Below, in pieces: positions 1-64,000 of a stretch of 64,000 bases of DNA; positions within the stretch are counted from its first letter, which is position 1; every line of letters begins with the position of its first letter. Below the pieces are notes generated by a model. The model made no database searches. It was not told the DNA's origin and was given only the letters and a program-made list of their open reading frames with translations. The stretch covers positions 186,001-250,000 of the forward strand of contig CAIPAH010000022.1 of the NCBI GenBank assembly GCA_903862955.1, written 5' to 3'. The position numbers were made by a program, and so were the translations under genes. The stretch comes from an uncultured Opitutia bacterium (GTDB taxonomy: Bacteria > Verrucomicrobiota > Verrucomicrobiia > Opitutales > Opitutaceae).

Positions 1-811
1 ACATCGTGGAGAAGGCCCGGGCGCTCTGCCGCGCGAGGTTGAGCCACTTCTCCGCCTCGGCGTGGCGGCCGTGCAGCAGGATCGCCGCGTAGCCGAGGCC
101 GCAGGTGGGAATGACCTTCAGGTTCGTGGCATTCAGGATCAGCGGCCACCGCCGCATATCCATCTTGAACGGCATGTGCTCGCGCGGATCCTGCGTCCAG
201 CCACGGACCCGGTCCGGATATTTCATGCCGTAAAGCGAGAGGTAGCACGCCGGCGCACCCTTCGTGACCACATTGTGCTCCACCGTGGCGCGTTCCGCGG
301 ACGTGAGCGTGTCGCCGAGCCAGTCGAGCGCGAGGACACAGGCGATGGTGGCCTCGGACGCCCGCTGCAGGCCGATGGTGTGCTGGCCACCTTCGAGGAA
401 ATAATCCCAGCGCGCGTATTCGCAGACGCGCTGCAGCGCGAGTTTCGCGAGCGCCAGCTGGGCCGCGTCGTGCGTCAACGCGTAGGCGAAGGCGGCGCTT
501 TCGAGCAGTTGCCGGGCGTGCGCAAAGTCCTGGATCAGGTTCTCCATGCGGATTTCGTCGCGCAGGAATCGCATCGGCACCGCCATGTCCGCGGGAAACA
601 AGATTGCTCGCAGGTCCCGGAAACGCGGCGCCTCGAGATTGGCGCGGATGCGCGGTACGTCCGCCGCGTCGAACAACAACCCGCGCTCCGGTCCAAACGT
701 TTCTGGCGGCGCCGGCCGCGAGGCCGGCTCGGCCGCCGTGGCGCGGCCAAGCAAGGGAAGCGCAGCCGTGAACAGTCCGGCCGATTTCAGGAACGTTCGG
801 CGATCAGTCAT
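1..811 (-). CDS. Heparinase II/III-like protein, partial (C-terminus off window), Tat-type signal
   Basis: Reverse-strand translation from ATG at 811: MTDRRTFLKSAGLFTAALPLLGRATA...GPERGLLFDAADVPRIRANLEAPRF...; closely parallels the next gene (GLLFSAADLPRIRANTKDPRF). Missed by the ORF track because it has no stop inside the window. Confidence 0.8.
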   Translation of the reverse strand, partial: MTDRRTFLKSAGLFTAALPLLGRATAAEPASRPAPPETFGPERGLLFDAADVPRIRANLEAPRFRDLRAILFPADMAVPMRFLRDEIRMENLIQDFAHARQLLESAAFAYALTHDAAQLALAKLALQRVCEYARWDYFLEGGQHTIGLQRASEATIACVLALDWLGDTLTSAERATVEHNVVTKGAPACYLSLYGMKYPDRVRGWTQDPREHMPFKMDMRRWPLILNATNLKVIPTCGLGYAAILLHGRHAEAEKWLNLARQSARAFSTM

Positions 812-819
812 GGTGAAAA

Positions 820-2844
820 TCAAACCTGCACCGCAGGCGCCGCGCTGCCAATCCCCGACGTCAGGCGCACATCCACCTCCAACCCGCCGTGTTTTCCGGT
901 CACGCGCCAACCTTTCGCCGTGGACGTGATCTTCAGCTTCCCGTGCGCCTGGCCTTCCGGCCGCGCGGTGCAAACCGTGATAATCTCGTGCTCGCGGGAC
1001 TCGGGCGACGCCACTTCGGCGAAGGGATACATGTTGGTCTCCACCTCGAGCGGCAGCCGGTCGGCGCGCACCGTCGCGGCACCGCGGCTGGCCATGCGAC
1101 CCACCACCGAGGCGTGGGGACGCTCGATGGTGAACTCGTTCCCGCTCACGTTCAGCTTAGCGGCAAGGTCTTCGTTGAACGCCTGGAAGCGCACTTGGAA
1201 AGTGGCCGGCGTGTCCTTCATGGCCATGCGGTCGAGGAAGATCACCACGTCCGGCTTCAGGAACACCAGCGTGCGCTGCACGCGCGCCACCTGGTCGTTC
1301 ACGAGCTGATAGGCGTCGGTCACGTCGCTCGTCACTGTCATCCAGCCGGGGCCGGTGCGGTAATCGACCACGCGCGCAAACGCCCACGAGGCGTTCGTGC
1401 CCTCGCTCCCGTCGTGATACTGGTGGCCCTTGCCGTTGATCAGCACCGCCGTGTGCGCCTCGGTCAGGCGCAGGAGCCAGCGCGGCTGCTTCGCGACGTA
1501 GGCCGCGCGGAACGGATCGTGGAACAGCCGCTCGCCATAGGCCTTGAAGATGACGCTGTTGCGGTCCGCGTGCTCATGGTTGCCGGGACCGCCGCTGCGC
1601 AGCGCAAGCACGGTGTCCTCGGTCTTCCAGCCCGTGCGCGAGATGACGATGTCGTTGGACAGGCGGCAATCGAGCAGCGCCTTGCCCGGCGCGGCGGAGG
1701 GACACTTGGGATCGTAGAAGACGAGCCCGAAGAGCTGCTTGGCCTCGCCGATCTCGCGGGCGACGAACTGCGAGAGCTTGTCGCCGTGCGTGCGCGCCAC
1801 CCACGCCGCCACCGAGACGTCCACCGCGCCGTTGGAGTCACCGTGGTTCACGATGTCGAACGCGGGCTTCACCGTCGGCATGGACCAGCCCTTGATGTGC
1901 TGGAAATCGGTCAGCTTCCGGTGGTCGTCGATCGTCGGCATCGTGTTCGCCAGCGCGTAGCGCACCGTGCCCGGGTAATTGATGAGGTTGCGATCATCGA
2001 TCCGCTGCGTCCGCCACAACACCTCGGCAAACAACGCGAGATAGAGCGTCGTGTAACCCCAGTAGCTCACGCCCTCGTCGTAGGCGCCATCGCTCCCGTA
2101 AAATGTGGAAAACGCCTTCGCGCTCGAGCGCGCCAGCTCGAGCCAGCCTGCGGCCTCGGGCACGCGTCCGTGGAAATAGCACGCGGCGATGCCGAGCGAT
2201 GCCGTGGGGATGATCTTGAGGTTGGTCGCGTTGATGATCAGCGGCCAGCGCTTGAGGCTGAGATGACGGAAATCATCCACCTCGCTCCGCGGATTCCAGC
2301 CCCAGCCCTGCACACGGTCGGGATATTTCATCCCGTAAACCGGCGCGTAGCACGCGGGCACGCCCTTCGCCAGGACGTTGTCCTCGATCTCTTTCACCTC
2401 GGCCGCGCTCAGTGCGTCCCCGAGGTAATCGATCGCCAGCAGCAGCGCGACCGTGCCCTCCGTCGCGCGCTGGAAACCCAAAATCTGCCGGCCGCCCTCG
2501 ATGAAGCTGTCCCATTCCGGGAAATCCAGCATTCGCCGGATCGCGAGTTTCGCCAGGGCGAGCTGGGCCGGGTCACGGTTGATGAGGTAGATCAGCGCCG
2601 TCCGGTCGAGGATCTGCTGCGCCCGCAGGAGATGGGTGACGTGATTCGTCAGGCTCAGCTCGTTCGCCAGGAAATTCGTGTCCGCGGCGATGTCCGCGTT
2701 GAGCCGCGTCTGCCAGAATTCCGCAAAGCGCGGGTCCTTGGTGTTGGCGCGAATGCGCGGAAGGTCGGCGGCACTGAAAAGCAGGCCGGGCTTCTTGCGG
2801 GACGCGGGGGCGGACGGAACGGCGGGGCGGGCGGGTTTTTTCAT
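820..2844 (-). CDS. Heparinase II/III family protein
   Basis: ORF with MKKPARPAVPSAP start at 2844; heparinase II/III-like C-terminal region (GGPGNHEHADRNSVIFKAYGERLFHDPFRA). Confidence 0.8.
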   Translation of the reverse strand: MKKPARPAVPSAPASRKKPGLLFSAADLPRIRANTKDPRFAEFWQTRLNADIAADTNFLANELSLTNHVTHLLRAQQILDRTALIYLINRDPAQLALAKLAIRRMLDFPEWDSFIEGGRQILGFQRATEGTVALLLAIDYLGDALSAAEVKEIEDNVLAKGVPACYAPVYGMKYPDRVQGWGWNPRSEVDDFRHLSLKRWPLIINATNLKIIPTASLGIAACYFHGRVPEAAGWLELARSSAKAFSTFYGSDGAYDEGVSYWGYTTLYLALFAEVLWRTQRIDDRNLINYPGTVRYALANTMPTIDDHRKLTDFQHIKGWSMPTVKPAFDIVNHGDSNGAVDVSVAAWVARTHGDKLSQFVAREIGEAKQLFGLVFYDPKCPSAAPGKALLDCRLSNDIVISRTGWKTEDTVLALRSGGPGNHEHADRNSVIFKAYGERLFHDPFRAAYVAKQPRWLLRLTEAHTAVLINGKGHQYHDGSEGTNASWAFARVVDYRTGPGWMTVTSDVTDAYQLVNDQVARVQRTLVFLKPDVVIFLDRMAMKDTPATFQVRFQAFNEDLAAKLNVSGNEFTIERPHASVVGRMASRGAATVRADRLPLEVETNMYPFAEVASPESREHEIITVCTARPEGQAHGKLKITSTAKGWRVTGKHGGLEVDVRLTSGIGSAAPAVQV

Positions 2845-2962
2845 GGAGGGCAGCGAGCGGGTGTTGTTTCCCAAAAAAATCTGCGTCGAAAGGCCCAAGC
2901 TAGGCTCATGCCACGGCCTGTCATGGCGAAAATGCCCTCCGCCCCCGAATCCGGCGGAATAA

Positions 2963-3889
2963 TCAGCTCGCCGTCTTGTAGCGCGCGATGGCCACGGCGG
3001 CGCAGCTGCCGAGTTCGTCGCCCAGCAGCGCGGGAACGATCCGGCAATCCCGCGCGCTGTCCGGCAGCGCCTCGCGCGCGATCACGGCATTCGCCGCCGG
3101 CGCGATGAAGCGCTCGCACCGTTGGTAGATGCTGCCGATCACGATCCGCTCGGGATTGAGCACGTCGATGAAAACCGCGAGGGCCTCGCCCAGCCGCTCC
3201 CCCACTTCACGCCAGATCGCCAGCGCCAGCGCATCGCCCGCCTCGGCCGCCGTGCCCACGACGCGGGCGTCGAGTTGCTCCGCCAGAATCTTTTTCAGGC
3301 TACTCGCGCCGCCAAATTCCGCCACGCGCTTCCGCGCGATCTGCGCAATGCCGCCCCCGGAGCAAAATCCTTCGAAAGAGCCAGCCTTGCCGTAACCCAC
3401 CGGGCCATCCGCGGCCATCCGCATGTGTCCCACCTCGCCGGCATTGCCAGTCACGCCTTCGTATAACCGGCCGTCGAGGATCAATCCCGCGCCCATACCG
3501 GTGCCCATCGTCAGGAACATCATGCTCTGGCAACCCCGCCCCGCGCCGAACTGCCACTCGGCCAGCGCGCAGGCGTTGGCGTCGTTCATCAGGAAAGCCC
3601 GTCCGCCAAATTTCTCCTGCAGCAGCGCGCAGATCGCGATGCGGTCCCAGCCGGGCAGGTTGGGCGGCGACAGGATCAGCCCGCGCCCGCTGTCAAGCGG
3701 GCCCCCGCACGACACGCCGAAGACGGTGTCGCGCGCCGGCGCGAGCTTCGCGATCTCCGCATAGAAGCGTTCGAGCGTCCCGCGGACGTCCGTCGTCGCA
3801 AACCGCACCACCTCGCGCACGCGATCCGGCCCGTCGGGCACACTGACCGCGCATTTGGTTCCGCCGATATCGAGACCGATGATGTTCAT
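2963..3889 (-). CDS. ROK family sugar kinase / transcriptional regulator-type protein
   Basis: MNIIGLDIGGTKCAVSV ... GVSCGGPLDSGRGLILSPPNLPGW ... NDANACALAEWQFGAGRG ... GTGMGAGLILDGRLYEG: ROK signatures. Confidence 0.9.
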   Translation of the reverse strand: MNIIGLDIGGTKCAVSVPDGPDRVREVVRFATTDVRGTLERFYAEIAKLAPARDTVFGVSCGGPLDSGRGLILSPPNLPGWDRIAICALLQEKFGGRAFLMNDANACALAEWQFGAGRGCQSMMFLTMGTGMGAGLILDGRLYEGVTGNAGEVGHMRMAADGPVGYGKAGSFEGFCSGGGIAQIARKRVAEFGGASSLKKILAEQLDARVVGTAAEAGDALALAIWREVGERLGEALAVFIDVLNPERIVIGSIYQRCERFIAPAANAVIAREALPDSARDCRIVPALLGDELGSCAAVAIARYKTAS

Positions 3890-3993
3890 CGCTGCCCGGT
3901 GACTGCGCGCCATTCGCGGCGCGATGCCAAGGCAAAATACGCGGAGGGCCGGTGCTTGAGCTGGCCGGACTCGCGCCCCACCCTCGTCTTTCC

Positions 3994-4986
3994 ATGACTC
4001 CCCGCGCGCGCTTCGTTCGGACCCTCAACTTCCAAAAATGCGACGACCGCCTGCCGATGGTCGAGTGGGCTGCGTGGTGGGACCTAACCATTGATCGCTG
4101 GAAAACCGAGGGGCTGCCCAAGGATATCTCCTGGGACGATTCCCTGGCGTACTTTGCCCTCGATCCGCTCGTGCTCATCGGGACCGGGGCCGGGCCGGCG
4201 GCGGAAGTTCCGGCTGGGATCTCACGGGTAGTGACCGACGAGGCCTCCTACGACGCCCTGCGGCCCTACCTGTTCACCGACGTCGGCATCGACAACGCCC
4301 TTCAGCACGCCCGGCGCGTGAAAGCCGGCCACGACCGTGGTGACATTGCGATTCGGCTCTGGCTCGACGGCTATTTCTGGTTCCCGCGGGCCCAGATGGG
4401 CATCGAGGGCCACATGCTGGCGTTCTACGACGAGCCCACACTCATGCACCGCATGAACCGCGACCTCGCCGACTACAATTTGAAGGTCATCGACGCGCTC
4501 TGCCGCGTGCTGACCCCTGACATGGTCGGTTTTGCCGAAGACATGTCGTATAACCACGGGCCCATGCTTTCCCAGGAATTCTTCGAGGAGTTCCTGCGAC
4601 CCTACTACGAGCGGACCGTCCCCGAGATGAAGCGCCGCGGCATCAAGGTGCTCGTGGATACCGATGGCGACGTGACCACGATGATTCCCTGGCTCCTCGC
4701 GTCCGGCATCGAGGGCGTGTATCCGCTGGAGCACCAGGCCGGCGTTGACGTCGCCAAACTGCGGGCGCACCACCCCCGGCTGCTGATGATGGGCGGCTAC
4801 GACAAGATGGTCATGTCCCAGGGCGAGGCCGCCATGCGGGCCGAGTTCGAACGGCTGCTCCCCGTCATGCGCACCGGCGGTTACGTTCCGTCAGTGGATC
4901 ATCAGACGCCGCCCGAGGTGTCGCTCGCGAATTTCCAGATCTACGTCCGACTGTTCCGCGAATACTGCGAGCGCGCCGCGAAGTGA
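3994..4986 (+). CDS. Uroporphyrinogen decarboxylase (URO-D) family protein
   Basis: MTPRARFVRTLNFQKCDDRLPMVEWAAWWDLTIDRW ... VGFAEDMSYNHGPMLSQEFFEEFLRPYYERTVPEMKRRGIKVLVDTDGD: typical of the divergent URO-D family. Confidence 0.8.
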   Translation: MTPRARFVRTLNFQKCDDRLPMVEWAAWWDLTIDRWKTEGLPKDISWDDSLAYFALDPLVLIGTGAGPAAEVPAGISRVVTDEASYDALRPYLFTDVGIDNALQHARRVKAGHDRGDIAIRLWLDGYFWFPRAQMGIEGHMLAFYDEPTLMHRMNRDLADYNLKVIDALCRVLTPDMVGFAEDMSYNHGPMLSQEFFEEFLRPYYERTVPEMKRRGIKVLVDTDGDVTTMIPWLLASGIEGVYPLEHQAGVDVAKLRAHHPRLLMMGGYDKMVMSQGEAAMRAEFERLLPVMRTGGYVPSVDHQTPPEVSLANFQIYVRLFREYCERAAK

Positions 4987-4998
4987 GGCCGGAGGTTT

Positions 4999-5076
4999 GG
5001 CCGCAAAGAGGTGCAGGAAGGCACAAGAACGGAATCCTGACTCTCTTCTTGCGCCCTCCTGCGCCACTTCGTGTCC
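4999..5076. repeat. Imperfect palindromic intergenic element (family I)
   Basis: Left ggccgcaaagaggtgcaggaaggcacaagaa (4999-5029), right ttcttgcgccctcctgcgccacttcgtgtcc (about 5045-5076); arms largely reverse-complementary; ends just before the stop of the next gene (5078). Confidence 0.7.
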
Positions 5077-5077
5077 A

Positions 5078-6262
5078 TCAAAGGATCAGGCCTAGCGGCT
5101 CGCTGGAAAACCTGATCTTCGCCGCCAGCCGCCGCAGAGTCGGCAAAGCCGCTTTCTGCAGCAGGACGACCACGGTGCCGCCGCTGCCGCCGCCGCTCAC
5201 CCGCGCCCCGTAGAATCCCTTCGACGGTCCCAGCTTCCGCACGGCCGCGACCATCTCGTCCGTCTCCGGGCAGCCGAGCCCGATCGAAGAATAACCCGCG
5301 TGCGACTGATACAGCAGCTCGCCCAGCGCCCGCAACGTCGCCTCGCGCGCCGCCGGCTTGAACCCTCGCAGCAGCGCCACCGCGGCCTCCGCCCGGAAAT
5401 TTTCCTCCACGGGAAACGACACCGCTGCGCGAACGCCGTAGGTCTTTGCCGGCTCGATGACGGAGAGCGGGTCATCCACCCCGCCCGCGCGCGCCAGGAA
5501 GGTCCGGCCCGTGATCTTTGTGGGCAGATCAGCCAGCGGCAGCCCGCGGACTTCCGCCGGCAGGAGCTGCGTCGCATGCGCGAGTTTCCGGCGCGTCGCC
5601 AATTCGATGAGCTTGCGCCCCATGAACGCACCGGCCCGCGCCGTCGCATACGGCGACGCCGTCACCGCGTGCTTCACACCACTCGGCCAGCCGACCGCTA
5701 CGACACCTCTCGGCAGACGCACCGGTTCACCGAGGATGTCCGGCCGGCAGAGAATCGGCAGCAGCGCGCCGCGCACGCCGTAGGCGGACGAGAGCTGGTC
5801 CATCAGCCCGCACGGCGCGCCCACGATCTCATTCTCGGCCCGCTGGGCCAGCCGGGCCAAGGCCGTGCCGGTGAATTTGCGACCGGAGAACTGCTCAAGC
5901 GCGCGCAACGTCGCCACCTCCAGCGCCGCGCTGCTGCTCACGCCCATCGATTCCGGCACGCGCGAACGGATGACAAACTTCAGGCCCGCACGCGGACGCC
6001 AGCGCTGCTCCTGGCAAAACAATAGTAAGCAACCGTAGGGATAGCGCACCCATTTCGGCACTGCCGCCGGAGCCGCACCCGCCGCCACCACGCAGCGGCC
6101 TTCCTGCGCGCTCACGAAGGCAAACTCACCGGCCGGATGCTCCGACACGGTCACACGCGTCGTCAGCCGCAATGGCATTTCCAGCACGAGCGACCCGCTG
6201 TAATCGGCCACGCCGCCCAGAAAATCCAGCCGCCCCGGAGCCTCGCCGACGACGGTCTTCAT
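5078..6262 (-). CDS. GHMP kinase, galactokinase-like
   Basis: MKTVVGEAPGRLDFLGGVADYSGSLVLEMPL ... RVPESMGVSSSAALEVATLRAL ... GARVSGGGSGGTVVVLL: GHMP motifs 1-3. Confidence 0.85.
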   Translation of the reverse strand: MKTVVGEAPGRLDFLGGVADYSGSLVLEMPLRLTTRVTVSEHPAGEFAFVSAQEGRCVVAAGAAPAAVPKWVRYPYGCLLLFCQEQRWRPRAGLKFVIRSRVPESMGVSSSAALEVATLRALEQFSGRKFTGTALARLAQRAENEIVGAPCGLMDQLSSAYGVRGALLPILCRPDILGEPVRLPRGVVAVGWPSGVKHAVTASPYATARAGAFMGRKLIELATRRKLAHATQLLPAEVRGLPLADLPTKITGRTFLARAGGVDDPLSVIEPAKTYGVRAAVSFPVEENFRAEAAVALLRGFKPAAREATLRALGELLYQSHAGYSSIGLGCPETDEMVAAVRKLGPSKGFYGARVSGGGSGGTVVVLLQKAALPTLRRLAAKIRFSSEPLGLIL

Positions 6263-6274
6263 CCCAAACCTTTC

Positions 6275-6389
6275 CCCGCGAATGACGCGAATGAACGCGA
6301 ATTTTGATTCATGGTTTTGTCATTTTGAGCGAAGCGAAGAATGACAAGCCGCTGAGTCCGGATTCGTGTCCATTCGCATCATTCGCGGG
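6275..6389. repeat. Palindromic element family A (TTCGCG word) with a second element (GTCATTTTGAGCGAAGCGAAGAATGAC) nested in the loop
   Basis: Left cccgcgaatgacgcgaatgaacgcgaatt (6275-6303); right gattcgtgtccattcgcatcattcgcggg (6361-6389), near reverse complement; loop holds ttgtcattttgagcgaagcgaagaatgacaa (6317-6347). Confidence 0.85.
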
Positions 6390-6395
6390 CAACCC

Positions 6396-7394
6396 TCAGA
6401 AATATTTCCTCATCAGCCGCCTCAGCACCGGCCGGACCGTCCTCGCCAACGTGGGGTTCGCGTAGCCCATCCACGCGATCGGTGACGTCGTGTCCAGCGG
6501 CACCCGCAGCGGCTGGCCGTCCGGCGCTTCGACGATCCCGCCCGCCTCCTGCAGGATGAGCGCGGTGCAGATGTCGTAGGGATGGCAGCAGAGCGACGCG
6601 CTCCCAAATTTCAGCTTCGCATACGCCGGCGGACGCAGGTCGCCCAACATGCGGTCGTGGCCGATCGCCAGCTCGTAGAGCTGCCCGCCGGTCGAGATGT
6701 ATTGGTCATCGAACACCAATTGGCCGCCGTTCTTGCCGAGCACGCCGAGTTCGCGCCAGAGCGCCTCCTCCAGCGTGCCGAGCAGCGCCTTGCCCTCGGG
6801 GAAAAACCGGGCGATCGACGCGAAGCCGTGCTCGAAATTCTTCGCCCGCGACGGCCGGAGCGCCAGCGGACGCCGTTTCCCCGTGCGCACGTCGTGCATC
6901 TCCGCCACCACCCCGCGCCCGCGCACCGCGCTGAGTTGGTCGCCGCGCCACGCCTTGCTCGTGGGCAGCTCCGTCATCGCCGCCACCACGATGTCACCGA
7001 GATGCGTTTTGGCGCCCCGCTGCGGCGCGAGCGCGGCCAGCGCCCAGGCGGAACGCTTGTCATACATCAGGTTCCGGGTCCCGTCGATCGGGTCGATGAT
7101 GCACTTGAAAATCGTCTTCGCCACGGGCGTGCCCTGCGGGAACGTCGTGCCGTCCTCGATGCCCTCCATCACCAGCTCGACCGGCCACGCGCGCGGCCAA
7201 TGACGTTCGAACCACGCAAAAATCGCCGCCTCCGAAATCTTGTCGACCTGGTAAATCGTGTCCGCCGCTGTCACCGCCGCAACCTTGGCAAACGACCTCC
7301 CGCCCTTGGCCCGCGCCGCCGCCAGTTTGTCGCGCAGGTCCACCTGCAGCGCACAGAGCAGCCGGCGGGCGCGTTCGAGTTGGCTGGTGGTCAT
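6396..7394 (-). CDS. Inositol monophosphatase family protein
   Basis: VKTIFKCIIDPIDGTRNLMYDKRSAWALAALAP (IMPase DPIDGT motif) and HPYDICTALILQEAGGIVEAPDGQ. Confidence 0.8.
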   Translation of the reverse strand: MTTSQLERARRLLCALQVDLRDKLAAARAKGGRSFAKVAAVTAADTIYQVDKISEAAIFAWFERHWPRAWPVELVMEGIEDGTTFPQGTPVAKTIFKCIIDPIDGTRNLMYDKRSAWALAALAPQRGAKTHLGDIVVAAMTELPTSKAWRGDQLSAVRGRGVVAEMHDVRTGKRRPLALRPSRAKNFEHGFASIARFFPEGKALLGTLEEALWRELGVLGKNGGQLVFDDQYISTGGQLYELAIGHDRMLGDLRPPAYAKLKFGSASLCCHPYDICTALILQEAGGIVEAPDGQPLRVPLDTTSPIAWMGYANPTLARTVRPVLRRLMRKYF

Positions 7395-7399
7395 GGTTT

Positions 7400-7470
7400 C
7401 CCGCTAATCATGCGAAAGGATGTGAATTCAGCAGCGAATTTCATTGGTGTCGATTCGCGTAATTCGCGGG
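7400..7470. repeat. Palindromic element family A overlapping the galT 3' end
   Basis: Left cccgctaatcatgcgaaaggatgtgaattc; right aatttcattggtgtcgattcgcgtaattcgcggg; right arm runs through the galT stop codon (7441-7443). Confidence 0.75.
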
Positions 7471-8496
7471 CGCCTGCTTGTAGTGCACCGACGACACCGC
7501 GCGTAGTTCGGCGGCTTTCACATCGGGGTCGGACTCATTCGTCATTGAGCCGCCGCCGATTTCGGGGCCGGCGAGATACTTCATCGTGTCGGGCTTCCGC
7601 AGCGGCGGGTGGAACTCGAGGTGGAACGGATACGTCGCGTGGTCCTCGCCATCGCACGGCGCCTGGTGCACCGCCATCACGTAGGGCAAGGGCATCTGCC
7701 ACAGGTTGTCGTAGCGGATCGCCACCTCGCGAATCATCCGCCCGAGTGACGCCCGCTCCGCCGCGCTGAGGTCAGTCAAGGAAGTCGCGGGTCGCTTGGG
7801 CAGGATGAACACTTCGTAGGCGTAGCGCGCAAAACACGGCACGCAGGCCAGCCAGGCGTCGTTTTGCGCGATCACCCGCGAACCGGCCGACTCGCGCGCG
7901 AGGATCTCCTGGCCGAGCAGCCGCCCAGTGCGCTGGAAGAACTTTCGCCCGCTCGCCACCTCGCGCTCGGTGAAGCCGTAGACGAGGTTGCCCGCGTAGA
8001 TCTGGCAGTGCGGGTGCGGGTTCGAGGTGCCGACCAGCGAGCCCTTGTTTTCGAAGATCAACACGTGGTCCACGTCCGGCCGAGCACCCAACGCCCGCGT
8101 GCGTTCCGCCCAGAAATCCACGACCGCGGCGCACTCGGCGTCGGTCAGGTCGACAAAGGTCTTCGCGTGGTCAGGGCTGTAGCAAACGACCTCGGCGGTG
8201 CCTGAGGCGGGTCGCACCTGGTAAAAATCATCGCCGCCCGTGGGTGCGGGGGCGTCCACCGAGAAACACGGCAGGTCGTTGGTGAAGCCGTAGACGCCGG
8301 TGTAACGCGGATTTTCGCCGTGCAGCCGCTTCACGCCCGGGCACAGCGCGCAGGTCGGATCAAAGTGCGGCGGCGTCACCTCGGCCGGCTTGTGCGTGTC
8401 ACCCACCCATGGCCGTCCGCTGCGATGCGAGGTGTAGAGCACCCACTCCTCGCGGAGTGGATGCCAGCGCTGCTGCCAGACGACGGGTGGGGGCAT
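7441..8496 (-). CDS. galT: Galactose-1-phosphate uridylyltransferase
   Basis: WQQRWHPLREEWVLYTSHRSGRPW ... CALCPGVKR ... SNPHPHCQIYAG (GalT HPHxQ active site) ... HLEFHPPLR. Confidence 0.93.
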   Translation of the reverse strand: MPPPVVWQQRWHPLREEWVLYTSHRSGRPWVGDTHKPAEVTPPHFDPTCALCPGVKRLHGENPRYTGVYGFTNDLPCFSVDAPAPTGGDDFYQVRPASGTAEVVCYSPDHAKTFVDLTDAECAAVVDFWAERTRALGARPDVDHVLIFENKGSLVGTSNPHPHCQIYAGNLVYGFTEREVASGRKFFQRTGRLLGQEILARESAGSRVIAQNDAWLACVPCFARYAYEVFILPKRPATSLTDLSAAERASLGRMIREVAIRYDNLWQMPLPYVMAVHQAPCDGEDHATYPFHLEFHPPLRKPDTMKYLAGPEIGGGSMTNESDPDVKAAELRAVSSVHYKQAPANYANRHQ

Positions 8497-8562
8497 GGTG
8501 GAAAAAAGCGGGCGACGTGAAACGACTGCCCGCTTTTTGGGGCAAGCACCCCATAAATCCAC

Positions 8563-11352
8563 CTAAATTCTCCGCTGCCGCCAGCGCAGGAGTGACAGCG
8601 CGACGAGTCCTGCCGGCAGCCAGCCGCCCATCGCGCCCGCTCCGTTGCCGTTTGGTCCGCCGCTCGTGCTGCTGCTTGTGGTCGTGCCGCCGGTCGTGGT
8701 GGTGCCGCCACCGGTGGAACCGCTGGTCGTGCCTTGGCGAAGCGTAAGCGTCGTCACCACCCCGGCCGGTGTCACCTTGCGGATTGAGTCATTGCCCGTG
8801 TCCGCCACCCAGAGATTGCCGCTGGCATCGATGGTCAGCGACCTTGGTTGGTTGAACATCGCGCCATAACCCGTGCCGTCTTGGTTGCCGCCGATGCCCG
8901 CCAGGCCGGCCAATGTGCTCACCACACCTGCCGGCGTGATCCGGCGGATCGTGCTGTTGCCGGTGTCCGCCACGTAGAGGTTGCCGGTCGCGTCGAGCAC
9001 CAGGCCATCCGGCTGATTGAACAGCGCCTGGCTCCCGGCGCCGTCATCGGAACCGCTCACGCCGGGCAGGCCGGCCAGCACCGTGACGACGCCGGCGGGG
9101 CTGATCTTGCGGATGACATTGTTGGACAGGTCTGCGACGTAGACATTCCCGGCCGCGTCAACCGCGAGGCCGGCGGGGTGATTGAAGAGCGCGGCGGTGC
9201 CCGTGCCGTCAGCGAAGCCCGGCACGCCGGCCGAGCCCGCGAGCGTGCTCACGACGCCGGCGGGCGTGATCTTGCGGATGGTCTGGCCCATGGCATCCGC
9301 CACGTAAAGGTTGCCGGCCACGTCGAGGGCGACGCCCACCGGAGATGAGAAGGTTGCTGCCGTTCCGGTGCCATCGGCATTGCCGCGCGCGGTGGCGGAC
9401 CCGGCAAACGTCGTGACGCTGCCGTCGGTCGCGACGCGCCGGATCATGGCGTTGGCGGTGTCGGCGACATAGATGACACCGCTGCTGGCCGCGGCGAGGC
9501 CGCCCGGCTGGTTGAACAACGCAGCCGCACCCGTGCCATTGCCGGCGCCGGCGGAGCCGCTGGTGCCGGCGAGGAGCGTGACGTCGCCCGCGGTGGTGAT
9601 CTTCTGGACGGTGTCGCCCGAGGAGTCGGTCACGAAGAGGCCGTCCGGCCCGACGAAACCAATGCCCGACGGATACGTGAAGAACGTGTTAGTGGTCACG
9701 GGCGGAGGTGGAGGCGGGGCTGTGCCCACGATGAGCACGGCGCCGGCGGAAGTGACGTTCCCCGCACTGTTGCTCACGAGCACGGTGTAAGTGCCGGCGT
9801 CACTCGTCACCGCGGAGGCAATGGTGTAGGCAGCGGTGGTGGCGCCGGGGATCGCCACCCCGGTCTTGCTCCACTGGTAAGTGGGCGCCGGATTGCCGCT
9901 GGCCGCCACCGTGAAGGTGACCGAGTTGCCCGCGGTGACCGTCTGGCTGGTAGGCTGCGTCGAGATCGTGGGCGCGGTGTTCGGCGGCGGCGGCGCCTGC
10001 ACGGTCAGCGTGGTGCCATTCGAGGTGACGCTGCCGGCGACGTTGGTGGCGACGGCGGTGTAGGTGCCCGCATCGCCGGCGGCGGCGGAAGCGATCGTGA
10101 AAGTGGCGCCGGTCGCGCCGCTGAGCGCCGCGCCGTTCTTGTTCCACTGGTACGTCGGCGCGGGCGTGCCGCTGGCGGCCACGACAAACGTGACCGAGCC
10201 GCCGGTGGTGACGGTTTGGCCGACGGGCTGCGTCGTGATGACCGGCGCGACGTTGGTCGGCGGCGCTGCCTGCACGGTCAACGTGGCGCCGGCCGAGGTG
10301 GCCGAGCCCACGGAGTTGGTGGCCACCACCGTGTAGGTGCCGGCATCGCCGGCGGCCGTGGACGCAATCGTGTAGGAGGAACCGGTCGCGCCGCTGATGG
10401 CCACGCCGCCCTTGTTCCACTGATAGGTCGGGGCCGGATTGCCACTCGCCGAGGCCGTGAAGGTGGCTGGATTGCCGGCGGTGACCGTCTGGCTGGACGG
10501 CTGCGTGGTGAATGACGGCGCGGTGTTGGGCGGAGGCGCCGCCTGCACGGTGAGCGTGGCGCCGTTCGAGGTGGCGGTGCCAGCGACGTTGGTGGCGACG
10601 GCGGTGTAGGTGCCCGCGTCACCCGCCGCGGCGGCGGCGATCGTGTAGGTGGAACTCGTCGCGCCCGCGATGGCCGCGCCGTCCTTGTTCCATTGGAACG
10701 TCGGCGTGGGATTGCCGCTGGCGGCCACCGTGAAGGTCACCGCGCTGCCGGCGGTGACCGTCTGGCTGGACGGCTGCGTGGTGATGCTGGGCGCGGTGTT
10801 GGTCACCCCGCTGCTGATGGTGAACGTCACCGTGATCTTCGCGCTGTTTCCGCCTGTGCCATTCAGACTGTCCCAGGCCGTGACCGTGCAGGCCGTCGTG
10901 CCGGCGGTCGTGGGCGTGCCGGAGATGGTCATTTTGTAGGGTGCGACAACGTTCACCGGGTTGCCGCCGGCGACGCTGAGCCCAGCCGGAAGCGGCGTGG
11001 TACTCTTGACGCTCCACGACTTCGGGTTGCCCGGAGCGCCGCTGACGGAGATGCCGATGCTGAGGGCCGTGCCGGTTGTGCCGGTGACCGTGAAGGTGGA
11101 GTTCGCCGCGCCGCTGGTCGGCGTGGCGGGGCTGACGTTGAAAACCGTCGCGCCGGCCACGGAGTTGTAGGCGCCCATGGCGGCGGCCACCGCCGTGGAA
11201 CGCAGGATCATCGGCGCGCGCTCCACAAACACGTCACCGATTTGTTCCAGTGCCCGGAGCACCGGGGCCGGAGTGCGTTGCAGCAACAGGACGAGCAATC
11301 CCGTGGGAAATTGGAGCCAGCGCAAACGAATGGAGATAGCGGATGGATTCAT
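8563..11352 (-). CDS. Large secreted/surface protein: four Ig-like repeats, several NHL-type repeats, C-terminal hydrophobic sorting-like tail
   Basis: Four repeats of about 90 aa ([54 protein letters not shown]...), then repeats of [27 protein letters not shown], ending [24 protein letters not shown]. Confidence 0.85.
9700..10803 (-). repeat. Four tandem Ig-like coding repeats (about 270 bp each)
   Basis: Repeated protein units with matching DNA periodicity inside the 8563-11352 CDS. Confidence 0.8.
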
Positions 11353-11403
11353 GGGGACACGGCGGAGCCGTCGCTAAATTTCGGGGGGGGATCGAACGTG
11401 GGA

Positions 11404-11625
11404 TCAGTTGCAGCCGCAGCCACTGCCGCCGACGCCGCGGCCGCCGGTGGCCGCTTCGCAGGAGAAGTAGATGTGCTCGAACATGGCGTTGTGCAGCGGA
11501 TCACGGTCCGGACGCATGGTGGCGTCGGCCAGCGTGGCGCGTTCCCAGGGCTGCACCGTGGTGCAACCCGCCAAAAGCGTGAACAGCGCGGCCAGGGCCA
11601 GCGCGAAGCGAAGACGGGTCTTCAT
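11404..11625 (-). CDS. DUF4266-like small lipoprotein
   Basis: MKTRLRFALALAALFTLLAGCTTVQPWERATLADATMRPDRDPLHNAMFEHIYFSCEAATGGRGVGGSGCGCN: lipobox LAGC, QPWERxxLA, terminal GCGCN. Confidence 0.85.
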   Translation of the reverse strand: MKTRLRFALALAALFTLLAGCTTVQPWERATLADATMRPDRDPLHNAMFEHIYFSCEAATGGRGVGGSGCGCN

Positions 11626-12122
11626 GATTTTTCCTCCAGCAGGCGGTTGATTTCATCGCGCAGGGCCTTGACGGTGGACTCGCCGTGGTAGCCGCTGTGC
11701 ACCGATCGCACGATTCCGTGGCGGTCGAGGAGATAGGAGGTCGGCATCGCGGGCACGCGGACCTCCGAAATGAGCTTCTGCTTGCCATCGCGCACGGTCG
11801 GGAAGGCCGGCTTGAATCGCTCGATGAACTGCTCATACGGCGCGGCGGTCTGGTCGACGCTCACGGCAAGCAGGACGAATCCGCGCGGGGCGAACTCGCG
11901 CTGGATTTCCGTGTAGGCGGGAAAAGAGGCTTTGCAGGGCGCGCACCACGTCGCCCAGAAATCGATGAGGACGACGTGTCCGGCCGTGTCGGGCAGCGTG
12001 CCTTCGAGTCCGTGGCCAGTCAGCGCCGGGAAGGGCTGGCCGGATTTGACCTGACCCGACGCCGAGCAGGCCAGGGCAAGGCCAAGGACGAGGGCGGGAA
12101 TGAATTTATTGGGGAACGACAT
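11622..12122 (-). CDS. TlpA-family thiol-disulfide oxidoreductase (thioredoxin-like)
   Basis: VVLIDFWATWCAPCKASFPAYTEIQREF: thioredoxin WCxxC; stop overlaps the DUF4266 start (ATGA). Confidence 0.9.
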   Translation of the reverse strand: MSFPNKFIPALVLGLALACSASGQVKSGQPFPALTGHGLEGTLPDTAGHVVLIDFWATWCAPCKASFPAYTEIQREFAPRGFVLLAVSVDQTAAPYEQFIERFKPAFPTVRDGKQKLISEVRVPAMPTSYLLDRHGIVRSVHSGYHGESTVKALRDEINRLLEEKS

Positions 12123-13074
12123 AATTGAAAAATCCGCGGGTTTGGTGCCGCGCACCGTCGGCGACAATGCAGGCCTCGGCGCCCATGGAGGCTTGGACGA
12201 AAGTGATGCCCTCGGCCGGCGGCAGGATGAAAGCCGTGGTGGACAGCACGCCGGCCTGCAGGCAGGTCGGGGCGATCACCGTGACCTGGCGGGCGCCGTG
12301 CGCGACCGGGCGGCCCGTGCGCGGGTCGATGATGTGGCCGTAGCGAATGCCATCGATCGTGAAGCCACGACGGTAGTCTCCCGACGAGGCGACGCCACGA
12401 TCCTTGATCGCCATGCTTCCCCAGCAGGCGGCGCCCGGTCGCGCCGGATCCTCCAAGCCGATATGCCAGCCGGGCTTGCCCGGCGCCGTGCCCAACGCGC
12501 GCAGGTCGTGGCCAAAATCCACCAACACGCGGGTGAGACCGTGCTCGCGGGCGATCTCCGCCACCATGTCGACCGCGTATTCCTTGCCCCACCCGCCCAG
12601 ATCCAGAGCCATGCCTGGTTCCGGAAGCCGCACCCGACCGCGCTCGCGCTGCACGCGCGGCCAGCCCACGAGGCGGCGCGCCACCGCGATTTCCGCGGCC
12701 GACGGAATGCGCGGCACCGGCGCACGGTAGTCCCACAGCCGTATCAGTGGGAGCGCAGTGATGTCGAGCAGCCCCTGCGTGAGGGAATAAATCGAACCGC
12801 TCAGGTCGAGCATGCGCTCCATTTCCTCGTCGATCGCCACCCAGCCGTGGCCGGCCGCGGCGTTGATGCGGCTGATCAGGCTCCCGGGCCGGAAGCGCGA
12901 GTATTTCGCCTCAAAGGTCGCAACCCACGCCTGGGCCGCCTGCTCGAACGCCCGCCCAATCCGCGCGTCCTCGCTGGCATATTGCACCAGGCACTCCGTG
13001 CCGAGTGCCGCCCACCGCAGTGCATGCAGGGGCGCGGCGGGCGCGGGAGGCAGGAGCGTGGTGGAATCAGCCAT
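12106..13074 (-). CDS. apbE: FAD:protein FMN transferase (ApbE family)
   Basis: LGTECLVQYASED ... FEAKYSRFRPGSLISRINAAAG ... ALDLGGWGKEYAVDMVAEIAREHGLTRVLVDFGHDLRALG ... GHIIDPRTGRPV; 3' end overlaps the TlpA start by 17 nt. Confidence 0.88.
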   Translation of the reverse strand: MADSTTLLPPAPAAPLHALRWAALGTECLVQYASEDARIGRAFEQAAQAWVATFEAKYSRFRPGSLISRINAAAGHGWVAIDEEMERMLDLSGSIYSLTQGLLDITALPLIRLWDYRAPVPRIPSAAEIAVARRLVGWPRVQRERGRVRLPEPGMALDLGGWGKEYAVDMVAEIAREHGLTRVLVDFGHDLRALGTAPGKPGWHIGLEDPARPGAACWGSMAIKDRGVASSGDYRRGFTIDGIRYGHIIDPRTGRPVAHGARQVTVIAPTCLQAGVLSTTAFILPPAEGITFVQASMGAEACIVADGARHQTRGFFNYVVPQ

Positions 13075-13084
13075 GGCCGGCGAA

Positions 13085-14272
13085 TCAGTGGATGAGCTTG
13101 AAACCGAAGGTGAAGACGTTCGCCGCGAAGAAAGCGCTCTGGGGCGTGACATGGTCGAGGCCACGCGAGCCGTAGCGGTCATACGCGGCATTCACTTCCA
13201 GCCAACGCCGGACCTGCCACACGACCTTCAAGCCTGCGTCCACGGTCCGCATATACGAGAGGCGGTAGTCCGACGAATAATACGGCGCCCGCCCCGTGCC
13301 CGTTTCGCCGAGCGGCCCGTAGCTGGTGACGATGCCGGCCTTGTCCAGGTCGACGTAATAGAAATCCGCCGCGGTCTGCCGGTAGTAGCGAACGAAAGGC
13401 TGGAGGGTCACATGTTCGCCGAGCTTCTGCAGCCAGAGCACGGAGAACGTGTTGCTGTTGATGCCAAAACTATCGTGGTAGTAGCGATAGGACGCCTCCA
13501 CGGCGCCATGCCAGGCGTCAACGTTGCGGTTCAGCCCGAGGAACAGGCTCCCCTTGTTCCGTTCCATCGGCCGGTTCTCGGGCACCGTGTAGTAAGTGCC
13601 CGGGTCGAGATCCAGCAGCGTGGTGGAGACGATCTTGTAGGGATCACTCATGTAGCCGCGCGCCTGCCCGAGGGAGACATTTGCGGTCACGCTGGTGTTG
13701 GCGTCGATCAGTTGGTTGACGCCCACGAGGAAGTCGTTGCTCCGCTTGGGGCGCGTGACCGTCCAGCCGAGCTTCTCCTCGTTGATCCGGTCGTCAGCGC
13801 GGCCGTAGCCCAGCAGCAGGCTCGTGTTCTTCTGGTTGAAATCGATGACGCCGTTTAGCGACCAGCCGTTGGAAAAATAATCGCTCTCGCGGCTGGTGGC
13901 GAAGCCGAGGCTCAGGCTCACACGCTCGAACTGTTGAGTGAGGTCGGCGTTCCATGCCTTGCGCCGGTCATGCATCGTGGCCAGCGGGACCTGCCCGCCC
14001 GGCACCGGCGCCTTCTCGCCGGTCGGCGTGGCGCCGGCGATCGAATCGATCAAGCCCATCACCTTCACGTGCAGGGCCGTCGTCGGATCCGAATCAAGCT
14101 GAAGATAATTCGTGTCCACACGGATCCGGTTGTCCGACTCCTGGAACGACTGGTCCTTCCAAGCCAGCGTATCCTCGGCGCGCGCGGCGCGCGGCGCGAC
14201 CAACATCAGGACGAGGCCGAGCATCAATCCGGGGGCGCATTCCGGCCGGGGAAAAGTGAAGCGGGGGGACAT
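13085..14272 (-). CDS. DUF3570-like protein, predicted exported beta-rich (possibly outer-membrane barrel)
   Basis: Signal-peptide-like N-terminus then alternating amphipathic strands (NRIRVDTNYLQLDSDPTTALHVKVMGLIDSIAGATPTG...); operon context with ApbE/TlpA/DUF4266. Confidence 0.75.
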   Translation of the reverse strand: MSPRFTFPRPECAPGLMLGLVLMLVAPRAARAEDTLAWKDQSFQESDNRIRVDTNYLQLDSDPTTALHVKVMGLIDSIAGATPTGEKAPVPGGQVPLATMHDRRKAWNADLTQQFERVSLSLGFATSRESDYFSNGWSLNGVIDFNQKNTSLLLGYGRADDRINEEKLGWTVTRPKRSNDFLVGVNQLIDANTSVTANVSLGQARGYMSDPYKIVSTTLLDLDPGTYYTVPENRPMERNKGSLFLGLNRNVDAWHGAVEASYRYYHDSFGINSNTFSVLWLQKLGEHVTLQPFVRYYRQTAADFYYVDLDKAGIVTSYGPLGETGTGRAPYYSSDYRLSYMRTVDAGLKVVWQVRRWLEVNAAYDRYGSRGLDHVTPQSAFFAANVFTFGFKLIH

Positions 14273-14580
14273 CGGGGGCGAGGCTCGTGCTCAGACGTTC
14301 GACCGCAAGATTAGTTCGCGCGTTTTCCGTCAAAACCGTTTGAAAATTATTCGGCGTGTCTGCGGCGCGCAAACGGGCGCGGTTTTGTGACACTTTTTTT
14401 GCAAGAATCGCCGCGGCCGCGCTGTGAGAACGAAGGTGACCTGCTGACTCGAGTCGACACGACCCACCCGCCCCACAGCACTGGAGTTCTCTCCGTGCCC
14501 GGATTTCGACGTTGTTATGCGCGCCGAGTCCGCCCACGAAGCACAGTCCGCAACCTGCCCGCTTCAACGCCCACTCCCCC

Positions 14581-15240
14581 ATGCTTTCTCTTCGTTCCAT
14601 TATTTCCCGGCGCTTGCTCCCGGTCGCCGGCCTGTTCCTCGCCGCCTGCGCCTCCACGAAGCTCACTGACAGCTGGAAGGCGCCCGAGGCGGGCACCATC
14701 CACTTCACCAAGATCCTCGTGATGGCCGTGGCACCCGTCGACTCACTGCGTCATCCCGCCGAGGACGCGATGCGGGCCCAGATCAAGACCGTCCCGGTCG
14801 TCACCAGCTATGAGCTGCTGCCCAAGGCCGAGGATGGCTCCGATCCCGTCAAGCTGGCCGCGGCGATCAAGGCCGCGGGCGTGGACGGCATCATCGTGAT
14901 GCGGATGGTGTCATCGGACTCCGAGGTGAGCTACACGACCGGCGGCATGATGCCGTCGTATTACACGTCGTTTAACAGCTACTACGGTTACAACTTCCGG
15001 GGCTACCATAACTACTACAACAACCGCTACGCGGCCCAGGCGGCGTTCTACTACGACCCGCCGAAAATGTATGTCGACCGGATCATCGGCATCGAGACGA
15101 ACATCTACAATGCCCGCGACCAGGCGCTCATCTGGACCGGGATCACGAAGTCCACGAACCCGAAGGGGGTCGACCAGCTCATCGCCGAGGTGGCCGGCGT
15201 CGTGCGCAGCAAGCTCCGCAGCCAGGGGCTGATCAAGTAA
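14581..15240 (+). CDS. Lipoprotein, DUF4136-like
   Basis: MLSLRSIISRRLLPVAGLFLAACASTKLTDSWKAPEAGTIHFTKILVMAVAP...: lipobox and secreted domain. Confidence 0.6.
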   Translation: MLSLRSIISRRLLPVAGLFLAACASTKLTDSWKAPEAGTIHFTKILVMAVAPVDSLRHPAEDAMRAQIKTVPVVTSYELLPKAEDGSDPVKLAAAIKAAGVDGIIVMRMVSSDSEVSYTTGGMMPSYYTSFNSYYGYNFRGYHNYYNNRYAAQAAFYYDPPKMYVDRIIGIETNIYNARDQALIWTGITKSTNPKGVDQLIAEVAGVVRSKLRSQGLIK

Positions 15241-15255
15241 GCGGGGCCATCAACG

Positions 15256-15343
15256 TGGTGCCCGGGGTGGGGGTCGAACCCACATGCCTTTAGAGGGCGA
15301 CGGATTTTGAGTCCGTTGCGTCTGCCAATTCCGCCACCCGGGC
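15256..15343 (-). tRNA. tRNA-Leu (anticodon CAA), CCA encoded
   Basis: Reverse complement GCCCGGGTGGCGGAATTGGCAGACGC ACGGACTCAAAATCCGT ... GGGTTCGACCCCCACCCCGGGCACCA: acceptor stem pairs, CAA in a 7-nt loop, T-arm GGTTCGA. Confidence 0.95.
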
Positions 15344-15466
15344 GCACTGCGTGGAGTGCGGAAGCTAGGTCCGCCGTCGGTGGTGTAAACTGCATTTTTC
15401 CCCGGCGGGAGGCCGCGCCCCGTGGCCGGGCTTGTCAGCCGCCGGCCGTCCCGCTCACCCTCCGCC

Positions 15467-16222
15467 ATGCCCGACTTCCGCGCCTTCTGCGCCCCGCCGA
15501 CCGCCGAGCCGTCCGAGCTCACGCTCAGCCCGGAGGAGTCGCATCATCTCGTCGTCGTGAATCGCGCGCGCCTCGGTGACACCGTTGTCGCGTTCGACGG
15601 GCGCGGCACCGAGTGGATCTGCGAGCTGGCCGGCGACCGCAAGAACGCCGCGGTCCTGAAGGTGCGCTTCCGCCAAAAGGCCCGGCCGCTCGCGTTCGAA
15701 ATCACGCTCGGGCAGGCGCTGCCCAAGGGCCCGGCGATGGATGCCATCGTGCGCAAGGCCACCGAGATCGGCGCCGCGCACATCGCCCCGCTCGAGAGCG
15801 AGCGCACGCAGGTTCATCTCGATGAAGGCCGCTCCGACAAGAAGATCGAAAAATGGCAGACCGCGGCGCTGGAGGCCGCCAAGCAGTGCGGCAACCCGTT
15901 CCTGCCGGACATCGCCCCCGTGCAGTCGGCCTCGGCCTTCATGGAAGCCGCGCGCGGCTACGATTTGAAACTCATCGCGAGCCTGCAGCCCGGCGCGAAG
16001 TCGCTGAAGACGGTGCTCGCCGCCTTTCAAGCGGCGTCGGGCCGGCCGCCGAAGAAAGTTGTCTGGCTCGTGGGACCCGAGGGCGATTTCACGCCGGCCG
16101 AGTTGAGCCTGGCCAAGTCCAGCGGCTTCGAACCGATCACGCTCGGCCCGCTCGTGCTGCGCTGCGAAACCGCCGCCATCTACGCGCTCAGCGTGCTGAG
16201 CTACGAACTCCAGAACAGTTGA
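15467..16222 (+). CDS. rsmE: 16S rRNA (uracil1498-N3)-methyltransferase RsmE
   Basis: LTLSPEESHHLVVVNRARLGDTVVAFDGRG ... KGPAMDAIVRKATEIGAAHIAPLESERTQ ... VGPEGDFTPAELSLAKSSGFEPITLGPLVLRCETAAIYAL. Confidence 0.93.
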   Translation: MPDFRAFCAPPTAEPSELTLSPEESHHLVVVNRARLGDTVVAFDGRGTEWICELAGDRKNAAVLKVRFRQKARPLAFEITLGQALPKGPAMDAIVRKATEIGAAHIAPLESERTQVHLDEGRSDKKIEKWQTAALEAAKQCGNPFLPDIAPVQSASAFMEAARGYDLKLIASLQPGAKSLKTVLAAFQAASGRPPKKVVWLVGPEGDFTPAELSLAKSSGFEPITLGPLVLRCETAAIYALSVLSYELQNS

Positions 16223-16289
16223 TCACGCAAAGGCGCTAAGCCGCAGAGATCGGACTCCAGAAAGATGGAATCTTTGCGCCTTTGCGTGA
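16223..16289. repeat. Palindromic element family C (TTTGCG word)
   Basis: Left tcacgcaaaggcgctaagccgcagagat; right atctttgcgcctttgcgtga; begins immediately after the rsmE stop. Confidence 0.85.
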
Positions 16290-16295
16290 CAAAAA

Positions 16296-16769
16296 TCAGC
16301 TCTTCCGCGACGCGAGATACCGCTGCACATCGTCACCTGAAACGCGATTGCCGGGGCCGGTGGCCTCGATGTCCGTGATCTTCGCCGGGTCGAGGCCGGC
16401 TTCCTGGGCCAGCTTCGTCGCGCGCGGCGTCCACACCACGGCCACAGCCGGCTTGGCCGCGGGCGCGGCCGCCGGGAACGGCGTGGCGGTCTTGGTCGAA
16501 CGGAGGTGCTTCATGCTCTCGTCGGACGTCTCGATCTGCACAAACGGGTCGCCGGAGTTCATCGTGGCGCCTGGCTTGCCGATGACGGCGTGGATCACGC
16601 CGTCGCAGGGACTCTCGAATTCAAACGCGGACTTGTCGCTCTCCAGGTCCGCGAGGCGCTGGCCCTTCGTGACGCGGTCGCCCGGCTGGACTTTGATGAC
16701 GATGACGTTGAGTTCGCTGACGGTCGCGCCCATCGAGGGCACGGGAACGTCGATAAGGAAGGTTTCCAT
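16296..16769 (-). CDS. Stand-alone lipoyl domain plus peripheral-subunit-binding domain protein (E2-like, no acyltransferase domain)
   Basis: VPSMGATVSELNVIVIKVQPGDRVTKGQRLADLESDKSAFEFESPCDGVI (lipoyl ESDK) and TPRATKLAQEAGLDPAKITDIEATGPGNRVSGDDVQRYL (E3-binding), then stop. Confidence 0.85.
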   Translation of the reverse strand: METFLIDVPVPSMGATVSELNVIVIKVQPGDRVTKGQRLADLESDKSAFEFESPCDGVIHAVIGKPGATMNSGDPFVQIETSDESMKHLRSTKTATPFPAAAPAAKPAVAVVWTPRATKLAQEAGLDPAKITDIEATGPGNRVSGDDVQRYLASRKS

Positions 16770-16840
16770 GGCAGTTTTTGTGCCCGAAGTGTGGGCGCCA
16801 CGCCGCCTTGGTCAAGGTAGGGCGCGTTCCATCCTGAATT

Positions 16841-16931
16841 GCCCACGAATCACACGGACGACACGGAACAAATCTCTCCAAGCTGGTCTCGCGAACCCAT
16901 CTTTTGTGTGTGTTCCGTGTGATCCGTGGGC
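16841..16931. repeat. Palindromic element family B (CCGTG word)
   Basis: Left gcccacgaatcacacggacgacacggaac; right gtgtgtgttccgtgtgatccgtgggc. Confidence 0.85.
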
Positions 16932-16936
16932 AACAA

Positions 16937-17731
16937 TCAACCCCGGACTGCTTTCCACACCGCAAGGCAGCTCGCCAGCAGCGCGGGCAGCTCGGCCAGC
17001 GGGATCATGTTCGGGCCGTCGGAAATCGCCTTCGAGGGATCGGGATGCGTCTCGAGGAAAAGCCCGTCCGCGCCCGCGGCCAGCGCCGCCTTGGCGAGCG
17101 GCGCCACGAATTCCCGCTGGCCGTCGCTCTTGCCGTCGCCCGCGCCCGGCAGCTGCACGCTGTGCGTGGCATCGAGGATCGTCGGGTAGCCGTTCTGCTT
17201 CATGATCGGGAACGAGCGCATGTCGACCACGAGGTTGTTGTAGCCGAACGTCGTGCCGCGCTCCGTCTGCCAGATCTCCTTCGCCTTGCCCTCACGCAGC
17301 TTGCCGGTGACATGCACCATTTCCTGCGGGGAAAGAAACTGGCCCTTCTTGACGTTGACCACGCGGCCCGTCGCCGCGGCGGCCAGGAGCAGATCGGTCT
17401 GCCGGCTGAGAAACGCGGGAATCTGGATCACGTCGCAGACCGCGGCCACCGCCGGCATCTGCACGCGCTCGTGCACGTCGGTCAGCACCGGAAATCCATA
17501 GTCGCGCTTGATCAACGCGAGCAGCTTGAGCCCCTCTTCCATCCCCGTGCCGCGCGGGCCCTTGGCCGACGTGCGGTTGGCTTTGTCGAACGAGCCCTTG
17601 AACACGAGGTTCAGCTCGGGGTGCTTTTTGCCGACCTTGACCAGAACCTCGGCCACAGCGCGGCACACGCCCTCGTTCTCGAGGGAACACGGGCCGGCGA
17701 TCAGGAGAAGTTTTTTCGGGTCAAAAAGCAT
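16937..17731 (-). CDS. kdsA: 3-deoxy-8-phosphooctulonate synthase
   Basis: [12 protein letters not shown] ... [12 protein letters not shown] ... [10 protein letters not shown] ... [39 protein letters not shown]. Confidence 0.95.
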
Positions 17732-17750
17732 CGGCAGAACGAAATTAACT

Positions 17751-19385
17751 TCAGCGCTTGGACTTCTTTGTCCTCTTCGCCCGTTTCACGGGCCGCTGGT
17801 TCTTGATCGCCGCGGCGATGAAGGCCGCGAAGAGCGGGTGGGCCCGGTTGGGCTTCGACTGGAATTCCGGGTGGAACTGCACCGCGAGAAACCACGGGTG
17901 GTTCTTCAGCTCGATGATCTCGACGAGGTTTCGGCGCGGATTGATGCCGCTGATGATCATGCCGCCCTTCTTCAACTGGTCGACATAGGCGTTGTTGACC
18001 TCGTAGCGGTGGCGGTGCCGCTCGCGCACCGTGGGCGCGCCGTAGGCCTTCGCGGCGTGAGTGCCGGGCGTGAGCGCGCACTCGTAGCTGCCGAGCCGCA
18101 TCGTCGCGCCCTTGTCGATGATCTTCTTCTGCTCCTCCATCATGTTGATGACGGGATGGCGGGGATTGGCGTCGAACTCCGTGCTGTTCGCGCCGGCGAG
18201 CTTCAGCACATTGCGGGAGAACTCGATCACCGCGATCTGCAGGCCGAGGCAGAGGCCGTAGTAGGGAATCTTGTGCTCCCGGGCATAGCGCGCCGCGGCG
18301 ATCTTGCCCTCGGTGCCGCGGTCGCCAAAGCCGCCCGGCACCAGGATGCCGTCGAGGCCCTTCAACTTCGCGAGGCCGCCCTTCTTTTCCAAGTCCTCGG
18401 CGTCGAAGCGGATGACATTGACGCGGCAATTGTTCGCGATGCCGGCGTGGGTGATGGACTCGTAAACCGATTTGTAGGCGTCCTGCAGCTCGATGTATTT
18501 GCCCACCACGCCGATCGTGACCTCATGCGCGGGGTTGAGCAGCCGCGCGACGATCTGCTTCCAGATGTTTTTCTTGGACGGCGGATTCTTCAGCCCGAAG
18601 AGGTCGATCACGAGCTGGTCCAGGCCTTCCTTCTGCAACGCCAGCGGCAACTCGTAGATGGAGTTGGCCACGTCGGCGCACTCGATCACCGCCTTCACCG
18701 GCACATTGCAGAACATCGAAATCTTGTCGCGCAGCCCGGCATCGAGCGGATGGTCGGTGCGGCACACCAAAATGTCAGGCTGGATGCCGATCTCGCGCAA
18801 CTTCGCCACCGATTGCTGCGTGGGCTTGGTCTTCAGGTCCCCGGCCGCGGCCACGTAGGGCACCAGCGTGACATGGATGAAAATCACGTCGCTCGGCCCG
18901 ACCTCGAGCGCGAACTGCCGCATCGCCTCGAGGAACGGCAGGCCCTCGATGTCACCCGTCGTGCCGCCGATCTCGGTGATGAGGACGTCCACGTCCTTCG
19001 CGGCCGAATAAATGCGGTCCTTGATCTCGTTCGTGACGTGCGGGATCACTTGCACGGTCTTGCCGAGGTAGTCCCCGCGGCGCTCCTTCTGGATCACGCT
19101 CTCGTAAATCTGGCCGGAGCTGAGGCTGTTGAGCCGCGACAGCTTGCCGCTGGTGAACCGCTCGTAGTGGCCGAGGTCCAGGTCGGTCTCCGCGCCGTCC
19201 TCGAGCACATAGACCTCCCCGTGCTGGAAGGGGCTCATCGTGCCTGGATCAACGTTCAGGTACGGGTCGAATTTCTGGATGCGGACCTTGAGACCGCGCA
19301 GCTCAAGGAGGGCGCCAAGGGACGCCGCAGTGAGGCCCTTGCCCAGCGACGAAACCACTCCGCCAGTCACAAAAATATATTTCAC
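17751..19385 (-). CDS. pyrG: CTP synthase
   Basis: [77 protein letters not shown]: canonical PyrG. Confidence 0.97.
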
Positions 19386-19455
19386 CGCATTGGGTTAAGC
19401 GGCGCTCCCAGCGGAGACAAGAAAAAGCCTGATTCGCGCCCGATTTCGCGCGGGT

Positions 19456-19659
19456 TCAGTGAAACAGCAGCCAGATCGACGCGCCCAGGCCGCCGATCAG
19501 CACCAACCCGACGAGCGCGTAGAGGCCCCACTTGAGCATCTTCGCCAGCAGCCAGATCACCGCCGCCACCACCAGCGTCAGGCACGCCACGACGAACCAG
19601 TGCGGATAACTCGCGAGCGAGTCCAGCAGCGGCTTCGGCGTGAGGTCGGGCGTGGGCAT
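19456..19659 (-). CDS. Small membrane protein (67 aa)
   Basis: MPTPDLTPKPLLDSLASYPHWFVVACLTLVVAAVIWLLAKMLKWGLYALVGLVLIGGLGASIWLLFH: two predicted TM helices. Confidence 0.6.
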   Translation of the reverse strand: MPTPDLTPKPLLDSLASYPHWFVVACLTLVVAAVIWLLAKMLKWGLYALVGLVLIGGLGASIWLLFH

Positions 19660-19743
19660 GTTGCCGTCCGTTAAGCGCGCCCTCCCCCGCCGCTCCAAGC
19701 AAAATGATTTGCCCCGCCCCGCCCCCGTCGTCCCACTGCCCGC

Positions 19744-20130
19744 ATGCAATCCAAGCCCCAGCTGCTCGCGTGGCTGACCTGCGACGGCGTCCACATCGAT
19801 CCCGGCTCCGGCAAGCACACCATCCTGGGCGTCTTTTCCAACATCAACGCCCGCCATTTCCCGGTCACGCACCCGTTCATGATCTGGTTCCTCACGCTCA
19901 CCGATTGCGCCGCCGGCTCGCACCAGATGCGTCTTTCCATGGGCCTCGAGCCGACTTCCATGCAGGTGCTGCTCGACCGCCCGTTCGAGTCGCAGAGTCC
20001 GCTGCACCGCATCAATCTCATCAACGAAATCCGCAACCTCTCCTTTCCCGCCCCCGGCGACTACTCGATTCTCGTCGAGGTGGATGAGGAACCCCTGCTG
20101 GCCACCAACCTGACCGTTTCCGGACAATGA
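19744..20130 (+). CDS. DUF6941-like conserved protein
   Basis: MQSKPQLLAWLTCDGVHIDPGSGKHTILGVFSNINARHFPVTHPFMIWFLTLTD...; overlaps the next start (ATGA). Confidence 0.65.
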   Translation: MQSKPQLLAWLTCDGVHIDPGSGKHTILGVFSNINARHFPVTHPFMIWFLTLTDCAAGSHQMRLSMGLEPTSMQVLLDRPFESQSPLHRINLINEIRNLSFPAPGDYSILVEVDEEPLLATNLTVSGQ

Positions 20131-21134
20131 CGTCGTCCTCTTCTCCCGCCTTTGACCTCATCGGCGTCGGCAATCCCATCATGGATCTGCTCGCGCACGT
20201 CGACGATGCGTTCCTCACCCGCCATGTCGCCGGCGCCAAGGGCGGCATGGTCCTCGTGGACGACGCCGACATCGCCGCGCTCGTGCACAAGGTGCACGGC
20301 AACATCGCCCTGATGCCCGGCGGCGCCGCCGGCAACGCCACCCTCGCCGCCACCCGCCTCGGCCTGCGCACCACCTACCTCGGCAAGATCGGGGGCGACA
20401 CCACCGCGGAGCAGTATTTTGCCAACTTCACCGCGGCCGGCGGCGACGGCTCGCGCTTCAAACGCGCCGCCCTCCCCAACGGCCGCTGCCTGTCCCTCGT
20501 CACGCCCGACGGCCAGCGCACGCTCCGCACGCACCTCGGTGCGGCCATGACGCTCTCGCCAACCGAGATCACCCCCGCCGATTTCGCCGGCGTGCGTCAC
20601 GCCCTCATCGAGGGCTACCTGCTCTTCAATCCCGCCCTCGCCACCCAGGTCATCCGCACCGCCCGCGCCGCCGGCTGCCGCCTGAGCATCGACCTCGCGT
20701 CCTTCGAGGTCGTCAACGCCGCCCGCGACTGGATTTTCGCGCAGCTGCGCGAGGGCGTGGATGTCGTGTTTGCCAACGAGGACGAGGCCAGCGCGCTGTT
20801 CCAGCGCAAGGACGCCTACGAGAATTTCGCGCGCGAACTCGCCGGCTTCGGCGGCATCGCCGCGGTGAAGATGGGCGGCGACGGCGCGTGGATCGCCCAC
20901 GGCAAGCACCTCCATCGCATCGCGCCGGTCCACGCCGAACGCGTGGTGGACACGACCGGCGCCGGCGACTCCTGGGCCGCGGGTTTTCTCTACGGCCACC
21001 TGCGCGGCGCCTCCCTGCCGGCCTGCGGTGCCATCGGCTCCATCCTCGGCGCCGAAACCGTCCAGCACCTCGGCGCCGCCATCCCCGAGGTCCACTGGCC
21101 CCGCATCCGCGCACAGGTCCAGGTGCTGATGTAG
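20127..21134 (+). CDS. PfkB-family carbohydrate/adenosine kinase
   Basis: GVGNPIMDLLAHVDD ... MPGGAAGNATLAATRLG ... VDTTGAGDSWAAGFLYG. Confidence 0.9.
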   Translation: MTSSSSPAFDLIGVGNPIMDLLAHVDDAFLTRHVAGAKGGMVLVDDADIAALVHKVHGNIALMPGGAAGNATLAATRLGLRTTYLGKIGGDTTAEQYFANFTAAGGDGSRFKRAALPNGRCLSLVTPDGQRTLRTHLGAAMTLSPTEITPADFAGVRHALIEGYLLFNPALATQVIRTARAAGCRLSIDLASFEVVNAARDWIFAQLREGVDVVFANEDEASALFQRKDAYENFARELAGFGGIAAVKMGGDGAWIAHGKHLHRIAPVHAERVVDTTGAGDSWAAGFLYGHLRGASLPACGAIGSILGAETVQHLGAAIPEVHWPRIRAQVQVLM

Positions 21135-21137
21135 TTC

Positions 21138-21233
21138 GGCCACGGAACACACGGAGGACACGGCATTCGGAGCAACCCGTTCGTCCACGCGCCTTCCTGG
21201 TCTCATCCGTGTCCTCCGTGTGTTCCGTGGGCC
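21138..21233. repeat. Palindromic element family B (CCGTG word)
   Basis: Left ggccacggaacacacggaggacacggca; right atccgtgtcctccgtgtgttccgtgggcc; almost perfect inverted arms of period 9. Confidence 0.9.
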
Positions 21234-21297
21234 CAAATTCCCGGTAACCTTTCCCACAGTTCCGAGTTTCCGAGTCATTCCAGCCACAACTGAACCC

Positions 21298-22215
21298 ATG
21301 CTTTCGCTTCGCTCCGTCACCAAGCGCTACGGTGCGCTGACCGCGCTTGACGGGGTGTCCCTGGACATTGCCCGCGGCGAATTCTTCGGCCTGCTCGGCC
21401 CCAACGGTGCCGGCAAGTCCACCCTGATGTCACTCGCCGCCGGCCTGCGCACGCCCGACGCCGGCGCGCTGACCCTCGACGGCATCGTCATCTCGCCCGC
21501 CGATCCCGCCAGCCGGATCCCAATGGGCCTGGTGCCGCAGTCGATCGCGCTCTTCCAGGATCTCAGCGCCGAGCAAAACCTTCGCGTCTTCGGCGAACTC
21601 TACGGACTGCACGGCGCGGAGCTGCGCACGCGCATTGACGAGTCGCTGGCCGCTGTCGGCCTGGCGGAACGGCGGAAGGACCCGGTGAAAAATTTCTCCG
21701 GCGGCATGCAGCGCCGGCTCAACCTCATCACCGCCCTGCTGCACCGGCCGAAGCTCCTGCTCTGCGACGAGCCGACCGTCGGCGTCGACCCGCAGTCGCG
21801 CAACGCGATCTTCGACTACCTCGAAAAGTGCAACCGCGAGGGCCTCACGATCATCTACTCCACCCATTACATGGAGGAAGCCACGCGGCTCTGCTCGCGC
21901 ATCGGCATCATCGACCACGGCAAAATCCACGCGCTGGGCACGCTCGACGAGCTGCTCACCCGGCTGCCCTTCGAGGAGGAAATCGTTTTCCCCGTCAGCC
22001 CTGCCAGCGACGCCCTTGCGGCCCAGCTGCGAAACAACGGCGAGCTCGCGACGCTCGACGGCCGCCACCGCTTCCGCCCGCGGCCGGATTTCAAGTTGTC
22101 CGCGTTTTACGCCCAGGCCGAGGCCCTCGGACTGCCCCCGCGGAATTTCACCGCGGCGCGGCCCTCCCTCGAGGCCGTGTTCCTCCACCTGACCGGCCGC
22201 ACCCTCCGCGAGTAG
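21298..22215 (+). CDS. ABC transporter ATP-binding protein
   Basis: Walker A LLGPNGAGKST, signature NFSGGMQRRLN, Walker B LLLCDEP. Confidence 0.93.
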   Translation: MLSLRSVTKRYGALTALDGVSLDIARGEFFGLLGPNGAGKSTLMSLAAGLRTPDAGALTLDGIVISPADPASRIPMGLVPQSIALFQDLSAEQNLRVFGELYGLHGAELRTRIDESLAAVGLAERRKDPVKNFSGGMQRRLNLITALLHRPKLLLCDEPTVGVDPQSRNAIFDYLEKCNREGLTIIYSTHYMEEATRLCSRIGIIDHGKIHALGTLDELLTRLPFEEEIVFPVSPASDALAAQLRNNGELATLDGRHRFRPRPDFKLSAFYAQAEALGLPPRNFTAARPSLEAVFLHLTGRTLRE

Positions 22216-22268
22216 CTTCTTTCATTCATCGCCCCTCGCCTCGCGCCCATCGCCTGTCGCTTCGACCC

Positions 22269-23663
22269 ATGTCCGTCATCCTCACTCTCGTCCGCAAGGA
22301 CATCGCGAACTTCCGCCGCAACCGCGCGGCCGTGGTCGTCACCTTCCTCGTGCCGGTCGTGCTGATCTACATCTTCGGCTGGGTCTTCGGGCTGAATCAA
22401 AAGGACACCGGTCCGACCGGCATCCGCATCGCCGTGGTCAACGCCAGCGACAACCCCGCCGCCGCCAAGCTCGTGGACGCGCTCAAGGCCGAAAAGGCCT
22501 TCAACGTCATCACGACCACGACCAACCCCGACAAATCCACGCGCCCGCTCACCGAGGAGGACCTGCGCCCGATGATCGAGGACGATCGTTTCCGCTACGC
22601 CGTCGTCATCCCGGCCGACGTGGTCAGCACGAAGACCATCGGCCTGCACCTGAAAATCTTCTCCGATCCGCGCAACGACATCGAGTCACAGACCGTCAAC
22701 GGCCTGCTCCAGAAGACCATTTTCTCCAACGTCCCGCAGCTGCTCGGCCAGTCGCTCCAGGCGCGCGCCAAGGATTTCCTCGGCGGCGGACGCTTCACCC
22801 AGTTCAACCGCGGCATCGCCGACACCGTCGCCAGCGCCTTCGGCGGTGACCCCGCCGCGATCCAGCGCACCATCGAGTCGGGCAGCTTCGGCCTCGACCG
22901 CCTCACCACGCCCGCCAAGCCCGCCGATCCGTCGCTGCGCCGCCTCGACTCGACGGATCCCAAGGCCGCGGCCGCGCCACCCGCCGCGCCGGCCGACGAC
23001 TTCTTCTCGCGCCTCATCAAGATCGATGACGTGCAGGTCGTGGGCAAAAACGTGCGGAGCCCCGCGGCGACACGCCTGGTCGGCGGCTGGGCCATCATGT
23101 TCCTGCTGTTCGCGGTGAGCGGCGGCGCCACGGCGTATTTCGACGAGGCCAACACCGGCGTCTTCCAACGCATCCTGTCCGCGCCCGTCAGTCGCGCCCA
23201 GTTGCTCTGGAGCCGTTTCTTCTATGGCGTCCTGCTCGGCCTGATCCAACTCCTCTCGATGTTCGTCGCCGGCAAATTCATGTATGGCATCGATATCTTC
23301 AGCCATCTGGGCAACCTCATCGCCATCAGCATTTTTGCCGCCGCCGCCTGCTCCTCGTTCGGCATGTTGATCGCTGCGCTCGCACCCAACGCCGCCGCCG
23401 CCAACGGGCTGTCGACCCTCCTCGTCATGGTGATGAGCGCGACCGGGGGCGCGTGGTTCCCGATGAGTTTCATGCCTGAGTTCATGCAGAAAATCGGCAA
23501 GTTCACCGTCGTTTACTGGTCGATGGAAGGATTCCTCCAAGTCCTCTGGGCCCAGCGCACCTTCGTCCAGCTGCTCCCCACTCTCGGAATCCTCCTCGGC
23601 ATCACTCTGGCTGTGATGTTCGTCGCCATCTGGCGGCTGAATAAAAAGGCGATCTTCGCGTAA
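22269..23663 (+). CDS. ABC-2 type transporter permease
   Basis: LVRKDIANFRRNRAAVVVTFLVPVVLIYIFGWVFG ... TGVFQRILSAPVSRAQLLWSRFFYGVLLGLIQLLSMF. Confidence 0.88.
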   Translation: MSVILTLVRKDIANFRRNRAAVVVTFLVPVVLIYIFGWVFGLNQKDTGPTGIRIAVVNASDNPAAAKLVDALKAEKAFNVITTTTNPDKSTRPLTEEDLRPMIEDDRFRYAVVIPADVVSTKTIGLHLKIFSDPRNDIESQTVNGLLQKTIFSNVPQLLGQSLQARAKDFLGGGRFTQFNRGIADTVASAFGGDPAAIQRTIESGSFGLDRLTTPAKPADPSLRRLDSTDPKAAAAPPAAPADDFFSRLIKIDDVQVVGKNVRSPAATRLVGGWAIMFLLFAVSGGATAYFDEANTGVFQRILSAPVSRAQLLWSRFFYGVLLGLIQLLSMFVAGKFMYGIDIFSHLGNLIAISIFAAAACSSFGMLIAALAPNAAAANGLSTLLVMVMSATGGAWFPMSFMPEFMQKIGKFTVVYWSMEGFLQVLWAQRTFVQLLPTLGILLGITLAVMFVAIWRLNKKAIFA

Positions 23664-23692
23664 TGCAGGACGGGGTTGCCCGTCATTTGCCT

Positions 23693-23725
23693 TTTTCCGT
23701 GCCTTCCGTGCCTTCCGTGGTTTCC
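23693..23725. repeat. Single-arm family B remnant
   Basis: tttttccgtgccttccgtgccttccgtggtttc: three near-tandem CCTTCCGTG words. Confidence 0.7.
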
Positions 23726-23735
23726 TACCGGGAGC

Positions 23736-25046
23736 ATGTCCGCCGATCTCACCCAGCTCGTCACTTCCCTCGCGCAGCGCGCCCGCGTTGCGGCACTCGT
23801 GCTGGCTACGACCCCGACGGCCGCCAAGAATGCCGCCCTGGCCAAGCTCGCGGACCTGATTGACGCCTCCCACGCCCCGCTGCTCGCCGCCAACGCCCGC
23901 GATCTCGCGTCGCCCGAGGCCGCGGCGCTCAGTCCCGCCGCCCGCGACCGGCTCACGCTCAACGCCGCCCGTCTCAAGCACCTCGCCGAGTCGGTGCGCG
24001 AGGTCGCGGCGCTGCCCGACGCGGTCGGCGACGTCCTCGAGGATTTCACCCGCCCCAACGGCCTGCACATCCGCAAGCTGCGCGTCCCAATTGGCGTCAT
24101 CGGCATCATCTACGAGGCCCGGCCCAACGTCACCATCGACTGCGCCGTCCTCTGCCTCAAGAGCGGCAACGCCTGCATCCTCCGAGGCGGGAAGGAATGC
24201 TTTTATACCAATACGGCCCTCGTTGAATTGATCCGACGTGCGCTGGCTGAAACGGCCGCCTCGCCCTCCGTAGCCTTGGCGAAGGAGGGCCGGCTGCCCG
24301 TCGACGCCGTGCAGCTCGTGCCCACCACCGACCGCGCCGCCCTCACCGCGCTGCTCAAGCTCGACACGCTCATCCATTGCCTCATCCCGCGCGGCGGCGA
24401 GAGCCTCATCCGTTTCGTGGCGGAGAACTCCACCATCCCCGTCATCAAGCACTACCGCGGCGTGTGCTTCGTTTACGTCGACGCTGCCGCCGACCTGGCC
24501 ATGGCGGAGGCCATCACCGTCAACGCCAAGGCCTCGCGCCCCAGCGCCTGCAACGCCGCCGAGCAACTGCTGATCCACCGCACGGTCGCCGAAAAATTTC
24601 TGCCGGCCGTCGCCCGCGCGCTCGTGGCGAAAAAGGTTTCCCTCCGCTGCGACGCCGCCAGCGCCGCCCTGCTCGCCGCCGCGAAGATCCCGTACTCCGC
24701 GGCCACGGACGCCGACTACACGACCGAGTTTCTCGATTACATCATCGCCATCCGCGTGGTGGATTCGCTCGACGACGCCATCGCGACAATCAACCGCGAC
24801 AGCTCCAACCACAGCGACGCGATCGTAACCGCCGACGCCACGGCCGCGCGCCGTTTCCTCGCCGAAGTCGACAGCGCCACGGTCTACTGGAACGCCAGCA
24901 CGCGTTTCACGGACGGTTTCGAATTCGGCTATGGCGCCGAGATCGGCATCAGCACCGACCGGCTCCACGCCCGCGGCCCGATGGGCCTGCGCGAACTCTG
25001 CACGCACAAGTTCGTGATTGAGGGAACCGGCCAGGTCCGCGCGTGA
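23736..25046 (+). CDS. proA: Glutamate-5-semialdehyde dehydrogenase
   Basis: LRVPIGVIGIIYEARPNVTIDCAVLCLKSGNACILRGGKE ... GAEIGISTDRLHARGPMGLRELCTHKFVIEGTGQVR. Confidence 0.95.
   Translation: MSADLTQLVTSLAQRARVAALVLATTPTAAKNAALAKLADLIDASHAPLLAANARDLASPEAAALSPAARDRLTLNAARLKHLAESVREVAALPDAVGDVLEDFTRPNGLHIRKLRVPIGVIGIIYEARPNVTIDCAVLCLKSGNACILRGGKECFYTNTALVELIRRALAETAASPSVALAKEGRLPVDAVQLVPTTDRAALTALLKLDTLIHCLIPRGGESLIRFVAENSTIPVIKHYRGVCFVYVDAAADLAMAEAITVNAKASRPSACNAAEQLLIHRTVAEKFLPAVARALVAKKVSLRCDAASAALLAAAKIPYSAATDADYTTEFLDYIIAIRVVDSLDDAIATINRDSSNHSDAIVTADATAARRFLAEVDSATVYWNASTRFTDGFEFGYGAEIGISTDRLHARGPMGLRELCTHKFVIEGTGQVRA
24264..24289. repeat. Short palindromic repeat inside proA, in frame
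   Basis: ccctccgtagccttggcgaaggaggg; shares ccgtag..t.ggcgaaggagg with the sulfatase insertion at 36490-36511. Confidence 0.65.
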
Positions 25047-25057
25047 CCCACTGCTCC

Positions 25058-25216
25058 ATGCGTCCAAGCCGCCGCCCGTCCGCCACCCTCGTCTTCGCCG
25101 CGCTGCTCGTTCTTGCCAGCCTCGCCGGTTGCAGCACCGTGCGCGGTTGGGCCCAGGGCGGCTCCGGCCATTCCCCCACCGCCGGAGCCACGGTCAGCCT
25201 GCCCCTCGGAAAATAG
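25058..25216 (+). CDS. Small lipoprotein (52 aa)
   Basis: MRPSRRPSATLVFAALLVLASLAGCSTVRGWAQGGSGHSPTAGATVSLPLGK; lipobox LAGC; below the ORF-track length cut-off. Confidence 0.6.
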   Translation: MRPSRRPSATLVFAALLVLASLAGCSTVRGWAQGGSGHSPTAGATVSLPLGK

Positions 25217-25288
25217 GCGGGCCGGATCGCCCGACCCTTTTTGCTGGATTGCAGGGAACCCGCCCGCATCCAAACTGAACTGATAGCC

Positions 25289-25951
25289 ATGCCTTACCCC
25301 CTTCGCTCTTCCACGCTGGTGACCGCGGCTTTCGCCTTGCTGCTCGCGACCGGTGGGCGGGCGCAAACGGCGCCTTCCGCTTCGACCGAACCCGCCGCGA
25401 ATCCGGTGACCGACCCCGCGAAGACCCCACCCGCGCCGGCGGCCGACGCCAATCGCCCCGCGCCGCAACATGCCCGCGTCATGTCCGACGAAGTCGCCGC
25501 GACCCTCGCCAGTGGCATGCCGAAATACAACCCGCCGCCCAAGTTGCCTGAGCCTTCGCCAGAGGACGAGGCCAAGGACCTGCGCGATACCGACAAGCCG
25601 AAGAACCGCATCATCCGACTGCCGAGATACACCGTCACCGAACCCAAGCCGCCGGTGTTCAGTGAACGCAACCTGCACACCAAGTCCGAGCGCACCGACA
25701 TGGCGCTCAAAAGATATTACGGCCTCAAGATCGGCAATTTCGGCGGTACGAACAACTCCACCGCCCTGCTCATGTATGACGAACAGGAACGGCTGGACAA
25801 CCTAGCCGACCTGAAGGACGAAGCGAAGACCGCCAAGCGCTCCGGCGACTCCGGCGCGTCCGACTACATTTCCAAGGAAACCAACCGCGCCTTCTACCGC
25901 CCGTCCGACTTCGGTTGGAACAGCGACGTCGGCCCTCCCACGGGCAAATAG
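25289..25951 (+). CDS. Hypothetical secreted protein
   Basis: MPYPLRSSTLVTAAFALLLATGGRAQT signal peptide, no recognised domain. Confidence 0.65.
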   Translation: MPYPLRSSTLVTAAFALLLATGGRAQTAPSASTEPAANPVTDPAKTPPAPAADANRPAPQHARVMSDEVAATLASGMPKYNPPPKLPEPSPEDEAKDLRDTDKPKNRIIRLPRYTVTEPKPPVFSERNLHTKSERTDMALKRYYGLKIGNFGGTNNSTALLMYDEQERLDNLADLKDEAKTAKRSGDSGASDYISKETNRAFYRPSDFGWNSDVGPPTGK

Positions 25952-25972
25952 CCGAGGGCTTTCCTCGGACGT

Positions 25973-25993
25973 CAGGCGTAAAGCCCGACCTAC
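25973..25993. repeat. Half copy of family K (GTAGGTCGGGCTTTACGCC)
   Basis: caggcgtaaagcccgacctac; overlaps the stop codon of the 93-aa gene at 25990. Preceded by hairpin ccgagggctttcctcgg (25952-25968). Confidence 0.75.
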
Positions 25994-26271
25994 AACAATG
26001 CGCGCGTGATGGCCTCGCGTTCCGCGTCCAGCGTCACGCTCTTCGCCGGCGGCGTCCGGCCGGCCTTCGCATACCAATAACGCGCGTTGGCCAGGTCTCC
26101 TTCCTTCCGATGCAAGTAGGCATGCACCCAGCTGCCCGCGGCGCCCTCGTCCTCCTGCGCGAGAGTGTGAGCACGCGTCCAGTCTCCGTGCGCGTCCTGC
26201 CAGAGCGCTGCCAGCGCCGGCGACACGTCGGGAGGCACGGCGCCGGCGGACATAAATTCCTCAAATGACAT
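25990..26271 (-). CDS. Conserved hypothetical protein (93 aa)
   Basis: MSFEEFMSAGAVPPDVSPALAALWQDAHGDWTRAHTLAQEDEGAAGSWVHAYLHRKEGDLANARYWYAKAGRTPP. Confidence 0.7.
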   Translation of the reverse strand: MSFEEFMSAGAVPPDVSPALAALWQDAHGDWTRAHTLAQEDEGAAGSWVHAYLHRKEGDLANARYWYAKAGRTPPAKSVTLDAEREAITRALL

Positions 26272-26280
26272 TTGCCCACT

Positions 26281-27318
26281 ATGCGCGGACGCTCTTTGAT
26301 TTCAATCGTGGCCGCGCCCGCCCCCTCCCCCAGCACCGAACTCGTCATCCTGCGCGAACTCCTCGCCCGCGAGCCCGGTTTCATGTCCGGCGCGACCTTG
26401 GCGACCAAGCTGGGCCTGAGCCGGGTCGCCGTCTGGCAGCACATGGAAAAGTTGCGGGCGCAAGGCTTCGCCTTCGAGGCCGCCCGCGCCCGGGGTTATC
26501 GCATCGCCCAGCGTCCCGCCGGGCTGCACGCCCAATTCATCCTCGCCCATCTCCACGGCCGCGTCCGGGACGCCTCGCTGACGCTGCTCGATGAGGTCGA
26601 CAGCACCAACGACGAGGCTGCCCGCCAGCTCGCCGCCGGCCGGGCTGCACCGTTCATCATTCTCGCCCGCCGCCAGACGCGCGGCCGCGGCCGCCTCGGG
26701 CGCACGTGGCACAGCGAGGCCAATGGCAACCTCTACGCCAGCTTCGCGTTCCGGCCGACCCTTGCGCCGCCGGACATGACCACGTTCACCCTCTGGATGG
26801 GCGTCAACGTCTGCGAACTCATCGCCAACTTCTGCCGCGTTTCTCCCGGCATCAAATGGCCCAACGACCTCCTCTTTGCGGAGCGCAAGGCCGGCGGGAT
26901 GCTCACGGAGGCGCGCATCGACGCCGACCAGATTCGCGATCTCGTCTTCGGCCTCGGGCTCAACCTCAACAGCCCCGCCGGCGCCTGGCCCGCTGACCTC
27001 GCCCGCCATGCCACATCCCTCGCCGAGCAGGTCGCCGCGCCGCTGGACGCCAATCGCTTCACCGCCGCGCTGATCGGCCGCGTGATGCTCGCCTACACCC
27101 AGTTTGTGGATGGCGACTACCGCAAGACCTTCGCCGACCTTTGGAACCGCCACGATGTCCTCCGCGGACGCACCGTCACCGTGCTGCAGGCCGGCAAGCG
27201 CTTCACCGGCACGGCCGCCGGCGTGGATGACGCCGGCTCCCTGCTGGTCCGTGCCGCCGGCGGCGGACGCCCCGGACGGTTCCACGCCGGTGAGGTAACC
27301 CTCGAGAAAGGCACATGA
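26281..27318 (+). CDS. birA: Biotin--[acetyl-CoA carboxylase] ligase / biotin operon repressor
   Basis: N-terminal HTH then STNDEAARQLAAGRAAPFIILARRQTRGRGRLGRTWHSEANGNLYASF and IKWPNDLLFAERKAGGMLTEA. Confidence 0.92.
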   Translation: MRGRSLISIVAAPAPSPSTELVILRELLAREPGFMSGATLATKLGLSRVAVWQHMEKLRAQGFAFEAARARGYRIAQRPAGLHAQFILAHLHGRVRDASLTLLDEVDSTNDEAARQLAAGRAAPFIILARRQTRGRGRLGRTWHSEANGNLYASFAFRPTLAPPDMTTFTLWMGVNVCELIANFCRVSPGIKWPNDLLFAERKAGGMLTEARIDADQIRDLVFGLGLNLNSPAGAWPADLARHATSLAEQVAAPLDANRFTAALIGRVMLAYTQFVDGDYRKTFADLWNRHDVLRGRTVTVLQAGKRFTGTAAGVDDAGSLLVRAAGGGRPGRFHAGEVTLEKGT

Positions 27319-27328
27319 TCGGCGAAAC

Positions 27329-27358
27329 ATTCGTGTTTATTCGTGTCCATCACTGATT
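27329..27358. repeat. Single-arm family A copy
   Basis: attcgtgtttattcgtgtccatcactgatt between birA and the ABC ATPase. Confidence 0.6.
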
Positions 27359-27372
27359 CACCCTTTCCCTTG

Positions 27373-37130: not shown

Positions 37131-37919
37131 ATGACAATCATAGACAACGAATTCACCGACCTTGCCACGCCCACCGGCCCCATGCGGACCCACCTGTTCC
37201 GGCCGGCCGCGCCCGGCAAATACCCCGGGATCCTGCTCTACTCGGAAATCTTTCAGGTCACCGGCCCCATCCGCCGGACCGCGGCGTTTCTCGCGGGGCA
37301 TGGCTTTGTCGTCGCCGTCCCCGAGATCTATCACGAGTTCGAGCCCGCCGGCAAAGTCCTTGCCTACGACCAACCCGGCGCCACCCGGGGCAACGAGCTC
37401 AAGACCACCAAGGAACTCGCCGCTTACGATGCCGACGCCCGCGCCGTGCTTGCCCATCTCGCGCAGCATCCGCAGTGCACCGGCCAGCTCGGCACGATCG
37501 GCATTTGCATCGGCGGCCACCTCGCGTTCCGCGCTGCGATGAACCCCTCGGTGCTGGCCGGCGTGTGCTTCTACGCGACCGACCTCCACAAGCACGGCCT
37601 CGGCAAGGGCATGAAGGACGACTCGCTCGCCCGCGCCAGTGAGATCCAGGGCGAGCTACTCATGATCTGGGGCCGGCAGGACCCGCACATCCCGCTCGAA
37701 GGACGCGTCAAGGTCCACGCCGCACTCGGCGCCGCCGGGCTGAATTTCACCTGGCACGAGTTCAACGGTGCCCACGCGTTCCTGCGCGACGAGGGCACCC
37801 GCTACGACCCCGAACTCGCGTCCCTCGGCCTCGGCCTCGCCGTCAGCCTCTTCCGCCGCAAGCTCGGCGAAGGCGACCTCCGCGCCGCCCCCAGCGGCCC
37901 GACCGAGACCAAGCACTGA
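37131..37919 (+). CDS. Dienelactone hydrolase family protein
   Basis: MRTHLFRPAAPGKYPGILLYSEIFQVTGPIRRTAAFLAGHGFVVAVPEIYHEF ... GTIGICIGGHLAFRAAM ... NFTWHEFNGAHAFLRDEGTRYDPELA. Confidence 0.88.
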   Translation: MTIIDNEFTDLATPTGPMRTHLFRPAAPGKYPGILLYSEIFQVTGPIRRTAAFLAGHGFVVAVPEIYHEFEPAGKVLAYDQPGATRGNELKTTKELAAYDADARAVLAHLAQHPQCTGQLGTIGICIGGHLAFRAAMNPSVLAGVCFYATDLHKHGLGKGMKDDSLARASEIQGELLMIWGRQDPHIPLEGRVKVHAALGAAGLNFTWHEFNGAHAFLRDEGTRYDPELASLGLGLAVSLFRRKLGEGDLRAAPSGPTETKH

Positions 37920-37960
37920 TTTGTCACCACGAAACACACGAAATTTGAATCGCGATCCTT

Positions 37961-38048
37961 GCCCGCGAATTGCGCGAATAGACGCGAATCGATCGGCCTA
38001 GAACCCAACGGCGGATGAAATTCGTGTCTATTCGCGCAATTCGCGGGC
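37961..38048. repeat. Palindromic element family A
   Basis: Left gcccgcgaattgcgcgaatagacgcgaatc; right aattcgtgtctattcgcgcaattcgcgggc; about 28 of 30 complementary. Confidence 0.92.
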
Positions 38049-38058
38049 GAAGTATTGG

Positions 38059-39645
38059 TTAACTCCTCACGGCTAGTTCGATGTTCGTGATCGTTACCGG
38101 CACAGACGACATCACGGCGATCTCGTTCGGCCCGAACCTCAGGTCCGCCCCGTGCACCGGGAAATCCCGGCAGCGAGCCACCTCCGGCGGCATCTGGTCA
38201 TAGGGCTCGTCAAACAACCGTGCTTTCTCCGCCGGCCGCGACGGCGCCTGCAGCCGGCCATTCACCTGCACCCGGATCAGCGCGCCGGGCTCCGCCTTGG
38301 CCGTCACCACCCGCAGCGTGCATTTCCTCTCCGCGGCATTTTTCTCTGCCACGATCATCGTCGCCAGCAGCGGGGCATCCGGGGTCATCGCGGCCGGCAG
38401 CAGCTCGCGCGCGTCCACGAAGCGGAAGTCGAACAGGTCGTTGACGCAGTCCACGAGGTAAAGCTTGTCCGTCCCTTCCAGCGTCGCCGGGTCTCCCAGC
38501 TCTTTCAGCACCTCGACCGGCTCGGTGTGACTCCAATCCCGGCCCTTCGGATCCAGCCCATTGCCCCGCGTGACGTAGAAGTTGAACAGATAAATCCCGT
38601 CCGAACCTTGCGCGTAATGCACAGCCGCCACCCCGCGATAGGCCTCGGCGGTGCCGTCGCGCGGATAAATGTAGACGCCATGCGCCCCCGTGCCGCTGAG
38701 GATATACTCCACCGTGCTGCACACCGGCAGACCCGGCAGCGCCGCCTTGTATTCGGCGATCGGCAGCGAGTAGTGGAGTTTCAGGAAGCGGCCGACGGTG
38801 AGGAAATCGAGGTAACCGCGCCGGTGCCATTCCACCGGGTCCAGTCCGGTCCGCCGGCAGCCCGACAGGCTCGAGGTCACCCGCACGCTCAGCTCGAGGC
38901 GGCGGCCTTTTTCCCGGCCCACCCGGTCCATCATCCGGCGGATTTCGCCGATGAACTCCGTCATGATCGGCGCGCTGCCTTCGCAAAAATCGCGCGGGAA
39001 GGTGTGCGGATGCTGCCCCTCCGCCGGGTGTTCGGGCGGAAAATCCGCTGGGAAGAACGGCGCGCCACGCACAAAGTCCAGTTCCAGCCCGCCGAAGGGA
39101 TAGTTGCGCAGCAGCTCCTCGAAGCATGCCAGCCGGTGCGCCCGCACCTCGGGCCGCGCATAGTTCAATCCGCCGCTCGCCTGGAGCCGAAACTCCGGGT
39201 GGTCGCGGTAAAACTTGTCCGTGTACGGCCCGCGCCGCTCCTCCGCCGTCAGGCAGTGCACGTCGTTCATCCGGATCGTCGCAAACGCCTCGCGTCCGCT
39301 GTCCACCACCGCCTGCACCAGCAGCCCGAAGCAATCGACGCCCTGGTTGCGCCACAAACCGGCCACGCGCTCCGAGGCCTGCGCAAACAGCGTCCCGAGT
39401 TCGTGGTGAAACTTCGCTCGCTCCTCCGGCGACTGCGGCCGCCAGTGACACAGCTCCGACACCTTGCTCGGGTAAACCGTGCTCTGGCCCATGTTCGGGC
39501 AGAGCATGATCGTCGTTACCTGCGAGCCCGCAAACAGGTCCACGTTCTTCCGGATGTCCGCCACCTCGTGGACCCAGAGAAACACGCCCCAGGCATCATA
39601 GTTGTAGATCAGCCTGCGGGGTGCAGCCGGCATGGGACGCCGCAT
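38059..39645 (-). CDS. Putative glycoside-hydrolase-like protein, TIM-barrel type
   Basis: RRLIYNYDAWGVFLWVHEVADIRKNVDLFAGSQVTTIMLCPNMGQSTVYPSKV ... YARPEVRAHRLACFEELLRNYPFGGLELDFVRGAPFF. Confidence 0.5.
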   Translation of the reverse strand: MRRPMPAAPRRLIYNYDAWGVFLWVHEVADIRKNVDLFAGSQVTTIMLCPNMGQSTVYPSKVSELCHWRPQSPEERAKFHHELGTLFAQASERVAGLWRNQGVDCFGLLVQAVVDSGREAFATIRMNDVHCLTAEERRGPYTDKFYRDHPEFRLQASGGLNYARPEVRAHRLACFEELLRNYPFGGLELDFVRGAPFFPADFPPEHPAEGQHPHTFPRDFCEGSAPIMTEFIGEIRRMMDRVGREKGRRLELSVRVTSSLSGCRRTGLDPVEWHRRGYLDFLTVGRFLKLHYSLPIAEYKAALPGLPVCSTVEYILSGTGAHGVYIYPRDGTAEAYRGVAAVHYAQGSDGIYLFNFYVTRGNGLDPKGRDWSHTEPVEVLKELGDPATLEGTDKLYLVDCVNDLFDFRFVDARELLPAAMTPDAPLLATMIVAEKNAAERKCTLRVVTAKAEPGALIRVQVNGRLQAPSRPAEKARLFDEPYDQMPPEVARCRDFPVHGADLRFGPNEIAVMSSVPVTITNIELAVRS

Positions 39646-39704
39646 TGTGGCCCGTTCGCTCCCGGGGCGTCGATGGCAAACCAAGCCGGGATCCATCAGG
39701 CAGA

Positions 39705-39778
39705 TTTTAGCCGGAAGCCAGGAAACCAGGAAAATGATCGGACCTCCGATTCGTGGCTTCCTGGCTTCCGGCTTAAAA
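39705..39778. repeat. Palindromic element family D (GGCTTCCT word)
   Basis: Left ttttagccggaagccaggaaaccaggaaaa; right gtggcttcctggcttccggcttaaaa. Confidence 0.9.
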
Positions 39779-39798
39779 CAGGTCGTTTTTCCCGCTTC

Positions 39799-41190
39799 TC
39801 ACTGCAGCTTCAGCGGCAACAGGTGGACGCGGCCGGCAAGGTCGTTGAGGAGGTCGGCGGTGTGCTGGGACTTCACGTTGTCCCCGGTGGTCAGCGTCTT
39901 GTAGGGCAGGAAATTCGTCACCAGCGCGCAGTAGTCGCTGTTGACCATGATGCCCAGCAGCTCGCCGGTCTTGCTCAGCACGAGATCGCCGCGCGAGGGC
40001 GCGAAGTCGCCAAAGAGCCGTTTGAAGAATCGGTTGTCCACGCGCACGAAGCCGGGCTGCGACGAGTCCAGTTTGAACCCGACTTCGCCGTAACCCTTGC
40101 CGCCGCCGTTCACCAGCACCGCCTCGGGAAACTTGAACGGCTCGAGCGCGATCGGGTAAACCTTCACACCGAGCGCGGTCGCCTGCGCGGGATCCACCGG
40201 CAGCACCAGCACGCGCGGGTCCAGCGAGAGGAAATGCAGCGCCGGGATGCGGCTGTGATACGCGGGCGGGCGCGAGAATTCCGCGCTGACCTTTTCCCAA
40301 TCGAGGCTGTTCTCGCTGAGCGGAAACGGCGTGTCGTCGATGTGGAGCAGCGCGTAGATCTTCTCGCCGTCGGTCACCAGCACCGTCGCCGCCTCCTTCT
40401 CCCGGGTGGCGGGGCCGAACACGCCCGCGCGCACTGCGGTGAACTTCGCCGTCACCCGGTTCGCGAGGAAGTCGCTGAAGAGCACGTTGGCGTTGATTGG
40501 GCGGTTGTCGCGAATTTCCTTGGTCAGTTCGCCGGATTTCTCCGCGAGCTGGCCCACACCCTGGGCCAGTTGCGTCGTCGCGGCCTGGGCCTTCAACCGG
40601 TCCTGCCGCTCGGCCTCAACCTGCGTCTTCAGCGAGTCGGCCGCCTGGCGCAGCAGTTGCTTTTCCTGCTCGGCGACCTTCACGGCCACGGTCAGGCCCT
40701 CGATCTTTTGCTTCGCGTCCACTTGCTGTTGCGTGAGGGACGCGAGCGACTGGCGCTGGCGCTCGGCCTCGGCGCGCTTGTCGTCCAGCTCGCGCTGGAT
40801 GCGGGCCAGCTCCTCTTTCGTCATCGACGCATCCTGCGTCGCGGCGGCGTATTTCTGGCTCAAATCGGCGGCGCTGCGCTGCGTGGCGGACAACGCGGCG
40901 GAGAGCCGCGTCTGGTCGGCCTGCAACTGCGTGACGTTCTGCTCGCGCTGGGCCAGCGAGCTCTCGGTGGCGGAAAGCTTCTGCGTCAGCGCTTCGCGGG
41001 TGGCGCGTTCGTCGGCCATGGACATCTTCATGGCCTCGACGAGGTCCTGGTCCTTGGTCGCGGCATTGGCGGCCATCTGCGGCACCGCCGGTTGTTTCGG
41101 GGGTATCGGTTCCGCCTTCTCCCAGCGCGTGAGCGCGAGGAGGTTCAGCAGGAGAAAATCGCAGAGGATGAGCAGCAGGGTCTTGTTCAT
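39799..41190 (-). CDS. Membrane-anchored coiled-coil protein of unknown function
   Basis: MNKTLLLILCDFLLLNLLALTRWEK TM helix, long heptad-rich coiled coil (DQDLVEAMKMSMADERATREALTQKL...), globular C-terminus. Confidence 0.7.
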   Translation of the reverse strand: MNKTLLLILCDFLLLNLLALTRWEKAEPIPPKQPAVPQMAANAATKDQDLVEAMKMSMADERATREALTQKLSATESSLAQREQNVTQLQADQTRLSAALSATQRSAADLSQKYAAATQDASMTKEELARIQRELDDKRAEAERQRQSLASLTQQQVDAKQKIEGLTVAVKVAEQEKQLLRQAADSLKTQVEAERQDRLKAQAATTQLAQGVGQLAEKSGELTKEIRDNRPINANVLFSDFLANRVTAKFTAVRAGVFGPATREKEAATVLVTDGEKIYALLHIDDTPFPLSENSLDWEKVSAEFSRPPAYHSRIPALHFLSLDPRVLVLPVDPAQATALGVKVYPIALEPFKFPEAVLVNGGGKGYGEVGFKLDSSQPGFVRVDNRFFKRLFGDFAPSRGDLVLSKTGELLGIMVNSDYCALVTNFLPYKTLTTGDNVKSQHTADLLNDLAGRVHLLPLKLQ

Positions 41191-42857
41191 GACGCCGTCG
41201 CGAGTTTGACGCCCGTCTGGACCTGGCTCTCGAGGATGAGTTCGCGCTTGTAGGGACGGACGCTGCGGATCTTCACGAGCGCCACGCAAGTGATGCCGAA
41301 GAGATTGGAGGAATAGGCCCCCAGCAGGTTGTAATCAGTTATTTTGAGCACCATCAGGATGAGCGCGGTCGCTGTACCTGCGATGCCGACGTAAAGGCCG
41401 CCGTCAAAGAGGTTCTCCTCGTTTTCCATCAGGCGGAGCTTGGTGAGCGGCGGCAACCCGGAGCGGGCAATCTCGCCGATCTTGCGGAGGCAGGTGACGT
41501 ACATGGCAATTTGCAACGCGGCAAAAATGCCGATCGAGATGAGGGTGGTGGTATCCATGGTGGGAGTGGGATGATCGGTGGAGGGTGGGGGTAGTGTAGA
41601 AGTGGAAACAAGCAGGGGTAAAACGAGCCGCACCCGGTACTCGGAGAGCGGCGCGGCCTTGAGCAGGAAGGGTTCGGTGACGACGACCAGCAGCGCCGCA
41701 AACAGCAACGCGAGCACGCCGCTTTTCATATGCGGCAGGCCGGGCATCCGGTCGGCCCCGGGCGTGACAACCCAGCGATCGAGACCCCGGAAGATAAAAA
41801 ACACGCCCAGCAGGTAGCCGAGGTATTTTACCACGAGCATTACATGGGGGTGGAACAGCACCAGCGACGCGGCGGTGTCGAGCCCCGCGCCCGCACCGTG
41901 GTTCACCGGCACCTGGCGAAGCATCAGCTGGTGGACCGCCCCCTGCCCTTGCGCCAGGGCGAGGCGGAGATCGGCGAGGCCGGACTTGCCGTAGGTGATC
42001 AGGTAAGCCGCCACCTGGTCCGCCGAACCGGAGAAGAGCGCCGCCGCGTAAATGATCGGGAGCTGGTCGGGATCGACGCGCGCGAGGTGCGCAAACTCCC
42101 CCAGCGTCTTGGTGTCCTCCGTGCCGCGAAGCAATTCGCCGAGCTGGGCCCAGTCCAGGCGTTGCCCCAGCGAAAGCAGGTCGAGGAACACCGGCTCGAG
42201 CGCGCCGAGTTCCTTCTGCGCGGTGGCCGTCTCCGCCAGGCTGCGCAGTTCGCGCTGCAACGGCGGCGAGAGGTGTTCGCCTTGATAGAGCAGCGCCGTC
42301 AGCAAAATGACCGCGTCGAGCGGCTGGCCGCCCGGCTGCGTGGCCGGCACGAAGCGCCCGGTGGCTGTGAGGTCACGGGTGCGCAAGATCGACTGCACGC
42401 CGAGCGAGCGGGATTTCTCGAGGTATGCGCGAAGGAGGTCGCGCGCCTTCTCGGTCAGAAAAAAAGTCAGGACCGGCGTGCTGGTCGTCCGGCCCTTGTT
42501 TTCGTGCAAGTTGAAAAGCGGGTCGAGAAACGGGTCCCAGCCGCCCCAGGCGACCATCTCGGGCGCATGCGCGGACAACCGGCCGAGCGCGGTCTCGAGG
42601 TCGGCGGCGCCGGGGTCGTTGATGGCCTTTGCGGCGGCAAGCTCCTGCGCGGCGGGGCCGATCTTCTCGGAGTCGACCAAGCGGCGGCCGAATTGCGCGA
42701 CCGTGGGCGTGCCGGCGCCGGCGACGCGGAGCAGCGCGGGACTGAGGGACTTGAGGTTGACCGGCAGTGACCACGCCGCAAACGCCAGCAGCAAGCCCGC
42801 CGCTGCGACCAAGGGCGCAGCGAGTGGCTTTTTGACAGGTGAGGCCGATGCGCTCAT
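41187..42857 (-). CDS. Multi-TM membrane protein, possibly two fused ORFs
   Basis: TM-rich segments; stop overlaps the downstream MNKT start by 4 nt; internal PPPSTDHPTPTMDTTT linker before a second TM module. Confidence 0.6.
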   Translation of the reverse strand: MSASASPVKKPLAAPLVAAAGLLLAFAAWSLPVNLKSLSPALLRVAGAGTPTVAQFGRRLVDSEKIGPAAQELAAAKAINDPGAADLETALGRLSAHAPEMVAWGGWDPFLDPLFNLHENKGRTTSTPVLTFFLTEKARDLLRAYLEKSRSLGVQSILRTRDLTATGRFVPATQPGGQPLDAVILLTALLYQGEHLSPPLQRELRSLAETATAQKELGALEPVFLDLLSLGQRLDWAQLGELLRGTEDTKTLGEFAHLARVDPDQLPIIYAAALFSGSADQVAAYLITYGKSGLADLRLALAQGQGAVHQLMLRQVPVNHGAGAGLDTAASLVLFHPHVMLVVKYLGYLLGVFFIFRGLDRWVVTPGADRMPGLPHMKSGVLALLFAALLVVVTEPFLLKAAPLSEYRVRLVLPLLVSTSTLPPPSTDHPTPTMDTTTLISIGIFAALQIAMYVTCLRKIGEIARSGLPPLTKLRLMENEENLFDGGLYVGIAGTATALILMVLKITDYNLLGAYSSNLFGITCVALVKIRSVRPYKRELILESQVQTGVKLATAS

Positions 42858-42918
42858 GGACCGGGAGTATTTATTTGCGGGCTGCAGATAGCAATCCACG
42901 CTTGGGGGACACCGACCA

Positions 42919-43488
42919 ATGCCACTTCCCATTGTTCATTATAACGACCCTATTTTGCGCAAGAAGGGGGAAAAAGTCACCGCCTTCGACCCCGCCCTCG
43001 CGAAACTGGCCAAGTCCATGATCGACGCCATGCACGAGGCGGCCGGCATCGGGCTCGCGGCCCAGCAGATCGGCCGGGCGTTGCAGCTTTGCGTCGTGGA
43101 TCTGCGCCAGGCCGAAGTCGATTTCACCTGGGAATTCGACGGCCGGCCCCTGCCGCTCGACCTCTGGATGCCGATCGCCGTCGTGAATCCCAAGATCACG
43201 CCGATCCGCGGCACCGAGGAGGTCGTGGCCGAGGAAGGCTGCCTGTCGTTCCCGAAAATCCGCGGCGACGTCGCCCGCCCCGACGCCATTTCCGTGACGT
43301 TCCAGGACGAGACCGGGGGCACCCACATCTTGAAAGCCGACGGCCTGCTGGCCCGCTGCATCCAGCACGAAGCCGATCACCTGAACGGCGTGCTGTTCAT
43401 TGACCGCATGGACAAAAAGAGCCGCGCGGGAATCGAGGACGCCGTCAAGGCCCTCGCCAAGGAAACCCGCGAGGCCGCGAAGTCATGA
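42919..43488 (+). CDS. def: Peptide deformylase
   Basis: GIGLAAQQIGRALQL ... EEGCLSFPKI ... LLARCIQHEADHLNGVLFIDRM: Def motifs 1-3. Confidence 0.96.
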   Translation: MPLPIVHYNDPILRKKGEKVTAFDPALAKLAKSMIDAMHEAAGIGLAAQQIGRALQLCVVDLRQAEVDFTWEFDGRPLPLDLWMPIAVVNPKITPIRGTEEVVAEEGCLSFPKIRGDVARPDAISVTFQDETGGTHILKADGLLARCIQHEADHLNGVLFIDRMDKKSRAGIEDAVKALAKETREAAKS

Positions 43489-44021
43489 GCGCCAGCCGTT
43501 CCATTGCCACGCGGACCGGCGATGACGGCAGCACCAGCCTGCTTTACGGGCAGCGCGTGGCGAAGGATCACCCGCAGATCGAGGCCGTCGGCGCGTTCGA
43601 CGAGCTCAATGCCGCGATCGGTTTCGCCAAGGCGACGTCGCCCGACGCGACGCAAAAGGCCGCGCTCGAGTTGATCCAGAAAGACCTCGTCGCGCTGATG
43701 GGCGAACTCGCCTGCGCGGAGGCGGACGTGGCGCGCTACGCCGAATCGAAATTTCAAAAGATTGGGGACCCGGAGCTCGCCCGCATCGACGCCGCGCTCG
43801 CCGCCGCCGAAGCCAAGCCCCTTCGCCTCGACGGCTGGGCCACGCCCGGCGCGAATCTGCCCGCCGCCGCCCTCGACCTGGCCCGCACCGCCGCCCGGCG
43901 CGCCGAGCGCCGCCTGGTCGCCCTCCCCTCGCAGGGCCGCAGCGTGCGCCCGGTGCTGTTTCGCTACGTGAACCGCGTGTCGGACCTGCTCTGGCTGCTC
44001 GCTCGCGCCGCCGAATCGTAG
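43485..44021 (+). CDS. Cob(I)alamin adenosyltransferase, PduO type
   Basis: TRTGDDGSTSLLYGQRVAKDHPQIEAVGAFDELNAAIG ... ARTAARRAERRLVAL ... VNRVSDLLWLLAR. Confidence 0.92.
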   Translation: MSASRSIATRTGDDGSTSLLYGQRVAKDHPQIEAVGAFDELNAAIGFAKATSPDATQKAALELIQKDLVALMGELACAEADVARYAESKFQKIGDPELARIDAALAAAEAKPLRLDGWATPGANLPAAALDLARTAARRAERRLVALPSQGRSVRPVLFRYVNRVSDLLWLLARAAES

Positions 44022-44073
44022 GTCGGGCTTTACGCCCGATAGCTCGGAATATCGGGGATAAACCCCGACCTAC
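44018..44073. repeat. Family K palindromic element (GTAGGTCGGGC) supplying the ATR stop codon
   Basis: gtaggtcgggctttacgcccga ... tcggggataaaccccgacctac; TAG at 44019-44021 is the stop of the upstream CDS. Confidence 0.92.
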
Positions 44074-44172
44074 GGGGCCCAGACCGCAGGGTTTCAAGCC
44101 ATACGAACCTGACCGACGCCGGCCCCCGCCCCCAGCCTTGTCATCGCGGGTTTTCTCCCCCAAGTTCCACGC

Positions 44173-44748
44173 ATGATCCTCGCCATTCTGATGCTCGTCC
44201 TCGCCGCCGGTTACCGTGTGGTGGCCGCGTGGGACCCCTCCCTTGCCAACTTCGCGCCGCTGATGGCGCTGACTTTCTGCGCCGGCGTCTACTTCCGCGA
44301 CCGCCGCCTCTGGCTCGTCCCCTTTCTCGCCCTCCTGGCGTCGGATCTGTATCTCGATCACTACTACGCCACGCAGTTCGGCTACAACTGGACCGTGGTG
44401 GGCGCCGTGGTCCGCGCGCTGTGCTTCGCCGCCGCGCTGCTGCTCGGCCGGGTCGTCTCGCAGCAGAAATCGTGGCTCAACCTCTTCTCCGGCGCGCTGG
44501 GCGGCGCGGTGTTCTTCTATCTCGTGTCCAACACCCAGTCGTGGGCGTCTGACCTGAGCTACGCCAAGACCGCCGCCGGCTGGTGGCAGGCGATGACGGT
44601 GGGACACCCGGAATTCCCGTCCACGCTGCTCTTCTTCCGCAATTCCCTCGCGAGCGACCTATTCTTCACCGCCGCCTTCGTGCTGGTGATGGAATACCGC
44701 GCCCTGCGCCACGCGCAGCCGAGTCTGCTCAAGCGCCAAGCGGCGTGA
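44173..44748 (+). CDS. DUF6580-like integral membrane protein
   Basis: MILAILMLVLAAGYRVVAAWDPSLANFAPLMALTFCAGVYFRDRRLWLVPFLALLASDLYLDHYY ... FFYLVSNTQSWASDLSYAKTAAGWWQAMTVGHPEFPSTLLFFRNSLASDLFF. Confidence 0.75.
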   Translation: MILAILMLVLAAGYRVVAAWDPSLANFAPLMALTFCAGVYFRDRRLWLVPFLALLASDLYLDHYYATQFGYNWTVVGAVVRALCFAAALLLGRVVSQQKSWLNLFSGALGGAVFFYLVSNTQSWASDLSYAKTAAGWWQAMTVGHPEFPSTLLFFRNSLASDLFFTAAFVLVMEYRALRHAQPSLLKRQAA

Positions 44749-44753
44749 TGAAG

Positions 44754-44951
44754 GGCGCGAGCTTGCTCGCGCTCAGATTGTAGGGCGGGGTCGCTGACCC
44801 CGCCTTCGGGCGTGGCACGGGTCTCCGACCCGTGATTCCGATCCAGCAATCCCGCCAGAACCATGGGCCCGGAGACCCATGCCACGCCAATCCTCACTCG
44901 GCGCGGACGGTGATCAGCCTTTCGCGGAGGCTGCCCGCAAGCGGGCTGCTT
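44754..44951. repeat. Cluster of palindromic elements (GCGAGCTTGCTCGC; GTAGGGCGGGGTCGCTGACCCCGCC; GCGTGGCACGGGTCTCCGACCCGTG pair; GGCTGCCCGCAAGCGGGCTGC)
   Basis: Direct reading: 44754-44772, 44780-44804, 44810-44834 with 44862-44887, and about 44930-44951. Confidence 0.85.
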
Positions 44952-46500
44952 ACAACAAATCCGCCGCAAGCTCCGCCAGCTTGGAGCGCTCGCCCTTCAT
45001 CAACTTCACGTGGGCGGCGATGGCCTGACCCTTCATGCGGTTGTGGCAATACACGAGGCCGTTGCTGCGGGAGTCGACGTAGGGATTGTCGATTTGCGCG
45101 GGGTCGCCGATCAGCACGATCTTGGAGCCCTCGGAAATGCGCGTGATCACCGTCTTCACCTCGTGCGGCGTGAGCTGTTGCGCCTCGTCCAGAATGAAGA
45201 AGCGGCGCGCAATCGAGCGGCCGCGAATGAACGCGAGCGCCTCGATTTCCACGAGGCCGCTCTTCAGGAGCCGTTCGTAGGGCTTGATCAGCGGCAGCGT
45301 GCCGTGGCCGTTGCCGTTGCCGCCGTTCGAGCTGGCGTGCGCCGGTTGCGGGGCGTTCATCGCGAAAAACCGGTCCTCGTGTTTCTTGTGCTTCTTCTTG
45401 GAAACCTTCTTCGCGGCAAACTGCGGCTCCTTCTGCGGCTTGGACGGGATCAGCACCTCGAGCGCATCGTAGTAGGGCTGGAGCCAGGGCTTCATCTTTT
45501 CCTCGAGCGTGCCGGGCAGGAAACCGATGTCCTTGCCCAGCGCGATCACCGGCCGGGAAATCGACACGCCGTCGTATTTCGACTGGTCGTCGTGCGTCTG
45601 GTGGAGCGCGCCGGCGATGGAGAGCAGCGTCTTGCCGGTGCCCGCTTTGCCGAAGCACGTCAGCATGTGGATGCTGTCGTCGAGCAGCGCATCGAGGAAA
45701 AACTGCTGCTCGAGGTTGCGCGCGCGAATCGTGACGCCACCGGGCGCCTTCACGAAATCCGGAATCTTCAGCCGCCGCACGCGCCCGTCGCCGTAGTAGC
45801 GCGCCGGCATCGTCTTGCCCTCGTCGGAGCGCAGCAGGACGTATTCATTGAGATAAAGCGGCTTGGCTGCGTCGGGGCCGATGTCGAATTCGCCCTCGGA
45901 GCAAAAGCGCTGCAGCTCGTAAAGGTTGACGGGGATTTCGTGGTAGCTCGCCTCCTCGTCGATCTCCGGGACCTTGTCGTTGAGGTAGTCCTCGGACTCG
46001 AGTCCCACCGCGCGCGCCTTCAGCTGCACGTTGACGTCCTTCGTGACGAGAATCGTCGGCGGCGGAAATTGTTCCTGCACGAACAGCGCCGCGGCGATGA
46101 TGCGATTATCCTTCTTGGTGAGGTCGGGGAGGATCGCGCGGAGCCGATCCATCGCCGGCGAAGTGCGGCCGCCCTCCATCAGGTAGGGATTGATGATGAT
46201 CGAGAGCGAACCGCCGTTGGGCAGCTTCACGCCCTCATGCATCGAGCGGGAATCCGGGAGCAGTTCCTGGAGGATGCGATGGACGCGGCGGGCGTTGCGG
46301 CCGCGCTCGGTGGATTGCTCGCCCTTGATGGCGTCGAGTTCCTCCAACACCTCCACCGGAATCGCGAGGTTGTTGTCCTCGAATTTGTAAATCGATTGCG
46401 GATCGTGGAGGAGGACGTTCGTGTCGAGCACGAAGGTCTTAACTTTGGCCGCCACCCTGATCGCCGAGTTTGGGGCTACTGCCCCGCGAGGGTTTTCCAT
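44950..46500 (-). CDS. PIN domain / PhoH-family ATPase
   Basis: KTFVLDTNVLLHDPQSIYKFEDNNLAIPVEVLEELDAIKGE (PIN) ... LTCFGKAGTGKTLLSIAGALHQ (Walker A) ... IARRFFILDEAQQLTPHEVKTVITRISEGSKIVLIGDPAQIDNPY. Confidence 0.92.
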   Translation of the reverse strand: MENPRGAVAPNSAIRVAAKVKTFVLDTNVLLHDPQSIYKFEDNNLAIPVEVLEELDAIKGEQSTERGRNARRVHRILQELLPDSRSMHEGVKLPNGGSLSIIINPYLMEGGRTSPAMDRLRAILPDLTKKDNRIIAAALFVQEQFPPPTILVTKDVNVQLKARAVGLESEDYLNDKVPEIDEEASYHEIPVNLYELQRFCSEGEFDIGPDAAKPLYLNEYVLLRSDEGKTMPARYYGDGRVRRLKIPDFVKAPGGVTIRARNLEQQFFLDALLDDSIHMLTCFGKAGTGKTLLSIAGALHQTHDDQSKYDGVSISRPVIALGKDIGFLPGTLEEKMKPWLQPYYDALEVLIPSKPQKEPQFAAKKVSKKKHKKHEDRFFAMNAPQPAHASSNGGNGNGHGTLPLIKPYERLLKSGLVEIEALAFIRGRSIARRFFILDEAQQLTPHEVKTVITRISEGSKIVLIGDPAQIDNPYVDSRSNGLVYCHNRMKGQAIAAHVKLMKGERSKLAELAADLL

Positions 46501-46502
46501 CG

Positions 46503-46522
46503 TGTGGATATCTTGTGAATAA
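46503..46522 (-). promoter_or_regulatory. Pair of DnaA-box-like 9-mers immediately upstream of the phoH-like start
   Basis: Reverse strand reads TTATTCACA (46514-46522) and ATATCCACA (about 46503-46511), close to the TTATNCACA consensus. Confidence 0.4.
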
Positions 46523-46694
46523 CTGTGCACGGCCCGTGCCAGTTGTCGATGATAGAGTTACGCAGGTTCAATTAATTCACCTGCCCGTCACCCGGAAAGA
46601 CCGCGACCGGGGCTTTCGGTGCCGCGGCGGTTGCCCAATTGGGTGGGCGAACCGGGACAGCTGGCTGGAATGAGAGAGAAGCGGAAATCACCCT

Positions 46695-46782
46695 GTTTTG
46701 TCATTCTGAGCGCAGCGAAGAATCCATTTGGACGCGGCGAACAGGCTCACACTGGATTCTTCGCTGCGCTCAGAATGACAAA
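46695..46782. repeat. Palindromic element family L (GTCATTCTGAGCGCAGCGAAGAATCCA)
   Basis: Left ttttgtcattctgagcgcagcgaagaatcca; right tggattcttcgctgcgctcagaatgacaaa; near-perfect inverted arms. Confidence 0.93.
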
Positions 46783-46801
46783 CGGCGGCCCGATGTCCGT
46801 T

Positions 46802-46967
46802 GTAGGGCGGGATCGCTGATCCCGCCTCGCTGGGTGCCCCACCTCCGTGGCCTCCGTGTTGAAAATCCGTTCGCACTGCTCCCAAAAAAGGAAGGCGGGC
46901 CGCCTACCCCTAGACGGCCCGCCTATTACTTTCTTACTTACCCCAATTCTCCCGCTAGGCGGGAGAA
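46802..46967. repeat. Cluster of palindromic elements
   Basis: gtagggcgggatcgctgatcccgcc (46802-46826), family B fragment cctccgtggcctccgtg (about 46847-46863), aggcgggccg...cggcccgcct (46893-46924), ttctcccgctaggcgggagaa (46947-46967). Confidence 0.85.
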
Positions 46968-47134
46968 AGAAGCTACGCCCGGTGTGACGGCACCCTCCAG
47001 CGAAGGTTCCGCCGAATTCGCTGCGCCTCCGGCGCAGCAGAGATCGCAGATTCGCAGCCAGAAGATTGGCCCAAGCCGCCCGCCAGCTCGAGGTTGTAGC
47101 TGCGAGCGTGAGCGAGTGGCCGTTTCGCCCAATA

Positions 47135-47446
47135 TCAGGCCCCGCCAGCCGGCGGCGCAGGCCGCTTCGGCGGCGGTGGCGCCCAGAGCCGCAGCAGGTA
47201 TTCCGCGAGATTCTTCATGCTCGTCCGCGCCAGGCCTTCCCGGTGGGCCGCGTCGCGCAGTTCGGGCACCACGCCGCTTCTTTCCCTATGGTAATACCAG
47301 AGTTCTGCATCCAGGCGGGTCGCCGCCACATGCCGATCGCCTTCCCCGGCGGCGATACTTTGAACCTTGGTTTGCCAGTATTGTCTCTCCTCGGCGTGCC
47401 TTTGCACGTAATCGAACAGTCTCTGCTCCGTGCGGTTAAGGCTCAC
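47135..47446 (-). CDS. Hypothetical protein (103 aa)
   Basis: MSLNRTEQRLFDYVQRHAEERQYWQTKVQSIAAGEGDRHVAATRLDAELWYYHRERSGVVPELRDAAHREGLARTSMKNLAEYLLRLWAPPPPKRP. Confidence 0.6.
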   Translation of the reverse strand: MSLNRTEQRLFDYVQRHAEERQYWQTKVQSIAAGEGDRHVAATRLDAELWYYHRERSGVVPELRDAAHREGLARTSMKNLAEYLLRLWAPPPPKRPAPPAGGA

Positions 47447-47560
47447 GTCGCCAACGTGCTTAGGCGCGGTCGAAAAACAACCGCAAATCCGGTTTGATCG
47501 GATTATTGCATTTCCGTAACACCCTGATAGCAGTCAGTTCCAGCTAACCCCCTCCCGTCC

Positions 47561-48373
47561 ATGTGGCAAAAACTCAAAGAGCAACTTCCCACCGTCATCC
47601 TTACCGCGCTCCTGATCACGGGCGCCGCGTTCTGGCTCCACCAGAGAACCATCAACGACATGGCGGCGCGCGAGCAGGCGGAACTGGCTCCGCTGCGGGA
47701 ACAGAATGACGCGTTGAAGGTGTCGGCCGACGAAAACCGCCGGCAAATCGAGGCGACCAACAAGTTGCTCAAGGACGCCATCTCCAAGCGCCAGGCGGAC
47801 ATGTTCATGACGGACGATGAGGTTAACAAACTCAACGCCGACAAGATCAACGCCCTCGCCGAAGCCGTCGCCAAGAAGGTCCAGCCTTACAACCCGCTCC
47901 CGAAGACGCCCGAGGAAGCCGAGAAGATGCAGAACGAGCAAGTCGACAAGGTTTCATCGCGGATGACGGAGAAAATCCGGCCGATCCTCGACGAAATGGC
48001 CAATGACCAGCATCTGACGCGTGATTCCATCAATGCCTACAGCCAGAAGATTTCCGACCAAGTGGGCAACGTGCTGACCAGCGAGCTCGCGAAGAACCAG
48101 CAGCTGAACAACAACCTGATGCAGACGCAGGCCGTCGCGCAGGACTCGCTCAAGCTGTCGCACGAACTCACCGCGCTGTATCTCAGCTCGTTCAAGGACC
48201 AAGGCATCCTCACGCGACTGCTGATGCTCCCCGCGAACATCGTGCAGGACGCCGCCAGCCTGAGCATCGTCTCCGGCAGCGAGCGCAAGAAGGTCGAGGA
48301 AAACCTCCTGAACCGCATGGGCGAAATCGACAAGCGCCTCGCCGCCATCCAAGCCCAAGCGCCGAAGAAGTAA
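47561..48373 (+). CDS. Hypothetical membrane-anchored coiled-coil protein
   Basis: MWQKLKEQLPTVILTALLITGAAFWLHQRTINDMAAREQAELAPLREQND...; N-terminal TM and heptads; followed by a terminator. Confidence 0.7.
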   Translation: MWQKLKEQLPTVILTALLITGAAFWLHQRTINDMAAREQAELAPLREQNDALKVSADENRRQIEATNKLLKDAISKRQADMFMTDDEVNKLNADKINALAEAVAKKVQPYNPLPKTPEEAEKMQNEQVDKVSSRMTEKIRPILDEMANDQHLTRDSINAYSQKISDQVGNVLTSELAKNQQLNNNLMQTQAVAQDSLKLSHELTALYLSSFKDQGILTRLLMLPANIVQDAASLSIVSGSERKKVEENLLNRMGEIDKRLAAIQAQAPKK

Positions 48374-48397
48374 GCCGAGACCAATTCCGACACTCTC

Positions 48398-48427
48398 AAG
48401 CCACGCACTTCGGTGCGTGGCTTTTTT
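48398..48427 (+). terminator. Rho-independent terminator
   Basis: aagccacgcacttcggtgcgtggctttttt: GC stem, TTCG-type loop, T6. Confidence 0.92.
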
Positions 48428-48440
48428 GTGCCTAGACCAT

Positions 48441-48764
48441 CTAGCCCTTGAATTTGTTATCTCGATGCCACTTCAGGAACACGCTGTGCGGGGCGGAATT
48501 CCGATCATTTGGCAGATGGATTCTCCCTTCGGGATTGAGAAGCCGTTTAACAGGATCGGGCACTAGTCTCGAAGCCTGCAAAATAGTGCCGTTGTCCTCG
48601 AGCGACAGAAATCCACGATCAAACAGCCAATGAACGGTGCGACTAATCCAATCTCCAACTGTCTGCTCGATCCGAGACAGATACATCTTTGGAAAGTGGT
48701 AGCGCGTCTCAACTACATCGTCGTAGCCCGAATTGATCTTAGCGATAAGGACGGCGTTAGCCAC
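48441..48764 (-). pseudogene. Internally deleted HNH-endonuclease-like remnant
   Basis: MANAVLIAKINSGYDDVVETRYHFPKMYLSRIEQTVGDWI resembles the N-terminus and WLFDRGFLSLEDNG...LNPEGRIHLPNDRNSAPHSVFLKWHRDNKFKG the C-terminus of HNH endonucleases; no HNH core in between. Confidence 0.6.
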
Positions 48765-48813
48765 GAGCCCTGGATACGGCTCTTAGGGCTGAAAGCAACG
48801 ACTCGTATTCGGT

Positions 48814-50994
48814 CTACTTAAGCGCCAGGTCATTCCGCTTCACTTCCTTGATCGACCACTTGGTGATGGTCAGGCCTTTCGAGGTGCGGGTGCTGACGGG
48901 GACGGGGGTCAGGTCGAAGTCGAACTCGCGGACCCTTGCGCCGCTGCGGCCGTCGAGGGAGATGTGGACGCTCTTGGGCATGTCCTTCTCCTTGTCGGCG
49001 ATGTCGAGATAGATGAGTTTTGAGCCTTCGGATTTGGCGAGCGGGTAGAGTTTGTCGCGGCTCAGGCCGCCGATCTGGAACTTCTTGGCGTACGACTTTC
49101 CCTCGGGGCCGTCGCGGTAGACCATCGTGTAGAACTTCGTGTCGCCTTCCTTCGGCCAGATCGCCACGTGCCGGATGTCCAGGCCCATGAAGATCTTGTC
49201 GGCCACCTTGCTCACCTTCAGCGACGCGTCGCCCATGATCGTCAGCACGCTGTCCAGGATCGTACACTCGGTCACGAACTCGTGCTGGCGCCAGTTCAGG
49301 CCGATGAAGCCGTCTTCGCGGTTCACGTAGAGGCGCTGGTTGGCGGACACGACTTCCGACGCGTCGATTTGCTCGATCTCGTCGTAGCTCGTGCGGCGTT
49401 TCAGGCCCTTGCCGTATTTCTCCTGCAGCATCTCGAACCACGCGATGGCATACTCGGTCAGCCGCTTCAGGTTCGCCTTCGTCTCCTTGATCCCCTCCTC
49501 GATCTTCTTCATCGCCTCGTCGGCCTGGAAGCGGTTGTAGGCGGAGATGCGCTTGATGCGGATCTCGGTGAGCCGGACAATGTCGTCGTCGGTCACGTCG
49601 CGGCGGAGCTGCTTGAGGAAGGGCTTCAGGCCCCCGCGAATCTCGGCCAGCACGCTCTCCCAGGTCTTCGATTTCTCGATCAGGCGGTAGATGCGCTCCT
49701 CGATGAAAATGCGCTCCAGCGAGTCCCAGTGCCATTGCTGCTCCAGCTCGCCGAGGCGGATCTCCAGCTCGCGTTTCAACAGCTCGCGCGTGGCCTCGAC
49801 GCTGGTCTTGAGGATGTCGCGGACGCCCAGGAAATGCGGCTTGTCATCGCCGGTCTTCGGGTTGCGGACAATGACGCAGGCGGCGGGATTGAGCTGCACC
49901 TGGCAACTCGTGAACACGTAGAGCTGCTGGATGACCTTCTCGGGCTCGGAGCCCTGCGGCAGGTGCACGAGGATCTCGACCTTGTCGGCGGTGTTGTCGT
50001 CGACGTGCTTGACCTTGATCTTGCCCTTCGCGTTGGCGGCGAGGATGGACTCGATGAGGGACTCGGTCGTGACGCCGTAAGGCAGCTCCGTGATGGCGAG
50101 AAGATACTTGGAACGCTCCTCGATCTTGGCGCGGACCTTCACCTTGCCGCCGCGCTCGCCATCATTGTATTCCGCGAAGTCGGCAGTGCCGCCGGTGGGA
50201 AAATCCGGCAGGATCCGGAAGGTCTTTCCCTGCAGATGGTTGATCGCCGCCCGGCAGAGATCGTTGAAATTGTGCGGGAGGATCTTGGTGGAGAGGCCGA
50301 CGGCGATGCCCTCCGCGCCCTCGAGCAGCACGATGGGGAACTTCGCCGGCAGCGTGATCGGCTCGCGGTTGCGTCCGTCGTAGCTCAACTGCCACGTGGT
50401 CGTCTTCGGGTTGAACAGCACCTCCTTGGCGAAAGCGGTGAGGCGCGCCTCGATGTAACGGGGGGCCGCGGCCTCGTCACCCGTGAGCAGGTTGCCGTAG
50501 TTGCCCTGCGGCTCGATGAGCCACGCGCGCTGGCCGATGGCCACGAGCGCGGCGCCGATGGAGGCGTCGCCGTGTGGGTGCAGCTTCATCGTGGCGCCCA
50601 CGATGTTGGCGACCTTGTGGAAGCGGCCGTCGTCCATGTCCCACAGCGTGTGGAGGACGCGGCGCTGCACGGGCTTCAGGCCGTCGTCGATGTGCGGCAC
50701 GGCGCGGTCGAGGATGACGTAGCTCGCGTAATCGAGGAACCAGTTGCGATAGCTCTGCACGAGCGGCGCCTTGTCGTCCTGGACCTTCGAACCCTTCTTG
50801 CGCGGGGGGGGCGGAACCGTCTCCGCCGGGCTCGGGGCGATGGGCGATGGGCGAGAAGGCTCGGGGGCTTCCGGAACGCCGGAGGGTTTGCCTATCGCCT
50901 CTGGCCTATTACCTTTCGCCTCTTGGGCAGGCGTCTCGCCGCCCAACGGCAGCTCAGCCTGATCGCTCTTCTTCGGGGATTTCTTCTTGGCCAT
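48814..50994 (-). CDS. parC: DNA gyrase/topoisomerase IV subunit A
   Basis: VQSYRNWFLDYASYVILDRAVPHIDDGLKPVQRRVLHTLWDMDDGRFHKVANIVGATMKLHPHGDASIGAALV ... GNYGNLLTGDEAAAPRYIEARLTAFAKEVLF. Confidence 0.9.
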   Translation of the reverse strand: MAKKKSPKKSDQAELPLGGETPAQEAKGNRPEAIGKPSGVPEAPEPSRPSPIAPSPAETVPPPPRKKGSKVQDDKAPLVQSYRNWFLDYASYVILDRAVPHIDDGLKPVQRRVLHTLWDMDDGRFHKVANIVGATMKLHPHGDASIGAALVAIGQRAWLIEPQGNYGNLLTGDEAAAPRYIEARLTAFAKEVLFNPKTTTWQLSYDGRNREPITLPAKFPIVLLEGAEGIAVGLSTKILPHNFNDLCRAAINHLQGKTFRILPDFPTGGTADFAEYNDGERGGKVKVRAKIEERSKYLLAITELPYGVTTESLIESILAANAKGKIKVKHVDDNTADKVEILVHLPQGSEPEKVIQQLYVFTSCQVQLNPAACVIVRNPKTGDDKPHFLGVRDILKTSVEATRELLKRELEIRLGELEQQWHWDSLERIFIEERIYRLIEKSKTWESVLAEIRGGLKPFLKQLRRDVTDDDIVRLTEIRIKRISAYNRFQADEAMKKIEEGIKETKANLKRLTEYAIAWFEMLQEKYGKGLKRRTSYDEIEQIDASEVVSANQRLYVNREDGFIGLNWRQHEFVTECTILDSVLTIMGDASLKVSKVADKIFMGLDIRHVAIWPKEGDTKFYTMVYRDGPEGKSYAKKFQIGGLSRDKLYPLAKSEGSKLIYLDIADKEKDMPKSVHISLDGRSGARVREFDFDLTPVPVSTRTSKGLTITKWSIKEVKRNDLALK
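50834..50922. repeat. Family J short-word palindrome (GGCGATG word) inside the topoisomerase A N-terminal coding region
   Basis: ggggcgatgggcgatgggcgag ... gcctatcgcctctggcctattacctttcgcctc; related word run at about 22228-22264 (atcgcccctcgcctcgcgcccatcgcctgtcgc). Confidence 0.65.
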
Positions 50995-51013
50995 TTACGA
51001 AAGGGGATTTGGT

Positions 51014-51084
51014 CTCACGCAAAGGCGCAAAGACGCAAAGTTATGAAATTCGGGTTTCTTGGCGCCTTGGCGGCTTTGCGTGAG
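51014..51084. repeat. Palindromic element family C (TTTGCG word)
   Basis: Left ctcacgcaaaggcgcaaagacgcaaagtt; right ttggcgccttggcggctttgcgtgag. Confidence 0.9.
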
Positions 51085-51094
51085 CCCATCATGA

Positions 51095-52936
51095 TCATGC
51101 TTCCACCAGGTCTTTTTCGACCCTGAGGTTGTCGATGATGAAGTCCTGCCGCTCGGGCGTGTTCTTGCCCATGAAGAACGACAGCAGTTCGTCGCTGCTG
51201 TAGAGGTGGTGGAGGTTCACCGGCTCGAGGCGGATGTTTTCGCCGATGAAGTCCTTGAACTCGCCGGCGGAAATCTCCCCCAGCCCCTTGAAGCGCGTGA
51301 TCTCGTGGCTGGCGCCGAGTTCCTCCACCGCGGCCTGCTTCTCGGCCTCGGAGTAGCAGTAGCGTGTGGTCTTCTTGTTGCGCACCCGGAACAGCGGCGT
51401 GTCGAGGATGAAGAGGTGGTTGTTGCGGATCAGGTCGGGGAAAAATTGCAGGAAAAACGAGATCAGCAGCAGCCGGATGTGCATGCCATCCACGTCGGCG
51501 TCGGTCGCGATCACGATCTTGTTATAGCGCAGCCCGTCGAGGCCTTCCTCGATGTTCAGCGCGGACTGGAGCAGGTGAAATTCCTCGTTCTCGTAGATGA
51601 CCTTTTTTGACAGGCCGTAGGTGTTGAGCGGCTTGCCCTTCAGCGCGAAGACGGCCTGGGTCTGGACGTCGCGCGTGGCCGTGAGCGAACCGGCGGCGGA
51701 GTCGCCCTCGACGATGAAGAGTGTGCTCTCCTCGGCCCGCTCGTTGCGGTCGCCGAGGTGGAGGCGGCAGTCGCGGAGCTTGCGGTTGTGCAGCGAGGCC
51801 TTCTTCGCGCGCTCGCGCGCGAGGCTGCGGATGCCGGCGAGTTCCTTGCGCTCGAGCTCGCTCTCCTCGATGCGGGATTTGATGCGCTCGGCCGTCTCCT
51901 TGTTCTTGTGCAGGTAGCCGTCGAGGGCCTGCTGCACGAACTTGCCGACGAACTCCTTGATCGACGGGCCGCCGGGGGCGACGTCATTGGAGCCGAGTTT
52001 CGTCTTGGTCTGCGACTCGAACACGGGCTCCTGCACGCGGACCGCGACGGCGGCATCAATGGACTGGCGGACGTCGGCGGCGTCGTAGTCTTTCTTGAAA
52101 AAGTTGCGGACCGTCTCGACCAGCGCCTCGCGGAAGGCCGCGAGGTGCGTGCCGCCCATCGTCGTGTGCTGGCCGTTGACAAAGGAGAAATATTCCTCGC
52201 CGTAGTGCGCGCCATGGGTGAACGCGACCTCGATGTCCTCGCCCTCGAGGTGGATCACGGGATAGAGGGGCTCGCCGCTCAGCTCCTTTTCCAGCAAATC
52301 CTTCAACCCGTGCTCGGATTTGAACGCCTTGCCGTTGAACGTGAGCGTGAGGCCGCGGTTCAAGAAGGCATAGTTCCACAGCATGTCCTCGATGAACTCC
52401 GCCCGGAACTTGAAGTCCCTGCCGAACAGCACCTCGTCGGGCGTGAACTCGATCAGCGTGCCGTTGCGCTCGTCGGTTTTTGCGACGCGGTGGTCCTTCT
52501 TGAGCTTGCCCTGGGCGAACTCGACGACCTTGGACTCGCCGTCGCGGACGGACTGCGCGCGGTAATGGGCGGCGAGGGCGTTGACCGCCTTCTGGCCGAC
52601 GCCGTTCAAACCGACGGATTTTTGGAAAGTCTCGCTGTCGTATTTGGCGCCGGTGTTGATGACCGAAACGCAGTCGATGAGCTTGCCGAGCGGGATGCCG
52701 CGGCCGTAATCGCGCACGCTGAGCGTCCGGTCGGTCAGGGTGATCTCGATTTTCCGGCCCTGGCCCATGGCGAACTCGTCGATCGAGTTGTCGATGGTTT
52801 CCTTCAGCAGGACATAAATGCCGTCCTCGGCGTGCGTGCCGTTGCCGAGGCGCCCGATATACATGCCGGGGCGGAGGCGGATGTGCTCAAGCGAGGAGAG
52901 GGTCTTGATGCTGGCTTCGGTGTAGGCTTGGGCCAT
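51095..52936 (-). CDS. parE: DNA topoisomerase IV subunit B
   Basis: [45 protein letters not shown] ... [11 protein letters not shown] ... [30 protein letters not shown]. Confidence 0.92.
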
Positions 52937-53007
52937 GTGAAGGTGTGGGCGGACGGTGTGCGGGCCCGTCGCAGCGTGACAAGCGAAATTACGTGGCACG
53001 AAGGATT

Positions 53008-53075
53008 GAAGCCGGAAACCAGGAAGCCACGAAGGGCTCCCTCATTCGATTCCTGGATTCATGGCTTCCGGCTAG
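53008..53075. repeat. Palindromic element family D (GGCTTCCT word)
   Basis: Left gaagccggaaaccaggaagccacgaag; right attcctggattcatggcttccggcta. Confidence 0.85.
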
Positions 53076-53137
53076 ATCCGGATTGTTCTGCCGCATTTGC
53101 ATCGACGACCGCCCCGGGGCGCGTTCGGCTGGGTGGT

Positions 53138-53791
53138 ATGAAAATCACCTATTACCTGGAGGTCCTTTCATCGTGGTGCACTTGGGTCGAGCCGACGTGG
53201 GATGCGCTCAAGGCGCGTTATGCGGGCCGCGTGGAATTTGAGTGGAAGATCGCGCTGATGAATCCGGGCGATTTTCCCGTCTCGCGCGAGCAGTGCGACT
53301 GGTTCTACCGGCGCAGCGGCGGGACGGTGATGCGTTCGCCGTTCATGCTCAACTCAGGCTGGTTCGAGGCGTCGCGCAAAGGCGTCTATCACGCGCCGAA
53401 CCTGGTCGCGGAGGCCGGAAAGGATTTTGGCTTCGCCGGCGATGAAATCCGCCGTGCGCTCGCCCATGCGGCGGTGCGCGAAGGGCAGAAAGTCGGCGAC
53501 ATGGCCACGGCCGTGGCAGTCGCCGCGAAGGCCGGCAAGGTCAACGCCCGCAAACTGCGTGCCGCCGCCGAATCGCCTGCGGTCCTCGCGCGCGTCACGG
53601 CGAGCACCAAGGAATTCCATTCCCACCAAATCAACCAGCGCCCCGCCTTCATCCTGACGGACGCGATCGGCGATAAAGCCGTGTTTTCAGGCCTAGTCCG
53701 GCTCGACCCCCTCGCCGCCACGATCGACACCATGCTCAGCGACACGGCCGCCTACGCCGCGCACGCCATTCATCACGGGGTCAGCCCCTAA
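53138..53791 (+). CDS. DsbA-family (2-hydroxychromene-2-carboxylate isomerase-like) oxidoreductase
   Basis: MKITYYLEVLSSWCTWVEPTWDALKARYAGRVEFEWKIALM ... HSHQINQRPAFILTDAIGDKAVFSGL; stop codon lies in the RAYT inverted repeat. Confidence 0.8.
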   Translation: MKITYYLEVLSSWCTWVEPTWDALKARYAGRVEFEWKIALMNPGDFPVSREQCDWFYRRSGGTVMRSPFMLNSGWFEASRKGVYHAPNLVAEAGKDFGFAGDEIRRALAHAAVREGQKVGDMATAVAVAAKAGKVNARKLRAAAESPAVLARVTASTKEFHSHQINQRPAFILTDAIGDKAVFSGLVRLDPLAATIDTMLSDTAAYAAHAIHHGVSP

Positions 53792-54826
53792 CTTTTGTAG
53801 TTAACTTATTCACTAGATATTGGCTGGCAATATTTTGTCCACCTACCGTTTCGCTGACGTAGCGACTCACGGCGTCCGGGGCGCCCATGTGGAGTTTCTC
53901 GGTCAGCCAGCGGTTGGTGACACTGCTGCGCTGTTTCAGCCAGGTCGCGATCGCGATTTTCCACGGCGCTGATTTCAGTGCCAACTTGGGATTCTCTTTT
54001 TGGCGGCTCAAGGCGCGCAATCCCGCCTCCAACAATCGTTGCCATTCCAAGCGGTTGAGCTCCACGAGATCTCCCGCGCCCCAGTCCTCGGCTTTGGTCA
54101 TGCGCTTGAATTCCACGAGCATCTGCTTCTGGAATTCCTCGCCACCGTAAACCCAGCCCTGGCTCATCCGGTCAAACGCCGCTTCCTTCAAGCGCACGTC
54201 GTCCGCCATGAGCCACACCAATTGATCGTGATAAGAGCGCCAGCCGGCGGGCGAATCCGGCAAGCCGCCCGTCGCCTGCAGCCAGTCTTCGCACGTGAGA
54301 AACGCGGGACGCTCGCCGCGATCGCGCAAAAAATGCCGGTAGCTCGACCAGCGGAATTGCCCGAGCTGCTCGAGCGAAACGACATGGGCGCGAGCCGGAT
54401 TGAGGTGAATGTAATTCACCAATTGCGCCAGATGCCGGCCGCGCTCAACCAGGATGGCTTGGTAGCGTCCCTGAAACGCGTGGCCATGCTCGCCGCGAAA
54501 GCGATTGAAGCGGTTGCCAAACGTGCTCTGCAGCCAGTGCACGCCGCTCACGAGATTTCCGCGCGGGGTCTCCACCGCCAGGTGATAGTGGTTTCGCATC
54601 ACGCAGAACGCGTGCAGCCGCCATCCCATCCGCTCGCACGCTTCGAAGAGGCAGTCCACAAACGCCTGCGCCGCACCGGCCGAATCGAAGAGGTCCGACC
54701 GGTAATTCCCGCGGTTCAGCACGTGGTAAATCGCACCGGCGAACTCGATGCGGGGTTTGCGTGCCACGATGCCAAATCACCACCCAAACAAGGTGGGTTC
54801 AACTACAAAAGTTAGGGGCTGACCCC
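53777..54826 (-). mobile_element. RAYT / IS200-like element bounded by a perfect 26-bp inverted repeat
   Basis: ggggtcagcccctaacttttgtagtt (53777-53802) and its exact reverse complement aactacaaaagttaggggctgacccc (54801-54826) flank the transposase. Confidence 0.85.
53781..54767 (-). CDS. REP-associated tyrosine transposase (Y1_Tnp), GTG start
   Basis: ARKPRIEFAGAIYHVLNRGNYRSDLF ... LHAFCVMRNHYHLAVETPRGNLVSGVHWLQSTFGNRFNRFRGEHGHAFQGRYQAILVE ... LAQLVNYIHLNPARA: HxH nucleophile-region and RAYT motifs. Confidence 0.92.
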   Translation of the reverse strand: MARKPRIEFAGAIYHVLNRGNYRSDLFDSAGAAQAFVDCLFEACERMGWRLHAFCVMRNHYHLAVETPRGNLVSGVHWLQSTFGNRFNRFRGEHGHAFQGRYQAILVERGRHLAQLVNYIHLNPARAHVVSLEQLGQFRWSSYRHFLRDRGERPAFLTCEDWLQATGGLPDSPAGWRSYHDQLVWLMADDVRLKEAAFDRMSQGWVYGGEEFQKQMLVEFKRMTKAEDWGAGDLVELNRLEWQRLLEAGLRALSRQKENPKLALKSAPWKIAIATWLKQRSSVTNRWLTEKLHMGAPDAVSRYVSETVGGQNIASQYLVNKLTTKVRG

Positions 54827-54831
54827 GTTAG

Positions 54832-55755
54832 TTAGGGGCTGGCACTGTGGCCGCGGTATTTCTTTTCACCAGCGGTGACGGCTAGGGGGAGCTTGTTCTC
54901 TTTCGGCGGGAGGGGGCAGGTGGCGAAGGAGGTGAAGGCACACGGGGGGTTCTGGGCTTTGTTGAAATCGAGCACCACTTTGCCGTCCACGGCCGGCGCG
55001 GCATACAGAAACCGCGCTGCCGCATAGGTTTGGTCACCACTGGTCTGATCCGAGATCACAAAGAAAAGCACCCCATCCGGGTCTTCCTGGATCGGCAGGA
55101 GCTCATACGTGTGCCCGTCTCGCGTAAAAACGGCCTTACCGAGGATCATCGCCGGCGCCACGCTGCCCAGGATGTTCGCGATCGGCACCTCCTTCGGTTT
55201 GTCGAACGCGACCCAGTCAGCCTCAATCCGCCAGCTGGGATCGATCGGGAAATAATCGATGCCGAGGAAATGCGTGCGCGTTGCCGCGTCACTGTCTTTC
55301 ACCCGCAGCGCCCGTTTGCCGTCCCGATCGATGACATACAGGCTCACCGTTCCCACCGTCACCATCGTCGGCCGGCCCCGTTGATCGTCGCGCAGGGTCG
55401 CGGCCAGTACCGGCTGGCCATCCACCTTGATCTCCGTCCCCGGGTTGAACATCACGTGCACCGTTCCGTTGTCCGCCAAATTGAACACCCCGAGGTGCGC
55501 CGGCCCCTTGGCCAGTACCACCGCATTGTCCGGCGCCGTGCCCACGGTGTTTTCGCCCGTTTTTAGGAAATGCAGCCCGATCAAGCTCAGCCAGCCGTCC
55601 GGCTTCGTCAGTTGCTGTACGCGTTGCGTCCGCCACGCCTCGATCTCCGCCGTGTACGGATCCTTCGCCACCTCCGTCTTCGCAACCTCCGCCGCGATCA
55701 AACTCACCGCCAGCAGGCCGCCGACCAACCACCTGAAAAATTTCGCGATCTTCAT
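54832..55755 (-). CDS. DUF1684 domain-containing protein
   Basis: [50 protein letters not shown] ... [38 protein letters not shown]. Confidence 0.88.
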
Positions 55756-55921
55756 GGCCGCCCATTCTACGCAGGCGCGTTCGCGTCGCCAGCCCGGAAC
55801 AGCCTTAAATTTTTCGCCTTTCATCCCCGCCCCACCCCGCTCGCCGTCTTCCGGTTCACCGTTTCCCAACAACTTTCAGCGCGGGCTTTCACTTCGCGCC
55901 GATCCGCGCTACGCTGCCGGC

Positions 55922-64000: not shown

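Follow-up and report, generated by a model that had tools for sequence, protein, structure and literature searches.

A DUF3570-ApbE-TlpA-DUF4266 operon with an Asp-less ApbE and a fifth gene: a candidate covalent-flavin redox system of the outer membrane

Gene content and conservation of the locus

The window, the whole stretch of 64,000 nucleotides from an uncultured Opitutaceae bacterium that was analyzed, encodes four protein families together on the minus strand: a DUF3570 protein of 395 aa (13085..14272; PF12094, E 1e-63), an ApbE FAD:protein FMN transferase (12106..13074; PF02424, E 9e-74), a TlpA/ResA-like protein with a thioredoxin fold and an export signal (11622..12122; AhpC-TSA and Redoxin matches), and a DUF4266 lipoprotein of 73 aa (11404..11625; PF14086, E 3e-20). 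As in the original prediction, these genes are tightly coupled: the ApbE and TlpA genes overlap by 17 nt when TlpA starts at the ATG at 12122, and the TlpA and DUF4266 genes overlap at ATGA. The likely ApbE start, the ATG at 13074, is 10 nt past the DUF3570 stop. The predicted unit of 11404-14272 contains the four genes but is too narrow, because a fifth gene encoding 929 aa (8563..11352, minus strand), which starts 51 nt downstream of DUF4266 on the same strand, also lies in the unit.

The association of the four genes is far beyond chance, since the exact order DUF3570-ApbE-TlpA-DUF4266 is kept in 75 of the 107 loci with distinct DUF4266 sequences and, among 387 genomes of the phylum, DUF3570 and DUF4266 occur in 41 each and together in 40. 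This core gene set has been known since 2021, when Meheust et al. published it as a flavinylation cluster with a thioredoxin-like component (PMC8238504). The neighborhood is conserved in other phyla, as the original prediction had it, and the redox theme suggested for the operon is supported as well. According to the main text of that paper, the published clusters share with the window locus the four families, DUF3570 as an ApbE substrate, the C-x-C tail of DUF4266, the thioredoxin-like partner, and the frequent absence of DsbD, which is missing from 316 of them. The window cluster encodes no DsbD; the genome, an assembly of 31 contigs, has a single DsbD_TM match, which is on another contig. 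The main text of PMC8238504 does not mention a barrel, a cluster ApbE without a signal peptide, or the fifth gene, and we found no barrel model, separate ApbE clade or fifth gene in the literature searched; the Asp-less ApbE and the fifth partner gene described below appear to be new.

DUF3570 is modeled as an outer-membrane barrel with a conserved, predicted acceptor residue

The DUF3570 protein, which had been described as exported and beta-rich, carries a signal peptide, and its AF2 model (pLDDT 91.4, pTM 0.88) is a barrel of 16 strands with structural matches to the OmpG, OmpC, CymA, and BamA barrels (Z 16-22). Even-numbered strands are followed by short turns of nearly fixed length, and long variable segments come only behind odd-numbered ones. 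The C-terminal residue is Phe or Trp in 78 of 100 DUF3570s and His in the window protein. The signal peptide, the even strand number, the short periplasmic turns and the C-terminal aromatic residue of the family all fit an outer-membrane beta-barrel, and from the model we consider it very likely that DUF3570 is a 16-strand barrel in the outer membrane.

It had been stated that no known ApbE acceptor is encoded here, with a DUF3570 residue named as one possibility. The acceptor can be regarded as known because the DUF3570 protein of Chlorobium (C. luteolum) was demonstrated in 2021 to be an ApbE substrate and to be covalently flavinylated, as the main text of PMC8238504 reports, so the former statement is not supported and the latter is. 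The homologous position in the window protein is Thr82 (14027..14029, minus strand) in IDSIAGAT, which is Ser or Thr in 100/100 homologues within the family motif [DN]x[IV][SATV][GS][AS][TS]. Compared with the ApbE-type motif, the window sequence retains the Asp at -6 and the final Thr and has Ala in place of S/T at -3; it has one such site, whereas two [S/T]GA[S/T] sites are given for the published substrate in that main text. The conservation and the Chlorobium motif make FMN attachment at Thr82 highly likely. In the model, Thr82 is predicted to lie where strand 3 ends on the extracellular side, adjoining a variable segment of 11-160 aa across homologues, and it falls among the lumen-side polar residues; this orientation is taken from strand parity and not from coordinates. 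Pfam searches of the 31 contigs of the genome for the other known acceptors FMN_bind, DUF2271 and NQR2/RnfD, which might have been encoded elsewhere, gave no match, and the genome has one ApbE.

The fifth gene and a candidate second flavinylation site

The fifth protein consists of a conserved N-terminal module, four Ig-like domains, NHL repeats, and a GlyGly-CTERM-like tail. The module occurs in 24 of the 387 genomes, every one of which is DUF3570-positive, and within the family it is found in 18/18 DUF3570 positives versus 0/18 negatives (the Fisher tests with these negatives ignore shared ancestry, and 19 negatives were entered versus 18 listed). Neighbor clustering across the 107 loci, in which most recurrent ORFs were antisense over core genes and were set aside, identified the Ig-type fifth gene, downstream on the same strand, as the recurrent neighbor. 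In this lineage, the fifth gene belongs to the operon unit. One locus consists of DUF3570, ApbE and the fifth gene, without TlpA or DUF4266. In the single exception within the class, the fifth-gene slot is occupied by a protein that carries the heme motif CITCH near its N-terminus.

The module ends in a heptad, NSVAGAT in the window protein, whose Thr69 (11146..11148, minus strand) is a candidate second ApbE site. The heptad follows [HDNQ][STA]x[ASTV][GA]A[TS], with the final Ser/Thr present in 97/97 modules. A hydrophobic stretch precedes AGA/T, which reads as a textbook A-x-A site, and it is a reasonable possibility, if not our first choice, that GAT is part of a signal-peptidase I site only and that the protein is secreted as a flavin-free partner. 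However, signal peptidase would not need the constraints seen at -6 (H/D/N/Q), -5 (S/T/A), -2 (G), and 0 (T/S in all 97); the constraint extends from -6 to 0 and ends at +1, and the heptad is similar to D-x-x-[S/T]-G-A-[S/T] (PMC12052999), though -6 is mostly His rather than Asp. On these patterns, we lean slightly toward the fifth protein being a second ApbE substrate. The residues at -3 in the DUF3570 and fifth-protein motifs are identical in 40/70 cases versus 23 expected, a figure that is uncorrected for shared ancestry and is not evidence.

TlpA and the C-x-C tail of DUF4266

TlpA has a W..CxxC active site, WCAPC (11934..11948, minus strand), and the motif is present in 122/124 TlpA matches of the loci. 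DUF4266 has the lipobox Cys21 (11563..11565, minus strand; conserved in 43/43) and ends in the GCGCN tail with Cys70 and Cys72 (11410..11418, minus strand). Its structure prediction (pLDDT 61.5) gave no confident fold. TlpA could plausibly act on the CxC tail.

What this exchange would serve can be read in more than one way. In other systems, TlpA/ResA-like proteins take part in maturation, and a C-x-C tail is able to bind metals. TlpA and DUF4266 could thus be a thiol/disulfide or metal pair for barrel folding or for a metal such as iron or copper, with the FMN of DUF3570 reducing a metal or small molecule in the pore for uptake. The presence of the VIT1 iron transporter in 25 published DUF3570 clusters, as the main text of PMC8238504 states, is in line with such a role, but the neighbor clustering of the 107 loci revealed no recurrent transporter or metal protein, only the Ig-type fifth gene. 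In addition, DUF3570 and DUF4266 remain paired at some loci that have no TlpA. TlpA is missing at loci L068, L140, and L263 and is therefore not strictly required at the locus, which counts against a relay reading as well. We consider a maturation or metal function rather unlikely. An electron relay through the CxC tail, which we prefer, is itself put forward tentatively.

An ApbE clade without the catalytic Asp

The window ApbE matches PF02424 with 248.7 bits (curated cut-off 25.6), so the predicted flavin transferase is supported as a family assignment by sequence. The triad Ser231 (12382..12384) and His247 (12334..12336, both minus strand) are kept in 90/90 cluster ApbEs. The full Ser-His-Asp triad, with spacing from PMC12052999, is not present in the window ApbE: the catalytic, Mg-binding Asp (Asp285 in V. 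cholerae, Asp301 in Listeria FmnB, and Asp280 in E. coli) is replaced by Gly275 (12250..12252, minus strand). Glu165 (12580..12582, minus strand) in KEYAVD replaces the Gly of the usual KGYAxD. The two substitutions occur together in 86/90 cluster ApbEs and in 0/50 ApbEs of DUF3570-negative genomes. In our sampling within the PVC group, the Gly/Glu ApbEs are monophyletic with a support of 0.999 even when the diagnostic columns are masked. By a hydropathy rule (not SignalP), 83/86 of them, including the window ApbE, have no hydrophobic stretch at the N-terminus; such a stretch is present in all 4 cluster ApbEs of the Asp type. On sequence grounds, the window ApbE belongs to a distinct clade that lacks a signal peptide.

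In Listeria FmnB, Ala at the metal-binding residues, including the equivalent Asp, cut activity greatly or wholly (PMC8906456), an observation that counts against activity of the Gly275 class. Together with the missing triad/metal Asp of 86/90 cluster ApbEs, it could mean that the enzyme is degenerate or repurposed and does not transfer FMN in vivo, and that DUF3570 here is a plain porin. We regard this as improbable given the conserved, monophyletic clade with its invariant Ser and His, the DUF3570 acceptor that is Ser/Thr in every homologue, and the presence of ApbE in all 42 genomes positive for DUF3570 or DUF4266 versus 56/80 negatives; moreover, in ten genomes with an apbE-less DUF3570 cluster, a Gly/Glu-type ApbE is encoded elsewhere in 10/10. 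The Asp-less clade offers a direct test of ApbE catalysis without the metal-binding Asp.

The Thr of EAATGG in DUF4266 had also been proposed as the acceptor, and we reject it almost entirely, because the alignment of 110 homologues that finds the GCGC[NYF] tail in 109 also finds the Thr/Ser of this Thr-Gly-Gly, present in the window DUF4266, to vary (S39, T30, A22, V6, N6, F5, M1, H1; not S/T in 41/110), and DUF4266 has no G-A-[S/T] motif.

We think it somewhat probable that flavinylation precedes export. The cytosolic ApbE of Klebsiella (PMC12052999) likewise has no signal peptide, but its substrate is a soluble intracellular fumarate reductase, whereas that of the window ApbE is exported. 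If a cytosolic ApbE serves exported substrates, one must ask whether chains that already bear flavin can pass the Sec channel; an unrecognized export route for ApbE would serve equally well.

We know of no precedent for Sec export of an FMN-bearing chain.

A possible flavin-based conduit

Drawing on the computed gene content, acceptor-site conservation, barrel fold and topology, ApbE clade and fifth-gene restriction, we give an even chance to the operon being a covalent-flavin outer-membrane redox system. Cytosolic ApbE would transfer FMN from FAD to Thr82 of the unfolded DUF3570 precursor and probably also load Thr69 of the fifth protein. After export, DUF3570 would fold into the 16-strand barrel, and its FMN would face the lumen close to where strand 3 meets the extracellular side. 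The outer-membrane lipoprotein DUF4266 would extend its GCGCN tail, which is thin and rich in Gly, from the periplasm toward the barrel. A DsbD-like protein would probably supply TlpA, which would swap thiol/disulfide equivalents with this tail; the tail would exchange electrons with the barrel FMN, and the fifth protein, with its surface-type Ig/NHL architecture, would be the outer partner. A net outward electron flow is a doubtful part of this scheme. The complete picture of a heme-free conduit, in which a barrel with FMN in its lumen is fed by a dithiol-tail lipoprotein and hands electrons on to a surface Ig protein that is itself flavinylated, and in which a cytosolic ApbE with a nearby Glu for the catalytic Asp preloads the two flavoproteins, is speculative and on balance unlikely.

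All outer-membrane electron conduits known to us are heme-based, and none of the five window proteins contains the c-type heme motif C-x-x-C-H. In porin-cytochrome conduits (MtrCAB/Pcc), a barrel is also co-encoded with periplasmic and surface partners, but these are multiheme cytochromes instead of flavin and dithiols. In the fused cytochrome-porin Cyc2, too, a single chain forms an outer-membrane barrel of 16 strands and covalently carries one redox cofactor (PMC8406198); its heme is in an N-terminal domain, whereas the FMN of DUF3570 is predicted on a strand, and the comparison is one of architecture. If FMN does lie in the barrel lumen, the DUF3570 family would be a flavin counterpart of the heme conduits, and the near-constant co-occurrence of DUF3570 and DUF4266 would be explained. 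The fifth gene provides a concrete candidate for an outer partner or second substrate of the published system.

A plasmid search with the window DUF3570 gave no match. With the DUF3570 type of locus L074, two Hymenobacter plasmids were matched, and the Hymenobacter plasmid ApbE examined (L267) retains the canonical Asp and also carries a signal peptide.

Operon organization and the predicted flavin acceptor

Open reading frames with matches to the four originally predicted families lie on the minus strand, in the order DUF3570 (14272-13085), ApbE (13074-12106), TlpA (12122-11622) and DUF4266 (11625-11404), in a genome of 3.6 Mb. The DUF3570-ApbE gap is 10 nt with the ApbE start at 13074, and the predicted 17-nt overlap of ApbE and TlpA is correct with the TlpA start at 12122. 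The best matches of DUF4266 in named genomes are mostly from Opitutaceae and other Verrucomicrobiota. The exact gene order recurs in 75 of 107 loci (numbered L) with distinct DUF4266 sequences, and among 387 genomes of the phylum (numbered G) DUF3570 was found in 41, DUF4266 in 41 and both in 40. Clusters of this type, to which the window operon belongs, were already described by Meheust et al. in 2021 (PMC8238504), the only mention of DUF3570 or DUF4266 in the literature searched (few subscription papers, no supplements). The cluster type, and flavinylation of one of its DUF3570 proteins, are known; the window operon differs in its ApbE class and an added fifth gene.

The main gap in the original prediction, an ApbE without a known acceptor, was filled in 2021, when DUF3570 of Chlorobium luteolum was shown to be flavinylated by its own ApbE; to abolish this modification, the serines had to be substituted at both [S/T]GA[S/T] sites (PMC8238504). 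The window DUF3570 has a single predicted site, IDSIAGAT, ending at Thr82; across 100 homologues the acceptor column is invariably Ser/Thr and the -6 column is Asp (86) or Asn (14). Compared with the seven-residue ApbE motif given in a review (PMC12052999), the site agrees at the -6 Asp and the terminal Thr/Ser but has Ala instead of Ser/Thr at -3. The window's genome encodes one ApbE and, among other known acceptors, no FMN_bind, DUF2271 or NQR2/RnfD. The congeneric genome G369, lacking both DUF3570 and DUF4266, has no ApbE whatever. A divergent DUF3570 subfamily (L070-L074) carries a second [S/T]GAS nearby, between barrel strands 3 and 4. At the same place, some 100 residues rich in Pro and Ser are inserted in DUF3570 of L033, L037, L038, L041, L047 and L053; they include an extra (K/R)AGAT, possibly a second flavin site.

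A predicted outer-membrane barrel

The AlphaFold2 model of the window DUF3570 (pLDDT 91.4, pTM 0.88) has 16 strands. Its structural matches include outer-membrane barrels with Z scores of 15-22, and outer-membrane proteins were also among the Foldseek matches. Turns following even strands are 2-5 residues long in the window and nearly constant in the family (sd ≤0.5), and all long variable segments, reaching 160 residues next to the acceptor, come after odd strands. Such barrels usually have both chain ends in the periplasm; combined with the loop-length pattern, this topology puts the acceptor where strand 3 reaches the cell exterior. Because the acceptor (mature residue 51) shares the odd parity of the polar strand-3 residues 37, 39, 41 and 45, it should point into the barrel lumen. 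The recovery of C. luteolum DUF3570 in the pellet and its need for denaturation (PMC8238504) are consistent with a barrel.

A distinct ApbE class

Ser231, His247 and Gly275 of the window ApbE have the spacing (16 and 28) of the triads Ser241-His257-Asp285 in V. cholerae (PMC12052999) and Ser257-His273-Asp301 in Listeria (PMC8906456). In E. coli ApbE, Asp280 binds metal 1 through its side chain and backbone, and Glu169 binds metal 2 (PMC4767422); by alignment they correspond to Gly275 and Lys164 of the window. The triad Asp is replaced by Gly in 86 of 90 ApbEs from DUF3570/DUF4266 loci, and the same 86 have Glu (Glu165 in the window), not Gly, after the Lys. This exact co-variation suggests that Glu165 may fill the role of the lost Asp. 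The Gly/Glu pair is absent from all 50 ApbEs of DUF3570-negative genomes and from 19 of 20 additional ApbEs of DUF3570-positive genomes, the one exception adjoining a DUF3570. With the diagnostic columns masked, Gly/Glu ApbEs remain monophyletic in the tree (100 of 100, support 0.999); the class also occurs in the Planctomycete loci L109, L146 and L153. All ten genomes with an apbE-less DUF3570 cluster encode a Gly/Glu ApbE elsewhere, several next to a second DUF3570.

A hydrophobic N-terminus is missing in 83 of the 86 Gly/Glu ApbEs and present in all four Asp-type cluster ApbEs; the Hymenobacter ApbE also has one. A periplasmic ApbE would have no access to an acceptor lying on the outer side of a folded membrane barrel, so flavinylation must come before assembly. 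The lack of a signal peptide suggests that it comes even earlier, with ApbE probably acting before export, in which case FMN-bearing DUF3570 chains would cross the Sec channel.

The fifth gene

The fifth gene (11352-8563, minus strand) lies 51 nt downstream of DUF4266. Its 929-residue product combines a conserved module at the N-terminus with four Ig-like domains and NHL repeats, and its tail, GG...RWRQRR, resembles GlyGly-CTERM; the protein may act at the cell surface. The module was found at 74 of 107 loci. The genomes that carry it, 24 of 387, are all DUF3570-positive; within the family it occurs in 18/18 DUF3570-positive and 0/18 DUF3570-negative genomes, including splits within three genera. 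It ends in [HDNQ][STA]x[ASTV][GA]A[TS], with Ser/Thr in 97/97 and the constraint gone at the next residue, and six further copies outside the main cluster keep the motif. We slightly favor this heptad as a second ApbE site; that it is instead a signal-peptidase site is a serious alternative. Two or three tandem module proteins lie beside the cluster in L079, L136 and L063. G231 (locus L068) is the sole class member lacking the module; its slot after DUF4266 (L068:6165-10784) encodes a 1540-residue exported Ig/cadherin-type protein with an N-terminal CITCH (C-x-x-C-H) heme motif, a single case that hints at a redox role.

DUF4266 and proposed electron transfer

The tail of DUF4266, flagged earlier as possibly redox-active through its C-x-C (PMC8238504), is kept as GCGC in 109 of 110 aligned sequences; by contrast, Ser/Thr precedes GG in just 69 of 110. 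The favored reading is an outer-membrane flavin barrel that would trade electrons with this dithiol tail; the relay through the tail and the direction of electron flow are both inferred. Cyc2, a 16-strand porin with one redox cofactor (PMC8406198), would be closest in mode of action, but the window system has no heme motif and is therefore not a Cyc2 member. DUF4266 of L067 (3030-3263) ends in GGGCN rather than GCGCN, either an assembly error or real loss of one cysteine, and the window DUF4266 has an additional cysteine in the mature lipoprotein, Cys56 (11458-11460, FSCEA), which is Arg in 41 of 43 relatives.

Several loci depart from the common arrangement. L263 (3487-7793) has only DUF3570, ApbE and a module protein, without TlpA and DUF4266, and another contig of its genome, G372, carries DUF3570-TlpA-DUF4266 without ApbE. 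In L052 (7701-9109) the DUF3570 frame is broken into three ORFs, with an in-frame TAG in one match. An OmpR-type response regulator gene (MRILxIEDE) immediately follows DUF4266 in L050, L060, L062, L086, L091, L107, L112, L126 and L155, suggesting two-component control of some cluster copies. Adjoining the window operon is a divergent 242-residue lipoprotein-like ORF (14512-15240, plus strand) with no Pfam match at E 0.1.

Follow-up and report, generated by a model that had tools for sequence, protein, structure and literature searches.

A Y1 transposase between inverted repeats occupies the same intergenic site in seven genomes of one Opitutaceae genus

Results

Organization of the locus

The window, a stretch of 64,000 nucleotides from an uncultured Opitutia bacterium, contains a Y1/HUH transposase gene bracketed by two perfect inverted repeats of 26 bp. 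The left, transposase-downstream repeat, GGGGTCAGCCCCTAACTTTTGTAGTT (equal to ggggtcagcccctaacttttgtagtt), lies at positions 53777–53802 on the forward strand, and the right, transposase-upstream repeat at 54801–54826, on the reverse strand, is its exact reverse complement. Almost all of the space between the two ends is occupied by the transposase gene (53781–54767, reverse strand), which starts with GTG and encodes 328 aa. The element is flanked on the left by a DsbA-like gene of the thioredoxin fold (53138–53791, forward strand; Pfam DSBA), whose start was set at the earliest ATG within the conserved region, near 53138, and on the right by a DUF1684 gene (54832–55872, reverse strand; Pfam DUF1684). 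Only these two genes are mutually convergent; the transposase is co-oriented with DUF1684. Outside the right repeat, the repeat core recurs in degenerate form and direct orientation as gttagttaggggctggcactg (54827–54847, forward strand).

The repeats carry stop codons of the surrounding genes. The DsbA-like open reading frame ends with HHGVSP and a TAA at 53789–53791, within the left repeat. The TGA of the transposase, the reverse complement of the tca at 53781–53783, lies in the same repeat, and the two frames overlap antisense by 11 bp. DUF1684 ends with GHSASP and a TAA inside the degenerate copy, and in three relatives (G001, G007 and G008) its stop is supplied by the repeat itself (GVSP-TAA). 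An earlier note on this DNA had described a RAYT-like Y1 transposase between perfect 26-bp ends, with the SP-stop of the DsbA-like gene and the antisense TGA of the transposase in the left end and the SASP-stop of DUF1684 in the degenerate repeat, and this anatomy is confirmed. Its further statement that the element terminates both convergent genes holds for translation, for which stops are supplied, but not for transcription: no intrinsic terminator was predicted at either end of the window's element. Inspection of the window flanks by eye revealed no target-site duplication.

A search of the 3.6-Mb genome for the 21-base repeat core gave three exact matches and one with two mismatches, and the reversed pattern gave none. 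These counts, together with end scores among relatives that far exceed those of mismatched flank pairs (below), indicate that the repeat ends are not chance matches.

The transposase and its family

The protein matches Pfam Y1_Tnp (E 4.1e-12) and, at 56 bits, the NCBIfam model of REP-associated transposases NF047646, whose cutoff of 80 it does not reach. It contains the HUH motif NHYH (residues 59–62), FQ (98–99) and a putative catalytic Tyr119 in YIHLNP. Among 45 aligned sequences, H60 and H62 are invariant and Y119 is near-invariant (at least 90%). The AlphaFold model has a mean pLDDT of 86.7, and its best PDB match is E. coli TnpA-REP (4er8; E 3.4e-7). The C-terminal half is helical, with an HTH-like trio (268–280, 285–292 and 297–308) read off the confident model; Pfam HTH_23 was matched in one of the 45 family members, weakly (E 0.018). 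One full-length copy of the element is present in the genome. Elsewhere the genome encodes a further Y1 transposase of a different type, which is shorter (173 aa) and has a DHVH motif (L022:1306–1827). In the window's taxonomic family, a similar transposase was matched in 189 of 252 genomes.

Di Nocera et al. (2013; PMC3733652) gave the name TIRYT to Y1 transposases that have terminal inverted repeats on both sides, and the name TIRtron to the corresponding elements; they describe a GGGGWSAS motif common to many TIRtron repeats and repeats that can overlap the gene. Most TIRYTs were placed by Quentin et al. (2018; PMC6006769) in TnpA-Y1 subclass 2.1, which equals Bertels group 1, has the motifs NH[YF]H, W[EQ] or FQ, and Y[IV]HLNP (Table 1 of that paper); no REP-like structures were found in that study beside the genes of this subclass. 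Judged by its sequence, the window element is an ordinary member of this already known family, a TIRYT/TIRtron of subclass 2.1. Inverted ends are expected here because GGGGTCAG, present at both ends, fits GGGGWSAS and the protein falls in the TIRYT branch.

Comparison with the known systems places the element more precisely. Like the TIRtrons of PMC3733652, it has a Y1 transposase whose length and signatures set it apart from RAYTs, terminal inverted repeats that carry GGGGWSAS and can overlap gene ends, small dispersed repeat families and dimers; maintenance at one site across a genus by vertical descent, an element-specific inner half matched between the ends and a stop codon in the repeat core are described here and are unreported in the available portion of that paper. 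The NHYH, FQ and YIHLNP motifs and the low copy number are those of subclass 2.1 (PMC6006769), and a C-terminal extension is present here too, possibly of the HTH or Bac_DnaA_C type described for that subclass; the protein has 328 aa against a median of 238 there, and its ends are dispersed at low copy, whereas that study found no REP-like sequences adjoining the genes. E. coli TnpA-REP (4er8; PMC8266576) is alike in its HUH/Y1 core, as the best structural match, and in having small inverted sequences both beside the gene and dispersed; the window protein differs by an extra C-terminal domain, and a hairpin is not general in its family. In contrast to RAYTs with REPs (groups 2 and 3), the GT[AG]G foot is absent, the foot here being GTTA before GGGGCTGACCCC, and in place of a high-copy REP family there are two further copies at no more than two mismatches in 3.6 Mb. 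The HUH/Y1 catalytic core is also shared with IS200/IS605 elements (IS608, ISDra2), from which the element differs by a much longer protein, no tnpB seen adjoining, inverted ends instead of subterminal hairpins and a single resident copy instead of multiple near-identical ones.

Conservation and composition of the ends

For relatives in other genera, the upstream and downstream flanks were compared for inverted repeats, and a score of at least 14 was taken as strong. Strong inverted ends were found in 72 of the 88 relatives whose flanks could be used, and in a control on an earlier set, which paired upstream flanks with the downstream flanks of other elements, 10 of 231 pairs reached 14. Perfect ends of 20–31 bp are common among the relatives. 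The earlier note called such ends unusual for Y1-type elements; in this branch they are not, and besides this count they define the TIRYT group (PMC3733652, PMC6006769).

The outer part of the repeat is nearly fixed. Among 70 relatives with anchored ends, GGGTCA is present in 64 and GGGGTCA in 52. The inner 17 positions show an identity of 0.88 between the two ends of an element, versus 0.38 between elements at 40–50% protein identity, 0.38–0.73 over protein identities of 0.4–0.8, and 0.91 above 80%. Inner ends thus track protein identity (Mantel r 0.44; reached by 0 of 999 permutations). Among the orthologues at the window's site, repeat positions 16 and 22, in a repeat where few positions vary, are suggestive of concerted changes at both ends.

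The GGGG-TCAG-CCCC mini-hairpin, to which the earlier note gave prominence, is invariant in the window's same-site group, but it has a stem of only 4 bp (-3.8 kcal/mol), and its CCCC partner is found in 10 of the 70 elements. As a family-wide recognition feature it was rejected on this count. A second mini-hairpin, AACT/AGTT, in the fold of the window end was not consistently kept in relatives on inspection.

In 62 of the 70 relatives the downstream repeat contains the transposase stop, which in 36 has the same place, in the complement of the GGGGTCA core. The distance between the start codon and the outer G of the upstream end is mostly 52–68 nt. TTGA occurs 22–36 nt from the outer G at 29 of 70 upstream ends and 7 of 70 downstream ends (Fisher p 3e-5). 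In the window, the corresponding TTGAAC box is located at the inner edge of the upstream repeat (54797–54802, reverse strand). This weak pattern makes the box a possible -35 element of the transposase promoter; a promoter consensus scan called no promoter at the box. Upstream repeats are multiplied in some elements: one TIRYT is preceded by two tandem direct copies (GGGGTCAGCCCCTAACCTTTGTGGTTGA) and degenerate ones (L122:560–690), and doubled upstream repeats were also seen at L030, L145 and L177.

Occupancy of one site in the genus and its probable inheritance

The genus was sampled with 12 genomes, mostly draft assemblies. A relative of the transposase is present in nine of them, and in seven (G000, which is the window's genome, G001, G004, G007, G008, G009 and G011) it lies between the DsbA-like gene and DUF1684. 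The same-site proteins are 59–73% identical to that of the window, and the seven copies form one clade in a tree of 91 relatives (SH-aLRT 93). Pairwise dN/dS among them is 0.05–0.21, indicating purifying selection. Their dS is of the same order as that of the neighbouring genes; for G007 and G008 it is 0.13 for the transposase, 0.15 for DsbA and 0.17 for DUF1684. The sequence GGGGTCAGCCCC is kept at all 14 ends of these seven copies, and in G004 the inner repeat has drifted with the 12-bp core intact.

The idea that perfect ends reflect either recent activity or strong selection is retained in its second part, selection on the ends; the old divergence of the same-site copies and their neighbour-like dS speak against the first. 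The earlier note held that its view would fail if no other copies existed and if the same arrangement were conserved across genera with drifted ends. Other copies exist and the core of the ends is undrifted. Sequence comparison demonstrates same-site vertical conservation within one genus only.

The earlier note had proposed to look for empty sites in relatives; the transposase is absent from the DsbA-DUF1684 site in G002, G005, G006 and G010. The intergenic region of G010 is compact (CCC-TGA-CGCG-TCA-CTC), with both convergent genes ending in stops of their own, and G002 has an unrelated gene at the site. The site in G006 (L050) contains GGGCTGACCCC, an 11/12 match to the repeat; a match of this type arose 33 times in 20,000 random GC-rich 60-mers, a rough estimate of chance. 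Because G010 has the partly homologous CTGACGCGTCACTC at its site, GGGCTGACCCC may be ancestral sequence; it is possibly also a scar of a lost right end, or a chance match.

Genus trees were built from neighbouring genes only. The tree from DsbA and DUF1684 alone was mostly unresolved, and the addition of ParE and AKR improved it only in part. In this tree some non-carriers nest among carriers with moderate support (87/99 and 83/91), and loss is therefore favoured at that level of support. The same moderately supported tree would also be compatible with repeated gain at one site. In another genus, G238 (L124:2941–5190) has a different TIRYT between the same DsbA-like and DUF1684 genes, and the site may thus be a hotspot. 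A gene assigned by eye as a Gfo/Idh-like oxidoreductase is located there between the downstream repeat and a third repeat copy that abuts the DsbA stop; the arrangement possibly represents either a hotspot or a repeat-bracketed passenger gene.

Dispersed copies of the end sequence

Copies of the repeat were counted across the genus by pattern searches that allowed at most two mismatches. As the earlier note had anticipated, end copies are found without the transposase: beyond the ends of the element, the window's genome contains a single further exact match to the 21-base core, plus another match with two mismatches. The exact copy lies in a gene of 595 aa (L001:1501–1550), inside an in-frame insertion of 48 bp (16 residues) that is absent from seven orthologues in the genus. 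At no more than one mismatch, the seven carriers have 2, 2, 0, 4, 2, 4 and 2 other copies and the five other genomes 0, 0, 0, 0 and 1 (Mann-Whitney p 0.008, by a test that ignores relatedness among phylogenetically non-independent genomes). Many dispersed copies have ACCACAARRGTTAGGGGCTGACCCC or close variants in common. In G011, two copies form a perfect dimer of 59 bp, 7 bp apart and without a transposase (L198:1453–1511), in the orientation expected from joining a right end to a left end. In G009, a 73-bp pair without a transposase (L197:2329–2401) has the orientation of the full element; this pair and its neighbours have in common a longer unit with TGGCACTTCGCCA.

Discussion

The explanation that we favour, with a probability of about 0.73, is that the element is a TIRtron that resides at this site by vertical inheritance; selection would act on its ends as the sites used by the enzyme that it encodes, and from time to time it would seed small repeats. 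This explanation builds on the anatomy of the element, the orthology and purifying selection of its same-site copies, the conserved ends, the dispersed copies and the in-frame insertion. In this model, a TIRYT, or TIR-associated Y1 tyrosine transposase, which belongs to the HUH-type single-strand endonucleases and has a C-terminal HTH-like domain, lies between copies of its own end sequence. The arrival of the element between DsbA and DUF1684 would date to an ancestor of the genus or earlier, with vertical transmission since then and probably loss in some lineages. Selection would preserve the ends, most likely as sites that the enzyme recognises and nicks in single-stranded form, as has been shown for TnpA-REP relatives (PMC8266576). 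The ends may also serve self-regulation, since the upstream end touches the likely promoter and the downstream end holds the stop codon. The end sequence alone would be copied elsewhere at a low rate, presumably by the enzyme, as is thought for REPs by RAYTs. Gene conversion between the arms could also keep the ends identical.

A wider proposal, which we hold to be doubtful, is that TIRYTs read their ends unlike RAYTs and IS200/IS605 transposases, either through pairing of the long ends or through reading of the duplex by the C-terminal domain; inner halves would consequently diverge between elements and match within them, and the element would be a domesticated, self-regulated unit at a fixed site that seeds rare small repeats. 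Its narrower form, that the ends pair with each other in single strand and the enzyme sees one long stem instead of a hairpin at each end, appears unlikely. The inner sequence would then be free to change provided that both ends change together, which fits the rarity of the per-end hairpin alongside the high end-to-end identity within elements, and the frequent long perfect ends. However, the tracking of protein phylogeny by the inner ends is also predicted by direct recognition, the ends of G004 match at the 12-bp core only, and the window's group keeps a possible hairpin.

It is very improbable that the element is a recently active insertion sequence that newly jumped into the site. Its perfect ends, the element-free site in four relatives and the end copies elsewhere would suit such an event, but the genome has one full-length copy, and the presence of diverged orthologues at the same site in seven genomes, with neighbour-like dS, led us to reject the argument that perfect ends mark a recent transposition. 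The notion that the ends chiefly serve to stop or terminate the convergent genes on either side, with the transposase as a passenger, deserves hardly any credence: flanking stop codons do lie in or near the ends, and inward open reading frames end near the outer edge in 34 of 112 cases versus 11 of 156 at random positions, but insertion between genes alone explains this excess, the flanking genes have stops of their own in relatives that lack the element, no terminator is predicted at the ends and the transposase is under purifying selection.

The resident TIRtron provides useful evidence on how these elements persist, in a TIRYT branch that is large and little studied. Rules that can be tested emerge for the TIRtron group: the outer GGGGTCA is fixed, the inner half is specific to each element and agrees between its two ends, the downstream end holds a stop codon, and the start codon mostly lies 52–68 nt from the outer edge of the upstream end. 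A resident at the same site across a genus that includes both carriers and non-carriers is suited to a test of whether such transposases benefit their host.
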